Assembly: GCF_021049265.1 (NCBI RefSeq)
Contig: NZ_CP088018.1
Coordinates: 2,356,001-2,420,000, forward strand
DNA from: Ruania suaedae
GTDB lineage: Bacteria; Actinomycetota; Actinomycetes; Actinomycetales; Beutenbergiaceae
Direction: 5' to 3'
DNA length: 64,000 nucleotides
A model generated the notes under the pieces. That model made no database searches. It was not told the DNA's origin and saw only the letters and a list, made by a program, of their open reading frames with translations. Shown piece by piece: positions 1 through 64,000 of the stretch (position 1 is its first letter; each line of letters starts with the position of its first letter). Made by a program: the position numbers and the translations under genes.

Positions 1-576
1 GCGCACGATGACGAAGTCCGGCACCGAGCCCGCGGCGAAGGTCACCTCCCCGCGCACCAGGTCGGTGAAGGTGAGGTCCTCGTCCGGCATCCGCAGCCGC
101 AGCACGGGCGCACGTCCCTCGGCCCGGAAGCCCGCCTTCTGCTCCTCGGTCAGGTCGCGGTCGAAGGCGTCGTAGCCGAGCTTGGGGTCACGGCCGGCCG
201 CCTTGTGCCGGGCCTCGATCTCCTCCGGCGTGGAGAAGGACTCATAGGCGAACCCGGACTGCAGGAGCTTGGCCGCGACGTCGGCGTAGACCGCCGCCCG
301 CTCGGACTGACGGTAGGGCCCGTCCGGCCCGCCGACGCGCACGCCCTCGTCCCAGTCGATCCCCAGCCAGTCCAGTGCGTCGAGCAGCTGGTCGTAGCTC
401 TCCTGGCTGTCCCGGGCGGCGTCGGTGTCCTCGATCCGGAACACGAAGGTGCCGCCGTGATGGCGGGCCTGCGCCCAGTTGAACAGGGCGGTGCGGATCA
501 GCCCGACGTGCGGGGCTCCGGTGGGCGAGGGGCAGAAGCGGACGCGCACATCGGCGCCGGAAGCGGGAGTCGTCAT
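1..576 (-). CDS. gltX: Glutamyl-tRNA synthetase, N-terminal part (cut by window edge)
   Basis: Reading from the ATG at 576 gives [20 protein letters not shown] followed by [20 protein letters not shown]. The PSPTG...HVG block is the class I synthetase HIGH signature, and [16 protein letters not shown] follows, as in GluRS. The enzyme charges tRNA-Glu in the cytoplasm, serving translation and the C5 heme route encoded further along. About 192 codons are inside the window; the anticodon-binding part lies beyond base 1. In many actinobacteria gltX directly follows the fumarylacetoacetase-family gene; here about 3 kb of sugar genes separate them. Confidence 0.95.
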
Positions 577-589
577 GATGGCGCCCAGC

Positions 590-796
590 CTACTGGTGAG
601 TGGCCCCATTCCTCCGGCCGGCCACGAACCACAGGATCGGGCCCACCACCGGCGCGAGAACGATCAGCGCGAACCACGCCACCTGCAGCAGCCCACGCAG
701 CTCCCGGTGGCGGACGGCACTGACCAGGGCCACCACCATCAGCACCAGCGGCAGCACCACCACCAACGTGAAGGCCAGGTCATAGTTCGCGATCAT
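590..796 (-). CDS. Small membrane protein, PLDc_N-like
   Basis: A 68-residue protein with two hydrophobic segments (about residues 7-27 and 36-58) separated by a basic loop RHRELRG. The [22 protein letters not shown] part resembles the phospholipase D nuclease N-terminal (PLDc_N) family of two-helix membrane proteins; no catalytic domain is attached. A GGAGGGG ribosome site lies just before the ATG at 796. It overlaps the end of the oxidoreductase gene by 17 bases and ends 13 bases before gltX, so it is probably co-transcribed with both. Specific function unknown. Confidence 0.8.
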
Positions 797-1808
797 CAGT
801 CCCCTCCCGTGCGGACGCCATCACCTCCGCCAGCGTAACCACCCGCCCCTCGCGCGAGGAGAGCACCGCCGCCTCCACCATGGCCACACTCAGCACGTTC
901 CGCCGACCGGCCGTGGCCGGTTCGGTCCCGGTGCGCAGGCATCCCACGAACTCGGCCAGCGATCCGGCGATCTCCTCCGGCACGTCCCGCTCCGGCACCG
1001 GGACCCTGCCGCCGTCCAGGTCGTACGCCTGCGGCAGGCTGTCCCCGTCCCAGCGCACGCCCCCGCCGGCCGCACCGAGATTCCACACCCCGTTCCAGGA
1101 CGTTTCCGGGTGAGGCCCGCACCAGGTGCCGGTGTAGGCGAAGGAGGCTCCGCCGTCGAAGGTGAACGTGGCCGTGGCCACGGCGTTGCCCGCGTACCAG
1201 GACCAGCTCGGGTTGGACGAGGAGCAGTACACGCTCACCGGGTCGCGGCCCATCAGATCGCGGGCGAGGTCGAACTGGTGGATCGCCATGTCCACGATCA
1301 GCGGCTCGGCCATCTGCTCGCGGAAGCCCCCGAAGCGGGGCGCCCGCGCGAACTCGCACCGCGCTGTCTCCACCGGCCCGAGCGTGGCCAGCACCTCCCG
1401 CAGCGAGGCCAGATGGCGGTAGTAGCGCCGGGACTGGGAGATCATCAGCAGCTGCCCGGCGCGCTCAGCCGCGTCGATCATCGGCAGGCAGCCGGCCACC
1501 GATTCGGCCATCGGCTTCTCGCACAGCACCGGCAGCCCGAGCCCGAGCGCCTCGAGGTTCACCGGCAGGTGGGCGGCCGGCACCGTCACATTCACGACGG
1601 CGTCCGCTCGCCCGCCGCTGAGCGCGTCGGTCAGTGAGGTGGTCACCGGCACCTGCGGTGAGCCGGTGGCCACCAGCGCGGACGATGCCGTGGCCGGATC
1701 GAGATCGACCACGCCGACGAGTTCGACGTCGGGGTTCGCCGCGATGGCGTGCAGCCAGGCCCGGCCCATGCCACCGGCGCCCACCTGGATCAGGCGCAGG
1801 GGCGTCAT
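780..1808 (-). CDS. Gfo/Idh/MocA family NAD(P)-dependent oxidoreductase
   Basis: A 342-residue protein. It starts [19 protein letters not shown], a Rossmann GxGxxG motif, with an acidic residue (VGVVDLD) at the end of the second strand as expected for NAD binding. CEKPMAES is the EKP motif of the Gfo/Idh/MocA family, and [15 protein letters not shown] is the usual metal/substrate-side D..IH motif. Family members oxidise or epimerise sugars, inositols and sugar acids; the substrate cannot be told from sequence. The ATG at 1808 overlaps the stop of the ThuA-like gene (ATGA), so the two are translationally coupled and probably act on the same carbohydrate. Confidence 0.9.
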
Positions 1809-2593
1809 TCGGCCGCCTTGATCGCGCCGGTGTAGCCGTGCCCGGTGAAGAACTCCCCGCTCTCGTAGCGCAGCAGGGTCGGGGTGGCACGCTCGGGGCG
1901 GACAGTACGGGCCCAGCCGACGCCGTTGGCGATCACCCGGCGCACGTGCTCGTGGTGGTAGACGGGGAAGTCCTGGTCGCCCGGGGAGAAGAAGAAGATC
2001 TTGCCGTGGCCGCGCCGGAAGGTGCAACCGGAGCGGAACACCTCTCCCCCGGTGAAGGAGGAGATGAAGACCAGCTCGTCCGGGGTGGGGATGTCGAAGA
2101 ACTCCCCGTACATCTCTTGCTGGTCGATGATGATCGGACTCGGCACCCCCTGGGCGATCGGATGCGTGGGGTCGACCGTCCAGACCAGCTCCCGGTCCTC
2201 CTCACTGCGCCAGCGCAGGGTGCAACTGGTGCCCATGAGCTTGCCGAAGATCTTCGACCAGTGCCCCGAGTGCAGCACCAGCAGCCCCATCCCGTCCAGC
2301 ACGTGCCGGTGCACCCGGTCCACGACGTCGTCGCGCACTTCTCCGTGGGCAGCGTGCCCCCACCAGACGAGCACGTCGGTCGCGGCGAGCACCTCCTCGG
2401 TGAGGCCGTGCTCGGGATCGTCGAGGGTCACGGTGGAGACCTGGGCGTCGGGGCGGTGCTCCCGGATCCCGGCGGCGATCGTCTCGTGCATGCCGTCGGG
2501 GTAGATCTCGGCCACATGCGGCTCGACCTGCTCGTGCCGGTTCTCGCCCCAGACCAGGACGCGCAGGTCCTTCGTTTCCGGCTGAGTCGTCAT
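1805..2593 (-). CDS. ThuA-like domain protein (trehalose utilisation family)
   Basis: A 262-residue protein from [34 protein letters not shown] and [14 protein letters not shown] are typical blocks of the ThuA family, a glutamine-amidotransferase-like fold linked to trehalose and other sugar utilisation. The C-terminal part includes [20 protein letters not shown]. The ATG at 2593 was chosen because an AGGAGTGAGG ribosome site precedes it; a longer frame from 2626 would run through the operator. Paired with a Gfo/Idh oxidoreductase, as is common in sugar catabolic loci. The reaction is not known. Confidence 0.85.
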
Positions 2594-2609
2594 CGTCCTC
2601 ACTCCTCTG

Positions 2610-2624
2610 GTTAAGCGCTTTAAC
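2610..2624. promoter_or_regulatory. LacI-type operator in the divergent promoter
   Basis: GTTAAGCGCTTTAAC contains the perfect core AAGCGCTT with a central CG and near-symmetric flanks, typical of LacI-family operators. It lies between the divergent ThuA-like gene and the LacI gene at 2681. A -10-like TACGCT at 2642-2647 has a possible -35 (TTTAAC, 2619-2624) 17 bases upstream, which overlaps the operator. This suggests the repressor controls both itself and the ThuA/oxidoreductase operon. Confidence 0.75.
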
Positions 2625-2680
2625 ACCTGTCATCCTCTGGCGTACGCTCGGACCCTGTCAAGACCCGGGAGGACAGTGCG

Positions 2681-3673
2681 ATGGCCACGATGAAGGATGT
2701 CGCCGAGCATGCTGGTGTCTCGATCGCCACCGTCTCGTTCGTGGTCAACGACACCAAGCCCGTCAGCCCTGCCACTCGCGAACGCATCGAGGCATCGATG
2801 GCCGAGCTCGGATACCGCCGCAACGCGGTGGCACGCGCTCTCGCCAGCCGCCGCACCCGCATCCTCGCCCTGGCCTACCCCATGCTCGAGCGCTCACCAG
2901 GGACGGGATCGGTGGAGTTCTTCACCAGCGCGGCCGCCGCGGCAGCCGAGCGGGACTACCACCTGGTGATCTGGCCGGTGAGCACCGACGGTCATGAGCT
3001 CACCACCCTCGCCGGGCAGGGGCTTGTCGACGGCGTGCTGCTGATGGAGGTCCGGCTGCAGGACGAGCGCGTGCGGTTGCTGGAGCAGGCCGGAATGCCG
3101 TTCGCGCTCATCGGGCGCACCGAGATTCCCGACGCCCACCCCCACGTGGACATCGATTTCCAGGCCACGGTGTGCGCCGCCGTCGACCACCTCGTCGGGC
3201 TGGGCCATACGCGGTTGGGCCTGCTGCTGCACGACGACGACGGCTACGGGCCGGACGTGCGCACCCGGACCGCCTTCACGCAGATGTGCGCCGACCGCGG
3301 AGTGCAGAGTCACCTCGTCGACGCCGGCGAGCACACCGACCCGAGCGACCTCGCACGCAGCGTCCGGCACCAGTCACCCGACAGCACCGCGATCCTGGCG
3401 CTCGGCGAATTGGCCGCGATGCACCTCGTCGCCGGCATGCGGAGGATCGGGCTCGCGGTGCCGGACCACCTCTCCGTCCTGGCCTTGTGCGCGACGACGG
3501 CCGGCGCCGGACTGTGCGATCCGGAGCTGACGATCCTGCGTTCACCCGGCCCCGAGCTCGGCCGCCTCGGCGCCGAGGCGCTCATCCGCTCCCTGGAGGG
3601 CGAGCCCGCCCTGCCACCGGCGCTCGTGCCGTGCACCTTCGAGCCCGGCGGCACCACCGCGCCGCCGCCGTAG
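2681..3673 (+). CDS. LacI family transcriptional repressor
   Basis: A 330-residue protein. The N-terminal helix-turn-helix reads MATMKDVAEHAGVSIATVSF, followed by the hinge helix RNAVARALASRRT. A periplasmic-binding-protein-like sensor domain spans about residues 60-325. GGGAGGACA is a good ribosome site before the ATG. It is transcribed away from the ThuA-like/oxidoreductase pair with a LacI-type operator between them, so those genes are the likely target. The inducer is unknown. Confidence 0.93.
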   Translation: MATMKDVAEHAGVSIATVSFVVNDTKPVSPATRERIEASMAELGYRRNAVARALASRRTRILALAYPMLERSPGTGSVEFFTSAAAAAAERDYHLVIWPVSTDGHELTTLAGQGLVDGVLLMEVRLQDERVRLLEQAGMPFALIGRTEIPDAHPHVDIDFQATVCAAVDHLVGLGHTRLGLLLHDDDGYGPDVRTRTAFTQMCADRGVQSHLVDAGEHTDPSDLARSVRHQSPDSTAILALGELAAMHLVAGMRRIGLAVPDHLSVLALCATTAGAGLCDPELTILRSPGPELGRLGAEALIRSLEGEPALPPALVPCTFEPGGTTAPPP

Positions 3674-3683
3674 CTCGTGCGGC

Positions 3684-4448
3684 TCAGCGCCGCAGCACCG
3701 GGTTCCCGAGCGTGCCGATCCCCTCGATCTCCACCTCCACCCGCTGGCCCGCCTCGATCGGGCCGACGCCGGCCGGGGTCCCGGTCAGCAGCACGTCCCC
3801 GGGCAGCAACGTGAAGATGCTCGAGGCGTAGGCCACGAGATCGGCCACGGAGCGCACCATCTGAGAGGTGCGCCCGTCCTGGCGGACCTCACCGTCCACG
3901 CGGGCACCGATGCGCAGGTCGGCCGGGTCGAGGTCGGTCACCAGGTACGGCCCGAGCGGGCAGGAGGTGTCGAACATCTTCCCGCGGGTCCAGGTCTTGT
4001 CCTCGTGCTGCACGTCCCGGGCGGTCACATCGTTGGCAGCGGTGTAGCCGAGGATCACCTGCCCCGCCTGCTCGGCGGAGATGTCCTTGCAGATGCGCGA
4101 GATCACCACGGCGAGCTCGGCCTCGTGATGGACCTGCTGGGACCAGGAGGGCAGCACGATCGGATCGTCGGGGCCCACCACCGTCGTGTTCGGCTTGATG
4201 AACAGCAACGGGCGCTCGGGCACCTCATTGCCCAGCTCGGCCGCGTGCTCGGCGTAGTTGCGGCCCACGCACACCACCTTCGAGCGCGGGATGACCGGGG
4301 CCAGCAGCCGCACCGAGTCCACGGGTACCCGCGCTCCCGTCGGGGTCGGCGTGGTGTAGAGCGGGTCACCGGTGAGCACCACCAGGTCCTCACCGTCGAG
4401 CACGCCGTACCGGGGGTCCTCACCTGAGGTGAATCGAGCGATCTTCAT
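3684..4448 (-). CDS. Fumarylacetoacetate hydrolase family protein
   Basis: A 254-residue protein. VCVGRNYAEHAAELG and the metal-binding blocks HHEAELAVVIS and GYTAANDVTARDVQ match the FAH family (acylpyruvases, 2-hydroxyhepta-2,4-diene-1,7-dioate isomerase-like). LLTGTPAGVGPIEAGQ is the conserved C-terminal loop. The reaction is probably hydrolysis or decarboxylation of a small oxo-acid. In mycobacteria and relatives this gene sits next to gltX, downstream of leuB/ilvE/cimA. Here it is about 33 kb from cimA and 3 kb from gltX, suggesting local rearrangement or insertion. Confidence 0.9.
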   Translation of the reverse strand: MKIARFTSGEDPRYGVLDGEDLVVLTGDPLYTTPTPTGARVPVDSVRLLAPVIPRSKVVCVGRNYAEHAAELGNEVPERPLLFIKPNTTVVGPDDPIVLPSWSQQVHHEAELAVVISRICKDISAEQAGQVILGYTAANDVTARDVQHEDKTWTRGKMFDTSCPLGPYLVTDLDPADLRIGARVDGEVRQDGRTSQMVRSVADLVAYASSIFTLLPGDVLLTGTPAGVGPIEAGQRVEVEIEGIGTLGNPVLRR

Positions 4449-4497
4449 ACCTCAGAGCCTACGGCCAGTAGGGTGTCGGCGATCGAGGAGGTAGGAC

Positions 4498-5583
4498 GTG
4501 GCCAGCAGCAACGAGCGCCCGGTCACCATGGCCGACGTGGCCCGGCACGCCGGGGTGTCGGTGAAGACCGTCTCGAACGTGGTCAACGACTACCCCCACA
4601 TCCGCCCGGGAACCAAGGAGAAGGTCGAGGCCTCCCTCAGCACGCTCGGCTACCGGATGAACGTCTCCGCCCGGCATCTGCGCACCCGGCGCTCCGGCCT
4701 GATCACCCTGGCGGTCCCGGAACTGTCGCTGCCCTACTTCGCGGAGCTGGCCGACGCCGTCATCGAGGAGGCCGGCGCCCACGGGCTGACCGTGCTGATC
4801 GAGCAGACCGGCGGCCGCCGCGAGCGTGAGCTCGACGCCCTGTCGGGCTCACGGCGCCAGCTCACGGACGGGCTGATCATCTCCCCGCTCGGCCTGGAGC
4901 AGCCCGATCGGGCGGCCTTCGAGGTCGACTTCCCCCTGGTCGTCCTCGGCGAGCGGATCTTCGGCGCGACGGCGGACCACGTCACCATGAACAATGTGGC
5001 CGCCGCTCGCGCAGCCACGGAGCACCTCATCGCGCTCGGCCGCCGCCGGATCGCCGTCGTCGGCTCGATCCCGGGCGATACGTGCACCGGTTCGGCCGGG
5101 TTGCGGCTGAGCGGATATCGCGACGCACTCGCCGGCGCCGGGATCGCGTTCGACCCGGCACTGGTGGTTCCTGCCGCGCCGTGGCACCGCTCGGCCGGTG
5201 CGGACTCCCTCGGCGCACTCCTGGATGCGGGTACGCCGGTGGACGCCGTGTTCGCGCTGAACGACGCGCTCGCCCTCGGTGCGCTGTACGCCCTGCACGC
5301 GCGCGATGTGGACGTCCCGCGCGACGTCGCCCTGATCGGCTTCGACGACGTCGACGACGTCCGCTACGCCACCCCCACGATCAGCTCGGTGGCACCGGGC
5401 CGGGACGAGATCGCCCGCACGGCCGTGGCCCTGCTCCGCTCCCGGCTGGCCGGCGACGACGGCCCCTACGTCCGCGTGATCAGCGAGGCCCACGTGGTGG
5501 CTCGCCAGTCCACCGGTTCGGCCGCCGAGCACGTCGTCTCGGTCCAGCCCGGATCGCAGGTGCCCGCCGACGCACCGGTCTGA
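4498..5583 (+). CDS. LacI family transcriptional repressor
   Basis: A 361-residue protein from a GTG start, with ribosome site GAGGAGGTAGGAC. The HTH is MADVARHAGVSVKTVSNVVN (about residues 11-30); the hinge is NVSARHLRTRRSG; the ligand domain contains HLIALGRRRIAVVGSI and a C-terminal ALIGFDDVDDVRYATPTISS. It lies directly upstream of the GH27 and GH51 genes in the same orientation. A perfect palindrome at 5640-5651 in front of GH27 is the likely operator, so this is the probable regulator of the glycosidase pair. Confidence 0.92.
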   Translation: MASSNERPVTMADVARHAGVSVKTVSNVVNDYPHIRPGTKEKVEASLSTLGYRMNVSARHLRTRRSGLITLAVPELSLPYFAELADAVIEEAGAHGLTVLIEQTGGRRERELDALSGSRRQLTDGLIISPLGLEQPDRAAFEVDFPLVVLGERIFGATADHVTMNNVAAARAATEHLIALGRRRIAVVGSIPGDTCTGSAGLRLSGYRDALAGAGIAFDPALVVPAAPWHRSAGADSLGALLDAGTPVDAVFALNDALALGALYALHARDVDVPRDVALIGFDDVDDVRYATPTISSVAPGRDEIARTAVALLRSRLAGDDGPYVRVISEAHVVARQSTGSAAEHVVSVQPGSQVPADAPV

Positions 5584-5639
5584 GCGTCACGTCCCGCTCA
5601 GGTGGTTGACCCCCGCTCCCAGACCGGGCACACTAGGTC

Positions 5640-5651
5640 TACATCGATGTA
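5640..5651. promoter_or_regulatory. Palindromic operator before the GH27 gene
   Basis: TACATCGATGTA is a perfect 12-base palindrome with a central CG pair, as in LacI-family operators. A possible -35 (TTGACC, 5606-5611) lies upstream, which would place the palindrome close to the transcription start. It is 22 bases before the GTG of the alpha-galactosidase gene and just after the LacI gene. Confidence 0.65.
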
Positions 5652-5673
5652 AATCGCTCGCGAAAGGTTATGC

Positions 5674-6996
5674 GTGCACCGCACCGCCTCCCTGACCCCG
5701 CCGATGGGGTGGAACTCCTGGGACTGCTACGGCACCACCGTCACCGAGGACGAGATCCTCGCCAACGCCGCCGTGATGTCCGAGCGCATGCTCGCGACCG
5801 GCTGGGACACGGTGGTCGTCGACATCCAGTGGTACGAGCCCACCGCCCGCGCCGGTGGCTACAACACCGACGCCCCGCTGCTGCTGGACCCCGACGGTGT
5901 GCAGATGCCGGTCGAGGCACGTTTTCCCTCCTCGGCCGGGGGGCGCGGGTTCGGCCCTCTCGCCGACCGCGTGCACGAGCTGGGCCTGCGGTTCGGCGTG
6001 CACCTCATGCGCGGGATCCCGCGCCGCGCCGTCACCGACCCCCGCCCGGTCCCCGGCACCGACGCCACGACGGCGGACATCGCCCTGCCCGAGTCCCACC
6101 CGGCCGCGCGCTGCCCGTGGAACGGGGACAACCTCGGCCTCGACTTCTCCCACCCGGCCGCCCAGGCGTGGCTGGACACCCAGATCGAGCGGATCGTGGG
6201 CTGGGGGGTGGACTTCCTCAAGGTCGACGACATGCTCTTCCCCTACCACCACGATGCGATCGAGGCCCTCGCCCTGGCCATCACCCGCGCCGAGGAGCGC
6301 CACGGTCGCGACGTGACCCTCTCCCTCTCCCCCGGTACCGACCTCTCCGTCGCCCATGTCCCCCACCTGCGCCGGCACGCCGACATGTGGCGCATCTCCG
6401 ACGACCTGTGGGATCGGTGGGAGGACATCGCCGCCCAGTTCACCCGGCTCGCGCGCTGGGCCCCGCACCAGCGCGCCCACGGCTGGGCCGACGCCGACAT
6501 GCTCCCGCTGGGCCGTATCGGCCTGAGGGCCGAACGGGGTGACCCGCGCGAGAGCCTGCTCACCACTGCCGAGCGCCGCACCATGCTCTCGCTGTGGAAC
6601 CTCGCGCGCTCCCCGCTGTTCATGGGCGGTGACCTGCCCACCACCGACGAGGCGACCCTGGCCGACCTCACGAACCCCGACGTGCACGCCATCGGCGCCC
6701 ACTCCACCGACAACGGCGAGCTGGTCCGCGAACGCGAGCTGATCGTCTGGGGTGCACGAGGCACCGGCTCCCACGCCGGCAGCCGTTGGGCCGGGGTGTT
6801 CAGCACCGCCGACGGCGCACGCACCGTCCGCGTGCCCCTCACCTCCACCGGACTCACCTCCCCCGACCTGCCCACGCCCACCGTCATCACCGAGCTGTGG
6901 AGCGGTCACCGTCTCGAGATCGACCCGGCCGACCCCTACGCCACGCTCGAGCTGGCACTGGACGCCCACGGCGTCGCCCTGCTTCGCGCCACCTGA
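5674..6996 (+). CDS. Glycoside hydrolase family 27 (alpha-galactosidase / beta-L-arabinopyranosidase type)
   Basis: A 440-residue protein. It begins with the family hallmark PPMGWNSWDCYGTTVTE. VDFLKVDDML carries the predicted nucleophile Asp, and MWRISDDLWDRW the predicted acid/base Asp. A C-terminal beta domain follows from about residue 345. No signal peptide is visible, so it should act in the cytoplasm on imported oligosaccharides. The GTG at 5674 is preceded by GAAAGG; an ATG four bases earlier is out of frame. Followed 41 bases later by a GH51 gene, probably one operon. GH27 substrate (alpha-galactose versus beta-L-arabinopyranose) cannot be settled by eye. Confidence 0.9.
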   Translation: MHRTASLTPPMGWNSWDCYGTTVTEDEILANAAVMSERMLATGWDTVVVDIQWYEPTARAGGYNTDAPLLLDPDGVQMPVEARFPSSAGGRGFGPLADRVHELGLRFGVHLMRGIPRRAVTDPRPVPGTDATTADIALPESHPAARCPWNGDNLGLDFSHPAAQAWLDTQIERIVGWGVDFLKVDDMLFPYHHDAIEALALAITRAEERHGRDVTLSLSPGTDLSVAHVPHLRRHADMWRISDDLWDRWEDIAAQFTRLARWAPHQRAHGWADADMLPLGRIGLRAERGDPRESLLTTAERRTMLSLWNLARSPLFMGGDLPTTDEATLADLTNPDVHAIGAHSTDNGELVRERELIVWGARGTGSHAGSRWAGVFSTADGARTVRVPLTSTGLTSPDLPTPTVITELWSGHRLEIDPADPYATLELALDAHGVALLRAT

Positions 6997-7037
6997 TTCC
7001 CCCCGACCCCGACCCCTGTACCTGGAGAGAGCACCTC

Positions 7038-8552
7038 ATGGCCACCAACGCCCGCATCACCCTCGACCCGGCCTTCGCCGTCGGCCCGGTCCGCCGGCGC
7101 ACCTTCGGCTCCTTCGTGGAGCACCTCGGCCGCGCCGTCTACACCGGCATCCACGAGCCCGACCACCCGACCGCGGACGAGAACGGCTTCCGCCAGGACG
7201 TCATCGACCTCACCCGCGAGCTCGGCGTTTCCACCGTGCGCTACCCGGGTGGGAACTTCGTCTCCGGCTACCGCTGGGAGGACGGCATCGGCCCGCTCGA
7301 CCAGCGCCCCACCCGCCTCGACCTCGCGTGGCACTCCTCCGACCCCAACCACGTCGGGGTGGACGAGTTCCTCACGTGGACGAAGGCCTCCGGCACCGAG
7401 CCGATGATGGCCGTGAACCTCGGCACCCGCGGGGTGCAGGAGGCCCTCGACATCCTCGAGTACTGCAACGTGCCCGGCGGCACCCACTACTCCGACCTGC
7501 GCCGCGCCCACGGTGCCGAGGAGCCCTACCGCATCCGCATGTGGTGCCTGGGCAACGAGATGGACGGCCCCTGGCAGATCGGGCACAAGACCGCCGAGGA
7601 GTACGCCCGTCTGGCCACCGAGACCGCGCGCGCCATGCGGATGATCGACCCGGACATCGAGCTGGTGGCCTGCGGGTCCTCCAACTCCTCCATGCCGACC
7701 TTCGGGGACTGGGAGCGCATCGTGCTCACCGAGGCCTACGAGGATGTCGATTACATCTCGGCCCACGCCTATTACTTCGAGGAGGACGGCGACCTCGCCT
7801 CGTTCCTGGCCTCGGCAGTCAACATGGACCACTTCATCGACTCCGTCGCCGCCACCGCCGACGCCGTCCGCGCCGCCCGTCAGCTCACCAAGCGCATCCA
7901 CATCTCCTTCGACGAGTGGAACGTCTGGTACCAGAAGCGCGCGGAGTCCCGCCCGCCGACCGGGGACGACTGGCCGGTGGCACCGGTGCTGCTGGAGGAC
8001 CACTACAACGTGGCCGACGCCGTGGTGGTGGGCAACCTGCTCATCTCGCTGCTGCGTCACACCGACCGGGTGCACGCGGCCTCCCAGGCGCAGCTGGTCA
8101 ACGTCATCGCGCCGATGATGACCGAGCCGGGCGGGCGCGCCTGGAAGCAGACGATCTTCCACCCCTTCGCCCTCACCTCGGCCAACGCCAAGGGCCAGGT
8201 GCTCCAGCTCGCGATCGACTCCCCCGTGCACGAGACCGCGAAGTTCGGCGAGGTCGCCGCCCTGGACGCGGTGGCCACCCACGACGCCGAGACCGGCGAG
8301 GTCGTGGTGTTCGCGGTCAACCGCTCCACCACCGACGAGCTCACCCTGGCGGTGGACACCGCCGGCTTCGGTGAACTGCGGGTGGTCGAGGCCCTCACGC
8401 TGTCCAACCCGGACCACACCTGGCAGGCCAGCGCCGACGACGACACCTCCGTGGCGCCCCGGTCGAACGACTCGGCCACGGTCACCGGCGGTCAGCTCAC
8501 CGCGACCCTGGCACCGGTGTCCTGGTCGATGCTGCGCCTGGCCAAGGCCTGA
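7038..8552 (+). CDS. Alpha-L-arabinofuranosidase, GH51
   Basis: A 504-residue protein from the ATG at 7038, preceded by GGAGAGA. RRTFGSFVEHLGRAVYTGI and TVRYPGGNFVSGYRWEDGIG are GH51 hallmarks. CLGNEMDGPW carries the acid/base Glu and HISFDEWNVWY the nucleophile Glu. A C-terminal beta-sandwich ends the protein, and total length is normal for the family. No signal peptide, so it is an intracellular exo-enzyme releasing L-arabinose from arabino-oligosaccharides. It likely works with the GH27 enzyme under the LacI repressor upstream. Confidence 0.95.
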   Translation: MATNARITLDPAFAVGPVRRRTFGSFVEHLGRAVYTGIHEPDHPTADENGFRQDVIDLTRELGVSTVRYPGGNFVSGYRWEDGIGPLDQRPTRLDLAWHSSDPNHVGVDEFLTWTKASGTEPMMAVNLGTRGVQEALDILEYCNVPGGTHYSDLRRAHGAEEPYRIRMWCLGNEMDGPWQIGHKTAEEYARLATETARAMRMIDPDIELVACGSSNSSMPTFGDWERIVLTEAYEDVDYISAHAYYFEEDGDLASFLASAVNMDHFIDSVAATADAVRAARQLTKRIHISFDEWNVWYQKRAESRPPTGDDWPVAPVLLEDHYNVADAVVVGNLLISLLRHTDRVHAASQAQLVNVIAPMMTEPGGRAWKQTIFHPFALTSANAKGQVLQLAIDSPVHETAKFGEVAALDAVATHDAETGEVVVFAVNRSTTDELTLAVDTAGFGELRVVEALTLSNPDHTWQASADDDTSVAPRSNDSATVTGGQLTATLAPVSWSMLRLAKA

Positions 8553-8562
8553 GGCGCGGGGA

Positions 8563-9369
8563 CTACACCCGGATGAGCAGCTCGCCGTGGGTCACCGAGA
8601 ACCACCCGTCCTCGTGCTCACCCCAGGCGCGCCAGGCCTCGGCCATCTCGTCCAGCTCATCCCCGGTCACGAAACCCTCGTCGACGGCGTGGGTCGCGAA
8701 CGCGGAACGGGTGACCCGCTCGGCCCACGAGCGCGACCACCACAACCTGTCGTCCTCTCCTGAGTAGCACCAGACCCCGGCGCTGGGCGTGACGTCCTCG
8801 AAGCCGGCCTGGTGCGCCCAGGCGAGCAGGCGGCGTCCGGCGTCGGCCTGGGCGCCGTGCGCCCGGGTGACCTGGTGGTACACCTCGAGCCAGCGGTCCA
8901 GGCCCGGGAACTCGGGGTACCAGCACATCGCGGCGTAGTCGGCATCGCGCACGGCGATGATGCCGCCGCGGCGGGTCACCCGGGCCATCTCCCGCAGGGC
9001 AGCCACGGGGTCGGAGAGGTGTTGCAGCACCTGGTGGGCGTGCACCACGTCGAAGGTGCCTTTGCTGTAGGGCAGCTCGTAGGCGTCACCCTGCTCGAAC
9101 TGGATGTTCTCCATCCCGCGCGCGTCGGCGAGCTCGGAGGCCTTCAGGAGCACGTCCTGGGAGCGGTCCAGGCCCAGCACCCGGCCGGGGTTGACCCGTT
9201 CGGCGAGGCCGACGGTGATCGTGCCGGGACCGCAGCCGACATCGAGCACGTCGTTCCCGCGCTCGAGCAGCGGGATCAGGTAGCCGGCCGAGTTCTCGGC
9301 CGTTCGCCACCCGTGGGACGCCAGGACGCTCTCGTGATGCCCGTGGGTGTAGGTGTCGGCGCTGCTCAT
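8563..9369 (-). CDS. Class I SAM-dependent methyltransferase
   Basis: A 268-residue protein. DVLDVGCGPGTITVGLAERV is the SAM-binding motif I. VLGLDRS supplies the ribose-binding acidic residue. DVVHAHQVLQHLSDP and MARVTRRGGIIAVRDAD are the post-I and motif III blocks of Methyltransf_11/UbiE-like proteins. The acceptor is unknown. It converges on the GH51 gene and diverges from the membrane protein at 9431. Confidence 0.88.
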   Translation of the reverse strand: MSSADTYTHGHHESVLASHGWRTAENSAGYLIPLLERGNDVLDVGCGPGTITVGLAERVNPGRVLGLDRSQDVLLKASELADARGMENIQFEQGDAYELPYSKGTFDVVHAHQVLQHLSDPVAALREMARVTRRGGIIAVRDADYAAMCWYPEFPGLDRWLEVYHQVTRAHGAQADAGRRLLAWAHQAGFEDVTPSAGVWCYSGEDDRLWWSRSWAERVTRSAFATHAVDEGFVTGDELDEMAEAWRAWGEHEDGWFSVTHGELLIRV

Positions 9370-9430
9370 GTCGAGAGTCTAGACCTGGACCCCCGCTCCT
9401 ACCCGGCGTGAGGGTCGGTAGCCTGAGCCG

Positions 9431-10501
9431 GTGAGCGAGCAGCGTACCCGCATCGTCGGGATCGACACCGCCCGGGGCCTGGCCGTGCTCGGCATGTTCG
9501 TGGCACACCTGGGGCTGGAGCGCGAGACCGGCCTGCTGACTCCCACGGGCTGGTTCTTCGTCACCGACGGCCGCCCCTCCGCGCTGTTCGCCATGCTCGC
9601 CGGCGTGGGCCTGGCGTTCATGACCCGCAGGGCCTTCGGGTCCGGCGACCGCTTCGAGTGGTCCCGGCAGCGCCGGCGCATCCTCGCCCGATCGGCGATC
9701 CTGTACGCGCTCGGCTGGATCCTGACGTTCCTGATGACTCCGGTGGCGGTGATCCTGCCCTCGTACGCGGTGATGTTCGTACTGGCACTGCCGTTCCTGC
9801 GCCTGCGCGCCCCGGCGCTGCTGGGTTGGGCGGCGGCGGTGCTGGTCATCGCACCGATCCCGGTGGTGGCGGTGCGCGAGGCGATCGGTGAGGGTTCGCA
9901 GCTGCGCGCGATGCCGGTGGCCGGTGAGCTGCTGACGGGCTACTACCCGGCGCTCGCATGGATCGCCTACCTGCTGGTGGGGATCGCCGTCGGGCGGGCC
10001 GACCTGCGCTCGGCCGCGACCGCGACGATCCTGCTGATGTTCGGCACCGCCGCGGCACTGATCGGCTACGGCGCCGGGGCCTTCCTCCCTTCGGCCCTGC
10101 AGCTCGACCCGGGGTCGCTGCCCGACCTGCTGCTGAGCATCGAGCCGCACGCCGACACCGGGGTGGAGATGCTCGGCAACGTGGGGGTCGCCGTCGGGGT
10201 GGTGGGCCTGTTGCTGCTGGTGACGCGGCCGGCGGCGGTGCGGGTGCTGCTGATGCCGGTCACCGCGACCGGCGCGATGTCCCTGACGGTGTACTCCCTG
10301 CACATCGTCTACATCCGGATCCTGGGCAACGACGCCGTCTGGTACCCCGAGTCGAACTGGCCGTTGATCTGGCTGATCGTGGGCACCTTCGTGTTCGCGA
10401 CCGGGTGGCAGCTGACCCTCGGCAAGGGCCCGTTCGAGCGAGCGATCAGCGCGATGATCCGCACCGAACGAGAATCAGCACCCGTACCGACGCACCCATG
10501 A
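9431..10501 (+). CDS. Multi-pass membrane protein, DUF418/DUF1624 (HGSNAT-like acyltransferase) type
   Basis: A 356-residue protein with about nine hydrophobic segments. The start RIVGIDTARGLAVLGMFVAH is the R-x-x-x-x-D-x-x-R-G motif of DUF1624/heparan-alpha-glucosaminide acetyltransferase-like and DUF418 proteins. The C-terminal GAMSLTVYSLHIVYIRI block fits the same group. The substrate is unknown. The GTG has no clear Shine-Dalgarno, but TAGCCT lies 6 bases before it, so the transcript may be leaderless. The next gene overlaps its stop by ATGA. Confidence 0.82.
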   Translation: MSEQRTRIVGIDTARGLAVLGMFVAHLGLERETGLLTPTGWFFVTDGRPSALFAMLAGVGLAFMTRRAFGSGDRFEWSRQRRRILARSAILYALGWILTFLMTPVAVILPSYAVMFVLALPFLRLRAPALLGWAAAVLVIAPIPVVAVREAIGEGSQLRAMPVAGELLTGYYPALAWIAYLLVGIAVGRADLRSAATATILLMFGTAAALIGYGAGAFLPSALQLDPGSLPDLLLSIEPHADTGVEMLGNVGVAVGVVGLLLLVTRPAAVRVLLMPVTATGAMSLTVYSLHIVYIRILGNDAVWYPESNWPLIWLIVGTFVFATGWQLTLGKGPFERAISAMIRTERESAPVPTHP

Positions 10502-11358
10502 CTGTCCTCTCCCCCGCACAGTGGCACCCGTACGCCGAGGCACACGCCGAGCGCGCCGACGCCCTCACCCGCGGCCACCGCGAGCGCCGCCGGCACGGCC
10601 ACACGCACCCGGTCGAGGACTTCCTGTTCACCTACTACCCGACCAAGCCGGCCCAGCTACGCGTGTGGCACCCGGGCGCCGGCCTCGCCCTGGCGCAGGC
10701 ACCCGAGTACGCCCGACGGCGGTGGTACTCCTCGCAGCACGGTGCGGCCGGCCTGGACGTCGCCGCCTTCCTCGCCGAGCGTGCCGATGCCGTCGAGTAC
10801 ATCCACCACCTGATCAGCCGGACCCGCGCGCGCCCGGCCCGGCTGAGCTGCTTCGGACTGCACGAGTGGGCCATGGTCTACCGGGCCGAGGAGGTCCGGC
10901 ACACGCAGGTGCCGCTGCGGCTGGGAGCCGCCGGAACCGACGAGGTGGTGCGCGCCCACCCGCTGCGGTGCTCCCACTTCGACGCGTTCCGGTTCTTCAC
11001 CGAGCCGGCCGTGCCACGCAACGAGCGCCCACTCACCCGTGCCGACCAGCCCGCGTCGGAGCAACCGGGCTGCCTGCACGCCAATATGGACGTCTACAAG
11101 TGGGCCACGAAGCTCGGGCCGGCGGTGCCGGGCGAGCTGCTGCTGGACGCGTTCGCGCTGGCGCGGGAGATCCGCGAGCTGGACATGCGCGCCTCGCCCT
11201 ACGACCTCACGGACTGGGACTACGAACCGGTGCCGATCGAGACGGCAGCGGGCAAGGCCACCTATGTGAGTGCCCAACGATCCTTCGCCGAGCGGGCGAA
11301 CGCGCTGCGGGACCGGCTGCTGCAGGTGACCACCGCACTGCGCGCGCCCGCGTCGTAG
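10498..11358 (+). CDS. Conserved actinobacterial protein, often labelled 3-methyladenine DNA glycosylase
   Basis: A 286-residue protein from MTVLSPAQWHPYAEAHAERA, with blocks HPVEDFLFTYYPTKPAQLRV, LSCFGLHEWAMVYR and GCLHANMDVYKWATKLGP. This matches a conserved actinobacterial family that databases usually call 3-methyladenine DNA glycosylase. I see no recognisable HhH-GPD or AAG glycosylase motif, so that label deserves caution. The start at 10498 overlaps the preceding stop by four bases (ATGA), indicating translational coupling. Confidence 0.75.
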   Translation: MTVLSPAQWHPYAEAHAERADALTRGHRERRRHGHTHPVEDFLFTYYPTKPAQLRVWHPGAGLALAQAPEYARRRWYSSQHGAAGLDVAAFLAERADAVEYIHHLISRTRARPARLSCFGLHEWAMVYRAEEVRHTQVPLRLGAAGTDEVVRAHPLRCSHFDAFRFFTEPAVPRNERPLTRADQPASEQPGCLHANMDVYKWATKLGPAVPGELLLDAFALAREIRELDMRASPYDLTDWDYEPVPIETAAGKATYVSAQRSFAERANALRDRLLQVTTALRAPAS

Positions 11359-11370
11359 GCTCGCCGCACC

Positions 11371-11775
11371 ATGTCGCTCTCACCTCCCACGATCCTGACC
11401 ATCGCCGCCGTCTGCTTCGTGCGCCGGGGCCGGCTGCTCACCGTGCGCAAGCAGGGCACGTCCCGCTTCATGCTCCCGGGCGGCAAGGTCGATCCCGGCG
11501 AGACCGTGGCGCAGGCGGCGGTCCGCGAGGTGGCCGAGGAACTCGGTCTGCACCTGCGGGAGGAGGACCTGACCGCGCTCGGCAGCTACGAGGAGGCGGC
11601 CGCCAACGAGCCCGACACCCGGGTGGACGCCTCGGTCTACACCGCCGAACTGCCGGGCGAGCCCACGGCGGCACGGGAGATCGCGGAGCTGCGATGGACA
11701 GCCCTGGCCGAGCCGCCCGCCGACCTCGCACCGTTGCTGGCACGCCACGTGGTCCCCGCTCTGCTCCGGTCCTGA
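11371..11775 (+). CDS. NUDIX hydrolase
   Basis: A 134-residue protein with a NUDIX box GGKVDPGETVAQAAVREVAE ending in ELGL (about residues 38-61), which fits Gx5Ex7REuxEExGu. Family enzymes hydrolyse nucleoside diphosphates linked to another group; the MutT-like size and lack of extra domains suggest a nucleotide-pool or NDP-sugar role. It follows the glycosylase-labelled gene by 12 bases. TAGGCT, which includes that gene's stop codon, could serve as an additional -10. Confidence 0.92.
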   Translation: MSLSPPTILTIAAVCFVRRGRLLTVRKQGTSRFMLPGGKVDPGETVAQAAVREVAEELGLHLREEDLTALGSYEEAAANEPDTRVDASVYTAELPGEPTAAREIAELRWTALAEPPADLAPLLARHVVPALLRS

Positions 11776-11780
11776 GTTCG

Positions 11781-11846
11781 TTGCAACCGCACGGTTGCAA
11801 TCTGCCTCGGTAAGACCGTACGTTGGTGCAACCGAACAGTTGCACC
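11781..11846. promoter_or_regulatory. Two palindromic operators around the AHSA1-ArsR promoter
   Basis: Site 1 (11781-11800) has perfect arms TTGCAACCG and CGGTTGCAA around CA. Site 2 (11825-11846) has arms GGTGCAACCG and CAGTTGCACC, with one mismatch. Their centres are 45 bases apart. A promoter fits between and within them: TTGCAA (11795-11800), 18-base spacer, TACGTT (11819-11824). The shared half-site TGCAACCG indicates one regulator, most simply the ArsR-type protein encoded two genes downstream. Confidence 0.8.
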
Positions 11847-11858
11847 CGAGAGGACATC

Positions 11859-12359
11859 ATGTCGCACCACACCGATCCAGCCATCGACCCGGCCGTCGCG
11901 GACATCGACGCCGGCACCATCACCCGGACCATCCGGATCGCCGCCCCCCGCATGCGCGTCTGGGAGGCCCTGGCCAGTCCCGAACACATCGAGACGTGGT
12001 GGGGCCACCCCTCGGAGTTCCCGGACGGCTGGCGCACCGGATCCGTCGGCTCCTTCTTCTGGGAAGGCAGACCCTTCCCGGTGCGGCTGGACGTGATCGA
12101 CCCGCCGACGGAGCTGGTCTTCACCTGGGGCGATCTCGAGGGCGAGATCGACGCGACCGCCACCACTGTCCGCTTCACCCTCACCGACCACGACGGCGGC
12201 ACGCACCTGGCCATGGTGGAGTCGGGCTTCCTCAACAAGTCCGCCGCGGCTCGCCGGTCCGCGATGGAGGAGAACACCGAGGGGTGGAACGCCGTGCTCG
12301 ATTGGCTCTCCGAGTTCGTCACCACCGGCGGCGTGCAGAAGGCGCAGGCCCAGGCGTGA
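11859..12359 (+). CDS. SRPBCC/AHSA1-family protein
   Basis: A 166-residue protein from MSHHTDPAIDPAVADIDAGT, preceded by GAGAGGA. RTIRIAAPRMRVWEALASPE with HIETWWGHP is the START-like/AHSA1 N-terminal signature, and LVFTWGDLEG plus GWNAVLDWL close the fold. Proteins of this kind bind small hydrophobic ligands in a helix-grip cavity, but the ligand is unknown. It is transcribed from the double-operator promoter and overlaps the ArsR gene (GTGA), the common AHSA1-ArsR arrangement. Confidence 0.88.
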   Translation: MSHHTDPAIDPAVADIDAGTITRTIRIAAPRMRVWEALASPEHIETWWGHPSEFPDGWRTGSVGSFFWEGRPFPVRLDVIDPPTELVFTWGDLEGEIDATATTVRFTLTDHDGGTHLAMVESGFLNKSAAARRSAMEENTEGWNAVLDWLSEFVTTGGVQKAQAQA

Positions 12360-12700
12360 CGTCTGCGACCACCGCGCTCGAGGCTCCCCCCGAGGAGGTC
12401 CGGTCGGTGTGCGCCGCCCTGGCGGATGAGACACGGTGGCAGATCCTTGCGGCCCTCGCCTCGGCGGACCTGTCCGCCAGCGAGCTCGCCCGGGCGCTGC
12501 CGGTGAGCCGGCAGGCGATCGCCAAGCACCTGGGGGTCCTGGCCGCGGTCGGGCTCGTCGAGCAGGTGGACCCTGGCCAGCGCCAGCTGCGCTATCGCGC
12601 CGTCGGTGCGCCGCTGTCGAGGCTGGCCGGGCAGCTCGAGACCATCGGCCGCGGATGGGACCGGCGCCTGGCACGTATCAAGGAGATCGCGGAGTCCTGA
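12356..12700 (+). CDS. ArsR/SmtB-family winged-helix repressor
   Basis: A 114-residue protein from the GTG at 12356, overlapping the AHSA1 stop. LADETRWQILAALASADLSA and the recognition helix PVSRQAIAKHLGVLAAVGLV are typical ArsR. No Cys metal site of the arsenic or zinc type is visible (no ELCVCDL motif), so it is a non-metal member. It probably represses its own operon through the two TGCAACCG palindromes upstream. Its 3' end overlaps the opposite-strand pseudogene by 23 bases. Confidence 0.92.
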   Translation: MTSATTALEAPPEEVRSVCAALADETRWQILAALASADLSASELARALPVSRQAIAKHLGVLAAVGLVEQVDPGQRQLRYRAVGAPLSRLAGQLETIGRGWDRRLARIKEIAES

Positions 12701-14591
12701 ACCTGAACCACGCCCACACCGCCACCGAGACCACGCCGAAGGCGCCGAACGCTCCGCACCACAGCAGCGCCGCGCGCGTGGCCTCCTGCCAGGATCCGGG
12801 CAGCGGGGCCACCGCGAGCAGGAAGAGTCCGATCACAACGGCGTAGAGCGCCGCCCACACGAGCCTGGACCAGCGCACGATCCGCTGCCCGTCCAGGAAC
12901 GTCAGGGGCAGCAGGGCGACCACGCAGTACCCGATGGCCCCGGTGAGCAGAGTGGTCAGGTACTCGCGCAGCAGCTCCGCGCCGTAGCCGGTGGCACCGG
13001 GAGCGATCAGACCGTGGCCGAGCCAAGCCAGCAGCCCCAGCCCGGTGAAGGCCGCACAGACGGCAGCCGCGAGCCTGCCCCGCTGTGCGCTGGTCATGCC
13101 GGCGCCGAAGGTCGTCATCACCAGCACCCCGAAGATGATGGCCGGTTGCAGGCTGAGAAGACGCGAGAGGAGTGCCCCTGCAGCGGTGAGCAGGATGAAT
13201 CCGGGCATCAGGGTCAGCCGGGGCCCGGCGCCGTAGCGGTGACCGAGTGCCCAGCCGATCGCCACGCCGATGCCGTTGGTGGTCGCGAAGGCCAGCCACA
13301 TCGCCAGCCACATCCAGCCAGCCGGGCAGCGTGAGTCGCTCGAGCCGGGCCCAGCGGCGGCGCCACAACGCGAGGAATCCGAAGGCGCGGGCATAGTTGC
13401 TCCGCAGCGTCGCGTGCAGTAGCTCGGAGGGCAGCGCGACCAGCACCAGGAACCCGGCCATCGTCACCGCGGCGCCACCCAGCGCCGGCGGGCTCGTGAC
13501 CGCCTCGGTCACCGCGGTCAGCGCGTGCCCATAGGTGGAGGGCGCTGACGACCCTGCGGTCACCGGCGACGCCGGTGAGGCTCCGGTGACGGGCGCGGTG
13601 GGTTCCTCCGAGGGCTCGTCCGAGGGCACGTCCGTGGGCTCGGGCGCCCGGGTCCGGTCGGGTACTGGAGTCGGTTGAGGTACCGGAGAGGGGTCAGCCT
13701 CCGGGCTCGGCTCCGGGACCGCTTCAGGGGTGGGGTCCGACGTGGGCTCAGGCGTCGATTCGGGGGCCGGTTCGCGAGTGGGTTCGGGCGTGGGTTCCGG
13801 CTCCGGCGTCGGCGTAGGTTCAGGCGTCGGCTCGGGCTCCCGCTCCGGTTGTTCCACCTCGATCCAGCGATATCCGGAGGCGATCGGATACTCGATCCCG
13901 CCCGGGTCGCCCTCGATCGGGACGTGGCGGACGCTGTAGACATGGCTGCCCGCCTCGAAGCCGCTGGTGTCGACCTCGCACGACCACTGCGGCTGTGACC
14001 AGGCGAGGTCGGCGCACACCGGCTCGGCTCCCTCCGGCGGGTTCGCACCGACGTGCCGGCCCTCGTAGACCTCGATCCCCATGCCTTCGAGGCGCGTGCC
14101 CCCCAGCACAGCCTCCTCGCCGTCGGAGGTGACGTCCCGGGAGTCCACGTCCGGTGAGCCGAGGGTGCGCATGATGCCCAGTCCTGCGATCGCCTCGCTC
14201 TCGTCCTCGCCCGGGACGAACATCTCGGCCAGCAGGCCGTACGTCGTCGGCATCGGGCCCTGATCCGGGACGTGGTACCGGCAGGCCCAGCGCAGCTCAC
14301 CTGGCTCGTAGGTCGGGACTCGCAGATCGTCACGGTGGTCCCGCCCAGGGTCGTCCCCGAGACGCGGACAAAGAACTCCTCCGGCCCGGAGGCCTCACCG
14401 CTGAACAGGTAGGAGGGGCGCGAGCCCGGATCCGAGGGCAGCAGGTAGTAGTCCTCCCACGGCCCCTGCACGGCCTCGTCCGGGACGTCCGCCGTCAGCG
14501 AGGTCTCAGTGGGCGTCTGCCCCACCCCTGCGGGCACGAGGAGTGCCAGGGCGACGGCCAGGGCACGACCCGCCCGCACCCATCCCGCCAT
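12678..14591 (-). pseudogene. Secreted/membrane protein with Pro-Glu-Thr-rich linker, broken by two frameshifts
   Basis: Three consecutive frames look like one protein. Frame 1 (from ATG 14591, ribosome site GGGAG) gives signal peptide MAGWVRAGRALAVALALLVP and an ectodomain up to about 14343. Frame 2 then continues (VPTYEPGELRWACRYHVPD, MPTTYGLLAEMFVPGEDESE) through a PEPTPEPTPTPEPEP-type linker (about 13570-13850) and one membrane segment. At about 13314-13321 it must shift again to frame 3, which holds several membrane helices (WLAMWLAFATTNGIGVAIGW onward) and ends at 12678. Adding one base at the first point and removing one CTGG copy at the second gives about 636 continuous residues. Sequencing error is an alternative. 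Function unknown. Confidence 0.75.
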
Positions 14592-14632
14592 CGCCTGCTC
14601 CCGTCCACCGAACCCTGACCTCAGCGACGGTA

Positions 14633-14677
14633 GTGGCCACCTCGTGGCCAGAGGCTGCCCATGGCCTAAAGTGGCCA
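14633..14677. repeat. Three GTGGCCA direct repeats in a divergent promoter
   Basis: GTGGCCA occurs at 14633-14639, 14644-14650 and 14671-14677, between the start of the broken membrane protein gene (14591, minus) and the HTH regulator (14702, plus). The first two are 11 bases apart, about one helical turn. They could be binding sites for the adjacent regulator; this is inference from position only. Confidence 0.5.
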
Positions 14678-14701
14678 TACAGGTGTACATCGGGAGGTCC
14701 C

Positions 14702-15652
14702 ATGCCGCTGTCGAGCGAGCTGACCCGACTGCTGAGCGAGGCCCTGAGCAGTCGCGCCGCCAGCGCATCCGAGCTGGCCACCGCTACCGGGAGGTCCGAG
14801 CCGGAGGTCGCACGCGGCCTCGACGAGCTCCGCGACCTGGGCTACCTGGAGGGTGCCGACGGGGCGCTGACCTATCGCCGCCCGGAGATCCCTGCCACCG
14901 AGGCGGTCGGCCGCGACCTGCGGTCGATGGTCGAGCACCTCGCCGGGGCCGCCGACGACATCGCGGCCCGGCTCGGCACGCTACCGGCCCTGCTGCAGGC
15001 CTGGGAGGCCGGCGGCGCGGACGAACGCAGCATCCCGGTCGACGTCGCCCGCGGCCCGCGCGCCCCGAACGAGGCGTGGATGACCCACTTCACCCGCGAC
15101 ACCCCGCGCCACTGCGACCTGTGTCTGCCCGACCTGTCCCCGCTGCTCGCCGGGCGCAGCGAGGACATCGGGGACTGGGCGCGGACGGCGATGACCAACC
15201 TGCGCGTCCGGCTGGTGGTGAGCCGGGCAGACGCCACCGATCCGCGCTGGCGGGAGCCGCTGGCGCGGATGCTGGCACGCGGTACGCAGGTGCGTGCACA
15301 CCCCGACCCGCCCAGCTTCCTGTGGGTGTCCGACGGCGCGGTCGCCGGCATTCCCGACGCCTGGGGCGAGGCGTGGCCCACCCCCGTGCTCACCATCCGC
15401 TCCACGCCGGTTGCCGAGGCGGTGGCCGCGATCTTCACGGCCACCTGGCAGGCAGGCACGCCGATCGGGCGGGAGCCACAACCGTGGGATCCGATGCTGC
15501 ACCTGATGAATCAGGGCATGACGATGGAGGCGGCGGCCGCCCGGCTGGGACTGGCCCACCGCACCGCCAGGCGCCGGGTGGCCGAGGCCATGGCTTACTA
15601 CGACGTCTCCAGCCATTTCACGCTCGGAGCGGCCTGGGCGCGCGACCGCTGA
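14702..15652 (+). CDS. HTH transcriptional regulator (TrmB/LuxR-like architecture)
   Basis: A 316-residue protein from MPLSSELTRLLSEALSSRAA, preceded by GGGAGG. The N-terminal winged-helix region has SASELATATGRSEPEVARGL and LDELRDLGYLEG. The middle (about residues 120-260) resembles a phospholipase-D-like/TrmB sensor with no clear catalytic residues. The C-terminus carries a second HTH, MTMEAAAARLGLAHRTARRR. The ligand is unknown. Direct repeats in the divergent promoter upstream are candidate targets. Confidence 0.8.
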   Translation: MPLSSELTRLLSEALSSRAASASELATATGRSEPEVARGLDELRDLGYLEGADGALTYRRPEIPATEAVGRDLRSMVEHLAGAADDIAARLGTLPALLQAWEAGGADERSIPVDVARGPRAPNEAWMTHFTRDTPRHCDLCLPDLSPLLAGRSEDIGDWARTAMTNLRVRLVVSRADATDPRWREPLARMLARGTQVRAHPDPPSFLWVSDGAVAGIPDAWGEAWPTPVLTIRSTPVAEAVAAIFTATWQAGTPIGREPQPWDPMLHLMNQGMTMEAAAARLGLAHRTARRRVAEAMAYYDVSSHFTLGAAWARDR

Positions 15653-15658
15653 GGCCCA

Positions 15659-16972
15659 TCAGTCCCGGGGCCGCACCTGGGCCGCCGCGCGAGCGGCGGC
15701 CGGTAGCGCGGCCAGGATGCGCTCCACCGCGGCGTCGTCGTGGGCCGCCGAGACGAACCACGCCTCGAAGGCCGACGGCGGCAGGCTCACCCCCGCCTCC
15801 AGCATGGCGCGGAAGAAGGCCGGGTAGCGCCAGGCCTGGGACGCCTGGACCTCGGCGTAGTCGCGCGGGTTCGCTCCCGCCCAGCCGCATTCGGCGGCGG
15901 ACCCGAAGGCGAACGAGAACAGCGTCCCGGCGCGCTGCACAGCGGCCGGCACACCTTCGGCGACGAGCGCCTGCTCCACCGCGAGGGAGACGGTGTCGGC
16001 CACGTGCTGCACGCGGGCGTAGACGGCGGTGTCGGCCCGCCGTAGCGTGGCGAGCCCGGCGGCCACGGCCACCGGGTTCCCCGAGAGCGTCCCGGCCTGG
16101 TAGACGGGACCGGTGGGGGCCAGCGCGCGCATCACCTCGGCGCGCCCGGCGAGCGCCGCGACCGGCATCCCCCCGCCGATGACCTTGCCGAAGGCGAGCA
16201 GGTCGGGAGTCCAGTCCCCCTCCACGCCCCACCAGCCGGCGGGGCCGGAGCGGAAACCGGTCAGCACCTCGTCGGCGATGAACAGTGCGCCGTCGGCGCG
16301 GGCCATCTCGGCGAGGGCGGCGTTGAACCCGGGCTCGGGCGGGACCACGCCCATGTTCGCGGCGGCCGCCTCGGTGATCACGGCGGCGATCTGGCCGGGG
16401 TGGGCGGCGAACGCAGCGCGGACGGCGTCGAGATCGTTGTAGGGCAGCACGATCGTCTGGGCGGCGAAGGCCGCCGGCACCCCGGCCGAGCCGGGCAGGG
16501 AGAGGGTGGCCACGCCGGAGCCGGCGTCGGCCAGCAGCCCGTCGGAGTGGCCGTGGTAGTGCCCGGCGAACTTGATGACGAGGTCCCGGCCGGTGACTCC
16601 GCGCGCCAGCCGCAGCGCCGTCATGGTGGCCTCGGTGCCGGTGGAGACCAACCTGACCAGCTCGGCCGGCGGTACCCGGTCCCGGATGGTCTCGGCAAGC
16701 TCGACCTCGGCCAGGGTCGGTGCCCCGAACGAGAGCCCGCGCGCGGCGGCCTCCTGCACGGCGGCCACCACCTCGGGATGGGCATGGCCGAGGATGGCCG
16801 GGCCCCACGAGCCGACCAGGTCGACGTACTCGCTCTCGCCGGAGTAGACGTAGGGCCCGGCGGCGCGGTCGAGGAAGACCGGGTCTCCCCCGACGCTCGC
16901 GAACGCACGGACCGGCGAGTTCACCCCGCCGGGGATGACGGCGGCGGCTCGATCGAACAGGGACGTCATCAC
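15659..16972 (-). CDS. hemL: Glutamate-1-semialdehyde 2,1-aminomutase
   Basis: A 437-residue PLP enzyme that converts glutamate-1-semialdehyde to 5-aminolevulinate. [20 protein letters not shown] is the hallmark N-terminus. [17 protein letters not shown] holds the PLP-binding Lys, and [10 protein letters not shown] is conserved. Length is normal. It is the last gene of the minus-strand heme operon and its ATG overlaps the hemB stop by four bases. Confidence 0.97.
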
Positions 16973-17943
16973 AGCTCCTCGTTGCGCAGTCGATGGGCCA
17001 GCTCGGTGGCCCAGTAGGTCAGCACCGCCTCGGCGCCGGCACGGCGGATCGCCAGCACGCTCTCGGCGATCACGGCGTCGCGGTCCAGCCAGCCCTGGGC
17101 GGCAGCCGCCTCGACCATCGCGTACTCGCCCGAGACCTGGTAGGCCCAGACGGGCACCTCACTGATCGCGGCGACGTCGGCGAGCACGTCCAGATAGGAC
17201 GAGGCCGGCTTGACCATGACCACGTCGGCGCCCTCGGCGATGTCGAGCTCGGCCTCGCGCAGCCCCTCGCGGCGATTGCCGGGGTCGAGCTGGTAGCTGC
17301 GCCGGTCCCCGGTGAGCTGGGAGTCGACCGCCTCGCGGAAGGGTCCGTAGTAGGCGGAGGAGTACTTGGCGGCGTAGCCGAGCAGCGCCACGTCGGTGAA
17401 GCCCTCGGCGTCGAGGGCCTCGCGCACGTGGGCGACCTGGCCGTCCATCATGCCGCTCAAGCCCAGCAGCGCCGACCCGGCACGGGCCTGCGCCAGCGCC
17501 ATCTCGGCATAGCGGGTGAGGGTGGCCTCGTTGTCCACCCTGCCCCGCTCGTCCACCACGCCGCAGTGCCCGTGGTCGGTGAACTCGTCCAGGCACAGGT
17601 CGGTCTGGACCACGAGTGCCTCCCCCACCTCGGCCACGGCCACCTCGGTGGCGGCGTTGAGGATCCCGGCGGGATCGCTCGCGCCGCTACCCACGGCGTC
17701 CCGCTCGGCGGGCACGCCGAAGAGCATCACGCCGCCCAGACCGGCGCCGGCGGCCTCGACCAGCGCACCACGGAAGGAGTCCATCGAGTGCTGCACCACC
17801 CCGGGCATGGAATCGATCGGGCGCGGGTCCTGACCTTCGCGCACGAACATGGGCAGCACCAGCTCGCTCGCGTGCAGCCGGGTCTGGCGTGCGAGCCGGC
17901 GCATCGCCGGGGACTGGCGCAGCCGGCGCGGACGGATCCTCAT
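16969..17943 (-). CDS. hemB: Delta-aminolevulinic acid dehydratase (porphobilinogen synthase)
   Basis: A 324-residue enzyme condensing two 5-aminolevulinates into porphobilinogen. [20 protein letters not shown] and [12 protein letters not shown] carry the two active-site lysines. The metal loop reads [14 protein letters not shown]: Cys at the first and third positions of the zinc-type triad but Asp at the second, a mixed pattern. Sits between hemD and hemL with overlaps on both sides. Confidence 0.97.
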
Positions 17944-18668
17944 GACTTCTCCTCCTGTGCAGCGGCCAGGGCGTCGAGCATGGCGTCGAGGGTGCGCTCG
18001 CCGGCCTCGGCTCCCACGGTCAGCCCGGCCTCGCGGGCCTCGGCCGTGGTGAGCGGGCCGATGCTCACCACCACCGTACTCGCCGGTGGTCGCAGCTCAG
18101 CCAGGGCCCGGGCCACCGACCCGCTGGTCACCAGCACCGCGTCCGCCCGCCCGTCGCGCACGCCGGCCGCGTCCTCATCACCCACCGGGGCCGCGGTCGT
18201 GCGATACCCGACGACGTCGCTCACCCGGCACCCTCGCTCGGCCAACCCGTCGGCCAGGCTCGCCCGGGCCAGGTCCGAGCGCAGCATCAGCACCCTCTCA
18301 CCGGGGGTCTCGGGCCAGACCTGCAGCAGCCCGGTGGCCGAGTAGGTGTGCTCGGGCACGAGGTCGACGGCGATCCCCGCCTCCCGCAGGGTGCTCGCCG
18401 TGGCGGGCCCGACCGCCGCGACCCGGGCGCAGACATCCCAGCCGCGCACGAGGTCGACCGTCGCGGCGGAGGTCACCACGAGCCAGTCGAACTCACCGGC
18501 GGCCAGCCCGGCGCGGGCGGCGTCGATCTCGGGCCCCTCGACCGGGGTCGTGGACAGCAACGGGACCACCCAGGGCGTCCCGCCGCGGGCTCGAACAGAG
18601 CCGGCCGCCCGGTCTCCCCAGGCGCCGCCCCGGGGCAGCAGGACCGTTCCTTGCAGACGCTCAGTCAT
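17940..18668 (-). CDS. hemD: Uroporphyrinogen-III synthase
   Basis: A 242-residue protein from MTERLQGTVLLPRGGAWGDR. The family is poorly conserved, but DWLVVTSAATVDLVRGW, VAAVGPATASTLREAGI and ADAVLVTSGSVARAL are the expected HemD blocks. It closes and inverts ring D of hydroxymethylbilane. The ATG at 18668 overlaps the hemC end by 8 bases, and its stop overlaps the hemB start, so identification is supported by context. Longer upstream reading frames lie inside hemC and were not used. Confidence 0.92.
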   Translation of the reverse strand: MTERLQGTVLLPRGGAWGDRAAGSVRARGGTPWVVPLLSTTPVEGPEIDAARAGLAAGEFDWLVVTSAATVDLVRGWDVCARVAAVGPATASTLREAGIAVDLVPEHTYSATGLLQVWPETPGERVLMLRSDLARASLADGLAERGCRVSDVVGYRTTAAPVGDEDAAGVRDGRADAVLVTSGSVARALAELRPPASTVVVSIGPLTTAEAREAGLTVGAEAGERTLDAMLDALAAAQEEKS

Positions 18669-19563
18669 GGATCCATTCGGCGGCCCCGTCGGCGAGCAGC
18701 CGGCGGGCGACGTCGGCTCCGGCGGCCACGGCCACGCCGGGATCCACCTGGGCCGAGGCCTCGAGCACCTCTCCCCCGCCGGGCCGGTAGGCCTGGGCGC
18801 GGAGGGTGAGCCGGTCGCCGTCGAGGGTGGCGTGGGCGGCGACGGGTGCCGCGCACCCGGCCTCCAGGGTGGCCAGCACGGTGCGCTCGGCCTGGGCGCA
18901 CGCCCAGGTTCCGCCGTCGTGGATCTGCGCCAGCGCCTGCGGGAGATCACCTGCGGGATCGGTGCGTACCTCCACCGCCAGGACGCCCTGGCCGGGCGCG
19001 GTGGGCCATGCGAGGAGTTCGGTGATCCGCTCGTCCAGACCGAGCCGGTGCAGGCCGGCGGCGGCCAGCACGACGGCGTCCAGGTCGCCGGAGGTCACGA
19101 AGCCGAGGCGGGTGCCGACGTTGCCGCGGATGTCGACCACGTCGAGGTCGGGGCGCTGCGTGCGCAGCTGGGCCACGCGGCGCGGGGACCCCGTGCCCAC
19201 CCGGGCCCCGTGCGGCAGCTCGGCGAGGGTGAGGCCGTCGCGGGCGCAGAGGGCGTCCCGGTGGTCCTCCCGGGAGGGGCTGGCCAGCACCTGCAGGCCG
19301 GGGTGAGGGGTGGTGGGCAGGTCCTTGTAGGAGTGGACCACCAGGTCGCACTGGTCGGCCAGTAGCGCGGTGCGCAACCGGGCGGCGAACACGCCCGTCC
19401 CGCCGAGGCTGGCGAGGGAGGCGCGGGTCAGATCACCCTCGCTGGTCATCGGCACCAGCTCGCACGGCGCCCCGACGGCGGCCAGGGCGTCGGCCACGGT
19501 GCCCGCCTGGGTGCGGGCCAGGTCCGAGGCGCGGGTTCCCAGCCTGAGGGGCCCGAGTGTCAC
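18661..19563 (-). CDS. hemC: Porphobilinogen deaminase (hydroxymethylbilane synthase)
   Basis: A 300-residue protein from the GTG at 19563, which overlaps the hemH stop (GTGA); this start gives [20 protein letters not shown], the canonical N-terminus. HSYKDLPT has the catalytic Asp, RVGTGSPRRVAQL the substrate-binding arginines, and LEAGCAAPVAAHA the Cys that anchors the dipyrromethane cofactor. It polymerises four porphobilinogens. Confidence 0.96.
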   Translation of the reverse strand: MTLGPLRLGTRASDLARTQAGTVADALAAVGAPCELVPMTSEGDLTRASLASLGGTGVFAARLRTALLADQCDLVVHSYKDLPTTPHPGLQVLASPSREDHRDALCARDGLTLAELPHGARVGTGSPRRVAQLRTQRPDLDVVDIRGNVGTRLGFVTSGDLDAVVLAAAGLHRLGLDERITELLAWPTAPGQGVLAVEVRTDPAGDLPQALAQIHDGGTWACAQAERTVLATLEAGCAAPVAAHATLDGDRLTLRAQAYRPGGGEVLEASAQVDPGVAVAAGADVARRLLADGAAEWIHD

Positions 19564-20765
19564 GGCTGCAGACCCGAGACCGCGGGCCCGAACCCGCGGC
19601 GGACGTTCTCGCAGCAGCCGGGTCGGCACACGTCGTACCAGGGGCCCAGGCCGGTCCGCGCGGGCCGGTCCGCGGCCGGTGTGGCCCGGATGCGCTCGAG
19701 CACCAGATCCACCAGGCCGGTCACGAACGCCGGGTGCACCCCCGGGGTGGCCACCCGCACGGCGTGCAGGCCGTGCTCACCGGCGGTCTCCATCGCCTCG
19801 TTGTCGAGGTCCCACAGGACCTCCATGTGATCGGAGAGGAAGCCGAGCGGGACGATCACCACGCCGTCGCGCCCGCTGGCCGGGAGGGCGGCGATGGCGT
19901 CGTTGACATCGGGCTCGAGCCACGGCTGGGTCGGCGGGCCGGAGCGGGACTGGTAGACCAGCTGCCAGGGCACGTCCTGGGCGCCGACGGCGTCCATCAC
20001 CACCTGCGCAACCGCCTTGTGCTGGGCGGCGTAGGCGCCACCCTCGCCGAGCTCGAGGTGGGCCGGACCGGAACGCTCGGCGTCCGCCGTCGGGATGGAG
20101 TGGGTGGCGAAGAGCACCTCGACGTTCGTGGCGCCCTGCTCGCGCAGGGTGGCGAGCCCGCCGGCGACGGCGTCGCAGAACGGGGTGACGAACCCGGGGT
20201 GGTCGAAGAACTGGCGCACCTTGTCCACCTCGAGCTCACCGGCCAGGCCGGTGGCCTCGAGGGCGTCGGCGATGTCCTCGCGGTACTGGCGGCAGCTGGA
20301 GTAGGAGGAGTAGGCGCTGGTGGCGATCGCGAGCAAGCGGCGGTGGCCGGCGGCGTGGGCCTCGTGCAGGGCGTCCGGCACGTATGGGTCCCAGTTGCGG
20401 TTGCCCCAGTAGACCGGCAGGTCGATGCCGCGGGCGGCGAGCTCGGTCTCCAGGGCAGCCTTGAGCTGGCGGTTGTGCTCGTTGATCGGGCTCACCCCAC
20501 CGAAGTGGCGGTAGTGGGTGGCGACCTCCTCGAGCCGTTCGTCGGGGATGCCGCGCCCGGCGGTGACGTTGCGCAGGAACGGGATCACGTCGTCCTGACC
20601 CTCGGGACCGCCGAAGCCGGCGAGGAGGATCGCGTCGTAGGCGGTGGGTTCGCTCACGTGCTCGGGTCCGTGCGCGGCCGCGGGACTGGCGGCGGGTACG
20701 AGGGCGCCCGGGGCGAGGTGGGCCTCGGTGGCCGGGGGCGGCTTCATGCCGGTGCCTGCGCTCAT
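19560..20765 (-). CDS. hemH: Ferrochelatase (coproporphyrin type)
   Basis: A 401-residue protein from [20 protein letters not shown], overlapping the hemQ stop (ATGA). [38 protein letters not shown] and [16 protein letters not shown] are ferrochelatase blocks; the His in ATHSIP is catalytic. A Cys in [10 protein letters not shown] and a cluster near the C-terminus ([10 protein letters not shown]) suggest a [2Fe-2S] centre, as known in actinobacterial enzymes. With HemQ next door it most likely inserts iron into coproporphyrin III. The N-terminal 35 residues are an unconserved extension. Confidence 0.95.
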
Positions 20766-21448
20766 GACAGGATCTCCACCAGCTCGGCCGCGCCGACGCG
20801 CCGTCCGGTGTAGAACGGCACCTCCTCGCGCACGTGCATCCGGGCCTCGGTGTAGCGCAGGTCGCGCATGAGGTCGACCAGCTCGGTCAGCTCGTCGGCC
20901 TCGAGGGCGAGGATCCACTCGTAGTCACCGAGAGAGAACGCGGCCACGGTGTTGGCGAGCACGCCCCGGAAGGCCGCGCCGCGGCGGCCGTGGTCGGCGA
21001 GCATGGCGCGCCGCTCCTCCTCGGGCAGCAGGTACCACTCGTAGGAGCGCACGAAGGGGTAGATCGTCAGCCAGTCCTTCGGTTCCTTACCGCGCAGGAA
21101 GGCCGGCACGTGCCGGGCGTTGAACTCGGCCTCGCGGTGGATGCCCATGGCGTTGAAGGTGGGCAGCAGGGCGCCGAGGGTGCTGGTGCGGCGCAGCGTG
21201 CGCCAGGCGGCCTGCAGGTCCTCGGCGCGGTCGCCGTGCAGCCAGATCATCACGTCGGAGTCGGCCTTGAAACCGGAGACGTCGTAGAGCCCTCGGACCG
21301 TGACCCCGGGGGTGGCGGTCAGTGCGGTCTCGAGCTCGGCGACGGCGTCGGAGCCTGGGCCGGCGGTGGGCCGCCGGTGGGGGTCCTGCCGGAGCACGGC
21401 CCAGAGCGTGTAGCCGTGCGGTTGCGCGTCAGTCTCTGCCTCATCCAC
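20762..21448 (-). CDS. hemQ: Coproheme decarboxylase (chlorite dismutase-like HemQ)
   Basis: A 228-residue protein. [30 protein letters not shown] and the central block [20 protein letters not shown] identify the HemQ/ChdC family of the chlorite dismutase superfamily. It decarboxylates coproheme to heme b, the last step in Gram-positive bacteria and actinobacteria. Located between hemY and hemH, coupled to hemH by ATGA. Confidence 0.95.
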
Positions 21449-21498
21449 CTCATCAGCGTAAACCGGGGGGATGGGGCCGATTGCGACTGGCTGTCAGT

Positions 21499-22896
21499 TC
21501 ACGGCCGGTGCGCTGCCGCCGCACCCGCCGTCTGGGCGTGCGGCACCACCGAGGCGAGGCCGGATCCGCAGATCCATGCGCCCGTCAGGTGCAGGTTCCC
21601 GACGGCGTCGCTCGCCTCCCGCAGCGGGCCGACCCGCTGTGATGTCTCCCACCCGAGCACCGGGGCCGGTGGGGTGAGGCGGGTGCGGGCGAGTCCGAGC
21701 AGGGCATCATCCGGCCAGGGCGGGCCGGTGCCGGTCAGCCGGGCTGCATCGCGCAGGCCGAGGGCGCGCTGGGCGCGCTCGTCCTCAGGGACGATCGGGC
21801 TGCCGTCGGCGCGGGTGCTGTAGGACAGGCGCACGACGATGCGCTCGGGCCCAGCCACGCGCCCGACCCAGTCCCACTTGGCGCTGGCGTAGGTGAGGGC
21901 CTTGGCGCCCTCCCCCGGGTCGGCCACGAGGGTGCCTGCCTGATCGTGCGGCGGGAGGGAGGTGGCATCCAGGACGAGGGTGAGCAGATCGATCTGCTGC
22001 GGCGCGGGCCAGTCGGCGGCGTAGGAGGCCAGGCCGGGGTGGTCGGCGAGGGCGGGCCAGGTGTGCGGGGCCGAGGCGAGCACGAGGGAGGTGGCCTGCA
22101 GGAGGCGGGGGGCGCCGTCGTGATCGGTGACGGTCAGTTCCCAGCCTGCGGACGTGCGCCGGGCCTCGCGCACGAGCGTGGCGGGAGCGAGGGTGACGCC
22201 GCGGGTGGTGAGGTCGCGCACGAGTGCCTCGATGAGGCGGTGGACACCGCCGTCGATCGCGGCGACGGCGCTGCCGGCGGGTGAGGCGGCGCGGAGGTCG
22301 GCCAGGGCGGCGGCCAGGGAGCCGTGGGTGGTGAGGCGCTCGTGGATGCGCGGCAGCAAGACCTCCGCGCGCAACTCCTCCGGTTCCACCGAGTGCACGC
22401 CGCGCACGATGGGGCGCACCAGCCGGTCCAGCACCGCGGGGCCCATGCGCGAGCGGATCAGCGTGGCGAGCGAGGCGTCCGGGTCCGGTGTGACCGGGAG
22501 GGTCAGGTCCTCGCGGGCCCGGGCGAGGCCGCCGGTGCCGAGGACGTCAGCCAATCCGGGGGCATCCAGGTCGGTGGGGATGCCGAGCACACCGGCCTGC
22601 GGGAGCGGGTGCAGGACGCCGTCGATGAGGACGCGGGCGGGAACGGGGAGGGGGGTGACGACGTCGAGCCCGAGCTCCTCGGCGAGGGCGGCGACGTGGG
22701 CGCCACGGGTGGCGAAGCTCTCCGCCCCGGCGTCGAGCGTGAGGCCGGCGAGCTCGTGGTGGCGGACGAGGCCGCCGAAGTTCGGCGAGGCCTCCACCAG
22801 CGTGACCGAGGCGCCGGCATCGGCGGCGGCGCGGGCGGCGACCAGGCCCGCCACTCCCCCGCCGACCACGGCGACGTCGCTCACGCGGGAGGTCAC
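21499..22896 (-). CDS. hemY: Coproporphyrinogen/protoporphyrinogen III oxidase, FAD-dependent
   Basis: A 465-residue protein. VSDVAVVGGGVAGLVAARAA is the FAD-binding GxGxxG fold followed by VTLVEASPNFGGLVR. HLTGAWICGSGLASVVPHAQ is the C-terminal FAD motif of HemG/HemY oxidases. In this pathway it probably oxidises coproporphyrinogen III to coproporphyrin III (CgoX activity). The GTG at 22896 was chosen because it overlaps the hemE stop; a second GTG at 22884 is possible. Confidence 0.93.
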   Translation of the reverse strand: MTSRVSDVAVVGGGVAGLVAARAAADAGASVTLVEASPNFGGLVRHHELAGLTLDAGAESFATRGAHVAALAEELGLDVVTPLPVPARVLIDGVLHPLPQAGVLGIPTDLDAPGLADVLGTGGLARAREDLTLPVTPDPDASLATLIRSRMGPAVLDRLVRPIVRGVHSVEPEELRAEVLLPRIHERLTTHGSLAAALADLRAASPAGSAVAAIDGGVHRLIEALVRDLTTRGVTLAPATLVREARRTSAGWELTVTDHDGAPRLLQATSLVLASAPHTWPALADHPGLASYAADWPAPQQIDLLTLVLDATSLPPHDQAGTLVADPGEGAKALTYASAKWDWVGRVAGPERIVVRLSYSTRADGSPIVPEDERAQRALGLRDAARLTGTGPPWPDDALLGLARTRLTPPAPVLGWETSQRVGPLREASDAVGNLHLTGAWICGSGLASVVPHAQTAGAAAAHRP

Positions 22897-23942
22897 TGCT
22901 CGTGCGCCCAGGCGACCAGGCGGGTCAGGACGTCGGGGTCGGTAGCCGGGGGGACGCCGTGGCCGAGGTTGAGCACGTGCGCGGGCGCGGCCCGGCCGGC
23001 GGCGAGGACGTCGGAGGCGTGGGAGGTGAGGGAGCCCCACGGGGCGGCGAGCAGGGCGGGGTCGATATTGCCCTGGAGGGGGACGCCGGGCAGGGCGGCG
23101 GCGGCCTGGTCGAGGGGGGTGCGCCAGTCCACCCCGACGACGTCCACGCCGACCTCGTGCATGGCGCCGAGCAGGTGGCCGGTGCCGACGCCGAAGTGCA
23201 CGGTCGGCACGTCGAGGCCGCGGACGGGCCGCAGCGCCCGGGCGGAGTAGGGCGCGACGTAGGCCTGGTAGTCGGCCAGGGAGAGTCCGCCGGCCCAGGA
23301 GTCGAAGAGCTGGGCGGCCGAGGCGCCGGCCATCACCTGGGCGCGCAGGAACTCCCCGGTCAGATCGGCCAGCCAGGTCATCAGGTCCGCCCAGACCTCG
23401 GGCTGGGCGTGCATGAGGGTGCGGGCGGCGAGCTGGTCCTTGGAGGGCCCGCCCTCGACGAGGTAGGCGGCAAGGGTGAAGGGGGCGCCGGCGAAACCGA
23501 TGAGCGGGGTGGGGCCGAGCTCGGCGGCGAGGCGGGCGATGGCGGTGGTGATGGGCGCGAGGTCATCGAGGGTGCGCTCGCGAAGCGCGGCCACATCTGC
23601 CGCGGTGCGGACCGGATGCTCGATCACCGGGCCCGTACCGGGCACGATGTCGACATCGACACCGGCGATCTTCAGCGGGACGACGATGTCGCTGAAGAAG
23701 ATCGCGGCGTCCACGCCGTGCCGGCGGACCGGCTGCAGGGTGATCTCGGTGACGAGGTCGGGATCGAGGCAGGCATCCAGCATCCGGGTACCTTGGCGCA
23801 GCTCGCGGTACTCGGGCAGGGACCGCCCGGCCTGCCGCTGGAACCAGACCGGCGTGGTCTCGGGGCGCTGCCCACGGTAGGCGCGGATGAGCGAGGAGTC
23901 GGAGGTGGCGGCGTGGAGGGGATGCTGCTCGGGAAGAGTCAC
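22893..23942 (-). CDS. hemE: Uroporphyrinogen decarboxylase
   Basis: A 349-residue enzyme from the GTG at 23942 (VTLPEQHPLHAATSDSSLIR). TPVWFQRQAGRSLPEYRELR matches the PVWxMRQAGR signature with Gln in place of Met. FSDIVVPLKIAGVDVD and IGFAGAPFTLAAYLVEGG are conserved. It removes four carboxyl groups to give coproporphyrinogen III. It is the first gene of the minus-strand heme operon, with about 140 bases before the HNH gene in which I cannot place a convincing promoter. Confidence 0.96.
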   Translation of the reverse strand: MTLPEQHPLHAATSDSSLIRAYRGQRPETTPVWFQRQAGRSLPEYRELRQGTRMLDACLDPDLVTEITLQPVRRHGVDAAIFFSDIVVPLKIAGVDVDIVPGTGPVIEHPVRTAADVAALRERTLDDLAPITTAIARLAAELGPTPLIGFAGAPFTLAAYLVEGGPSKDQLAARTLMHAQPEVWADLMTWLADLTGEFLRAQVMAGASAAQLFDSWAGGLSLADYQAYVAPYSARALRPVRGLDVPTVHFGVGTGHLLGAMHEVGVDVVGVDWRTPLDQAAAALPGVPLQGNIDPALLAAPWGSLTSHASDVLAAGRAAPAHVLNLGHGVPPATDPDVLTRLVAWAHEQ

Positions 23943-24082
23943 GCGCTCGATTCTGACATCGACGGGCGGCGCCGCTGCACCATGGGCGGCCTGGATGCGC
24001 TCCAGCGACGCTCCCTGGCGTGCCCTGCACATGCCGGTGTCCCCGTCGGAGGTGGTGGTCGGCGGGGTCCGGGGCGGGGTGA

Positions 24083-25576
24083 TCAGAAGGGTGGCGGGTC
24101 GGTGCTGCCGGTGCGACTGCCGGCTCTGGGGCTGTGAGGACGTGGCGAGATCGCTTTGGCGGCGGCGTGCATCGAGTCCAGGGCTCGTTGGCGCACCCGT
24201 GCGGTCGAGGTCGCTGTGGTCCCCGGTGTGCTGGGCAGGTTGTAGGTGCCGGCGGGGGTGACCAGGTAGGCGCCGCCGTCGGGACTGGCCCAGTGGTAAG
24301 TGCCGGGGGTGATCACCTGGTAGGTCCAGCCCGCGTGCGTTTTCGCGCGGTGGTGGCGCCGGCACAGGGCGGCGAGGTTGGTCGAGGTGGTGGGCCCGCC
24401 GTCCTCGTGGGGGTCGATGTGGTCCAGGTCGGCTGATCGGGCGGTGCGGTGGCAGTAGGGGAACCGGCACGTGCCATCGCGCAGGATGACCTGCTCGCGC
24501 AGCCTGGGGCTGGCTTCATAGGTGGTGGCCGCGTACTCGGTGTTGAGGTCGATCACCGGCCGCACCAGCACCCGCCCGGCGGTGGCGCACCAGGTGCGGA
24601 CCTGCTCGGCGGTGATCGGGGAGCGGGTGTTCTCACACCGCCCCACACCAGAAGACTGCTCATCGAGGTCGGCGGCGGACAGGTGCAGATACAGCAACAC
24701 CGTCCGCCCCGTCGCTTCGTTGGGGTCGCCGGAGTCACTGGCACTGTCATCGTCCCCGGTGGCCCGGGCCAGGGAGGTGTGGCCGCGGGCGAGGTCGCCG
24801 AGGGCGACCGAGCGTCGCACGTCCTCACTGGCACCGGGCATGAGGGCCTTCAACGCGGCTGCGCGGGCGGAGATGGCTGCTTCCAGGTCCAGTGCGTCGG
24901 CGAGGTCGAGGCCGCCGCCGAAGGTGATGACCGCACCGGCGCTGGGATCGGTCGCGGTCGCCACCTGATCGAGGTCGATGTCGACGCGTCGCCCCTCCAA
25001 CGCCGCCTCGCGGTCCTTCTCGGCCTGCTCGGGGTCGAACCTCGCCACCGCCGCAGCCACGGTGCGTTCGATCTGAGCCACCGAGCAGGTCCCGATCGTC
25101 CAGGCGACCTGGGCATCGACCCGGGCGGCACCAGCGGCGGGGAGCCTCTTGCTCAACCGCGCCACCGTCCTGGCCCGATGCACACTGACCTGCCCGGCCC
25201 GCACCCGGGACCACAACACCGGCAGGCGGTAGGCCAGCTCGACCACCGCACCGACGTAGTTCATGGCGGCTTCGTTGGACTGTCCCAGCGCTGCGGCCAG
25301 GCGGGTGAAACCGAGATCGGCCACCCACGGGGCACCCTCCCCGGCCAGCCGCATCGGCTGCTCGGTCCCCGGCACCCCGACATGAACGTCGGGGTCGAAG
25401 ACCGCGTCCTGGGTCGTCTCCTCCGGGTCCACGACCGACTCACGCACCCACGCCAGCACCAACTCCGCGCGCTCGACCTCCACCGCCCGAGCCGCCACCC
25501 CATTGGCCCGCACGGCAGCCAGCAGTTCCTTCTCGGCCGGAGCCGAGAACGAGAATGCGGTGGCTGTCGATGTCAT
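24083..25576 (-). CDS. DUF222 and HNH endonuclease domain protein
   Basis: A 497-residue protein. The N-terminal DUF222 part spans about residues 25-330. The C-terminal HNH domain has CRFPYCHR, then DLDHIDPHEDGGPTTSTNLA and LCRRHHRAKT (about residues 365-415), with the Cys pairs and DHxxP-type catalytic site. These genes are abundant and often multi-copy in Micrococcales and mycobacteria; some sit in mobile or intein-like contexts, but their role is unknown. It lies between the two halves of the heme cluster. Confidence 0.92.
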   Translation of the reverse strand: MTSTATAFSFSAPAEKELLAAVRANGVAARAVEVERAELVLAWVRESVVDPEETTQDAVFDPDVHVGVPGTEQPMRLAGEGAPWVADLGFTRLAAALGQSNEAAMNYVGAVVELAYRLPVLWSRVRAGQVSVHRARTVARLSKRLPAAGAARVDAQVAWTIGTCSVAQIERTVAAAVARFDPEQAEKDREAALEGRRVDIDLDQVATATDPSAGAVITFGGGLDLADALDLEAAISARAAALKALMPGASEDVRRSVALGDLARGHTSLARATGDDDSASDSGDPNEATGRTVLLYLHLSAADLDEQSSGVGRCENTRSPITAEQVRTWCATAGRVLVRPVIDLNTEYAATTYEASPRLREQVILRDGTCRFPYCHRTARSADLDHIDPHEDGGPTTSTNLAALCRRHHRAKTHAGWTYQVITPGTYHWASPDGGAYLVTPAGTYNLPSTPGTTATSTARVRQRALDSMHAAAKAISPRPHSPRAGSRTGSTDPPPF

Positions 25577-25682
25577 GAAAGAAGCCTCCCACCGACCACC
25601 GACACCGCCCCATCACCCCAGGTCAGAGCGCACATCGCCGCAGTCCGTCGCCGGCCCCGGTTGTCACGCAGTAGCGTGCCGC

Positions 25683-26390
25683 ATGGCTACCTCGCCGTCA
25701 CCCGCGCACCGACCCCATCTGCTCCTGATCCCCGGCGCCGGCTGCGACCCCGCCTACTGGGACCCGCTCCGCGCACGGCTGACGGCCCTGGGCCACTCGA
25801 GCACCGCCGTCGACCTACCGTGCGAGGACGAGCAGGCCTCGCTCGAAATCTACGCACAGACCGCGGTGGACGCCGCCGAGCGCGACGGCGCCGCCGGCAA
25901 GCCCGTGCACGTGGTCGCCCACTCCTTCGGTGCCTTCACCGCCGGGCTCCTGCCCGGCCTGCTTCCGGTCACGCGCCTGACCCTGCTCAGCCCGATGATC
26001 CCCGCCCCGAACGAATCCGGCAGCCAGTGGTGGAGCGCAACCGACCAGGCCCGTGCGCACGAGCGGGCCGCAGCCCGCGAGGGTCTGACCCTGCCACTCG
26101 CCATGGACGACCTCTTCTACCACCAGTTCAGCGCCGAGCAGCGTAGGGCAGCCCAGGCCTGGGAACGCGACCAGTCCGACCGCGCGTTCTCCCAGCCCTG
26201 GCCCGGCCCCCGCTGGCCACCGACCCCGACGGCGGTGCTCGCCTTCGCCTCGGATCGTCTCTTCCCACCCGAGTTCCTCGAACGCCTCGCCGCCGAGCGG
26301 ATCGGCCCGCACACCGTCGCTCAGGTCCCCGGGGGCCACATGGGGATGGTGAGCCACCCCGACGCCCTCGCCGCGGCGATCACGGCCTGA
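25683..26390 (+). CDS. Alpha/beta hydrolase
   Basis: A 235-residue protein. HLLLIPGAGCDPAYWDPLRA is the oxyanion-hole strand. VHVVAHSFGAFTAGLL has the nucleophile Ser in an HSFG elbow. FASDRLFPPEF carries the Asp and PGGHMGMVSHP the catalytic His. The substrate is unknown. The start at 25683 is the ATG after TAGCGT (5 bases), with no clear ribosome site. The 3' end overlaps the MOSC gene by 11 bases. Confidence 0.88.
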   Translation: MATSPSPAHRPHLLLIPGAGCDPAYWDPLRARLTALGHSSTAVDLPCEDEQASLEIYAQTAVDAAERDGAAGKPVHVVAHSFGAFTAGLLPGLLPVTRLTLLSPMIPAPNESGSQWWSATDQARAHERAAAREGLTLPLAMDDLFYHQFSAEQRRAAQAWERDQSDRAFSQPWPGPRWPPTPTAVLAFASDRLFPPEFLERLAAERIGPHTVAQVPGGHMGMVSHPDALAAAITA

Positions 26391-26850
26391 GCTCCATCCG
26401 GTCCCCGATCTCGATCGGACCCGAGGTCAGCGCCCGGAACACCGTCCCCGCCCGGCCGCGCAGCACGATTCGCGCACCGTCGCTGATCCAGTCGTCCAGC
26501 AGCCGGCAGGGTGCCGCGATGCGCACGACCTCCAGCTCGACGTGCCCGATCCGGATCCGCTCGCCCGGCCGGGAGGGGATCTCACCGTGGGAGACGGTGA
26601 TGTTGCGGCGGGTGCCGGAGTGCTCGATCGGCGCCCCCAGATCCTCGGCCGCGGCCCGCAATCCCTCCAGCGACTGCACCGTCACGTGGCGATGCTTGGT
26701 GCCGTGGTACCGGTCCCCCACGATCCCGCGACCGGCCTCCACCTCGACCCCGGCCACGTCCTTGGTGGGCAACCGCGAACCCGGGGCGATGGTGAGCGCC
26801 ACCACGGTGGGCGGCTGCGGGGAGGAGGGGACGCCGTCGTGATCTGCCAT
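26380..26850 (-). CDS. MOSC domain protein
   Basis: A 156-residue protein from MADHDGVPSSPQPPTVVALT. GVEVEAGRGIVGDRYHGTKH, GTRRNITVSHGEIP and the Cys in IAAPCRLLDDW match the MOSC (molybdenum cofactor sulfurase C-terminal) fold. Single-domain MOSC proteins bind Moco-bound or other sulfur and are used in detoxification in some bacteria. No Moco gene is nearby. Longer upstream starts overlap the divergent F420-like gene and were not used. Confidence 0.88.
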   Translation of the reverse strand: MADHDGVPSSPQPPTVVALTIAPGSRLPTKDVAGVEVEAGRGIVGDRYHGTKHRHVTVQSLEGLRAAAEDLGAPIEHSGTRRNITVSHGEIPSRPGERIRIGHVELEVVRIAAPCRLLDDWISDGARIVLRGRAGTVFRALTSGPIEIGDRMELRP

Positions 26851-26905
26851 GAGGTCATGGTGACAGGCAGGGAATGCGGCGACCTGCCCCGCGGTTGCCA
26901 CCTCC

Positions 26906-27340
26906 ATGGCATCGATGACCGACGACGAGGTCCAGGCGTTCATCCGCGCGACCCCCGCCCGCACCGTGGCAGCAGCGACCACCCGCAAGGACGGCCGTCC
27001 GCATGTGGTGCCGGTCTGGGTGGCCTTCGACGACGAATCCGGGCAGATCGTGTTCAACACCGGCGCCGAGACCGTCAAGGGGCTTTCCCTGCGCCGCACC
27101 GGTCAGATCGCGCTGAGCTTCCACGACGACGTCCCCCCCTTCACCTTCGTCACGGTCGAGGGCACGGTCGCGCTCGTCGACGACCTCGACCAGGTGCGCC
27201 GCTGGGCCACCACCATCGCCGAGCGGTACATGGGCGCCGAGCGTGCCGAGGAGTTCGGCGCGCGCAACGGCGTGCCCGGCGAACTGCTCGTTCGCGTCAC
27301 ACCCACCAAGGTCATCGCCGAACGCGACCTTGCCGACTGA
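26906..27340 (+). CDS. PPOX-class flavin/F420-dependent oxidoreductase-like protein
   Basis: A 144-residue split-barrel protein. ATPARTVAAATTRKDGRPHV and VPVWVAFDDESGQIVFNTG are the classic start of the PPOX class F420-dependent family. FTFVTVEGTVALVDDLDQVR completes the barrel. The cofactor (FMN or F420) and substrate cannot be read from sequence. The start may be the ATG at 26906 or at 26915 (MTDDEVQAF). Divergent from the MOSC gene with 55 bases between. Confidence 0.88.
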   Translation: MASMTDDEVQAFIRATPARTVAAATTRKDGRPHVVPVWVAFDDESGQIVFNTGAETVKGLSLRRTGQIALSFHDDVPPFTFVTVEGTVALVDDLDQVRRWATTIAERYMGAERAEEFGARNGVPGELLVRVTPTKVIAERDLAD

Positions 27341-27485
27341 CCGGTCGACTGACCGGCCTGCCCGCGTAACCTCCCCCACACCTGCAGCGACCGCAGCCGC
27401 GCCACCGCGCGCACCGCGCGTCCTGCCACCTGGGATGTGACACCCCGTCCCGATCTGCGCCACCCGGCGCTCTTACGATGGACGG

Positions 27486-28739
27486 GTGCTGGTATGTGTG
27501 AGTGCAAGTCACCGGACGGCTGACTTCACGCTCCTGGAACGACTCTCCGCCGCCGGCGGATCGGCCCCGCACCTGGACGATCCCGAGGTGCGTGGTGCCG
27601 TCGTGGTGGCCACCTGCAACCGGTACGAGTCCTATCTCGACGTGGACGCCAAGACCGACCGACAGGCCGAGGTCGTGCTCGCGCGCACGGTGGACCGCAT
27701 CGCCTCCCATGCCGGGGTCGATGTGACCGAGCTGCGTCACCGCACTCGCACCATGAAGGCGAGCCGGGTGGCTGCCCACCTGTTCGCGGTGGCGAGCGGT
27801 CTGGACTCGGTGGTCCTGGGCGAGGACGAGATCGCCGGTCAGGTGCGCCGCTCACTGGCCGAGGCGCGCACCGCCGGTACCACCACCGCGAGCCTGGAGC
27901 GGCTGTTCCAGATGGCCTCCACCACCTCCCGCGGGGTGAAGAACACCACCAGGATCAACGCCGCCGGCCGCTCGATGGTGCGCCTCGCGCTCGACCTGGC
28001 CGAGACCCGGCTCCCCGCCTGGCGGGACGCGAACGTGCTCATCGTCGGCACCGGAGCCTATGCCCGAACCACTCTAGCGGCGCTGCGTGATCGCGGCGTC
28101 GGGGTGGTCGACGTGGCCTCCCCCTCGGGGCGGGAGCAGAAGTTCGCCCTGCGCGAGGGCGTGCGGGCCGTACCGGCCGAGGACCGGGTCGAGGCGCTGC
28201 GCCGGGCAGATCTGGTGATCACCTCCACCAACGTCCTCACCCTGACGGCGCCCGACCTGGCCGAGGCGCAGCGTGCACCCGGGCACCCGCTGCTCGTGGT
28301 TGACCTGGGCCTGCCGGCGAACGTCAGCAAGGATGTCGCCCACCTGCAGGGCGTCGACCTGCTGGACCTGGAGACGATCAGCCTGCACGCACCGGTGCAG
28401 GAGCTCAACGCCAGCGCCGAGGCGTTCGACCTGGTCGACCAGGCGGCGCAGGAGTTCGAGCAACGCTCGGCCGAGGACGCCGCCGCACCGGCGATCGTGG
28501 CCTACCGCTCGCACGTGGAACAGGTGCTGGAGTCCGAGCTGGCCCGCGCGCGCTCGCGCGGAGATGCCGACGACGACACCGAACGCGCCCTGCGCCACTT
28601 CGCCAGCGTGCTGATCCACACCCCGACCACCCGCGCCCGCGAGCACGCCTCGACCGGCCGGCTGGAGGAGGTCGTCGCCGCGATGCGCACCCTGTACGGG
28701 ATCGAGCTCGGCGACGCTGAGAGCGGCCGGGAAGTCTGA
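27486..28739 (+). CDS. hemA: Glutamyl-tRNA reductase
   Basis: A 417-residue enzyme, the first committed step of C5 heme synthesis, reducing Glu-tRNA-Glu to glutamate-1-semialdehyde. MLVCVSASHRTADFTLLERL and VVATCNRYESYLDV (catalytic Cys) are diagnostic. SGLDSVVLGEDEIAGQVRRS and the NADPH fold NVLIVGTGAYARTTLAALRD follow. It is on the opposite strand from the other hem genes, about 3.5 kb from hemE. The GTG start is preceded 6 bases upstream by TACGAT with no Shine-Dalgarno, so the mRNA may be leaderless. Confidence 0.97.
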   Translation: MLVCVSASHRTADFTLLERLSAAGGSAPHLDDPEVRGAVVVATCNRYESYLDVDAKTDRQAEVVLARTVDRIASHAGVDVTELRHRTRTMKASRVAAHLFAVASGLDSVVLGEDEIAGQVRRSLAEARTAGTTTASLERLFQMASTTSRGVKNTTRINAAGRSMVRLALDLAETRLPAWRDANVLIVGTGAYARTTLAALRDRGVGVVDVASPSGREQKFALREGVRAVPAEDRVEALRRADLVITSTNVLTLTAPDLAEAQRAPGHPLLVVDLGLPANVSKDVAHLQGVDLLDLETISLHAPVQELNASAEAFDLVDQAAQEFEQRSAEDAAAPAIVAYRSHVEQVLESELARARSRGDADDDTERALRHFASVLIHTPTTRAREHASTGRLEEVVAAMRTLYGIELGDAESGREV

Positions 28740-28751
28740 GACGCTAGCCGG

Positions 28752-29561
28752 GTGAGCACCTACCCCACGCTGGACGCGTTCGACTTCCCCGTCGCCCTCG
28801 CCGTCTCCTCCGACACCCGGATCCTCAGCCTCGACGGTGAGGTCGAGGCCGCACGGCCGTGGAAGTCGGTGACGAAGCTGCTGACCGCCTTGGCGACCCT
28901 GATCGCCGTCGACCGCGGTCACGTGCACCTGGACGACCCGGCCGGGCCGGAGGGCTCGACCGTGCGGCACCTGCTCGCCCACGCCTCCGGGCTCCCCTTC
29001 GAGGCCGGCGGTCCGACCCAGACCCCCGGCCAGCGCCGCGTCTACTCCAACGTCGGCTTCGAGACTCTCGCCGGGCACGTCTCCGACGCCGTGGACACCG
29101 ACTTCGCGCTCTGGGCCCGTGAAGTGGTGCTCGAGCCGCTGGAGCTGAGCACGGTGGAGTTCCACGGCAGCGCCGCCTACGCCGCCGGCGGCTCCACCCT
29201 GGACGCGCTCGGCCTCGGCCTGGAGCTTCTCACGCCGACCCTGCTCGACGGCGATCTGGCGCAGCAGGCGCGCACGGTGGCCTTTCCCGGGCTCGCCGGG
29301 GTGCTGCCCGGTTTCGGCAACCAGACCCATAACGACTGGGGGCTGGGGTATGAGATCCGGGCGGGCAAGTCACCGCACTGGACCGCACCCGAGGCCGATC
29401 TGGCCACGTTCGGGCACTTCGGCCAGTCCGGCAGCTTCCTGTGGGTGGACCCCCAGGCCCGGCTGACGGCGGCCTTCCTGGGTGCTCAGCCGTTCCGTGC
29501 CGATCTGCACGGGGAACTATGGCCGCGGCTGAACAGCGAGATCCTCTCCGCGCACGCCTGA
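28752..29561 (+). CDS. Serine hydrolase (beta-lactamase/class C-like)
   Basis: A 269-residue protein. PWKSVTKLLTALATLIAVDR has the SxxK nucleophile motif. VRHLLAHASGLPFE and VYSNVGFETLAGHV (YxN motif) are typical of the DUF/beta-lactamase class C group. GHFGQSGSFLWVDPQ fits the third (HxG-like) element. No signal peptide, so it is probably a cytoplasmic esterase/peptidase-type enzyme of unknown substrate. It starts 12 bases after hemA and its end overlaps the next minus-strand gene by 45 bases. Confidence 0.87.
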   Translation: MSTYPTLDAFDFPVALAVSSDTRILSLDGEVEAARPWKSVTKLLTALATLIAVDRGHVHLDDPAGPEGSTVRHLLAHASGLPFEAGGPTQTPGQRRVYSNVGFETLAGHVSDAVDTDFALWAREVVLEPLELSTVEFHGSAAYAAGGSTLDALGLGLELLTPTLLDGDLAQQARTVAFPGLAGVLPGFGNQTHNDWGLGYEIRAGKSPHWTAPEADLATFGHFGQSGSFLWVDPQARLTAAFLGAQPFRADLHGELWPRLNSEILSAHA

Positions 29562-30302
29562 GTGGCCCACCGGTGACCGGCACAGTCGCGCGAACGAGGT
29601 GAGCACGGCGTGGGCCTCCGCGACCTCGGCGCTGGCGGTGCGGGCGATCACCTCGGCCACGTCCTCGGGCGCGAAGTAGCCGGAGTTGACGTACACCTCG
29701 ATGCGCAACCGGACCGCTGCGGCGTCCATCTCCGGGTGGAACTGCGTGACGTACTGACCGGGTCCGAAGCGGTACATCTGCACCGGGCACGCCGGTGAGG
29801 TGGCCAGCACGACGGCGCCCGGCGGCAGGGTCGTGCACGCCTCCTTGTGCCCCACGTAGGCACGGAAACGCTCGGGCAGCCCCGCCAGCAGCGGGTCCTG
29901 CCGACCGGCCCCGGTGAGGGAGATCTCGACTGCGGCGGTGTCCTCGGCGTAGGTCGCATCGACCAGGCCGCCGGCCCAGCGACCCACGATTCCCACGCCG
30001 TAGCACAGGCCGAGGAACGGGATCTCGTAGCGCGCGACGTCCTCCAGCACCTCCAGCAGGGTCGCCTCCACGCTGCGCTGCACCGGGGACTTCTCGTGCT
30101 CGGGGGTGCTCACCGTGAACGGGCTGCCGCCGAGGATGATCCCGGCGAAGCGGCGCACGTCGCCGACCGGCTCGCCCCGGTCGAGCCGGATCCGCACCAG
30201 CTCGGCCTCGCTCAGCCCGGTATGGGCCAGCACGCTCGCGTACTCGGCATCCGCCGCCACCTCGTGGGTGCGCGACGCCAGGAAGCACAGCGGACGGGTC
30301 AT
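29517..30302 (-). CDS. Class I glutamine amidotransferase-like protein
   Basis: A 261-residue protein from MTRPLCFLASRTHEVAADAE. FAGIILGGSPFTVS, PFLGLCYGVGIVGRWAGG (nucleophile Cys in GLCYG) and QYVTQFHPEMD (His and Glu of the triad) define a stand-alone GATase1 domain, GMP-synthase-like. The acceptor subunit is not apparent. A GATACT hexamer lies 6 bases before the ATG on the minus strand. Confidence 0.88.
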   Translation of the reverse strand: MTRPLCFLASRTHEVAADAEYASVLAHTGLSEAELVRIRLDRGEPVGDVRRFAGIILGGSPFTVSTPEHEKSPVQRSVEATLLEVLEDVARYEIPFLGLCYGVGIVGRWAGGLVDATYAEDTAAVEISLTGAGRQDPLLAGLPERFRAYVGHKEACTTLPPGAVVLATSPACPVQMYRFGPGQYVTQFHPEMDAAAVRLRIEVYVNSGYFAPEDVAEVIARTASAEVAEAHAVLTSFARLCRSPVGHSGVRGEDLAVQPRP

Positions 30303-30362
30303 GGTGGCAGTATCCCCCAGCGTCCGCCTCCGGGGCATGCCGCCGGATGCGATGTTCAGCAC

Positions 30363-30396
30363 CCGGACACCCTGAGACACCGGACACCCTGAGACA
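30363..30396. repeat. Perfect 17-base tandem repeat before the helicase gene
   Basis: CCGGACACCCTGAGACA occurs twice head to tail (30363-30379 and 30380-30396), ending 9 bases before the helicase ATG. The second copy runs into GACAAT (30393-30398), a possible -10 located 7 bases before the start. The duplication may therefore affect promoter spacing or provide a regulator binding site. Confidence 0.8.
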
Positions 30397-30405
30397 ATCA
30401 AGCCG

Positions 30406-32949
30406 ATGACACTCACCCTGCCCCCGGACCCCGCCGACGACGACGCACTCGTCGAGGCCTTCACCGACTGGGCGGCCGGGCGAGGGCTGAGCCTGTACCC
30501 GCACCAGGAGGAGGCGCTGCTGGAGCTGGTGACCGGCTCGCACGTCATCTGCTCCACCCCCACCGGGTCGGGCAAGTCCCTGATCGCCGTCGCGGCCCAC
30601 TACGTCGCACTGGCCCGCGGGCTGCGCACCGTGTACACCGCACCCCTCAAGGCCCTGGTGAGCGAGAAGTTCTTCGACCTGGTGGACATCTTCGGCGCCG
30701 ACCAGGTCGGCATGGTCACCGGGGACTCCTCGATCAACGCCGACGCGCCGATCCTGTGCTGCACCGCCGAGATCCTCGCCAACCGCGCCCTACGTGCCGG
30801 CAGCGAGACCGATGCCGGCCAGGTGGTGATGGACGAGTTCCACTTCTACGCCGACCCCCAGCGCGGGTGGGCCTGGCAGGTGCCGCTGCTCGAGCTCACC
30901 GGCACCCAGTTCCTGCTGATGAGCGCCACGCTCGGCGATGTCAGCTACTTCGCCGAGGATCTCACCCGCCGCACCGACCTGCCCGTCGCGGTGATCGCCA
31001 ACACCGAACGCCCGGTGCCGCTGACCTACACCTACTCCACCGAACCGATCACCGAGATCATCACCGAACTGCTCGGCACCCACCGCACCCCGGCCTATCT
31101 GGTGCACTTCACCCAGGCCGCCGCCGTCACCCAGGCCCAGGCGCTCACCTCGGTGCAGGTGGCCTCCAAGGCACAGAAGGCACGCATCGCCGAGGCCCTG
31201 GGGGATGTCACCTTCGCCAAGGGCTTCGGCTCCACGCTCTCGCGGCTGCTACGCAGCGGCATCGGGGTCCACCACGCGGGGATGCTGCCCCGCTACCGCC
31301 GACTGGTCGAGCGCCTGGCCCAGGCCGGGCTGCTGCCGGTGATCTGCGGCACCGACACCCTCGGGGTGGGGATCAATGTCCCCATCCGCACGGTGGTGCT
31401 GACCGGGCTGACGAAGTACGACGGCGTGAAGTCCCGCCACCTGAGCGCCCGGGAGCTGCACCAGATCGCCGGGCGAGCGGGCCGGGCGGGCTACGACACC
31501 GTCGGCGAGGTGATCGTGCAGGCACCCGAGCACGTGATCGAGAACGCCAAGGCGCTCAAGAAGGCCGGCGACGACGAGAAGAAGAAGCGCAAGATCGTCC
31601 GCAAGAAGGCCCCCACCGGGGTGGTGAACTGGACGGACAAGACCTTCGAGCGGTTGCGTGACTCCGAGCCGGAGCCGCTGACCTCCCAGTTCTCGGTCTC
31701 CCACGCCATGGTGCTGGGGGTGCTCGCCCGGCCTGGGGACGCGCTGCCGGCGATGCGGCGGCTGCTGACCGAGAACCACGACTCCCCCACCGATCGCAAT
31801 CCGCACGTGCGCCGGGCGATCTCGATCTACCGCACGCTGCGGCAGGCGGGCCTGGTGGAGCGCCTGCCCGCGCCCGACGCCGAGGGCCGCACCGTCCGGC
31901 TGGTGGGCGAGGTGCCGGACGACTTCGCCCTGAACGCGCCGCTGTCCCCGTTCGCGCTGGCAGCGCTGGAGCTGCTCGACCCCGAGCACCCGGACTTCGC
32001 CCTCGACGTGGTCTCGGTGATCGAGTCCACTCTGGAGGACCCGCGGCCGCTGCTGATCGGGCAGCAGAAGGCAGCCCGCGGCGAGGCGATCGGTGCGATG
32101 AAGGCCGAGGGCATGGACTACACCGAGCGGATGGACGCGCTGGAGGAGATCACCTACCCGCGCCCGCTCGCCGAGCTGCTCACCGCCGCGCTGGCGGAGT
32201 TCCGCACCACCAACCCCTGGGTGGACGACTACGAGCTGAAGCCGAAGTCGGTGGTGCGCGAGATGGTCGAGCACGCGATGACCTTCTCCGAGCTGATCTC
32301 GCGCTACCAGCTCGCGCGCAGCGAGGGGGTGGTGCTGCGCTATCTCACCGACGCCTACAAGGCGCTGCGGCAGGTGGTTCCCATGTCGATGCGCACCGAG
32401 GAGCTGGCCGATCTGATCGAGTGGCTCGGCACCTCGGTGCGGCAGATCGACTCCTCGCTGCTGGCCGAGTGGGAGGCCCTGCAGGCCGGGCACGCGCTCG
32501 AGGAGGACCCCGACGGCGCAGCCTCCGAGGAGGAGGCACGTTTCGGTCCGGGGCCGGACGCCCCGGTCACCGCGAACCCGCGCACGTTCCGTGCGCTGGT
32601 GCGCAACGCCGTCTTCCATCGGGTGGAGCTGGCCGCCCGACAGGCCCACGCGTCCCTCGGTGCCCTGGACGCCGGGATCGGCTGGGACGCCGAGGCCTGG
32701 GCACAGGCGATGGACGGCTATTGGGACGAGTACGACCACCTCGGCATCGGGCCGGAGGCACGCTCGGGCGGGATGGTCACGATCACCCCCGAGGGCGAGA
32801 GCTGGCAGGTGGAGCAGGTGCTCGACGATCCCGAGGGCGACCGTGACTGGCGGCTGCGGGTGACCGTGGATCTGCCCGCGAGCGCCGAGGCGGGCAGGGT
32901 GGTCCTCTCCGCGGTCGACGTCGGCCCGGCCCGTACGATGGCCGGGTGA
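30406..32949 (+). CDS. DEAD/DEAH-box (Ski2-like) helicase with DUF3516
   Basis: An 847-residue protein. Motif I is CSTPTGSGKSLIAVAAHY; motif II is VVMDEFHFYADPQRG; motif III is LLMSATLG. The C-terminal RecA domain has GVHHAGMLPRYRRLVERLAQ, GTDTLGVGINVPIRTVVLTG and motif VI HQIAGRAGRAGYDT. The region after about residue 400, including KKKRKIVRKK and a long helical C-terminal half, corresponds to DUF3516. It probably unwinds RNA or DNA; the biological role is not known. The next gene overlaps by GTGA. Confidence 0.93.
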   Translation: MTLTLPPDPADDDALVEAFTDWAAGRGLSLYPHQEEALLELVTGSHVICSTPTGSGKSLIAVAAHYVALARGLRTVYTAPLKALVSEKFFDLVDIFGADQVGMVTGDSSINADAPILCCTAEILANRALRAGSETDAGQVVMDEFHFYADPQRGWAWQVPLLELTGTQFLLMSATLGDVSYFAEDLTRRTDLPVAVIANTERPVPLTYTYSTEPITEIITELLGTHRTPAYLVHFTQAAAVTQAQALTSVQVASKAQKARIAEALGDVTFAKGFGSTLSRLLRSGIGVHHAGMLPRYRRLVERLAQAGLLPVICGTDTLGVGINVPIRTVVLTGLTKYDGVKSRHLSARELHQIAGRAGRAGYDTVGEVIVQAPEHVIENAKALKKAGDDEKKKRKIVRKKAPTGVVNWTDKTFERLRDSEPEPLTSQFSVSHAMVLGVLARPGDALPAMRRLLTENHDSPTDRNPHVRRAISIYRTLRQAGLVERLPAPDAEGRTVRLVGEVPDDFALNAPLSPFALAALELLDPEHPDFALDVVSVIESTLEDPRPLLIGQQKAARGEAIGAMKAEGMDYTERMDALEEITYPRPLAELLTAALAEFRTTNPWVDDYELKPKSVVREMVEHAMTFSELISRYQLARSEGVVLRYLTDAYKALRQVVPMSMRTEELADLIEWLGTSVRQIDSSLLAEWEALQAGHALEEDPDGAASEEEARFGPGPDAPVTANPRTFRALVRNAVFHRVELAARQAHASLGALDAGIGWDAEAWAQAMDGYWDEYDHLGIGPEARSGGMVTITPEGESWQVEQVLDDPEGDRDWRLRVTVDLPASAEAGRVVLSAVDVGPARTMAG

Positions 32950-34025
32950 ACGAGCAGGCACCGGGCTGGTATCCCGACCCCTCCGGTGAGAACCAGGAGC
33001 GGTACTGGGACGGGGACTCGTGGACGGAGTACTACCGGCCGCTGCTGCCGGCCGCCCATGAGCCGAGCGGGGCCGAGTCGGCGCACGAGGACTATCCCTA
33101 CCTGGAGTCGGTGACGCGCAAGCGCCCCGACGTCATGGTCAGCCCGGGCACCCCCGGCGGGTGGCAGACCTCGGCGTGGGGCACGCCCGACGAAGGGCGC
33201 ACCTCCGGCGGCACGAAGGTGTTCGGAAGCGGGGTGCGCGGAACCCCCGGTGGGGTGGCCGCCGTCGCCTCACTGGTGGTGCTGGCGCTGCTGCTGATCA
33301 CTGGCATCGGCTGGTGGGCGCTCGCAGGCCGCCGCGAGCCGGATGCTCCCACCCCCGGCCCGGGCGGCGGGTCCGGCGGGGCGAGCACTGGCACGCTGAT
33401 GCTCGGTGAGGAGACGTCCGCGCAGGTCGCCTCCGGGAGCCGGTGGGAGGGTGAGCTCGCCGTGGAGACGCCGGCGGTGCTCTTGCTGGACGTGCGCACC
33501 GAGTCCGGGGCGGAGGATCTGCAGGTCGTGGTCACCGACGCCGCTGGGAACGAGGTCGCCGCCGGCGACGACCGCGGGCGGGAGCTGGCCGAGGAGCTGG
33601 CGGGTTCGTCACTGGACCCCTTCGTCGCCGTCTCGCTGGATCCCGGTGAGTACACGGTGGCCGTGACCGAGCTGGACGGGATGGCGAGCGACTTCGCGGT
33701 GAGCGCCACCGAGGTGACCGATGAGGTGGCGCTGGACCAGGAATCGACCGTCTCGGTCCCCGCCGGTGGCCCATGGGTCGGCTCGGTCGAGCTCCCGGAC
33801 GCGGGCGAGTACGTGGTGGACGTGCAGGACACCGGGACCGGTGACCCGGTGCTGCTCACCCTCGACGGCGAAGGGCGGGTGCGCAGCAACGACGACCGTG
33901 ATCCCGACAACGAGGATCGCGATCCGCTGCTGGAGTCGGAGTTCGCGGCCGGCACCCTGGTGCTGATCGTGACGGAGTGGTCCGGCGAGGCCACCGACGT
34001 GACCGTGACCGTCAGCGGGTCGTGA
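32946..34025 (+). CDS. DUF2510 membrane-anchored protein with two beta-rich repeats
   Basis: A 359-residue protein. APGWYPDPSGENQERYWDGD begins the DUF2510 motif (W-Y-x-D-P ... R-Y-W-D-G). One membrane helix, VASLVVLALLLITGIGWWAL, lies at about residues 103-122, followed by a Gly/Pro-rich spacer. The external part has two similar acidic beta domains (about residues 155-260 and 265-358) resembling pre-peptidase C-terminal-like folds. Probably a cell-envelope protein with a cytoplasmic N-terminus. Function unknown. Coupled to the helicase and to the ybaK gene by GTGA overlaps. Confidence 0.82.
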   Translation: MNEQAPGWYPDPSGENQERYWDGDSWTEYYRPLLPAAHEPSGAESAHEDYPYLESVTRKRPDVMVSPGTPGGWQTSAWGTPDEGRTSGGTKVFGSGVRGTPGGVAAVASLVVLALLLITGIGWWALAGRREPDAPTPGPGGGSGGASTGTLMLGEETSAQVASGSRWEGELAVETPAVLLLDVRTESGAEDLQVVVTDAAGNEVAAGDDRGRELAEELAGSSLDPFVAVSLDPGEYTVAVTELDGMASDFAVSATEVTDEVALDQESTVSVPAGGPWVGSVELPDAGEYVVDVQDTGTGDPVLLTLDGEGRVRSNDDRDPDNEDRDPLLESEFAAGTLVLIVTEWSGEATDVTVTVSGS

Positions 34026-34567
34026 CCACCCCCGCGACCCTGGGCCTGGACCGCGCCGGGGTGGACTACCGGACCCATCCGTACACCCACGATCCGGCGA
34101 GCGGACTGAGCTACGGCCTGGAGGCAGCGGCCGCGCTCGGTGTGCCGCCGGAGATGGTGTTCAAGACGCTGGTCGCGGAAGTGGACGGGCTCCGGGCAGC
34201 ACGGGGGCTGGCGGTGGCGGTACTCCCGGTGACGGCGACCCTGGACCTGAAGGCGCTCGCGCAGGCGCTCGGACACAAGAAGGCGGTGATGGCGGACCCG
34301 GCTGCGGCGCAGCGCTCCAGCGGGTACGTCACGGGCGGCATCTCCCCGATCGGCCAGCGAACGGCGCTGCCCGCCGTCGTGGACTCATCAGCCGAACAGT
34401 GGGAACGAATCTACGTCTCCGGTGGCAGGCGCGGCTTCGACATCTCGCTAGCCCCGGCTGATCTGGTGAGGGTTACCGACGCCCGACTGATCTCGATCGC
34501 GAGGACTCGCTCAACTCGCGAACGGTCGGTGCGTCTCGACGATCTCCCGCCCGAACGGTGTCAGTGA
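34022..34567 (+). CDS. ybaK: Cys-tRNA(Pro) deacylase, YbaK/EbsC type
   Basis: A 181-residue protein from the GTG at 34022 that overlaps the preceding stop. GLSYGLEAAAALGVPPEMVF and FKTLVAEVDG contain the family's invariant Lys region. LKALAQALGHKKAVMADPAA and YVTGGISPIGQRTALPAVVD are the usual editing-domain blocks. It hydrolyses mischarged Cys-tRNA-Pro in trans. Its last 57 bases overlap the opposite-strand yccF-like gene. Confidence 0.92.
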   Translation: MTTPATLGLDRAGVDYRTHPYTHDPASGLSYGLEAAAALGVPPEMVFKTLVAEVDGLRAARGLAVAVLPVTATLDLKALAQALGHKKAVMADPAAAQRSSGYVTGGISPIGQRTALPAVVDSSAEQWERIYVSGGRRGFDISLAPADLVRVTDARLISIARTRSTRERSVRLDDLPPERCQ

Positions 34568-34900
34568 GATCGGGATGAGCTTGAGGTTCGCCCAGCCCAT
34601 CGGGATGCCGATGATCGAGATGAACAGCGGGATCGCGGTGATGATGTGCTCGATCACCAGCCACCAGCCGGCCACGATGAACCAGATGATGTTGCCGATG
34701 GTCGAACCGGCTCCGGCATCCGACCGGCGCACCACCTCGCGGCCGAACGGCCAGATCACGTAGCTCGCCATCCGGAACGAGGCGATGCCGAAGGGGATGG
34801 TGATGATCAGGATGCAGCAGATCACCCCGGCGAGGGCATAGCCCAGCGCGAGCCAGAAGCCAGCGAAGACCAGCCAGATGATGTTCAGGAGCGTACGCAC
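34511..34900 (-). CDS. YccF-domain inner membrane protein
   Basis: A 129-residue protein with a duplicated pattern: LLNIIWLVFAGFWLALGYAL with IPFGIASFRMASYVIWPFGR, then IGNIIWFIVAGWWLVIEHII with IPMGWANLKLIPISLTPFGR. The two YccF repeats are thus clear. It has about four membrane segments; function is unknown. Oriented toward ybaK and overlapping its 3' end, and divergent from the pentapeptide gene. Confidence 0.92.
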   Translation of the reverse strand: MRTLLNIIWLVFAGFWLALGYALAGVICCILIITIPFGIASFRMASYVIWPFGREVVRRSDAGAGSTIGNIIWFIVAGWWLVIEHIITAIPLFISIIGIPMGWANLKLIPISLTPFGREIVETHRPFAS

Positions 34901-34932
34901 GCCCCCACTGTAAGCGCGTCTACGCTGGAGAC

Positions 34933-35532
34933 GTGGAACCGGATGAGCTCTGTGGCGCGACGCTGACCAGGCAGGACCTCGACGGCGCCGTCTGGATCGG
35001 CGCCGAGATCGACGAGCTGGAGTTGGACGAGTCCACGCTGCGACGCCTGCGCGCCGCCGAGGGCACCTGGGAGCGCTGCACGTTCACCGACTGCGACTTC
35101 AGCGGCTCGGACCTGGCGGGCCTGACCAGCCGGGACGTCGGCCTGATCCGGGCCACCCTCGACGGCGCCCGGCTCACCGGGTCCTCCTGGTTGCGTTCGC
35201 GCTGGCGGGACGTCCACGCCACCGACATCGTCGGCGACCTGCTCTCCGCCCACAGCGCCACCTGGACCGATGTCACGCTCACGGGTGCGAACCTGCGTCA
35301 GGCCGACTTCACCGGCGCGGCCCTGCAGCGCGTGCGCTTCATCGACTGCGACCTGAGCCAGGCACGCTTCGCGGGCCTGCGCGCTCAGCAGGTCACGATG
35401 TCGGGCTGCCGCCTGGACGGCATCACCGGGGTCGACGCGCTGCGCGGGGTCACGATGACCACCGACGACGCCGTCGGCGCCCTCGGAGCGTTCGCCTCCC
35501 ACCTGGGCATCACGCTGGAGAGCAGCCGATGA
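34933..35532 (+). CDS. Pentapeptide repeat protein
   Basis: A 199-residue protein with A(D/N)LxX-like repeats forming a right-handed beta-helix, for example CTFTDCDFSGSDLAGL, LDGARLTGSSWLRS, ANLRQADFTGAALQRVRF and CDLSQARFAGLRAQQV. The repeat domain covers about residues 45-170. Such proteins can mimic DNA or scaffold partners, but no target is implied here. The GTG lacks a ribosome site and TACGCT lies 6 bases upstream, so the message may be leaderless. Coupled to the yggS gene by ATGA. Confidence 0.9.
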   Translation: MEPDELCGATLTRQDLDGAVWIGAEIDELELDESTLRRLRAAEGTWERCTFTDCDFSGSDLAGLTSRDVGLIRATLDGARLTGSSWLRSRWRDVHATDIVGDLLSAHSATWTDVTLTGANLRQADFTGAALQRVRFIDCDLSQARFAGLRAQQVTMSGCRLDGITGVDALRGVTMTTDDAVGALGAFASHLGITLESSR

Positions 35533-36227
35533 CGGCGATCGCTGCCTCGATCGACCAGGTGCGCTCCCGTATCGCCACCGCCGCGCGGGAGGCGGGGCGG
35601 GACCCGGCCGAGGTGCAGCTGCTGCTGGCGGTCAAGCGGGTGGAGGCCGCCCGCATCCGCGAGGCCTTCGACGCCGGCGCCACCCTCATCGGGCAGAACC
35701 GCGCCCAGGAACTCGTCGCCACCGAGCCCGACCTCGTCGATGTGCCCCACGAGACCCACGTCATCGGTCACCTACAGTCGAACAAGGTCAACCAGGTGAT
35801 GCGCTGGGCGAACTGCGTGCAGTCGGTGGACTCGAGCAAGCTCGCCGAGCGCCTCGACCGTGCCGCGGCAGCCCGCGAACGCGACCTGGACGTGTTCATC
35901 CAGGTGAACACCTCGGGCGAGGAGACCAAGTCGGGGGTGCCACCGGAGCAGGCGGGCGAGCTGGCCGCCGTCGTGGGGTCGCTGCCGCACCTGCACCTGC
36001 GGGGCCTGATGACCATCGGGGCCAACTCCCCCGACCCGGGTGAGGTGCGCGCGAGCTACACCGCCCTGGCGCACGCCAGGGACGCCGTCGTGAGCTCGGC
36101 AGACCCGGGCACGGGCGAGGCGCGGGAACTGTCGATGGGGATGTCCGGGGACCTGGAGATCGCGATCGCCGCCGGCGCGACGATGGTCCGGGTGGGGACC
36201 GGGGTGTTCGGGAGCCGGAATACCTGA
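35529..36227 (+). CDS. YggS-family pyridoxal phosphate homeostasis protein
   Basis: A 232-residue protein. VQLLLAVKRVEAARIREAFD has the PLP-binding Lys (here VKRVE instead of the usual VSKT). LIGQNRAQELVATEPDL, THVIGHLQSNKVNQVM, VFIQVNTSGEETKSGVPPEQ and LSMGMSGDLEIAIAAGATMV with RVGTGVFGSR are all YggS hallmarks. It is a PLP carrier that keeps the cofactor pool and amino acid metabolism balanced. In many bacteria it lies near cell division genes; not here. Confidence 0.93.
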   Translation: MTAIAASIDQVRSRIATAAREAGRDPAEVQLLLAVKRVEAARIREAFDAGATLIGQNRAQELVATEPDLVDVPHETHVIGHLQSNKVNQVMRWANCVQSVDSSKLAERLDRAAAARERDLDVFIQVNTSGEETKSGVPPEQAGELAAVVGSLPHLHLRGLMTIGANSPDPGEVRASYTALAHARDAVVSSADPGTGEARELSMGMSGDLEIAIAAGATMVRVGTGVFGSRNT

Positions 36228-36279
36228 TCGCATGCCGTGTTGGCATTGATAGGACGTCCCCGATCAAGGAGAAGTAGCA

Positions 36280-36660
36280 GTGCCCACCATCGACGTGACC
36301 ACCGAGACCTTCGAGCAGACCGTCAGCACCAACGACATCGTGCTGGTGGACTTCTGGGCCGAGTGGTGCGGACCGTGTAAGCAGTTCGCCCCGATCTACG
36401 ACCAGGTCTCGGCCCAGCACCCGGACGTGACCTTCGCCAAGGTCGACACCGAGGCCGAGCAGGAGCTGGCCGCCCAGGCCGGCATCCAGGCCATCCCCAC
36501 CCTGATGGCCTTTCGCGACGGGATCCTGCTGTTCAACCAGTCCGGCGCCCTGCCCGCCAAGCAGCTCGAGCAGTTGATCGGCCAGGTCAAGGAGCTCGAC
36601 ATGGACGAGGTCAAGGCCAAGGTCGCCGAGCAGCAGGCCGAGGGCCAGCCCAGCGAGTGA
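36280..36660 (+). CDS. trxA: Thioredoxin
   Basis: A 126-residue protein. VLVDFWAEWCGPCKQFAPIY has the WCGPC redox site. VDTEAEQELAAQAGIQAIPT contains the cis-Pro. The C-terminal tail (after about residue 110) is charged and slightly longer than classic TrxA. Start GTG at 36280, ribosome site AAGGAGAAG. No reductase gene is nearby. Confidence 0.94.
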   Translation: MPTIDVTTETFEQTVSTNDIVLVDFWAEWCGPCKQFAPIYDQVSAQHPDVTFAKVDTEAEQELAAQAGIQAIPTLMAFRDGILLFNQSGALPAKQLEQLIGQVKELDMDEVKAKVAEQQAEGQPSE

Positions 36661-36663
36661 GCC

Positions 36664-36689
36664 TCGCGCGCGTCAGGGCACGCGCGCGA
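36664..36689. terminator. Perfect hairpin between convergent trxA and lipoate ligase
   Basis: TCGCGCGCGT and ACGCGCGCGA form a perfect 10-base stem with a 6-base loop. It starts 4 bases after the trxA stop and overlaps the 3' end of the opposite gene. There is no T-tract; position and strength suggest a bidirectional transcript end. Confidence 0.65.
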
Positions 36690-37722
36690 TCCAGTCCGGG
36701 TCGGAGAACTTGCCGACGGCGAGTTCTCCGGCCCGGGCGATCTCTTCCTCCCGCAGCTCCCCCTCGACGGTGTCGTAGCGGGAGCGGAAGTACTCCTTCA
36801 TCGACTCGATGATCGCCTCGCGGGTCATCCCCGTCTGCCGGCGCATCGGGTCCACGCGCTTGTTCGCGCTCGCCGTGCCCTTGTCGGAGAGCTTCTCCCG
36901 GCCGATGCGCAGCACCTGCAGCATCTTGTCGGCGTCGATGTCGTAGGACATCGTCACGTGGTGCAGCACGGCGCCGTTCGCGAGCCGCTTCTGCGCGGCG
37001 CCGCCGATCTTGCCGGCCGGTGAGGAGATGTCGTTCAGCGGTACGTAGTTCGCCTCGATGCCGAGGTCACGCAGAGCGCCGATGATCCAGTCGTCCAGGA
37101 ACGCATACGACTGCTCGAAACTCAGGCCCTCCACGAGCGACCCGGGCACGTACAGCGAGTAGGTGATCGCGTTGCCGGGCTCGACGAACATCGCTCCCCC
37201 GCCGGAGATGCGCCGCACCACCTGCACGCCGAGCTCCTGGGCGGCGGCGCTGTCGATCTCGTTGCGCAGCGACTGGAACGAGCCGAGGATCACGCACCGG
37301 CCGGCCCACTCCCAGATCCGCAGCGTGGGGCCGCGCCGTCCGGCGCCGACCTCCTCCAGCAGCACCTGATCCAGGGCGAGATTGAGCGTGGGCTCGGACG
37401 GGCCCGGGTGGACGATCTCGAAGGTGTGGTCGTGCCAGCCGGTCGCACGTCCCAGCGCCCGGCGCACCGCGATCGCCACGGCCTGTGGGGTGAATCCGAT
37501 CATGTGAGCATCGGCGGTGGCGCGCTCGACCATGGCGGACATGTGCTCGACCGTCACGTCCTTGGGCAGACCGGCCAGCGCGGCGTCGATCTTCTCCAGC
37601 GCAGCGTCGGGCTCGAGGAAGAAGTCACCGCTGATGTGCACGTGGGCCAGGCGGTCCTCGACCACCTCCACCTCGGCCGCGACCAGCTTGCCTCCGGGGA
37701 CCTTGTACTCGCCTCTGCTCAC
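36673..37722 (-). CDS. Lipoate--protein ligase family protein with N-terminal accessory domain
   Basis: A 349-residue protein. Residues 1-95 (YKVPGGKLVAAEVEVVEDRL onward, with LAGLPKDVTVEHM) resemble the small accessory domain that is C-terminal in E. coli LplA. The catalytic domain follows (about residues 105-330): LNLALDQVLLEE, RRISGGGAMFVEPGNAITYS and SSPAGKIGGAAQKRLANGAV with the family Lys in GKIGG. It attaches lipoate (or octanoate) to E2/H proteins. The domain order is reversed relative to E. coli. It ends at a hairpin shared with trxA. Confidence 0.9.
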   Translation of the reverse strand: MSRGEYKVPGGKLVAAEVEVVEDRLAHVHISGDFFLEPDAALEKIDAALAGLPKDVTVEHMSAMVERATADAHMIGFTPQAVAIAVRRALGRATGWHDHTFEIVHPGPSEPTLNLALDQVLLEEVGAGRRGPTLRIWEWAGRCVILGSFQSLRNEIDSAAAQELGVQVVRRISGGGAMFVEPGNAITYSLYVPGSLVEGLSFEQSYAFLDDWIIGALRDLGIEANYVPLNDISSPAGKIGGAAQKRLANGAVLHHVTMSYDIDADKMLQVLRIGREKLSDKGTASANKRVDPMRRQTGMTREAIIESMKEYFRSRYDTVEGELREEEIARAGELAVGKFSDPDWIARVP

Positions 37723-37739
37723 CGTTCCAGCCTACGGCG

Positions 37740-39383
37740 TCAGGCGGGCTGCGCGGGCTCCGCGCCGGCGTGCAGCAGGCCGTAGACCAGTCCGTCCACG
37801 AGCGCCTCCCACGAGGCCTCCAGCAGGTTCGCGCCCACACCGACCGTGCTCCAGGAGTGCTGGCCGTCGGTGAGCTCGATCAGCACCCGGGTGATCGCAT
37901 CGGTGCCGTGCGCGGAGTCGAGCAGACGCACCTTGTAGTCGATCAGCTCGATGTCCTCGATCTGCGGGTACGCCGTGGTCAGCGCCTGGCGCAGCGCGTG
38001 GTCGAGCGCGTTCACGGGACCGTTACCCTCACCGGTGCTCACCACCCGTCGGTTCCCGGCGTGGATCTTCACCGTCGCCTCGGCCACGTCCCGCATCACC
38101 CCGTCGGGGCCGGCGCTGTGGTCGACGATGGCCCGCCAGGACTCCGTGCGGAAGAACGCGGGGCGCTCACCGGTGATCTCCTCGCGCAGCAACAGCTCGA
38201 AGGAGGCGTCTGCGGCGTCGTAGGTGTACCCATTCGCCTCGGCGTCCTTGACGCGGGTGGTGACCCGCCCGAGCAGGTCGGACTGACCGGTGAGGTCGAA
38301 GCCCAGCTCGCGGCCCTTGAGCTCGATGCTGGCACGCCCGGCCATGTCCGAGACCAGCATCCGCATGTCGTTGCCGACCTTGCGCGGGTCGATGTGCTGG
38401 TACAGGTCCGGGTCGATCCGGATGGCACTGGCGTGCAGGCCGGCCTTGTGGGCGAAGGCGCTGGAGCCGATGTAGGGCTGGCGGGCGAAGGGGGCGATGT
38501 TGGTGACCTCGCTGATCGCGTGCGCGATCCGGGTGACCTCCTCCAGTCCGCCGCCGGAGAGGGTGCGCAGGCCGAGCTTGAGGTCGAGGTTGGCGACGAC
38601 CGCCAGCAGGTCCGCATTGCCGGTGCGCTCCCCGTAGCCGTTCACCGTGCCCTGCACGTGCCGGGCGCCGGCGCTGACGGCGGCCATCGAGTTGGCCACG
38701 GCGCAGCCGGAGTCGTTGTGGGCGTGCATGCCGAGGATGTGCCGGGACGGGTCGGTCCCGGCGCGCACCTCGCTGACGATCTCGTGCACCCACTCGGGGA
38801 GCATGCCGCCGTTGGTGTCGCACAGGGCGACCACCTCGGCGCCGGCCTCGAAGGCGGTGGTCACGGCCTGCATCGCGTAGCCGGGGTCGAACCGGTAGCC
38901 GTCGAAGAAGTGCTCGGCATCGAGCACCACCCGGCGACCCTCGCCCACCAGGTAGGAGATGGTGTCGGCGATCATGGCGAGGTTCTCCTCGCCGGTGGTG
39001 CGCAGCGCCCGCTCCACGTGGCGGATGTCGCTCTTGGCCACCAGGGTGACGGTCGGTGCCTCGGAGTCCAGCAGCGCGCGCACCTGGGTGTCGCGGTGCG
39101 CCGTCGTGCCGGGCTTGCGGGTGGAGCCGAACGCCGCGAGTTCGGCATTCTTGAGGTCCAGGTCCTTGGTGGCGCGCGCGAAGAACTCGGTGTCCTTGGG
39201 AATCGCTCCCGGCCACCCACCCTCGATGAACGTCACCCCGAGCTCGTCCAGCATCGGTGCGATGGCGAGCTTGTCCGCGACGGTGAGGTTCATGCCCTCC
39301 TGCTGGGCGCCGTCGCGCAGGGTGGTGTCGTAGACGTGCACGGCAGCGCCGTGATCGTCCTCGGGGCTTCGTGCGGTGCTCAT
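37740..39383 (-). CDS. cimA: (R)-citramalate synthase
   Basis: A 547-residue protein. VYDTTLRDGAQQEGMNLTVA is the HMGL-like active-site start with metal-binding Asp. LGMHAHNDSGCAVANSMAAV supplies the His-x-His metal ligands. QPYIGSSAFAHKAGLHASAI and a C-terminal LeuA regulatory domain (about residues 410-535) follow. It condenses pyruvate and acetyl-CoA to citramalate, the threonine-independent route to isoleucine. The 2-isopropylmalate synthase alternative is disfavoured by the CimA-type N-terminus with EGGWPGAIPKDTEFF. Preceded by an attenuator leader. Confidence 0.94.
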   Translation of the reverse strand: MSTARSPEDDHGAAVHVYDTTLRDGAQQEGMNLTVADKLAIAPMLDELGVTFIEGGWPGAIPKDTEFFARATKDLDLKNAELAAFGSTRKPGTTAHRDTQVRALLDSEAPTVTLVAKSDIRHVERALRTTGEENLAMIADTISYLVGEGRRVVLDAEHFFDGYRFDPGYAMQAVTTAFEAGAEVVALCDTNGGMLPEWVHEIVSEVRAGTDPSRHILGMHAHNDSGCAVANSMAAVSAGARHVQGTVNGYGERTGNADLLAVVANLDLKLGLRTLSGGGLEEVTRIAHAISEVTNIAPFARQPYIGSSAFAHKAGLHASAIRIDPDLYQHIDPRKVGNDMRMLVSDMAGRASIELKGRELGFDLTGQSDLLGRVTTRVKDAEANGYTYDAADASFELLLREEITGERPAFFRTESWRAIVDHSAGPDGVMRDVAEATVKIHAGNRRVVSTGEGNGPVNALDHALRQALTTAYPQIEDIELIDYKVRLLDSAHGTDAITRVLIELTDGQHSWSTVGVGANLLEASWEALVDGLVYGLLHAGAEPAQPA

Positions 39384-39415
39384 GGTCGTGACTTCCTGGC
39401 GATGGGTCCGGCAAC

Positions 39416-39444
39416 AAAAAGACCCCCCGGGGTTCGGGAGGTCT
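39416..39444 (-). terminator. Intrinsic terminator in the cimA leader (attenuator)
   Basis: On the minus strand AGACCTCCCG and CGGGGGGTCT form a 10-base stem (one G-T pair) with loop AACCC, followed by TTTTT. It lies between the leader peptide and the cimA ATG at 39383. Immediately before it is another perfect stem, GCGCGTTCAC/GTGAACGCGC with a 3-base loop (39445-39467). The arrangement is that of an amino-acid attenuator. The competing antiterminator pairing is not obvious by eye. Confidence 0.85.
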
Positions 39445-39466
39445 GCGCGTTCACGTGGTGAACGCG

Positions 39467-39499
39467 CTAGCCGATAATCAGGGCGCTGGTGAGCGTCAT
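39467..39499 (-). CDS. cimA leader peptide
   Basis: A 10-codon reading frame MTLTSALIIG ending in TAG at the base of the first leader hairpin. The Leu-Ile-Ile run (CTG ATT ATC) fits sensing of isoleucine/leucine tRNA charging, matching the downstream citramalate synthase. CATGAT lies 6 bases before the ATG, so the leader transcript may begin at the start codon. It is too short for standard gene callers. Confidence 0.75.
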   Translation of the reverse strand: MTLTSALIIG

Positions 39500-39538
39500 G
39501 TGCTCATCATGGCACATCGGCCGCCGTAGGCTCGGCAG

Positions 39539-41164
39539 GTGGAGATCCTGGTGCACCCCGCCGGTGAGCAGACCGTGCACCTTCTCGAGCTGGGGACCGA
39601 GCAGCGCCCGACGGCGCAGGTCACCCACCCACGCGCCGACCTCGCCCGGGTGGTGGCCCGCCACGAGCGGGAGCAGTCCGTGCGGTGGGTCTGGGCCGAC
39701 ACTGCCGCGCTCGTCCCGGAACTCATCGATGCCGGGGTGCGGGTCGGGCGCTGCCTCGACCTGCGGCTGTGCCGGGCGATCCTGGCGCATGCGGCGCCCG
39801 GACGGGACTGGCCGGACCTGGGCTGGACGGCCGTCACCGCTGCGGCCCCGCCCGGCGAGGTGGTGCCCCCGACCCTGTGGGAGGAGACCGCGACGACGCA
39901 GACGCTCTCCCTGGCGGAGGTGCTCGCCGAGCGGGAACTGCAGCAGGCGGCCGTCGCCGCCGGTGCCGGCCCGGAGCGGATGCGGCTGCTCCTGGCCGCG
40001 GAGTCCGCCGGCGCGCTCGTCGCGGCCGAGATCGCCGCCGATGGCCTGCCCTGGGACCGGGCGGTGCACGAGGAGCTCCTCACCGAGATGCTCGGGCCAC
40101 GACCCGCCGCCGGGGCCCGGCCGGCGCGGCTGGAACGCCTCGCCGGGCAGGTGCGCGAGCATCTGGCGGCCCCGACCCTCAACCCCGACTCCCAGCCCGA
40201 CCTGCTCCGCACGCTGCGCCGCTCCGGGCTCGACGTGCAGAGCACCTCCAAGTGGGAGATCGGGAGACTCGACCACCCGGTGGTGGCGCCGCTGCTGGAG
40301 TACAAGAAGCTCGCGCGGCTGCTCAGCGCCAACGGCTGGGGGTGGCTGGACCACTGGGTCCTGCCCGGGACCTCACCGGACCACCGGCACCGCTTCCGGC
40401 CCGACTACGTCCCCGGCGGGGTGGTGACCGGGCGGTGGGCCACCAGTGGCGGCGGTGCCCTGCAGTTGCCCAAGTCGCTGCGCCGGGCGGTCCGGGCCGA
40501 TCCCGGCTGGCGGCTCGTGGTGGCCGATGCCGCGCAGATCGAACCGCGGGTGCTGGCCGCGATGGCCTCCGACGACGCCCTGGCCGCCGCCGGTCAGGCC
40601 GGCGACCTCTACCAGGGACTGGTCGACCGCGGCATCATGGCCACCCGGGCGGAGGCGAAGGTGGCGATGCTCGGGGCGTTGTACGGGGCCACCACGGGCG
40701 AGGCCGGGCGCCTGATGCCGCGGCTGATACGCGCCTACCCCCGCGCCACCGCCGTCGTGGAGGAGGCCGCCCGCACCGGGGAGGCCGGAGGGACGGTCCA
40801 CACCTGGCTCGGCCGGACCACTCCCCCGCCCCCGCCGAGCTGGCGTGAGCGCCAGAGCGGGCGGGACAGGGGGCGCTTCACCCGCAACTTCGTCGTCCAG
40901 GGCACGGCAGCGGAGTGGGCCTTGTGCTGGATGGGCGAGATCCGCCGTCGCCTTGCAGCCCTGGCCCCCTTGCCCGAGCGGGCGCACCTGGTGTTCTTCC
41001 TGCACGACGAGGTGATCGTGCACACACCCGCGGACATGGCCGACCAGGTGGCCAGCGAGATCCGCGCTGCCGCCACCGAGGCCGGAAGGCTGCTGTTCGG
41101 CGCCACGGCGGTGGCGTTCCCGCTCGACGTCGCGATCGTGGACAGCTACGGCGAGACGGACTAG
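39539..41164 (+). CDS. Family A DNA polymerase-like protein (bifunctional exonuclease/polymerase annotation)
   Basis: A 541-residue protein lacking the 5'-nuclease domain. The polymerase half has motif A VVADAAQIEPRVLAAM (DAAQIEPR instead of DYSQIELR), motif B EAKVAMLGALYGATTG, GRFTRNFVVQGTAAEWA, and motif C LVFFLHDEVIVHT. The N-terminal 160 residues resemble a 3'-5' exonuclease fold but I cannot see the DEDD carboxylates. Distinct from replicative or repair Pol I by size. Possible repair polymerase; activity uncertain. GTG start, with TAGGCT 6 bases upstream and no ribosome site. Confidence 0.87.
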   Translation: MEILVHPAGEQTVHLLELGTEQRPTAQVTHPRADLARVVARHEREQSVRWVWADTAALVPELIDAGVRVGRCLDLRLCRAILAHAAPGRDWPDLGWTAVTAAAPPGEVVPPTLWEETATTQTLSLAEVLAERELQQAAVAAGAGPERMRLLLAAESAGALVAAEIAADGLPWDRAVHEELLTEMLGPRPAAGARPARLERLAGQVREHLAAPTLNPDSQPDLLRTLRRSGLDVQSTSKWEIGRLDHPVVAPLLEYKKLARLLSANGWGWLDHWVLPGTSPDHRHRFRPDYVPGGVVTGRWATSGGGALQLPKSLRRAVRADPGWRLVVADAAQIEPRVLAAMASDDALAAAGQAGDLYQGLVDRGIMATRAEAKVAMLGALYGATTGEAGRLMPRLIRAYPRATAVVEEAARTGEAGGTVHTWLGRTTPPPPPSWRERQSGRDRGRFTRNFVVQGTAAEWALCWMGEIRRRLAALAPLPERAHLVFFLHDEVIVHTPADMADQVASEIRAAATEAGRLLFGATAVAFPLDVAIVDSYGETD

Positions 41165-41165
41165 G

Positions 41166-42278
41166 TCAGGCCAGGCGCCGCATCCACCCGTAGGGGTCCT
41201 CGATCCGCCCGTACTGCAGATCGGTGAGGTGCTGGTAGAGCCACTGCGTGACCGGGCCGGCCTCGCCCCCGGCGACGGTGAGGTCGAAGGCGGTGCTCTT
41301 GAGCGTCCCGATCGGCGTGACCACCGCCGCGGTCCCGCAGGCGAAGATCTCCCGGATCCTGCCCGAGGCGATCTGCTCGGTGATCTCGGCCAGGCTGATC
41401 TGGCGCTCGTGCACCTGCCGGCCGTCGTCGGCGAGCAACTGCAGGATCGAGCGCCGGGTCACGCCCTCGAGGATGGTCCCCGTCAGTTCCGGGGTGTGCA
41501 CGGCGCCGTCGTCGGTGACGATGAAGACGTTCATCCCGCCGAGCTCCTCGAGATAGGAGTTCGTGGCGGCGTCGAGGAAACACACCTGCGCGCAGCCGTG
41601 CTCGACGGCCTGCTGCTGCGGGAGCAGGCTCGCGGCGTAGTTCCCGCCGCACTTGGCCGCCCCTGTGCCCCCCGGCCCGGCCCGGTGGTAGCCCTCGGCC
41701 ACCCAGATCGAGACCGGCTGGAAGCCGGAGGTGAAGTAGGGCCCGGACGGGGAGGCGATGAGCAGGTAGTCGACCTGCCGGGCCGGGCGCACCCCGAGGA
41801 AGGGCTCGGAGGCGAACATGAAGGGCCGCAGGTACAGGCTCGACCCCGCCGAGCTCGGCACCCACTCCATGTCGGTGGCCACCAGCGCCTCGATCGAGGC
41901 CAGGAAGTCCTCGGCCGGGAGCTCGGGCAGCGCGAGCCGGCGAGCGCTGGCCGCGAACCGCGCCGCATTGGCCTCGGGCCGGAACGCCCAGACCGAGCCG
42001 TCCGCGTGGCGGTAGGCCTTGAGGCCCTCGAAGATCTCCTGGGCGTAGTGCAGCACCGCGGCCGCAGGATCGAGGCTGATCGGCGCGTAGGCCTCCACCC
42101 GCTGGTCGTGCCAGCCGGCGTCCGCGCTCCAGACGGCGTGGGCCATGTGGTCGGAGAAGACGGTGCCGAAGGCGAGGTGCTCCAGCGCGGCCGTGCGCTC
42201 GGCGAGCGTGCGCGGATGGGAGGAGGGGCGCACCTCGAACGTCGACAACGCCGCTTCGCTGGACACTTCGCTGCTCAT
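41166..42278 (-). CDS. ilvE: Branched-chain amino acid aminotransferase (copy 1)
   Basis: A 370-residue PLP enzyme from MSSEVSSEAALSTFEVRPSS, ribosome site GAAGGAA. GPGGTGAAKCGGNYAASLLP holds the PLP-binding Lys. LHYAQEIFEGLKAYRHADGS and IFACGTAAVVTPIGTLKS are class IV aminotransferase/BCAT blocks. It interconverts Val/Leu/Ile and their 2-oxo acids. It ends one base after the polymerase-like gene, tail to tail. A near-identical paralogue lies immediately upstream. Confidence 0.95.
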   Translation of the reverse strand: MSSEVSSEAALSTFEVRPSSHPRTLAERTAALEHLAFGTVFSDHMAHAVWSADAGWHDQRVEAYAPISLDPAAAVLHYAQEIFEGLKAYRHADGSVWAFRPEANAARFAASARRLALPELPAEDFLASIEALVATDMEWVPSSAGSSLYLRPFMFASEPFLGVRPARQVDYLLIASPSGPYFTSGFQPVSIWVAEGYHRAGPGGTGAAKCGGNYAASLLPQQQAVEHGCAQVCFLDAATNSYLEELGGMNVFIVTDDGAVHTPELTGTILEGVTRRSILQLLADDGRQVHERQISLAEITEQIASGRIREIFACGTAAVVTPIGTLKSTAFDLTVAGGEAGPVTQWLYQHLTDLQYGRIEDPYGWMRRLA

Positions 42279-42300
42279 GTTCGTTCCTTCGCGTGCCTCG

Positions 42301-42320
42301 CCGTGCCGGTGCCGGCACGG
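42301..42320. repeat. Perfect inverted repeat upstream of ilvE copy 1
   Basis: CCGTGCCGG and CCGGCACGG flank two bases in the 99-base gap between the two ilvE genes, 23 bases before the copy 1 start. It could be a hairpin ending the upstream transcript or an operator; there is no T-tract. Confidence 0.5.
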
Positions 42321-42377
42321 ACTTCTCTGACTAGACGGTACCGCTGGTGTCACGGCCGGCGGCGGCGCCGGCGGGAC

Positions 42378-43499
42378 TCACGCCAGGCGGCGCAGCCATC
42401 CGTCCACGTCTGCCGTCGTACCGTACTGAATCCCCGTGAGCTTGTCGTGCAGGGCGGTGGTGAGCGGGCCGGGCCGGCCGTCACCGACGGTGACGTCGAA
42501 ATCGGTCCCGGCCAGCCGGCCGATCGGGGTGATCGCCGCGGCGGTGCCGCACGCCAGCAGCTCGGTCACCACCCCGCGCTCCACCCCGTCGAGGACCTCG
42601 GCCAGTGGGAGGGAGCGCTCGAGGACCTCCCGGCCCTCCTGGCGGAGCAGGTCGATCACCGAGCGGCGCGTGACCCCGGCGAGGATGGTCCCGGAGAGCT
42701 CGGGCGTGTGCACGCTGCCATCGGCCATGACCACCAGCACGTTCATGCTGCCGATCTCCTCCAGGGTGGTGCCGGTGGCGGCGTCCAGGAAGCAGACCTG
42801 GTCGCAGCCGTGCGCACGTGCCTGCTGCTGGGGACGCAGGCTCGCCGCATAGTTGCCACCACACTTGGCCGCGCCCGTCCCGCCCGGGCCGGCGCGGTGA
42901 TGCCCCTGGTCCACCCAGATCGAGACCGGGGCGAAGCCCTCGCCGAAGTACGAGCCCGCCGGCGAGGCGATCACCAGGTAGTCCACCCCGGCGGCCGGGC
43001 GCACCCCGAGGAAGGCCTCGGAGGCGAACATGAAGGGCCGCAGGTACAGGCTCGTGCCAGGCCGGTGCGGGACCCATGCCTCGTCGGCGCGCACCAGGGC
43101 CTCGATCGAGCCGAGGAAGTCCTCCTCGGGCAGCTCGGGCAGGGCCAGGCGCCGGGCGCTGGCCGCGAACCGGGCCGCGTTCAGCTCCGGCCGGAATGCC
43201 CACACCGAGCCGTCGGCGTGCCGGTAGGCCTTGAGGCCCTCGAAGATCTCCTGCCCGTAGTGCAGCACCGCGGCCGCCGGGTCCAGGCTCAGCGGGGCAT
43301 AGGCCTCCACGCGCCGGTCGGTCCACCCGGTCTGCGGCGTCCAGCGGGCGCGCGCCATGTGGTCGGTGAAGCGGGTGCCGAAGGCGGGTGCCTCGAGCAC
43401 CCGTTCACGCTCGGTTGCTGGGCAGGGTGCGGGGCTGGGGTGCACCCGATAGTGCACCGCCGTAGGGAGTGCTGTCGTCAACGGAGTGGGCCCTTCCAC
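42378..43499 (-). CDS. ilvE: Branched-chain amino acid aminotransferase (copy 2)
   Basis: A 373-residue PLP enzyme. GPGGTGAAKCGGNYAASLRP, LHYGQEIFEGLKAYRHADGS and LLACGTAAAITPIGRLAG match copy 1 nearly block for block, so the pair is a tandem duplication. The active-site Lys and surrounding motifs are intact. GTG at 43499 is the outermost start; TTG at 43481 has a better ribosome site (GGAAGGG) and may be the true one. It follows leuB by about 80 bases. Confidence 0.93.
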   Translation of the reverse strand: MEGPTPLTTALPTAVHYRVHPSPAPCPATERERVLEAPAFGTRFTDHMARARWTPQTGWTDRRVEAYAPLSLDPAAAVLHYGQEIFEGLKAYRHADGSVWAFRPELNAARFAASARRLALPELPEEDFLGSIEALVRADEAWVPHRPGTSLYLRPFMFASEAFLGVRPAAGVDYLVIASPAGSYFGEGFAPVSIWVDQGHHRAGPGGTGAAKCGGNYAASLRPQQQARAHGCDQVCFLDAATGTTLEEIGSMNVLVVMADGSVHTPELSGTILAGVTRRSVIDLLRQEGREVLERSLPLAEVLDGVERGVVTELLACGTAAAITPIGRLAGTDFDVTVGDGRPGPLTTALHDKLTGIQYGTTADVDGWLRRLA

Positions 43500-43581
43500 C
43501 TGGTCTGGATGTCGTCGGCCCCGGTAGGGGCAGGTGGGAGCGGGCGCTGGGGCTGGCGGTTCTCGCTGGCCGGGCGCCGGC

Positions 43582-44622
43582 TCAGCCGGCTACTCGGGCG
43601 ACCAGGGCATCGCCCACCGCAGCGGTCGAGCGCGGGCCGCTGCGCTCGGCGATGTCGGCGGTCACGGCCGCCTCGATCCGCTGCGCCTGCTCGGTCAGCC
43701 CGAGGTGGTCCAGCAGTAGCGAGACCGAGAGGATCGCCGCGGTCGGGTCGGCCTTCTGCCGGCCGGCGATGTCCGGCGCGGAGCCGTGCACCGGCTCGAA
43801 CATCGAGGGGAACGTCTTGTCCGGGTTCACGTTGCCGGAGGCGGCCAGGCCGATGCCACCGGTGATGGCGGCGGCGAGGTCGGTGATGATGTCGCCGAAG
43901 AGGTTGTCGGTCACGATCACGTCGAACCGCGAGGGGTCGGTGACCATGAAGATCGTCGCGGCGTCCACGTGCAGGTAGTCCACGCTGACATCGGGGAACT
44001 CCGGGGCGACGGCGTCCACCGTGCGCCGCCACAGGTGGCCGGCGTGGACGAGCACGTTGTGCTTGTGCACCAGGGTGAGCTTCTTGCGCGGGCGGGCCTG
44101 GGCTCGGGCGAAGGCGTCGCGGACCACGCGCTCCACACCGTGCGCGGTGTTGACGCTGACCTCGGTGGCGATCTCGTGCGGGGTGCCCACCCGCAGCGCG
44201 CCGCCGTTGCCGACGTAGGGGCCCTCGGTGCCCTCACGCACGACGACGAAGTCCACCTCTCCCGGGGCGGCCAGCGGGGAGGGCACCCCCGGGAACAGCC
44301 GGGAGGGGCGCAGGTTGACGTAGTGGTCCAGCGCGAAGCGGAGCTTGAGCAGCAGGCCACGCTCGAGCACACCGGAGGGCACGGTCGGGTCGCCGACGGC
44401 GCCGAGCAGGATCGCGTCGTGGGTGCTGATGGCGGCGAGGTCGGCGTCGGTGAGGGTCTCCCCGGTCGCGTGCCAGCGGGCGGCGCCGAGCTCGAAGTCG
44501 GTCCGTTCGACGCTCACATCGGTGCCCGCGAGCACCGCGTCGAGGACCTTGAGACCCTCCGCGGTCACCTCCGGGCCGATCCCGTCACCACCGACAACTG
44601 CGAGCTTGATCGTGCGTGCCAT
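43582..44622 (-). CDS. leuB: 3-isopropylmalate dehydrogenase
   Basis: A 346-residue enzyme from [70 protein letters not shown] and [20 protein letters not shown] with [13 protein letters not shown] are LeuB hallmarks. The actinobacterial form oxidises 3-isopropylmalate, and also erythro-3-methylmalate in the citramalate route to isoleucine, which links it to cimA. The start lacks a strong ribosome site; TACCAT lies 7 bases before the ATG. Confidence 0.95.
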
Positions 44623-44666
44623 ACCGTCGATGGTAGAACGACGTATCACAGGTCGGACATTGCGTC

Positions 44667-45155
44667 TCAGATAGTGGCCGGTTGGGTGGCCTTCTCCACC
44701 GGCGGGAACACCAGCACGATGCGCTCCAGGATGACCTCCTCGCGCTCGGTGGCACCGAGCACTTCCCGCTGATTCCGGCGCCAGGAGTCCGCGTCGGGCT
44801 CGCCCTCGCCCCGGGCATGGCGGTCGTCGACGTCGGCGAACGGCAGCACGCGCACCTCCACGGTGCGGATCAGGGCCACCGGCTCCTCGTGCCCGTCGAG
44901 CACGATGGCCAGGTCGCCCACCTCAGGTGGGGGGACGCCGTCGGGAAGCTGCGAGCGCAGCGTGCTCAGGGCGGTACGTTCCCCGCTGAGCACCTCCTCG
45001 GCCATGCTCTGGGCCAGGTGCGGCTCGGGCGCGAAGGCGAAGGCCGGTGGCGGTAGCGCTCCGAGACGGTGCTGCCCGACGAACGGCTCCAGCCAGGCCA
45101 CCCGGCCACGAAGGCGGGCGCGCTTCCAGAAGGCCTCGATCTGTGACGACTCCAT
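44667..45155 (-). CDS. ASCH domain protein
   Basis: A 162-residue protein from [20 protein letters not shown], preceded by [28 protein letters not shown] with [20 protein letters not shown] and [11 protein letters not shown] are ASCH features, a PUA-like fold proposed to bind RNA. The N-terminal [20 protein letters not shown] segment is typical of this subgroup. Function unknown. Divergent from the DUF4870 gene. Confidence 0.88.
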
Positions 45156-45213
45156 CGGGCCATCCTCCCCCATCGGCGGATGGCATGCTGGTGCCACCGA
45201 CATCGGAGGACTC

Positions 45214-45594
45214 ATGACCGCCCAGCGCCCCGCCGCTCCGTCCGGCGACGATCGCACCCTCGCGATCCTGGCCCACCTCTCCCCCATCATCGCCATGATC
45301 GTCAGCGCCGGGTTCGTCTCGATCCTCGGGCCGCTGCTGGTGTGGCTGATCTGGCGGGGCCGGGGGACGCTGGTGCGCAACGCCGCCGCGAGCTCGTTCA
45401 ACTTCCACATCACGGTGTGGATCTCGATCGTGATCGGCTGGATCCTGGTCCTCACGATTGTGCTGCTGCCGGTCGGGCTGGTGCTGATCTTCCTGCCGGG
45501 CCTGGTCCAGATCATCCTGTCGATCGTCGGGGCGGTCCGGGCCGGTCGCGGCGAGGTGTACTCCTACCCGTTCCAGCTGCGCATCCTGAACTGA
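45214..45594 (+). CDS. DUF4870-type small membrane protein
   Basis: A 126-residue protein from MTAQRPAAPSGDDRTLAILA, ribosome site CGGAGGA. LAILAHLSPIIAMIVSAGFV, LGPLLVWLIWRGRGTLVRNA and SFNFHITVWISIVIGWILVL are the DUF4870 pattern with three or four membrane segments. Function unknown. It ends exactly where the opposite-strand membrane protein gene ends. Confidence 0.87.
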   Translation: MTAQRPAAPSGDDRTLAILAHLSPIIAMIVSAGFVSILGPLLVWLIWRGRGTLVRNAAASSFNFHITVWISIVIGWILVLTIVLLPVGLVLIFLPGLVQIILSIVGAVRAGRGEVYSYPFQLRILN

Positions 45595-46212
45595 TCAGAA
45601 CCCGCCGGTGAGGCGCAGCCCCAGCAGCACCAGGCACAGCAGCCAGGAGACGATGGCCGTCCAGAACAGGGCGGTGGCGCGCAGCGCGGTGGTGGCGACC
45701 ATCGGCGGGACGAACCAGCGAGCCCGGTTCAGCTCCTCGATCCGGCCGGTGAGGTAGTCCGGGATCGTCACCACCCGCCACAGCGAACGCAGCCGCCGGA
45801 AGAACCGGAGCCCGCCCTTCTCGGCCAGGTTCTTGAGCCGGTCCAGGACCTCGTCGCGCATCTCCAGCAGGTCCACCAGCCGCACGAACTCGTCGGTGAG
45901 GGCGCCGGTGTCGGCCACCGCGGACACGTACCGGTGGATCCGGATACACCACAGCACCACGATCGCGATGCCGGCCGCGGCGAGCAGGATCAGCACGATC
46001 CGCTCCCAGCCATCACCCGTCGCCGCGAGGGCGATCGTGGCCAGCAACGGCAGCACCGGCACCAGGCCGACGGCGTAGGCCGGGAACCGCAGGATCCGCA
46101 CCGCCCGCCGCACGATCGGGGCGAGCGTGCCCACCGAGGCCCTCGTGCTGCGCGAGAGCACGGTCTCGCGCTGGGCAGGCGGGACGGCCGGCTGGTCGGC
46201 GGGATCGGTCAT
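45595..46212 (-). CDS. Hypothetical membrane protein
   Basis: A 205-residue protein from MTDPADQPAVPPAQRETVLS. Membrane segments at about residues 45-64 (VGLVPVLPLLATIALAATGD), 70-88 (IVLILLAAAGIAIVVLW) and 180-200 (FWTAIVSWLLCLVLLGLRLT). A charged cytoplasmic middle (LLEMRDEVLDRLKNLAEKGG) may form a helix. No family recognised. It shares a short downstream boundary with the DUF4870 gene. Confidence 0.75.
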   Translation of the reverse strand: MTDPADQPAVPPAQRETVLSRSTRASVGTLAPIVRRAVRILRFPAYAVGLVPVLPLLATIALAATGDGWERIVLILLAAAGIAIVVLWCIRIHRYVSAVADTGALTDEFVRLVDLLEMRDEVLDRLKNLAEKGGLRFFRRLRSLWRVVTIPDYLTGRIEELNRARWFVPPMVATTALRATALFWTAIVSWLLCLVLLGLRLTGGF

Positions 46213-46240
46213 GGCGCCGATCGTAGCCGCCGGACATCGC

Positions 46241-46298
46241 ACACACCTGCGGCAGCCTGACCCACCCCGGTGGATACGTCAGACTGCCGCAGATGTGT
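46241..46298. terminator. Long imperfect hairpin after ilvC
   Basis: Two 21-base arms (46241-46261 and 46278-46298) pair at 19 positions around a 16-base loop that can itself form CCACC/GGTGG. It lies 13 bases after the ilvC stop on the minus strand and before the membrane protein start at 46212, so it is a likely transcript end or processing hairpin. No T-tract. Confidence 0.6.
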
Positions 46299-46311
46299 CA
46301 GACGGAGGGGG

Positions 46312-47382
<1,071 letters not shown>

Positions 47383-47907
47383 TCACGCGGTGCGGTTGAT
47401 GCGCTCCAGCGCCCGGTCGGTCATGGACTTGCCCCCGCGACCGATGGCCACAGCGCCGGACTGGACGATCTCACGGATACCGTACGGCTCGAGCGAGGCC
47501 AGCAGCGCCTGCAGCTTCTCCTCACCGCCGGTGGCCTCGATGGTGACGGCCTCGGGGGTCACGTCGACCACGTGCGCCCGGAAGAGCTCGACGACCTGCA
47601 GCACCGCGGTGCGGGAGACGTCGTCGGCCTTGACCTTGACCAGCAACAGCTCACGCTGGACCGAGGCGTGCGGGGCCAGCTCGACGATCTTGAGGACGTT
47701 GACGAGCTTGTTGAGCTGCTTGGTCACCTGTTCCAGCGGGTTGGACTCCACGTCCACCACCACGGTGATCCGGGAGATCTCGGGGTGCTCGGTGGGTCCG
47801 ACCGCCAGGGAGTGGATGTTGAAGGCGCGGCGGGCGAACAGGGCCGAGACGCGGGTGAGCACGCCGGGCTTGTTCTCCACCAGCACCGAGAGGGTGTGTC
47901 GGCTCAT
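47383..47907 (-). CDS. ilvN: Acetolactate synthase small (regulatory) subunit
   Basis: A 174-residue protein from MSRHTLSVLVENKPGVLTRV. The ACT domain continues with RAFNIHSLAVGPTEHPEISR, and the C-terminal half has LLLVKVKADDVSR and IVQSGAVAIGRGGKSM. It confers valine feedback inhibition on IlvB. 11 bases after ilvB. Confidence 0.95.
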   Translation of the reverse strand: MSRHTLSVLVENKPGVLTRVSALFARRAFNIHSLAVGPTEHPEISRITVVVDVESNPLEQVTKQLNKLVNVLKIVELAPHASVQRELLLVKVKADDVSRTAVLQVVELFRAHVVDVTPEAVTIEATGGEEKLQALLASLEPYGIREIVQSGAVAIGRGGKSMTDRALERINRTA

Positions 47908-47918
47908 CGTCTCGCTCC

Positions 47919-49754
47919 TCACTCGTCCCGCTCGAAGTCGGGAGTGATGCCGCGCGCGTACTGGATGTCGTCGTTGCTCACGCCGGCAGCCACCATCGGC
48001 CAGACCATGGCGTCGCGGCTGACGACGAAGTCCACCACCACCGGGCGGTCGTTGATCTCCTCGGCCTGCCGGATCGTGGCGTCGACGTCGGAGACCTTGT
48101 CGCAGCGCAGACCGACGCACCCGTAGGCCTCGGCCAGCTTCACGAAGTCCGGGATTCGCACCGTCTCGTGGCCGGTGTTGAGGTCGGTGTGGGAGTAGCG
48201 GGAGTCGTAGAACAGCGTCTGCCACTGCCGCACCATGCCGAGCGAGGAGTTGTTGATGACCGCCACCTTGATGGGGATGCCCTCGATCGCGCAGGTGGCG
48301 AGCTCCTGGTTGGTCATCTGGAAGCAGCCGTCCCCGTCGATCGCCCACACGGTGGCCTCCGGGCGGGCGACCTTGGCACCCATCGCCGCGGGCACCGAGT
48401 AGCCCATCGTGCCCAGGCCGCCCGAGTTCAGCCAGGTGCGTGGGTTCTGGTAGCGGATGAACTGGGCCGCCCACATCTGGTGCTGACCCACGCCGGCGGC
48501 GAAGATCGTCTCCGGACCGGAGATCTCGCCCAGCCGCGAGATCACGTGCTGGGGGGCGAGGAACCCGTCCTCGGTGGGGGTCCACCCCAGCGGGTAGGTC
48601 TCGCGCAGGTTGTCGAGGCTGGACCACCATGCAGCCAGGTCGGGCTTGCCGTGGTGGGCCTGCTCCTGTGCGAGCTCGGCCACCAGGTCGGCCAGGACCT
48701 CCTTGAGGTCGCCCACGATCGGCACGTCGGCGAAGCGGTTCTTGGAGATCTCCGCCGGGTCGATATCGGCGTGCACGACCGTGGCACCGGGGGCGAAGCT
48801 GTCGAGGCGACCGGTGACCCGGTCGTCGAAGCGTGCCCCGAGCGCGACCACGAGGTCGGCCTTCTGCAGGCCGGCCACGGCGGCCACGGTGCCGTGCATC
48901 CCGGGCATGCCCAGGTGCTGGGGGTGGCTGTCGGGCAGCGCGCCGCGCGCCATCAGGGTGGTGACCACCGGCGCACCGGAGAGGTTGGTCAGCTCCAGCA
49001 GTTCGGGTGAGGCGCCGGCGCGGATCGATCCGCCACCCACGTAGAGCACCGGCCGGCGGGCCGTGGCCAGCAGCCGGGCTGCTTCCTTGATCTGCTTGAT
49101 GTGGGGCTTGGTGATGGGCCGGTAGCCGGGGATGTCCAGGTGCGCGGGCGGCCAGCTGAACGTCGTCTGGGCCTGCATGGCGCTCTTGGCGATGTCGACC
49201 AGCACCGGTCCGGGCCGGCCGGTGCTGGCGATGTGGAACGCCTCGGCGATCCGCGCCGGGATGTCGGCCGGGTCGGTGATGAGGAAGGAGTGCTTGGTGA
49301 TCGGCATGGTGATGCCGACGATGTCGGCCTCCTGGAAGCCGTCGGTGCCGATCAGCGACTCGGCCACCTGACCAGTGATCGCCACCATCGGCACCGAGTC
49401 CATGTTGGCGTCGGCGATGGCGGTGACCAGGTTCGTCGCACCCGGGCCGGAGGTGGCCATGCAGACCCCGACCTTGCCGGTGGCGGCGGCGTAACCGGCG
49501 GCCGCGTGGCCCGCGCCCTGCTCGTGCCGGACGAGGATGTGGCGCATGCTGGAGTCGAACAGCGGATCGTAGACCGGCAGGATCGCCCCGCCCGGGATAC
49601 CGAAGACGGTGTCCACGCCGACGGACTCGAGCGACCGGACGACCGACTGGGCGCCGGACATGGTCTCTCCCGCGACCGCCCCGGCGTCAGCCGGCGCGAG
49701 CGCCGGCTTCGGGGGCTGCGGTCGCGGCGGCGTGGGATGTGGCACGTTGGCCAT
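47919..49754 (-). CDS. ilvB: Acetolactate synthase large (catalytic) subunit
   Basis: A 611-residue ThDP enzyme. [20 protein letters not shown] and [20 protein letters not shown] contain the catalytic Glu. The ThDP motif is [20 protein letters not shown] with INNSSLG. A 30-residue Pro-rich N-terminal tail precedes the conserved [20 protein letters not shown]. It makes acetolactate and acetohydroxybutyrate. Expression is probably controlled by the attenuator leader 46-160 bases upstream. Confidence 0.97.
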
Positions 49755-49800
49755 CTGATCCTCCTGCGTTCTGCGGGTCCGTGGACTGGCGTGGACAAGG

Positions 49801-49832
49801 AAAAACCCCTCGCCCGGAATGGGATCGAGGGG
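49801..49832 (-). terminator. Intrinsic terminator in the ilvB leader (attenuator)
   Basis: On the minus strand CCCCTCG and CGAGGGG form a stem, with additional inner pairing CCC/GGG, followed by TTTTT. It lies between the leader peptide and ilvB. A separate 10-base inverted repeat (49850-49859 with 49891-49900) places one arm exactly over the leader's Val codons, so ribosome position would decide which hairpins form. Confidence 0.88.
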
Positions 49833-49859
49833 TGCGCGCTCGGCGGAAGTCGTCGTCGT

Positions 49860-49916
49860 TCAGACGGCCGCGCGAGCGCGCCCGGTAAGTACGACGACGA
49901 GGGAATCCGTGAACAT
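49860..49916 (-). CDS. ilvB leader peptide
   Basis: An 18-residue frame MFTDSLVVVLTGRARAAV with Leu-Val-Val-Val-Leu codons at 49901-49887, as expected for attenuation by branched-chain aminoacyl-tRNAs. The Val codons lie in one arm of the 49850-49859/49891-49900 stem. TAGGAT sits 6 bases before the ATG, so the leader RNA may start at the ATG. Confidence 0.88.
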   Translation of the reverse strand: MFTDSLVVVLTGRARAAV

Positions 49917-49922
49917 GGGTCG

Positions 49923-49928
49923 ATCCTA
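49923..49928 (-). promoter_or_regulatory. -10 element of the ilvBNC promoter
   Basis: TAGGAT on the minus strand, 6 bases before the leader peptide ATG. A TTGTGA about 20 bases further upstream could be a weak -35. No other start-proximal promoter is visible for ilvBNC. Confidence 0.6.
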
Positions 49929-50004
49929 GCCCGCTCCCAGCGCTCCCGTCACAATGCGAACCCTACCATCTCACATGTTGGTCTCTCAGTTCACATGATG
50001 ACAC

Positions 50005-50667
50005 TCAGGCAGAAGGTGCGCGGCCGAACGCGGTGCACACGCACGCCTCGTTGCCCTCGACATCGGCCAGGACCCAGAACGCGGGCGCGTGGCCGTCCGA
50101 GACCATCACCCCGCCGGCGTCGAGAGCGGCCTGGATCCGCGCCTCGGCGACGTCGCGTGGCACGTCCACGTCGAGGTGGATGCGGTTGCGCTGCGGTCGT
50201 TCGGCGTCCATCTGCTGGAACCACACGTCCGGGTGCCGCCCCTGTGGGTCGGTGAGCGCGTCGGCGTCCCCGGGGACGTCGTCGTAGGCGAGCACGGCGC
50301 GCCAGAACGGCAGCACCGCGTCCCGGTCGAGCGCATCGATGGCGATCTCCAGGGCGCTGCATCCGCTGGGTTCGGCGCGCACCTCCTCCTGGCGGGCGAG
50401 CTCGCTGATCCGGCGGGCCAGGGTGACGTCGCGCTCGGTGAGTCCGCCGGCGTCGTGGGAGGTGGTCACGACCTGCACGTCCGGGTAGCGCAGCGTGAGG
50501 TCGGGGTGGTGGTTCAGCTCATCGGCGATCTGTGCGATCCGCCCGACCAGGCGCGAGCCGACGGCGAACGATCCGGTCGCGAAACTGGTACGGAGGGTAG
50601 CGCGGACCACCCGCCAGTCCTCGAGCCCGTCGTAGTCGGCCACGGCTTCGGCGCTGAGTGTCTCCAT
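50005..50667 (-). CDS. Pterin-4a-carbinolamine dehydratase domain fused to a glyoxalase/VOC-like domain
   Basis: A 220-residue protein. Residues 1-95 are PCD-like: FAVGSRLVGRIAQIADELNH, then HHPDLTLRYPDVQVVTTSHD and GLTERDVTLARRISELA, with the conserved HHP. Residues 105-215 are VOC-like: LEIAIDALDRDAVLPFWRAV, HPDVWFQQMD, RNRIHLDVDVP and FWVLADVEGNEACVCTAFG. The fusion may link pterin recycling or a regulatory PCD to an unknown small-molecule binding module. No aromatic hydroxylase gene is nearby. Confidence 0.85.
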   Translation of the reverse strand: METLSAEAVADYDGLEDWRVVRATLRTSFATGSFAVGSRLVGRIAQIADELNHHPDLTLRYPDVQVVTTSHDAGGLTERDVTLARRISELARQEEVRAEPSGCSALEIAIDALDRDAVLPFWRAVLAYDDVPGDADALTDPQGRHPDVWFQQMDAERPQRNRIHLDVDVPRDVAEARIQAALDAGGVMVSDGHAPAFWVLADVEGNEACVCTAFGRAPSA

Positions 50668-50716
50668 CGCCCCATCGTGCTCCTGCGAGCCGGCCCGGGC
50701 AACAGCGGCACCCGGC

Positions 50717-51154
50717 TCAGTCCGGCGGGCGCGGGTCGATCTCGCTCATCTCGGCGAAGACATCGAGCTGGTCGGCCCAGAGGGCGAACGCGGCCCGGTC
50801 CGGGGCGTTCTGCTCGGTCCATCCGCCGTGGGTGACGTGCAGGTCGCTGCCACCCTCGCTGCGGTCGACGAAAACCGCCGTGACGGTGCTCGGCTCCCCC
50901 GAGGTGTGAGCGTAGGAGAGGGTGTGCCGCAGCCGCCGTCCCTCCTCGTACTCGAGCACCTCGCCCCAGTCCTCCTCCCGGCCGCCGGTGTGGCGTGCCA
51001 GCACCCGGCCTCCGGCCCGCGGCTGGATCACCAGCCGCTCGAACGTCTCGGGATCATCGGACCAGGCGGGCGGCCACCACCGGCCGCTCGCGTACACCGC
51101 GAAGGCGTGCGCGGCATCGGCGGCCAGGGGCACCCGCACCTCGATATCGCTCAT
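50717..51154 (-). CDS. SRPBCC/AHSA1-like protein
   Basis: A 145-residue protein from [60 protein letters not shown] and [20 protein letters not shown] are the helix-grip AHSA1 features. Ligand unknown. A longer upstream frame exists but lacks conserved sequence. 91 bases separate it from the preceding SdpI-like gene, with nothing recognisable there. Confidence 0.82.
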
Positions 51155-51245
51155 GCTGCCATCGTGCGGGCGAGGCGTGGACGGGGCAAGTCCACGCGCA
51201 CGCGCTGACCTCTCGCGGATCGCCGGTGGCCCGAGCTTCGCGTTC

Positions 51246-51656
51246 TCACGCAGACGGCCGATCCGCATCCCCACGGGCCCGTTCGCCGACAGCCCGCGCA
51301 GCACGTTGTCCACGCGCTGCCGAACCGATCACGGCGACCAGGACCAGCGCGGTGCCACCGAGGAGCACCGCTCCCAGCAACCAGGCGTTGTCCAGCTCGA
51401 GCCACGCGAGCACAGCCGTGACCGCACCGGTCAGCGCGCAGAGCCAGCCACCGAGACGCATCAACGGCTCCCCGGCCCGGTGTGCCGCCAACCACGCCTC
51501 GTCCGAAGCCAGGGTCGCAGCGGTGCGGATTCCGGCGATCTGGTTCCGTCCGATCCTTCCCTGGGCAGCACGTCGCGCCACCACCACGATCGCCACGCCG
51601 GCGGCGACCAGCAGCAACCCCGTCGCGCTCAGCGCGGCGGAGTCCGCCGCGGTCAT
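51246..51656 (-). CDS. SdpI-family-like membrane protein
   Basis: A 136-residue protein with three membrane segments ([60 protein letters not shown]). [20 protein letters not shown] with [10 protein letters not shown] is the SdpI/YhfL motif (GxRxxxT ... W...H). SdpI proteins give immunity to a toxin in Bacillus; here the role is unknown. Its ATG overlaps the ilvD stop (ATGA), so it is in the ilvD operon. Confidence 0.8.
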
Positions 51657-53371
51657 CCCAGCACCGCACCCTTCGACGCCGTGCCCACGAGCTTGGAGTA
51701 CTTGGCGAGCACACCCCGGTGGAAGCCGTGCGGCACCGGCTCCACACCCTCGGCCCGGCGGCGCTCCAGCTCCGGTTCGTCGACCAGCAGGTCCAGCGTC
51801 TTGTTCGCCACGTCGAGGCGGATCGGGTCACCGTCGCGGACGAAGGCCACCGGGCCGCCGTCGACGGCCTCGGGTGCCACGTGCCCCACGCACAGGCCGG
51901 TGGTCCCACCGGAGAACCGGCCATCGGTGAGCAGCAGCACGGACTTGCCCAGCCCGGCGCCCTTGATCGCGCCGGTGATCGCCAGCATCTCGCGCATCCC
52001 CGGCCCGCCCTTGGGGCCCTCGTGCCGGATCACGACGACATCGCCGTCGGTGATCGTGCCGTCCTCCAGGGCGGCCAGTGCCGCCTGCTCCCGCTCGAAC
52101 ACCCGGGCCGTGCCCTGGAAGACCGACTCGTCGAACCCGGCGGACTTGACCACCGCCCCCTCGGGGGCGAGGGAGCCGTGCAGGATCGTGATCCCCCCGG
52201 TGGGGTGGATCGGGTTGTCCAGCGCCCGCAGGATCTTCCCGTCCGGGTCCGGCGGGGCGATGTCGGCGAGGTTCTCGGCCACCGTCCGCCCGGTCACCGT
52301 CAGGCAGTCCCCGTGCAGCAGGCCGGCGTCCAGCAGCGCCTTCATGACCACCGGCACCCCGCCGATCCGGTCGACGTCGTTCATGACGTACCGGCCGAAC
52401 GGCTTGAGGTCTCCCAGGTGCGGCACCTTCGAGGCCACGCGGTCGAAGTCGGCGAGCGTCAGCTCGACCTCGGCCTCGTTGGCGATGGCGAGCAGGTGCA
52501 GCACGGCGTTGGTGGAGCCGCCGAAGGCCATCACCACGGCGATGGCGTTCTCGAACGCCTCCTTGGTCATGATGTCGCGCGTCGTGATCCCCCGACGCAG
52601 CATCTCCACCACGGCCTCACCGGAGCGGTGGGCGAAGTTGTCCCGGCGCCGGTCGGCCGAGGGTGGTGCGGCCGAGCCGGGCAGCGACATCCCCATCGCC
52701 TCGGCCACCGAGGCCATCGTGTTCGCGGTGTACATCCCGCCGCAAGCTCCCTCGCCGGGGCAGATGGCCCGCTCGATGCGGTCGACATCCTCGGCCGACA
52801 TCCGGCCGCGCTGGCACGCCCCCACCGCCTCGAAGGCGTCGATGAGGGTGACGTCCTTCTCGGTACCGTCGGAGAGCTTGACCCAACCGGGCATGATCGA
52901 GCCGGCGTAGAGGAACACGCTGGACAGGTCCAGCCGGGCGGCGGCCATGAGCATCCCGGGCAGCGACTTGTCGCAGCCGGCCAGCAGCACGGACCCGTCG
53001 AGCCGCTCGGCCATCATCACGGTCTCGACGCTGTCGGCGATCACTTCGCGGGAGACGAGGGAGAAGTGCATCCCCTCATGCCCCATCGAGATCCCGTCCG
53101 AGACCGAGATGGTGCCGAACTGCAGCGGGTAACCGCCGCCGGCGTGCACGCCCTCCTTCGCGCCCTGCGCGAGCCGGTCCAGGGAGAGGTTGCACGGGGT
53201 GATCTCGTTCCACGAGCTGGCGATCCCGATCTGCGGCTTGACCCAGTCCTCGTCGCCCATGCCCACCGCGCGCAGCATCCCGCGGGAGGCGGTCGCCGAG
53301 AGCCCGTCGGTGACGGCGCGGCTGCGGGGCTTGATGTCCGGGCTGTCCGAGGTGTCCGAGATGTCGCTCAT
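51653..53371 (-). CDS. ilvD: Dihydroxy-acid dehydratase, mycobacterial-type
   Basis: A 572-residue protein. [20 protein letters not shown] and [20 protein letters not shown] give one Cys in each of the first two Fe-S positions (CDK and ACGG). [19 protein letters not shown] is the C-terminal motif. This matches the Mycobacterium tuberculosis IlvD type, reported to hold [2Fe-2S]. It makes 2-oxo acids of Val/Ile/Leu. It overlaps the upstream second ilvD by four bases. Confidence 0.94.
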
Positions 53372-55227
53372 CCCCTCACTCTAGACAGATCCCGCACGGC
53401 CCCACGATCGGCCGAGGTGGCCATCGCGGCGTACGCGCGCAGCGCCGGGGAGACGTAGCGATCGCGCTCCACCGGCTGCCACGGATGCTCGGAGGCCTCC
53501 ATCTTGGCGCGGCGGTCGGCGAGCACCTGCTCGGGCACGTTCAGCCTGATCGCGCGGGAGTCGACGTCGATCTCGATCTCGTCACCGTCCTCGACCAGCC
53601 CGATCAGCCCGCCCGCGGCGGCCTCCGGGGAGATGTGGCCCACCGAGATCCCGGACGAGCCCCCGGAGAAGCGACCGTCGGTGATCAGCGCGCACACCTT
53701 GCCCAACCCGCGGCCCTTGATGAACGACGTCGGGTAGAGCATCTCCTGCATACCAGGACCGCCCGCCGGGCCCTCGTAGCGCACGACGACGACGTGCCCG
53801 GGCTGGACCTGCTTGGTGAGGATCTTCTCGACGGCCTCGTCCTGGGACTCGCAGACCAGCGCCTTGCCCACGAAGTGGAAGACGTCCGGGTCGACGCCAG
53901 CCGTCTTGAAGACGGCCCCGTCCTCAGCGAGGTTGCCGCGCAGCACCGCCAGCCCACCCTCGACGGTGTAGGCGTGCGCGAGGTCGCGGATGCAGCCCCC
54001 CGCGGCGTCGACATCGAGCGACTCCCACCGGTTCGAGGTCGAGAACGCCTGGGTGGTGCGCACCCCGCCCGGGGCGGCATGGAACAGCTCGATGGCCTTC
54101 TCCGTCGCGCTCCCACCGCGGATGTCCCAGTCGGCGAGCCACTGCGTCAGCGTCGGGGTGTGCACGCTGGTCACCTCGCGCTCCAGCAGCCCGGCACGGT
54201 CCAGCTCACCCAGCAGCGCGGGAATCCCGCCCGCCCGATGGACATCCTCCATGTGGTAATCGGGGTGATTCGGCGCCACCTTCGACAGGCACGGGACGTT
54301 CCGGCTGATCTCCTCGATGTCGGTCAGGTCGAAGTCGACCTCGCCCTCCTGGGCTGCGGCGAGCACGTGCAGCACCGTGTTCGTGGATCCGCCCATGGCC
54401 ACGTCCAGCGCCATCGCGTTGCGGAAGGCGGCCTTGGTGGCGATGTGACGCGGGGCCGCCGAATCGTCCTCGTCGTCGTAGTAGCGCTTCGCCAGCTCGA
54501 CGACGGTGCGCCCGGCGTTCAGGAAGAGTTCCTTCCGGGCGGCGTGGGTGGCGAGCACCGAACCGTTGCCCGGCAGCGAGAGTCCGAGCGCCTCGGTGAG
54601 ACAGTTCATGGAGTTCGCGGTGAACATGCCCGAGCAGGACCCGCAGGTCGGACAGGCGTTCTCCTCCACCTGGGCCAGGGCCTCGTCGGAGACGTTCTCG
54701 TCGGCGGAATAGTTGATCGCGTTGACCAGGTTGAGGCTGGTCTTCGCGACGCCGTCGGCCACGATCGCCTTACCGGCCTCCATCGGGCCGCCGGAGACGA
54801 AGACCACCGGGATGTTCAGCCGCAGCGCCGCGTTGAGCATGCCGGGGGTGATCTTGTCGCAGTTGGAGATGCACACCAGCGCATCGGCGCAGTGCGCGTT
54901 CACCATGTACTCCACCGAGTCCGCGATCAGATCGCGGCTGGGCAGGGAGTACAGCATCCCCCCGTGGCCCATCGCGATGCCGTCGTCGACGGCGATGGTG
55001 TTGAACTCCTTCGCCACTCCCCCGGCCTCCTGTACGGCGGAAGCCACCAGATCGCCCATGTCCTTGAGGTGGACGTGACCCGGGACGAACTGGGTGTAGG
55101 AGTTAGCGATCGCGACGATCGGTTTGCCGAAGTCTTCCGAGCCCATCCCGGTGGCGCGCCACAGCGCCCGGGCGCCGGCCATGTTGCGGCCGTGGGTGGA
55201 GGTGCGCGAACGCAGCGGACGACTCAT
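53368..55227 (-). CDS. ilvD: Dihydroxy-acid dehydratase, E. coli-type
   Basis: A 619-residue protein. [60 protein letters not shown] and [20 protein letters not shown] are E. coli IlvD features; that enzyme carries an oxygen-sensitive [4Fe-4S] cluster. It differs clearly from the adjacent 572-residue paralogue, so the two are not a recent duplication. First gene of ilvD-ilvD-sdpI-like. Confidence 0.95.
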
Positions 55228-55408
55228 CGCAGGTCACTCCTTATGCAGCTGACGGCGCAGAGCTACGCCGGCCAGCACGATACGACGCCCCTGGGAGAGG
55301 GCGCGGCGCCTGTCCGGAAGGTGGGCGGGACCTAGGGCCCAGAAGCAGGTGGTGGTGACGCGGGACCATAGATACGTCAGCAAGTCAGACACCACCAGGG
55401 AGCAGATC

Positions 55409-55882
55409 ATGACCACCTCGACCCGCAGCGGTTCCTTCATCAAGGCTGTCGGCATCACCTCGTTCGTGCTCGGCCTGATCTTCGTCCTCGCCGGGGTGGG
55501 CACCTGGGCGATGGTCTCGAGCCAGCTCGCCGACGAGGAGATCACGGTGGCCGAGGATGCCCGGTGGTTCGGTGGTTCGCAGGTGCGCGGACCCCTCACC
55601 GCCTTCGCCCAGGCCGACATCATCAACACCCACGCGCTGCACGCGACCGAGGGGCGCACCTACGCCGAGCTCGGGGCCGCCATGCAGGGGGTGGACCCGG
55701 AGTCGGAGGAGCACGCCGAGCTCTCCGCCCAGCGGCAGACGGTGATGAACGCCTCGTTCCTGCGGGCCTCACTGTTCACCTCGGTGGTCGCCTTCGGCGT
55801 GGCGGCGCTGGTGATCGGGCTCGGCACCGTGCTGGCCCTGACCGGAGTAGCGATCCGGCGGCTGGCTACCCTGACCAGGTGA
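55409..55882 (+). CDS. Actinobacterial two-helix membrane protein (LigA-labelled family)
   Basis: A 157-residue protein from MTTSTRSGSFIKAVGITSFV. Helices at about residues 15-37 (SFVLGLIFVLAGVGTWAMVS) and 127-150 (FTSVVAFGVAALVIGLGTVL). The external loop has EITVAEDARWFGGSQVRGPL and AQADIINTHALHATEGRTYA. Databases often call such proteins aromatic ring-opening dioxygenase LigA, which I consider a misannotation as no dioxygenase motif is present. Ribosome site AGGGAG. Coupled to the next gene by GTGA. Confidence 0.82.
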   Translation: MTTSTRSGSFIKAVGITSFVLGLIFVLAGVGTWAMVSSQLADEEITVAEDARWFGGSQVRGPLTAFAQADIINTHALHATEGRTYAELGAAMQGVDPESEEHAELSAQRQTVMNASFLRASLFTSVVAFGVAALVIGLGTVLALTGVAIRRLATLTR

Positions 55883-56532
55883 GTCAGCGGATCGAGGACG
55901 TCGAGGAAGCACTGATCGACACGGCCCACGGGATCGCCCGGGTGCACCACCACCCGGCCGCGAGCCCGTGGGCCGCTCTCGTGCTCGGGCACGGCGCCGG
56001 GGGTGGGGTGGGCGCGGCGGACCTGCAGGCCGCGACCTCGGCAGCGCTGACCGCCGGCGTCAGCGTGGCGCTGTGCGAGCAGCCCTACCGGGTCGCGGGG
56101 CGGCGTGCGCCGGCCCCCGCGGCCCAGCTCGACGCAGCCTTCGGGCAGGTCGTCGCCGAGGCCCGGCGCCGCTGGTGGCCGGAGCTCCCGGTGCTGACCG
56201 GGGGTCGCTCCTCCGGCGCGCGGGTGGCCTGCCGCACCGCCGACGACGCCGGAGCCTCCGGGGTCATCTGCCTCGCCTTTCCGCTCCATCCCCCGGGCAA
56301 GGCCGGTGACCCGTCGAAGTCACGGCTTCCCGAGCTCGACGGCGCGGATGTGCCGGTGCTGGTGATCCAGGGTGAGAGCGACCCGTTCGGCATGCCGCCC
56401 GAGGCGCCGGGGAGGACGCTGGTACGCCTGCGGGGGAACCACTCACTGACGAGCGACCTCCCCGGGGTGCGGGACGCCGTCGGGGCGTGGCTCGCGGAGC
56501 GCAAAGTGGCCCTCAGGCGCGGCGGACGCTGA
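55879..56532 (+). CDS. Alpha/beta hydrolase family protein (dienelactone hydrolase-like)
   Basis: A 217-residue protein from the GTG at 55879. PWAALVLGHGAGGGVGAADL is the HGAGG oxyanion loop. VLTGGRSSGARVACRTADDA holds the nucleophile Ser in GRSSGAR. VLVIQGESDPFG gives the Asp and LRGNHSLTSDLPG the His. It belongs to the KANL3/TEX30-like alpha/beta-hydrolase group. Overlaps DUF4097 by 20 bases at the 3' end. Confidence 0.87.
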   Translation: MSQRIEDVEEALIDTAHGIARVHHHPAASPWAALVLGHGAGGGVGAADLQAATSAALTAGVSVALCEQPYRVAGRRAPAPAAQLDAAFGQVVAEARRRWWPELPVLTGGRSSGARVACRTADDAGASGVICLAFPLHPPGKAGDPSKSRLPELDGADVPVLVIQGESDPFGMPPEAPGRTLVRLRGNHSLTSDLPGVRDAVGAWLAERKVALRRGGR

Positions 56533-57292
56533 CCTTCCCGCTCACCGAGCGCAGCCGCAGCGCGACCGTCTCGGCGCCCTCCTCGGGGGCGTCGCCGGGT
56601 TCGAGCTCACTGCGCACCGTGCCCGAGACCGTGGAGCAGTCCAGCATGGCCGCCGTGCCACGGGCGACACCGACGGCGATATCACCGGAGGCGGTCTTGG
56701 CCGTGATCTCCCCGTGCGCCACGTGGCGCACGAGGTGGTTACCCGAGCCGCTCTTGAGAGCGGCCCACTCCCCGAGCGTGCCGACGATGACGTCACCGGA
56801 TCCGGAGGAGGCCTCGATCGTGCGGACTGCCTCGGCGGTGATCCTGCCCGAGCCGGTCCGCAGCCGGGCCTCGTCCGCCTCGGTGAGCGTGATGGCCCCG
56901 GAGCCGGTGGTCGCCCGCACGCTGGCGGCGGTTCCCACCGCGACGTCACCGGAGCCACAGGTGGCCTCGACGGCCCCCAAGTCACCGGTGGTGCGGATGC
57001 TGCCTGAACCGGTCTCCAGCACGGCGTCGGTCCGGGCCGGGATCGTCACCGCAACGCCCATCTTCGCTCCGCCGAAGGAGGTGAAGAAGCCGGTCCGGGC
57101 GAGGGGCGCCTCGATCTCGAGCCGGCCGTCGACGAGCTCCACCCGGACGCGGGCGGCGAGATCGGGGTTGCCGGTGAACGTCACGGTCGCGGCGTCGGTC
57201 TCGGTCACCGTCACGCTGATGTCGCTGGAACGCATGCGCACCAGCAGCCGGATCGGGCCGTCGACGGGGAAGGTGCGCTCGCGCGAGGTCAT
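56513..57292 (-). CDS. DUF4097 beta-solenoid protein
   Basis: A 259-residue protein of repeated short beta strands with G-S-G turns: LETGSGSIRTTGDLGAVEAT, CGSGDVAVGTAASVRATTGS, LRTGSGRITAEAVRTIEASS, GSGDVIVGTLGEWAALKSGS. This is the DUF4097 adhesin-like family. No signal peptide, so its location is uncertain. It is the third gene after the RHH regulator and the 51-residue ORF. Confidence 0.88.
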   Translation of the reverse strand: MTSRERTFPVDGPIRLLVRMRSSDISVTVTETDAATVTFTGNPDLAARVRVELVDGRLEIEAPLARTGFFTSFGGAKMGVAVTIPARTDAVLETGSGSIRTTGDLGAVEATCGSGDVAVGTAASVRATTGSGAITLTEADEARLRTGSGRITAEAVRTIEASSGSGDVIVGTLGEWAALKSGSGNHLVRHVAHGEITAKTASGDIAVGVARGTAAMLDCSTVSGTVRSELEPGDAPEEGAETVALRLRSVSGKVSVRRA

Positions 57293-57293
57293 C

Positions 57294-57449
57294 TCAGAGT
57301 CCTTCCGGGCGCGGGCGGCGCGGCGGGTCGTAGGCGGTGACGTTCTCGTCCGCGGCTCCCCGGCGGCGAGCGAGATGGCGGTGCGGGCGATCGAGCGGCC
57401 CGCCCATGCGGCGGGCGGCGATGGCGTCGAACACGTCGTCGTGGAACAT
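57294..57449 (-). CDS. Small hypothetical protein (51 residues)
   Basis: The frame MFHDDVFDAIAARRMGGPLD continues for 51 residues to a Pro/Arg-rich end. It has ribosome site GGAGA six bases before the ATG, starts 11 bases after the RHH gene and stops one base before the DUF4097 gene. Tight spacing and a good ribosome site argue that it is a real gene too short for usual calling. No family recognised. Confidence 0.72.
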   Translation of the reverse strand: MFHDDVFDAIAARRMGGPLDRPHRHLARRRGAADENVTAYDPPRRPRPEGL

Positions 57450-57460
57450 GGGGTCTCCGT

Positions 57461-57946
57461 TCAACGGACCCAGCCGGTCATACGCCGGCCGGGGAAGCGG
57501 GCAGTGGTGTCGGTGGCGGGACCGGTCAGGGCGTGCTGGACGGCGCGCACCAACCAGGAGTTGACGCTGACGCCGTCGCGGGAGGCGGCTGCGTCGACGC
57601 GGGACTTCAGCGAGTCGGGAACCCGTAGCGTGATGCGGGTGGTGGAGCCGTCATCCTCCGGCGGGTCGGGAGGGGTGGGCGGGGCCGGCGGCGGCTCGGC
57701 CGAGGGTTGCTGCTCGACCACGATCTCCGGGCCACCGCCACGAAGCCGGACGTCCACGACGACGCCATCCAGACGCAGCGTGACGTCAGCCGCGACGTCG
57801 GAGGCCAGCTCCATGAGGGTCAGGCGAAGGGCCGGCTCCAGCGTCTGCGCGAGCCGCTCCGACGCCTCGCGCACCTCCGGGGCGGACGACTGCGCAGCAT
57901 TGTCGAGCGCCTGCTGCAGCGAAGCCAGATAGCCGTTGAGTTCCAT
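57461..57946 (-). CDS. Ribbon-helix-helix DNA-binding protein (HicB/Arc-like)
   Basis: A 161-residue protein. The C-terminal TTRITLRVPDSLKSRVDAAA with SRDGVSVNSWLVRAVQHAL is a ribbon-helix-helix domain (about residues 100-140). The N-terminal 75 residues form a helical/beta module of unknown role, and a Pro-rich linker (PPPAPPTPPDPPEDD) joins them. A perfect 7-2-7 inverted repeat lies just upstream, so it probably represses its own operon. No toxin gene is visible next to it. Confidence 0.85.
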   Translation of the reverse strand: MELNGYLASLQQALDNAAQSSAPEVREASERLAQTLEPALRLTLMELASDVAADVTLRLDGVVVDVRLRGGGPEIVVEQQPSAEPPPAPPTPPDPPEDDGSTTRITLRVPDSLKSRVDAAASRDGVSVNSWLVRAVQHALTGPATDTTARFPGRRMTGWVR

Positions 57947-57963
57947 GACGCCATGTTGGCATC

Positions 57964-57979
57964 ACTATGATGTCATAGT
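57964..57979. promoter_or_regulatory. Inverted repeat operator of the RHH operon
   Basis: ACTATGA and TCATAGT flank TG, 17 bases upstream of the RHH gene start at 57946. On the minus strand TTGACT (57984-57979) overlaps one arm and could be a -35. A TGACGTCA palindrome lies nearby at 57990-57997. Likely autoregulatory site. Confidence 0.7.
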
Positions 57980-57999
57980 CAAGGCGTACTGACGTCAAC

Positions 58000-58578
58000 T
58001 CAGCCGTCCTCCACGGGGAGCTCGATCTCGGCGCCTCGGGGGCCCTCGAGGAGGATCGAGTCCGGCACGTCCTGATCGGAGGTGCGCGTCTCGGTGAGAT
58101 CCTGCACGGCGATTTGGTCGGTCAGCACGTCGATCCCGGGCCACCGGTCCAGCTCGGAGAGGTCGTAGCCGAGGGGGACCACGTACATGGCGAATGCGTG
58201 CTCCTGGCCCCGCATCTGGAGCGTCGTCCCGCGGTCGGCGAAGGGTTCCGGCTCGCCGCACCAGCTTGACGACATCTTCGCCGGCGCCGAGGACAGCGTC
58301 ACGCACAGGCGGTCCTGCTTGCGATAGGAGTACGCCGTCAGCTCACCGGCGGATCCGACCTCGCGCACCGTGTCCGGCTCGGCACCTTCCACCGTCACAC
58401 GTAAACCATCGATCTCTGGCGGCTCCACCGTCGCACCGGCCGAGAAGTCCCAGACGCCATCCCATCCGGGGCTGGGATCGGTGCACCCGGCTAGTCCGAG
58501 TGCCACCGCCCCGAGAACGGCGGCCGGCACCAGAGCGCCCGTCCGTGACCTGCGGCGTCCGTGGCTCGTTCCCCTCAT
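58000..58578 (-). CDS. Putative lipoprotein
   Basis: A 192-residue protein from MRGTSHGRRRSRTGALVPAA. A basic N-terminus, hydrophobic VPAAVLGAVALGLAGC and the lipobox LAGC (Cys at about residue 34) indicate lipid anchoring. The mature part has two Cys (RLCVTL, SWCGEP) that may form a disulfide. No family recognised. The ATG overlaps the glycerate kinase stop (ATGA). Confidence 0.8.
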   Translation of the reverse strand: MRGTSHGRRRSRTGALVPAAVLGAVALGLAGCTDPSPGWDGVWDFSAGATVEPPEIDGLRVTVEGAEPDTVREVGSAGELTAYSYRKQDRLCVTLSSAPAKMSSSWCGEPEPFADRGTTLQMRGQEHAFAMYVVPLGYDLSELDRWPGIDVLTDQIAVQDLTETRTSDQDVPDSILLEGPRGAEIELPVEDG

Positions 58579-59705
58579 CCGCCCACCGTAGGAGCGAGGG
58601 CAAGGCCGACGGCGCGCTCGACCAGCTCCCCGGCATGCGCGAGGCAGCGCTGCACATCCGGTTCCAGATCCAGCAAGGCATGGACGGCATCGATACCGTG
58701 AGCCCGGGCCGTCCCCTCCTCGACCGTGCACCGGCCCACCACGGCCACCACCGGCACCCCCGCCGCCCGGGCTGCTGCGGCCACGCCCACCGGCGCCTTC
58801 CCGGCCAGGGACTGGGAGTCCATGCTCCCTTCCCCCGTGATCACCAGGTCCGCACCACGGAGCTGCTCGGCGAAGCCCACCATCTCGAGCACTGCCTCGA
58901 TGCCGGAGCGACGGGTGGCCCCGAGCAGGACCATCGCGCCATAACCCAGCCCGCCGGCGGCGCCTGCACCGCCGGCGCCCGCGATCTCCCGCGCCCGCGG
59001 AGCGCCGGTCTCCACCAGCACCTCCACCCAGCGCGTGAGCCCTGACTCCAGGTCAGCCACCGTGGCAGCATCGGCGCCCTTCTGCGGCCCGAACACCGCG
59101 GCCGCACCCTGCTCACCGAGCAACGGCGAGGTCACGTCAGCTGCGAGGACTACCCGCAGTCGGCTCACGCGCGGATCCAGTCCGCTCAGGTCCACCCGTG
59201 CCAGGTCCGCCAGGGCCGCGCCTCCCCGGGCGAGCAGTGCGCCCGAGCCATCCCGCAAGCCGACTCCCAACGCCCTCGCCAGGCCGGCTCCGCCGTCGGT
59301 GGTGGCACTTCCCCCGAGCCCGAGCAACACCTCGGTGGCACCGTGGTCCAGGGCGTGCCGGATGAGCTCGCCCACCCCCTCGGTACCGGCCGTGCGGGCA
59401 CTGCCGGCATCCGGCGGCACCTGGTCCAGGCCCGCAGCCGAGGCCATCTCCACGACGGCGTGACTCCCCCGGCGCGCATAGGTCGCCGCCACCGGAGCGC
59501 CCAGGGCGCCCGTCACCTTCACCTCGACGGGGGCGTAGCCCGCGGCGAGCGCCGCGGCCACGGTGCCTTCCCCGCCGTCCGCGATCGGTATCTGCACCAC
59601 CTCGGCGGCAGGGTCCACGCGGTGGATCCCGGCGGCCAGGTGACCGGCCACCTGCGCGGCGCTCAGCGACCCCTTGAAGGAGTCGGGCGCCAGCAGGATC
59701 CTCAC
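58575..59705 (-). CDS. glxK: Glycerate kinase
   Basis: A 376-residue protein from the GTG at 59705 that overlaps the GNAT stop. VRILLAPDSFKGSLSAAQVA and IPIADGGEGTVAAAL are the GlxK/GarK start. GLGGSATTDGGAGLARALGV and LVITGEGSMDSQSLAGKAPV are diagnostic. It phosphorylates glycerate into the lower glycolytic/serine route. Confidence 0.94.
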   Translation of the reverse strand: MRILLAPDSFKGSLSAAQVAGHLAAGIHRVDPAAEVVQIPIADGGEGTVAAALAAGYAPVEVKVTGALGAPVAATYARRGSHAVVEMASAAGLDQVPPDAGSARTAGTEGVGELIRHALDHGATEVLLGLGGSATTDGGAGLARALGVGLRDGSGALLARGGAALADLARVDLSGLDPRVSRLRVVLAADVTSPLLGEQGAAAVFGPQKGADAATVADLESGLTRWVEVLVETGAPRAREIAGAGGAGAAGGLGYGAMVLLGATRRSGIEAVLEMVGFAEQLRGADLVITGEGSMDSQSLAGKAPVGVAAAARAAGVPVVAVVGRCTVEEGTARAHGIDAVHALLDLEPDVQRCLAHAGELVERAVGLALAPTVGG

Positions 59706-60271
59706 GCCCAGGTCGCCTTGGCGCGGGGGTACTCGTCCTCCAGCATGCTCATGACCAGTGCGTCCGCGAACCGCTCGCCGTCGGCGAGCACCTCCCGCCG
59801 GCGACCTTCGGGGACGAACCCGAGACTCTGGTAGAGCGCGGCAGCGCGGGGGTTGATGCTCAGCACCTCCAGCCCGACCCGGTGCAGCCCCAGCCCCGGA
59901 TCCGTCCCGAACGCGAAGTCGAGCACCAGCATGATCGCCTCGCGCCCGTACCCGCGGCCGCGGTGGCCGGGCAGGGTGAGCGAGCGGACCTCGGCGTGGC
60001 GGGCCACCGGATCGACATGTTCGAGGCTGATGCGGCCCAGCATCTGCTCGCCGTCGACGGTCGTGGCCCAGTCGAACCGGCCCTCCCGCTCGGCGGCGCC
60101 GGCGGCCCACCGGGAGACCTCGTCCCGGCTGAACTCCCGCGTGAGACCGGCCATCCGACGCCCCTCGGGGTCGGTCAGCCCGTCGTGGAGCGGGTCGGCG
60201 TCCTCGGCACGGATCGCCCGCAGCGTGACCATCTCCCCGGTCAGTACCGGCGGGGTCCAGCTCACGTCCAT
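59702..60271 (-). CDS. GNAT family N-acetyltransferase
   Basis: A 189-residue protein. LTGEMVTLRAIRAEDADPLH, VRSLTLPGHRGRGYGREAIM (acetyl-CoA loop) and LEVLSINPRAAALYQSLGFV with PEGRRRE identify a RimJ/RimL-like GNAT. The acceptor is unknown. Coupled to glycerate kinase by GTGA. Confidence 0.92.
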   Translation of the reverse strand: MDVSWTPPVLTGEMVTLRAIRAEDADPLHDGLTDPEGRRMAGLTREFSRDEVSRWAAGAAEREGRFDWATTVDGEQMLGRISLEHVDPVARHAEVRSLTLPGHRGRGYGREAIMLVLDFAFGTDPGLGLHRVGLEVLSINPRAAALYQSLGFVPEGRRREVLADGERFADALVMSMLEDEYPRAKATWA

Positions 60272-60291
60272 GCCGTGCCCTTCCTCGCCCC

Positions 60292-61782
60292 TCAGGAGAG
60301 GCGCTCCTGCACCAGCTCCCGTACCCGGCCGGCGTCGGCCTGCCCGCGGGTGGCCTTCATGACCGCGCCGATGATGACACCCATCGGGCCCAGGTTGCCG
60401 GAGCGGATCTTCTCGGCGATGTCGGGCTGATCGGCGAGGGTGGCGTCGATGGCCTCCAGCAGCGGGCCGTCGTCGGAGACCACCTCCAGGCCGCGAGCGG
60501 CGACGACCTCCTCCGGTGTCCCCTCACCGGCGAGCACTCCTTCGAGCACCTGCCGGGCGAGCTTGTCGTTGACCCGGCCGGAGTCGACCAGTGCCTGCAG
60601 CTCGGCGACCGATTGCGGGGTGACCGCGAGGTCGGCGAGCTCGACCCCGCCGGTCTTGGCGATGCGGGAGAGCTCACCCATCCACCACTTGCGGGCGGCG
60701 GCGGGAGCGGCGCCCGCGGCCACGGTGGCTTCGATCAGGTCGAGCGCGCCCGCGTTGACCACGTCGCGCATCTCCTCCTCGGCGAAGCCCCACTCGGTCA
60801 CCAGCCGCCGACGGCGCAGGGCCGGCAGCTCCGGCAGGCTCGCCCGGATCTCCTCCACCCATTCCCGCGAGGGTGCCAGCGGCACGAGATCGGGCTCGGG
60901 GAAGTAGCGGTAGTCGTCCGCGTCGGACTTGATGCGTCCCGCGGAGGTGCTGCCGTCGGTCTCATGGAAGTGGCGGGTCTCCTGCACGACCGTGCCACCG
61001 GCGTCCAGGACGGCGGCCTGCCGGGAGACCTCGTAGCGCACCGCGCGTTCGATGGAGCGGAAGGAGTTGACATTCTTGGTCTCGGTGCGGGTCCCGAGCG
61101 GCGAGTCCGGGCTCGGACGCAGGGAGAGGTTCACGTCCGCACGGACGTTGCCGCGCTCCATCCGGGCCTCGGAGACGCCGAGGGTGCGGAAGATGTCCCG
61201 GAGCGCCGAGACGTAGGCGCGGGCCACCTCCGGAGCGCGAGCGCCGGCCCCGGTGATCGGCTTGGTGACGATCTCCACCAGCGGGATCCCGGCCCGGTTG
61301 TAGTCCACCAGGGAGTATTCGGCCCCCTGCAGCCGCCCGGTGGCACCGATGTGGGTGTTCTTGCCGGCGTCCTCCTCCATGTGGGCGCGCTCGATCTCCA
61401 CCCGGAAGATCTCCCCGTCCTCGAGCTCGACGTCGAGATAGCCCTCGAAGGCGATCGGCTCGTCGTACTGGGAGGTCTGGAAGTTCTTCGGCACGTCGGG
61501 GTAGAAGTAGTTCTTCCGGGCGAACCGGCAGTACTCGGCGATCTGGCAGTTCAGCGCCAGGCCGATCCGAATCGCGTACTCCACGGCCGTGCCGTTGACC
61601 ACCGGCAGGGCGCCGGGCAGCCCCAGGGAGACCGGGGTCACGGCGCTGTTCGGCTGGGCGCCGAAGTGGGCCGGGGCGTCGTCGAACATCTTCGTGGCGG
61701 TGCCCAGCTCGACGTGCACCTCGATGCCGAGGACGGGGTCGAAGCGGGCGATCGCGTCGTCGTAGTCGACCAGCGTGGTCAT
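60292..61782 (-). CDS. gatB: Aspartyl/glutamyl-tRNA amidotransferase subunit B
   Basis: A 496-residue protein. [20 protein letters not shown] and [40 protein letters not shown] and the C-terminal Yqey-type tail (ISRIAKTG...LARQVLEG) are GatB hallmarks. It activates mischarged Glu-tRNA-Gln or Asp-tRNA-Asn for amidation. The ATG overlaps the gatA stop. Confidence 0.97.
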
Positions 61783-63311
61783 CGGGTCACCTCTGCGGTC
61801 GTGGCGGGAGTGAGATCCGGTGCGTGCGCGAGCACGGGTGCACCGGACCCGGCGAGCAGACGCGTCTCGAGGGCGGCCCCGACCCGGTAGAGCCGGGCGT
61901 CCTCGCGCGCGGGTGCCAGGATCTGGAAGCCCACCGGGAGGCCATCGTCGGAGAGCCCGCTCGGCAACGACAGGCCAGGGATACCGGCGAGGTTGGCGGG
62001 GATGGTGGCGACGTCGTTGAGGTACATCGCCATCGGGTCGTCCACCTTCTCCCCGAACCGGAACGCCGTGGTCGGAGCGGTCGGGGAGACCAGCACGTCG
62101 GCGGTCTCGAAGGCGGCCGCGAAGTCACGCTGGATGAGGGTGCGGACCTTCTGCGCCGAGCCGTAGTAGGCGTCGTAGTAGCCGGCCGAGAGGGCGTAGG
62201 TGCCCAGGATGATGCGGCGCTTGACCTCGGCGCCGAAGCCCGCGCCGCGGGTGGCGGCCATGACGCGCTCGGCGGTCACCGGCCCCTCGTCCGGCAGCAC
62301 CCGCAGGCCGAACCGCATCCCGTCGAACTTGGCCAGGTTGCTCGAGGCCTCCGAGGGCAGGATCAGGTAGTAGGCCGCCAGCGCAGCGGAGAAACTGGGG
62401 CAGGAGACCTCCACCACCTCGGCGCCGGCCTGCCGCAGCTGGTCCAGGCTCGCCTCGAAGCTGGCGCGCACGCCGGGCTGGTAGCCCTCGCCCCCGAGCT
62501 CGCGCACCACGCCCACGCGCACCCCCGTCAGGTCACCGGCGGCGCCGGCGCGGGCGGCGTCGGCGTAGTTGGGCGCCGGCTCGGGCAGCGAGGTGGAGTC
62601 GCGCGGGTCGTGCCCGCCGATGACGTCGTGCAGCAGCGCGGAGTCGAGCACGGTCCGCGAGCACGGTCCGGCCTGGTCGAGGCTGGAGGCGAGGGCGATC
62701 AGGCCGTAGCGCGAGACCGAGCCGTAGGTGGGCTTGACGCCCACGGTGCCGGTGACGGCGGCGGGCTGACGGATCGAGCCGCCGGTGTCGGTCCCGATCG
62801 CCAGTGGCGCTTCGTAGGCGGCCACCGCGGCTGCGGAGCCTCCGCCGGAGCCACCCGGGATGCGCTCGAGGTCCCACGGGTTGCGGGTGGGACCGTACGC
62901 CGAGTGCTCGGTGCTGGAGCCCATCGCGAACTCGTCCATGTTGGTCTTGCCCAGGATCGGCATCCCGGCCGCGCGCAGCTTCTCCACCAGGGTGGCGTCG
63001 TACGGCGGGATCCAGCCCTCGAGGATCTTCGATCCGGCGGTGGTCACCTGGTCCTTGGTGACCACGACGTCCTTGACGGCGATCGGCACGCCCGCGAGCT
63101 CGTGCAGGTCCTCGCCGGCGGCGCGGCGCGCGTCCACCTCCGCGGCGGTGGCGAGCGCCTCGGTGGCGTTGACGTGCAGAAAGGCGTGCACGGGGCCGTC
63201 GACGGCAGCGATGCGGTCCAGGTGCGCCTGGGTGGCCTCCACGCTGGTCACCTCGCCCGAGCGCAGGCGGGAGACGAGGTCGGCGGCGGTCAGGCGGGTC
63301 AGGTCCGTCAC
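61779..63311 (-). CDS. gatA: Aspartyl/glutamyl-tRNA amidotransferase subunit A
   Basis: A 510-residue amidase. [10 protein letters not shown] holds the catalytic Lys, and [20 protein letters not shown] with [20 protein letters not shown] the two serines of the triad. It hydrolyses glutamine to supply ammonia to GatB. Sits between gatC and gatB with four-base overlaps on both sides. Confidence 0.97.
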
Positions 63312-63607
63312 TGCTCCTCCCCCAGGATCTGCGGCACCGCGAACTGGTCGTCCTCGGCCTGTGGGGCCTGCGCCAGGATGTCCGCCAGCGGCAGGGTCTG
63401 ACCCACCACGTCCTCACGGAGCACGTTCGTCAGCGCGATGGGGTGACTCGTGGCGGGTACGTCGTCTCCGGCGGCCTGCGAGACGGTCGCCACGGACTGG
63501 ACGATCACGTCCAGGTCCCCGGCCAGCCGGTCGGTCTCCTCGGGCGTGAGGTCGATGCGGGCCAGAGCGGCCAGGCGCGCGACCTCGTCTGCGTTGATGG
63601 TGGACAT
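63308..63607 (-). CDS. gatC: Aspartyl/glutamyl-tRNA amidotransferase subunit C
   Basis: A 99-residue protein. [20 protein letters not shown] and [20 protein letters not shown] match GatC, the linker that stabilises GatA-GatB. First gene of gatC-gatA-gatB, divergent from the gene at 63646 with 38 bases between. Confidence 0.95.
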
Positions 63608-63645
63608 GGCGGCGAGTCTACCGACGCCCCAGTACCGTGGATCCC

Positions 63646-64000
63646 ATGCCGGAGACCAAGGACTGGACGTGGGTGCTGGACCGGCGGTGCCCGCAGTGCG
63701 GGGCCGAGGCCGGGGCCCTCGAGCTCGCTCAGATCCCGGCCGCGGTGCGCACGCAGATCCAGGTCTGGCCGGTGGTGCTGCGCCGCGAGGACGTGGTGTC
63801 GCCGCCCGCGCCGGGTATGTGGTCCACGCTCGAGTACGCCGCCCACGTGCGCGATGTGCTGGAGGTCTTCGACGCCCGGCTCACCACCGTGCTCACCGAG
63901 GACGATCCGGTCTTCGAGGGCTTCGACCCCGATGCCGCCGCCCTCGAGGGCGGGTACCGCGAGCTCGACCCGCAGACGGTCGGAGCGCAGATCCTGGCTG
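63646..64000 (+). CDS. DinB-like protein, 5' part (cut by window edge)
   Basis: The frame from ATG 63646 reads MPETKDWTWVLDRRCPQCGA and continues open to the window end. WSTLEYAAHVRDVLEVFDAR with LTTVLTEDDP fits a DinB/maleylpyruvate isomerase-type four-helix protein with a metal-binding His. The RRCPQCGAEA start is a common actinobacterial variant. TACCGT lies 7 bases before the ATG with no clear ribosome site. Confidence 0.8.
   Translation, partial: MPETKDWTWVLDRRCPQCGAEAGALELAQIPAAVRTQIQVWPVVLRREDVVSPPAPGMWSTLEYAAHVRDVLEVFDARLTTVLTEDDPVFEGFDPDAAALEGGYRELDPQTVGAQILA

Follow-up and report, generated by a model that had tools for sequence, protein, structure and literature searches.

The citramalate synthase gene of Ruania suaedae is preceded by a short reading frame, a hairpin and a terminator, which raises the question of whether the three form an attenuator and, if so, which amino acid they sense and by what switch. 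The gene lies on the minus strand at 37740..39383 (ATG at 39383) of the 64,000-nt stretch of contig NZ_CP088018.1 that we analyzed, hereafter the window, whose numbering is used throughout. Its identity as cimA, proposed in a first-pass annotation, holds: the product scores 622.9 bits against the curated equivalog model TIGR00977, for which the cut-off is 450. The 3' neighbor of cimA in the window is a lipoate ligase gene, and a DNA polymerase-like gene starts on the opposite strand at 39539 and points away from the leader. The nearest identified minus-strand gene upstream of the leader is ilvE; since its end is about 1.7 kb off, the leader terminator is not that of ilvE. Two ilvE-type transaminase genes occur in tandem on the minus strand (41166-42353 and 42378-43499), both scoring above the NCBIfam cut-off. 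Another protein of this genome carries a threonine dehydratase regulatory domain, which means that 2-ketobutyrate may also arise here by a route other than cimA.

The ten-codon frame, perfect ten-base hairpin and TTTTT-bearing terminator described in the first-pass annotation are indeed located between 39499 and the cimA ATG. All lie on the minus strand. The leader ORF (39467..39499; ATG ACG CTC ACC AGC GCC CTG ATT ATC GGC TAG) encodes MTLTSALIIG, an assignment drawn from the sequence and from the amino-acid-blind frame test described below; its putative regulatory codons, ATT ATC (Ile-Ile, 39473..39478), are those given by the hairpin-fixed frame in cimA elements. Hairpin 1 (39445..39467; GCGCGTTCAC-CAC-GTGAACGCGC), identified by sequence, folding and covariation, has a perfect 10-bp stem and a CAC loop, and its first G doubles as the final base of the leader stop codon. 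The terminator hairpin, found by folding and terminator search (39420..39444; AGACCTCCCG-aaccc-CGGGGGGTCT, 10 pairs), starts on the base directly after hairpin 1 and runs into the U tract TTTTT (39416..39420), whose end at 39416 is 32 nt from the cimA ATG. An intrinsic terminator is thus present between leader ORF and cimA, as an attenuator demands. In folding, a 116-nt leader stretch reached -48.4 kcal/mol (z -4.08), with none of 200 shuffles as good, and a search of 401 bases returned three overlapping terminator-like sites where shuffled sequence gave a mean of 0.0.

We consider it likely that this leader is a cis-acting, ribosome-mediated transcription attenuator through which cimA expression answers to charged tRNA-Ile. 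The anatomy, conservation, covariation, match between codons and downstream gene, and geometry behind this reading are observed; the direction of the response, termination in vivo and a leaderless start are what we infer. Conserved structure ahead of an amino-acid gene could also point to a ligand- or tRNA-binding RNA, a riboswitch or T-box, but that is scarcely credible here. Rfam gave no match at the gathering threshold anywhere in the window, and so no T-box and no known riboswitch; below it, the leader drew two sRNA families and Phe_leader, the best (E 0.0016) being an unrelated sRNA family. Moreover, the letters kept across elements belong to codons and stem pairs, and hairpin 1 loops range in length from 3 to 56 nt.

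Conservation was assessed with a covariance model built from 30 cimA leaders. Its training set includes the window leader, so the own-genome score is not independent; in that genome the window site was the only match at E <= 10. A leader outside the training alignment, from a genome of the same family, scored 79.5 bits (E 1.2e-16). Across the class, with a match defined as E <= 0.001, 233 of 393 genomes and 87 of 123 genera were matched. By hand count, matches fell in 225 of the 308 genomes with cimA over the cut-off and in 8 of the 85 others; for three of these eight the cimA score is fragmentary, and loci fetched from two turned out to be leaders of ilvB, leuS or leuA. Many of the 83 cimA-bearing genomes without a match belong to a single family of small genomes (f29), none of which was matched. 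The gene behind the match is nearly always cimA: it follows all 29 of the best-scoring class matches (the window's own excluded) and 38 of 40 more chosen for genus spread, the remaining two being followed by ilvB and by none of the four query proteins. Together, 67 of 69 class matches precede cimA (loci L082-L111 without L110, and L152-L191). A pattern search recovered an Ile-codon leader, hairpin and terminator at 32 of 80 named cimA loci, among them loci of Isoptericola, Cellulosimicrobium, Cellulomonas, Demequina, Nonomuraea, Amycolatopsis, Kutzneria, Pseudonocardia and Motilibacter. Leader frame, hairpin, terminator and tandem Ile codons are therefore kept before cimA in much of the class, as an attenuator there had been expected to show. 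One genome carries two near-identical cimA leaders (L143 and L144), one at a contig end, reflecting either duplication or assembly overlap. A leader from Ilumatobacteraceae (L058; peptide MKSLSASEIIIIC) keeps the layout with another hairpin sequence, GGCGTACGT...ACGTACGCC.

Where the leader is missing, gene order is telling. Among the first 45 named loci (L002-L046), 30 have a leader and 15 do not; in 14 of those 15, the cimA match is preceded on its own strand, at no more than 120 nt, by the end of an ilvE match. None of the 32 leader-bearing named loci has ilvE or leuB ending that close to cimA, and in eight of them one of the two lies within 700 nt, beyond the leader. For the other 33 leaderless named loci, mostly from more distant organisms, ilvE or leuB was within 60 nt in two. 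The absence of the leader when cimA sits directly behind ilvE indicates that the leader goes with cimA as the first gene of a transcript.

The same design recurs within the genome, in front of cimA (MTLTSALIIG), ilvB (MFTDSLVVVLTGRARAAV) and leuS (MQQVLLLNEPRR). The ilvB sister, roughly 10 kb from the cimA leader and in the same window, comprises on the minus strand a -10 hexamer TAGGAT with 6 nt before the leader start (49917..49928), the leader ORF for MFTDSLVVVLTGRARAAV and its stop (49860..49916), both called from sequence, and, from sequence and hairpin parsing, a hairpin 1 (GCGCGCTCG...CGAGCGCGC; 49834..49881) and a terminator with U tract (49801..49833). The leuS leader is found at contig positions 2064135-2064206 (L195, L218). 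A leuA leader in this genome, MRIDVSLLLRCRAEAH, has a Leu-Leu-Leu run and no U tract behind it. A -10-like hexamer stands 6 nt before the ATG of all three leaders of the shared design, and TTGAC occurs in the -35 region of 16 of 19 ilvB leaders. The cimA-trained model picks up ilvB and leuS leaders as well: in 34 class genomes with at least two matches, 35 loci were fetched, mostly the weaker ones, and proved to be 17 ilvB, 10 leuS, 1 leuA (by eye) and 7 cimA. Common to the ilvB, leuS and cimA elements is a GCGCG/GCCGCG hairpin at or near the stop codon, abutting the terminator. Model R2 contains the cimA, ilvB and leuS elements of R. suaedae, which are thus strong matches by construction; its fourth own-genome match, just upstream of leuA, is not significant (E 0.11).

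Which amino acid is sensed was asked with a blind frame test, in which the first base of hairpin 1 is taken as a third codon base and the five upstream codons are read with amino acids ignored; our scored ORF choice for parsed elements gave credit for the expected residues, so that codon claims based on it would be circular. In this hairpin-fixed frame Ile-Ile occurs in 88 of 106 cimA elements, 0 of 19 ilvB elements and 0 of 11 leuS elements, the cimA rate being overstated to the extent that the covariance model and the named-locus regular expression favor or require ATTATC-like sequence, and lowered by 10 of the 106 elements that read TAGG or TGAG at the box, where the fixed frame is one base off. 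The other two frames of the cimA elements hold Ile-Ile in 3 and 7 of 106. All 19 ilvB elements have Val-Val, Leu-Val or Val-Leu, and 10 of 11 leuS elements have Leu-Leu-Leu, with other frames nearly empty; apart from the two from R. suaedae itself, these elements came from the cimA-trained model, that is, against its bias. L058, which is without the box, and L126, a leuA-type element (leuA by eye from the protein start) that uses another frame, stand outside these counts.

Further statistics refer to 103 parsed cimA elements, namely 108 minus L132, L157 and L175 (misparsed) and L037 and L143 (near-copies), duplicate loci L098, L103, L178 and L110 having been removed ahead of parsing. Only a single Ile is present in 8 of the 103 leaders. 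In 53 the stop codon ends at most 3 nt from where hairpin 1 begins; in the other 50 the frame continues to a stop within the hairpin's 5' arm or loop, which a translated frame would be expected to do. The residue ahead of the Ile run is Leu in only 38, and otherwise V, A, S, T or others. Of the Ile/Leu leader peptide first described, then, the isoleucine half stands, and the cimA leader is, by its conserved codons, a probable sensor of isoleucine; dual Ile/Leu sensing was rejected, since Leu is not conserved.

ATT accounts for 121 of 250 leader Ile codons versus 67 of 1453 in cimA frames; counted against ATT plus ATC, the enrichment over the same loci's frames (67/1444) corresponds to an odds ratio of 19, for which 98 of the 103 cimA frames read open and the relatedness of the sequences keeps the p-value from being taken at face value. 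The choice of leader ORF rewarded Ile and not ATT, but the element-finding model and regular expression favor ATT/ATC-like strings. One tRNA-Ile reads both ATT and ATC, and the strong enrichment raises the question of why a wobble codon is kept in the leaders. Visual inspection shows GTA and CTT recurring among ilvB leaders, and CTT among those of leuS.

An extended -10 promoter element, TGC-CATGAT, is predicted from its sequence pattern 6 nt 5' of the window leader's start codon (39506..39514, minus strand). We searched for TGNYANNNT 5-8 nt 5' of leader starts, and found it 6, 7 or 8 nt before the start in 69 of 102 distinct cimA upstreams versus 0.18 in shuffled sequence, a count that leans upward because start codons were chosen with some reward for a -10. 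An extended -10 so close to the start suggests that the leader ORF is probably translated leaderless, and transcription starting downstream of the leader, which would have undone the attenuator proposal, is unlikely given this motif.

With codons, promoter and gene order in hand, the view that the locus holds an ordinary terminator beside a chance ORF, or an sRNA or microprotein gene with no link to cimA, becomes very improbable. Short ORFs are common by chance, and the sub-threshold Rfam matches include sRNA families; against this, the codon run tracks the downstream gene, cimA comes next in nearly every class match fetched, the promoter pattern is present, and the leader is usually missing where cimA directly follows ilvE.

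How might such a leader switch? In the seed alignment, the five outer pairs of hairpin 1 are invariant, and each of the five inner ones shows double changes. Both sides had changed in 40 of 300 cells, compared with 11.2 on average after shuffling and 1-7 in slid controls, but 142 of 500 shuffles also reached five pairs with a double change; relatedness alone can let sequences outscore shuffles in the absence of structure, and invariant pairs count for nothing, making the slid controls the better argument. The hairpin's position is nearly fixed: of the 103 parsed elements, 76 have no spacer before the terminator and 21 have one of 1 nt, and in most elements the two hairpins share no bases. (The parser misread many ilvB elements, and hairpin statistics exclude them.) We assumed a ribosome footprint reaching 13 nt past the first base of the A-site codon, close to values in the available portions of PMC4833913 and PMC13236596. 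Placing the first Ile codon in the A site leaves 73% (median over the 103 elements) of the hairpin 1 5' arm uncovered, and with the ribosome at the stop codon the arm is wholly covered in 101 of them; the corresponding predicted probabilities of hairpin 1 are 0.75 and 0.00.

The terminator showed no such dependence. Its mean predicted probability was 0.95-0.96 whether the leader was free or carried a ribosome at either of the last two Ile codons, the first Ile codon or the stop, so that equilibrium folding predicts termination always. In the alternative-fold check proposed with the first-pass annotation, no general antiterminator was found by folding, with masking at two Ile positions, the first Ile codon and the stop, or in a snapshot before the terminator 3' arm is made. 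The attenuator proposal therefore keeps its conserved leader, hairpin and terminator, but folding gave it no competing antiterminator, and a textbook trp-like switch cannot be claimed from these models. A switch of that classical kind, in which an Ile stall disrupts hairpin 1 and the freed 3' arm or loop pairs with a terminator arm, is possible but doubtful. It gains from the ribosome on the last Ile codon, which breaks most of hairpin 1 (mean probability 0.95 to 0.24), from the pre-terminator snapshot, where at least 4 bases of the terminator 5' arm are paired in 60 of 103 elements (a count without a shuffled control), and from the pairing of P1 loop with terminator 3' arm proposed for Corynebacterium ulcerans ilvB-II (PMC10272879, from its available portion). 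It loses by the survival of most of hairpin 1 with the ribosome at the first Ile codon, by the window element, which has 0 paired bases in the snapshot, and by loop complementarity to the terminator 3' arm, which averages z -0.35 over 103 elements against shuffled loops. Some single elements reach z -2 to -3; the window element stands at +1.56, and the ilvB-II pairing was not found as a general feature of the cimA elements. By eye, one branch (for example L082, L101 and L148) could form a kissing contact between GGAC in the hairpin 1 loop and GTCC in the terminator loop, which we dropped as a general mechanism; it is absent in the window.

Because the hairpins in most elements share no bases and the terminator probability stays constant throughout, we considered steric contact, kinetic competition or a missed pairing as the switch, and rank contact first and the classical form second. 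In the proposed sequence of events, transcription would start at, or 1-2 nt from, the leader ATG, and a ribosome would load on the leaderless ORF. With Ile-tRNA plentiful, it would pass ATT ATC to the stop codon, with its footprint over all of the hairpin 1 5' arm; the terminator would then form and RNA polymerase halt before cimA. With Ile-tRNA short, the ribosome would stall on the first Ile codon and leave hairpin 1 mostly intact, and the intact hairpin, abutting the terminator base without a spacer, would sterically oppose the terminator's last pairs and allow read-through into cimA. This contact, suggested by analogy with C. glutamicum ilvBNC, is the least certain part of the scheme and our best guess, to which we give slightly less than even odds. 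It implies that an untranslated leader should read through; in contrast, expression of C. glutamicum ilvBNC falls by 80% when the start codon of its leader is mutated (PMC11857589, citing earlier work; available portion). It also sits poorly with the predicted loss of most of hairpin 1 when the ribosome halts at the last Ile codon. A direct effect of translation or of the expressome, in which a stalled ribosome close behind the polymerase itself blocks termination, would make an antiterminator unnecessary, and the first Ile codon is 58 nt upstream of the U tract. We regard it as improbable: a 13-nt footprint keeps the ribosome edge some 20 nt upstream of the terminator, and hairpin 1 would be functionless, yet it covaries in an almost constant position.

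The design extends beyond the class. In a phylum sample of 296 genomes, the cimA-leader model matched 27, 15 of them outside the class. Of 17 out-of-class matches fetched, 13 precede ilvB, one precedes cimA (with four Ile codons), two are unassigned, and one (L203) is a Val-Ile-Ile-Ile leader heading a leuB-ilvE-cimA run, with leuB and ilvE recognized by eye. The ilvB form of the leader thus looks older and wider than the cimA form. We would put forward only tentatively, as a conjecture that may well be wrong, that a single attenuator design serves the whole phylum, its specificity set simply by which codons fill the run (Ile ahead of cimA, Val/Leu ahead of ilvB, Leu ahead of leuS and, in one case, leuA) and its action requiring no alternative RNA fold, the ribosome covering or uncovering a hairpin that touches the terminator base and by that contact blocks termination.

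Related leaders are known, and we describe them from the available portions of the cited papers. Leader peptides with terminators have been reported in Actinobacteria for ilvB and leuS (Seliverstov et al. 2005, PMC1262725; S. lividans list in PMC8079986); like the cimA leader they are short, with branched-chain codons and a terminator with U tract, and differ from it in target gene and in that only Ile codons are conserved before cimA. S. lividans leaders of this kind are reported as transcribed leaderless (PMC8079986), and transcription of C. glutamicum ilvBNC starts one nucleotide from the leader start codon (PMC11857589). PMC1262725 calls the switching mode of actinobacterial ilvB leaders not clear, and reports that codon mutations in the S. 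coelicolor ilvB leader were without effect, a point against our reading of the cimA leader. The Corynebacterium ilvB-II and ilvBNC leaders share with cimA an upstream ORF, a first hairpin and an adjacent terminator hairpin (PMC10272879, PMC11857589). An antiterminator overlapping the terminator has been proposed for Corynebacterium ilvB, the bases of the two structures adjoining and overlapping in C. glutamicum ilvBNC (PMC11857589), whereas folding of the cimA leader finds none. In M. tuberculosis ilvB1 (PMC13236596), a stall at LVVI frees an antiterminator that a ribosome at the stop masks, the same geometry as for cimA hairpin 1, although the gene and codons are different and ilvB1 has an explicit alternative fold. 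The LEU element of leuA (PMC1262725) resembles the leuA leader of R. suaedae in its Leu-run leader and lack of a U tract; unlike the cimA leader, it has a pseudoknot and no terminator. A term search of the main text of PMC8079986, as available, gave 0 occurrences of cimA or citramalate, and the available portions of PMC1262725, PMC4833913, PMC10272879, PMC11857589, PMC2965389, PMC13236596 and PMC12452182 name no cimA leader. We found no report of one in the literature searched, a weak absence as most subscription papers fall outside its coverage; the ilvB and leuS leaders are already known, and the cimA leader is apparently unreported within those bounds.

If the attenuator reading is right, tRNA-Ile would control the threonine-independent route to isoleucine across a large share of the actinobacteria, with an Ile-only sensor beside the mixed sensor of ilvB. 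One scaffold with naturally exchanged codon runs, present in three versions within a single genome, offers a ready test of how actinobacterial attenuators work. As a minor observation on the ilvB sister (49801-49928, minus strand), its hairpin 1 loop, ACGACGACGAC, is by eye complementary to its own Val codons, GTCGTCGTCGT.
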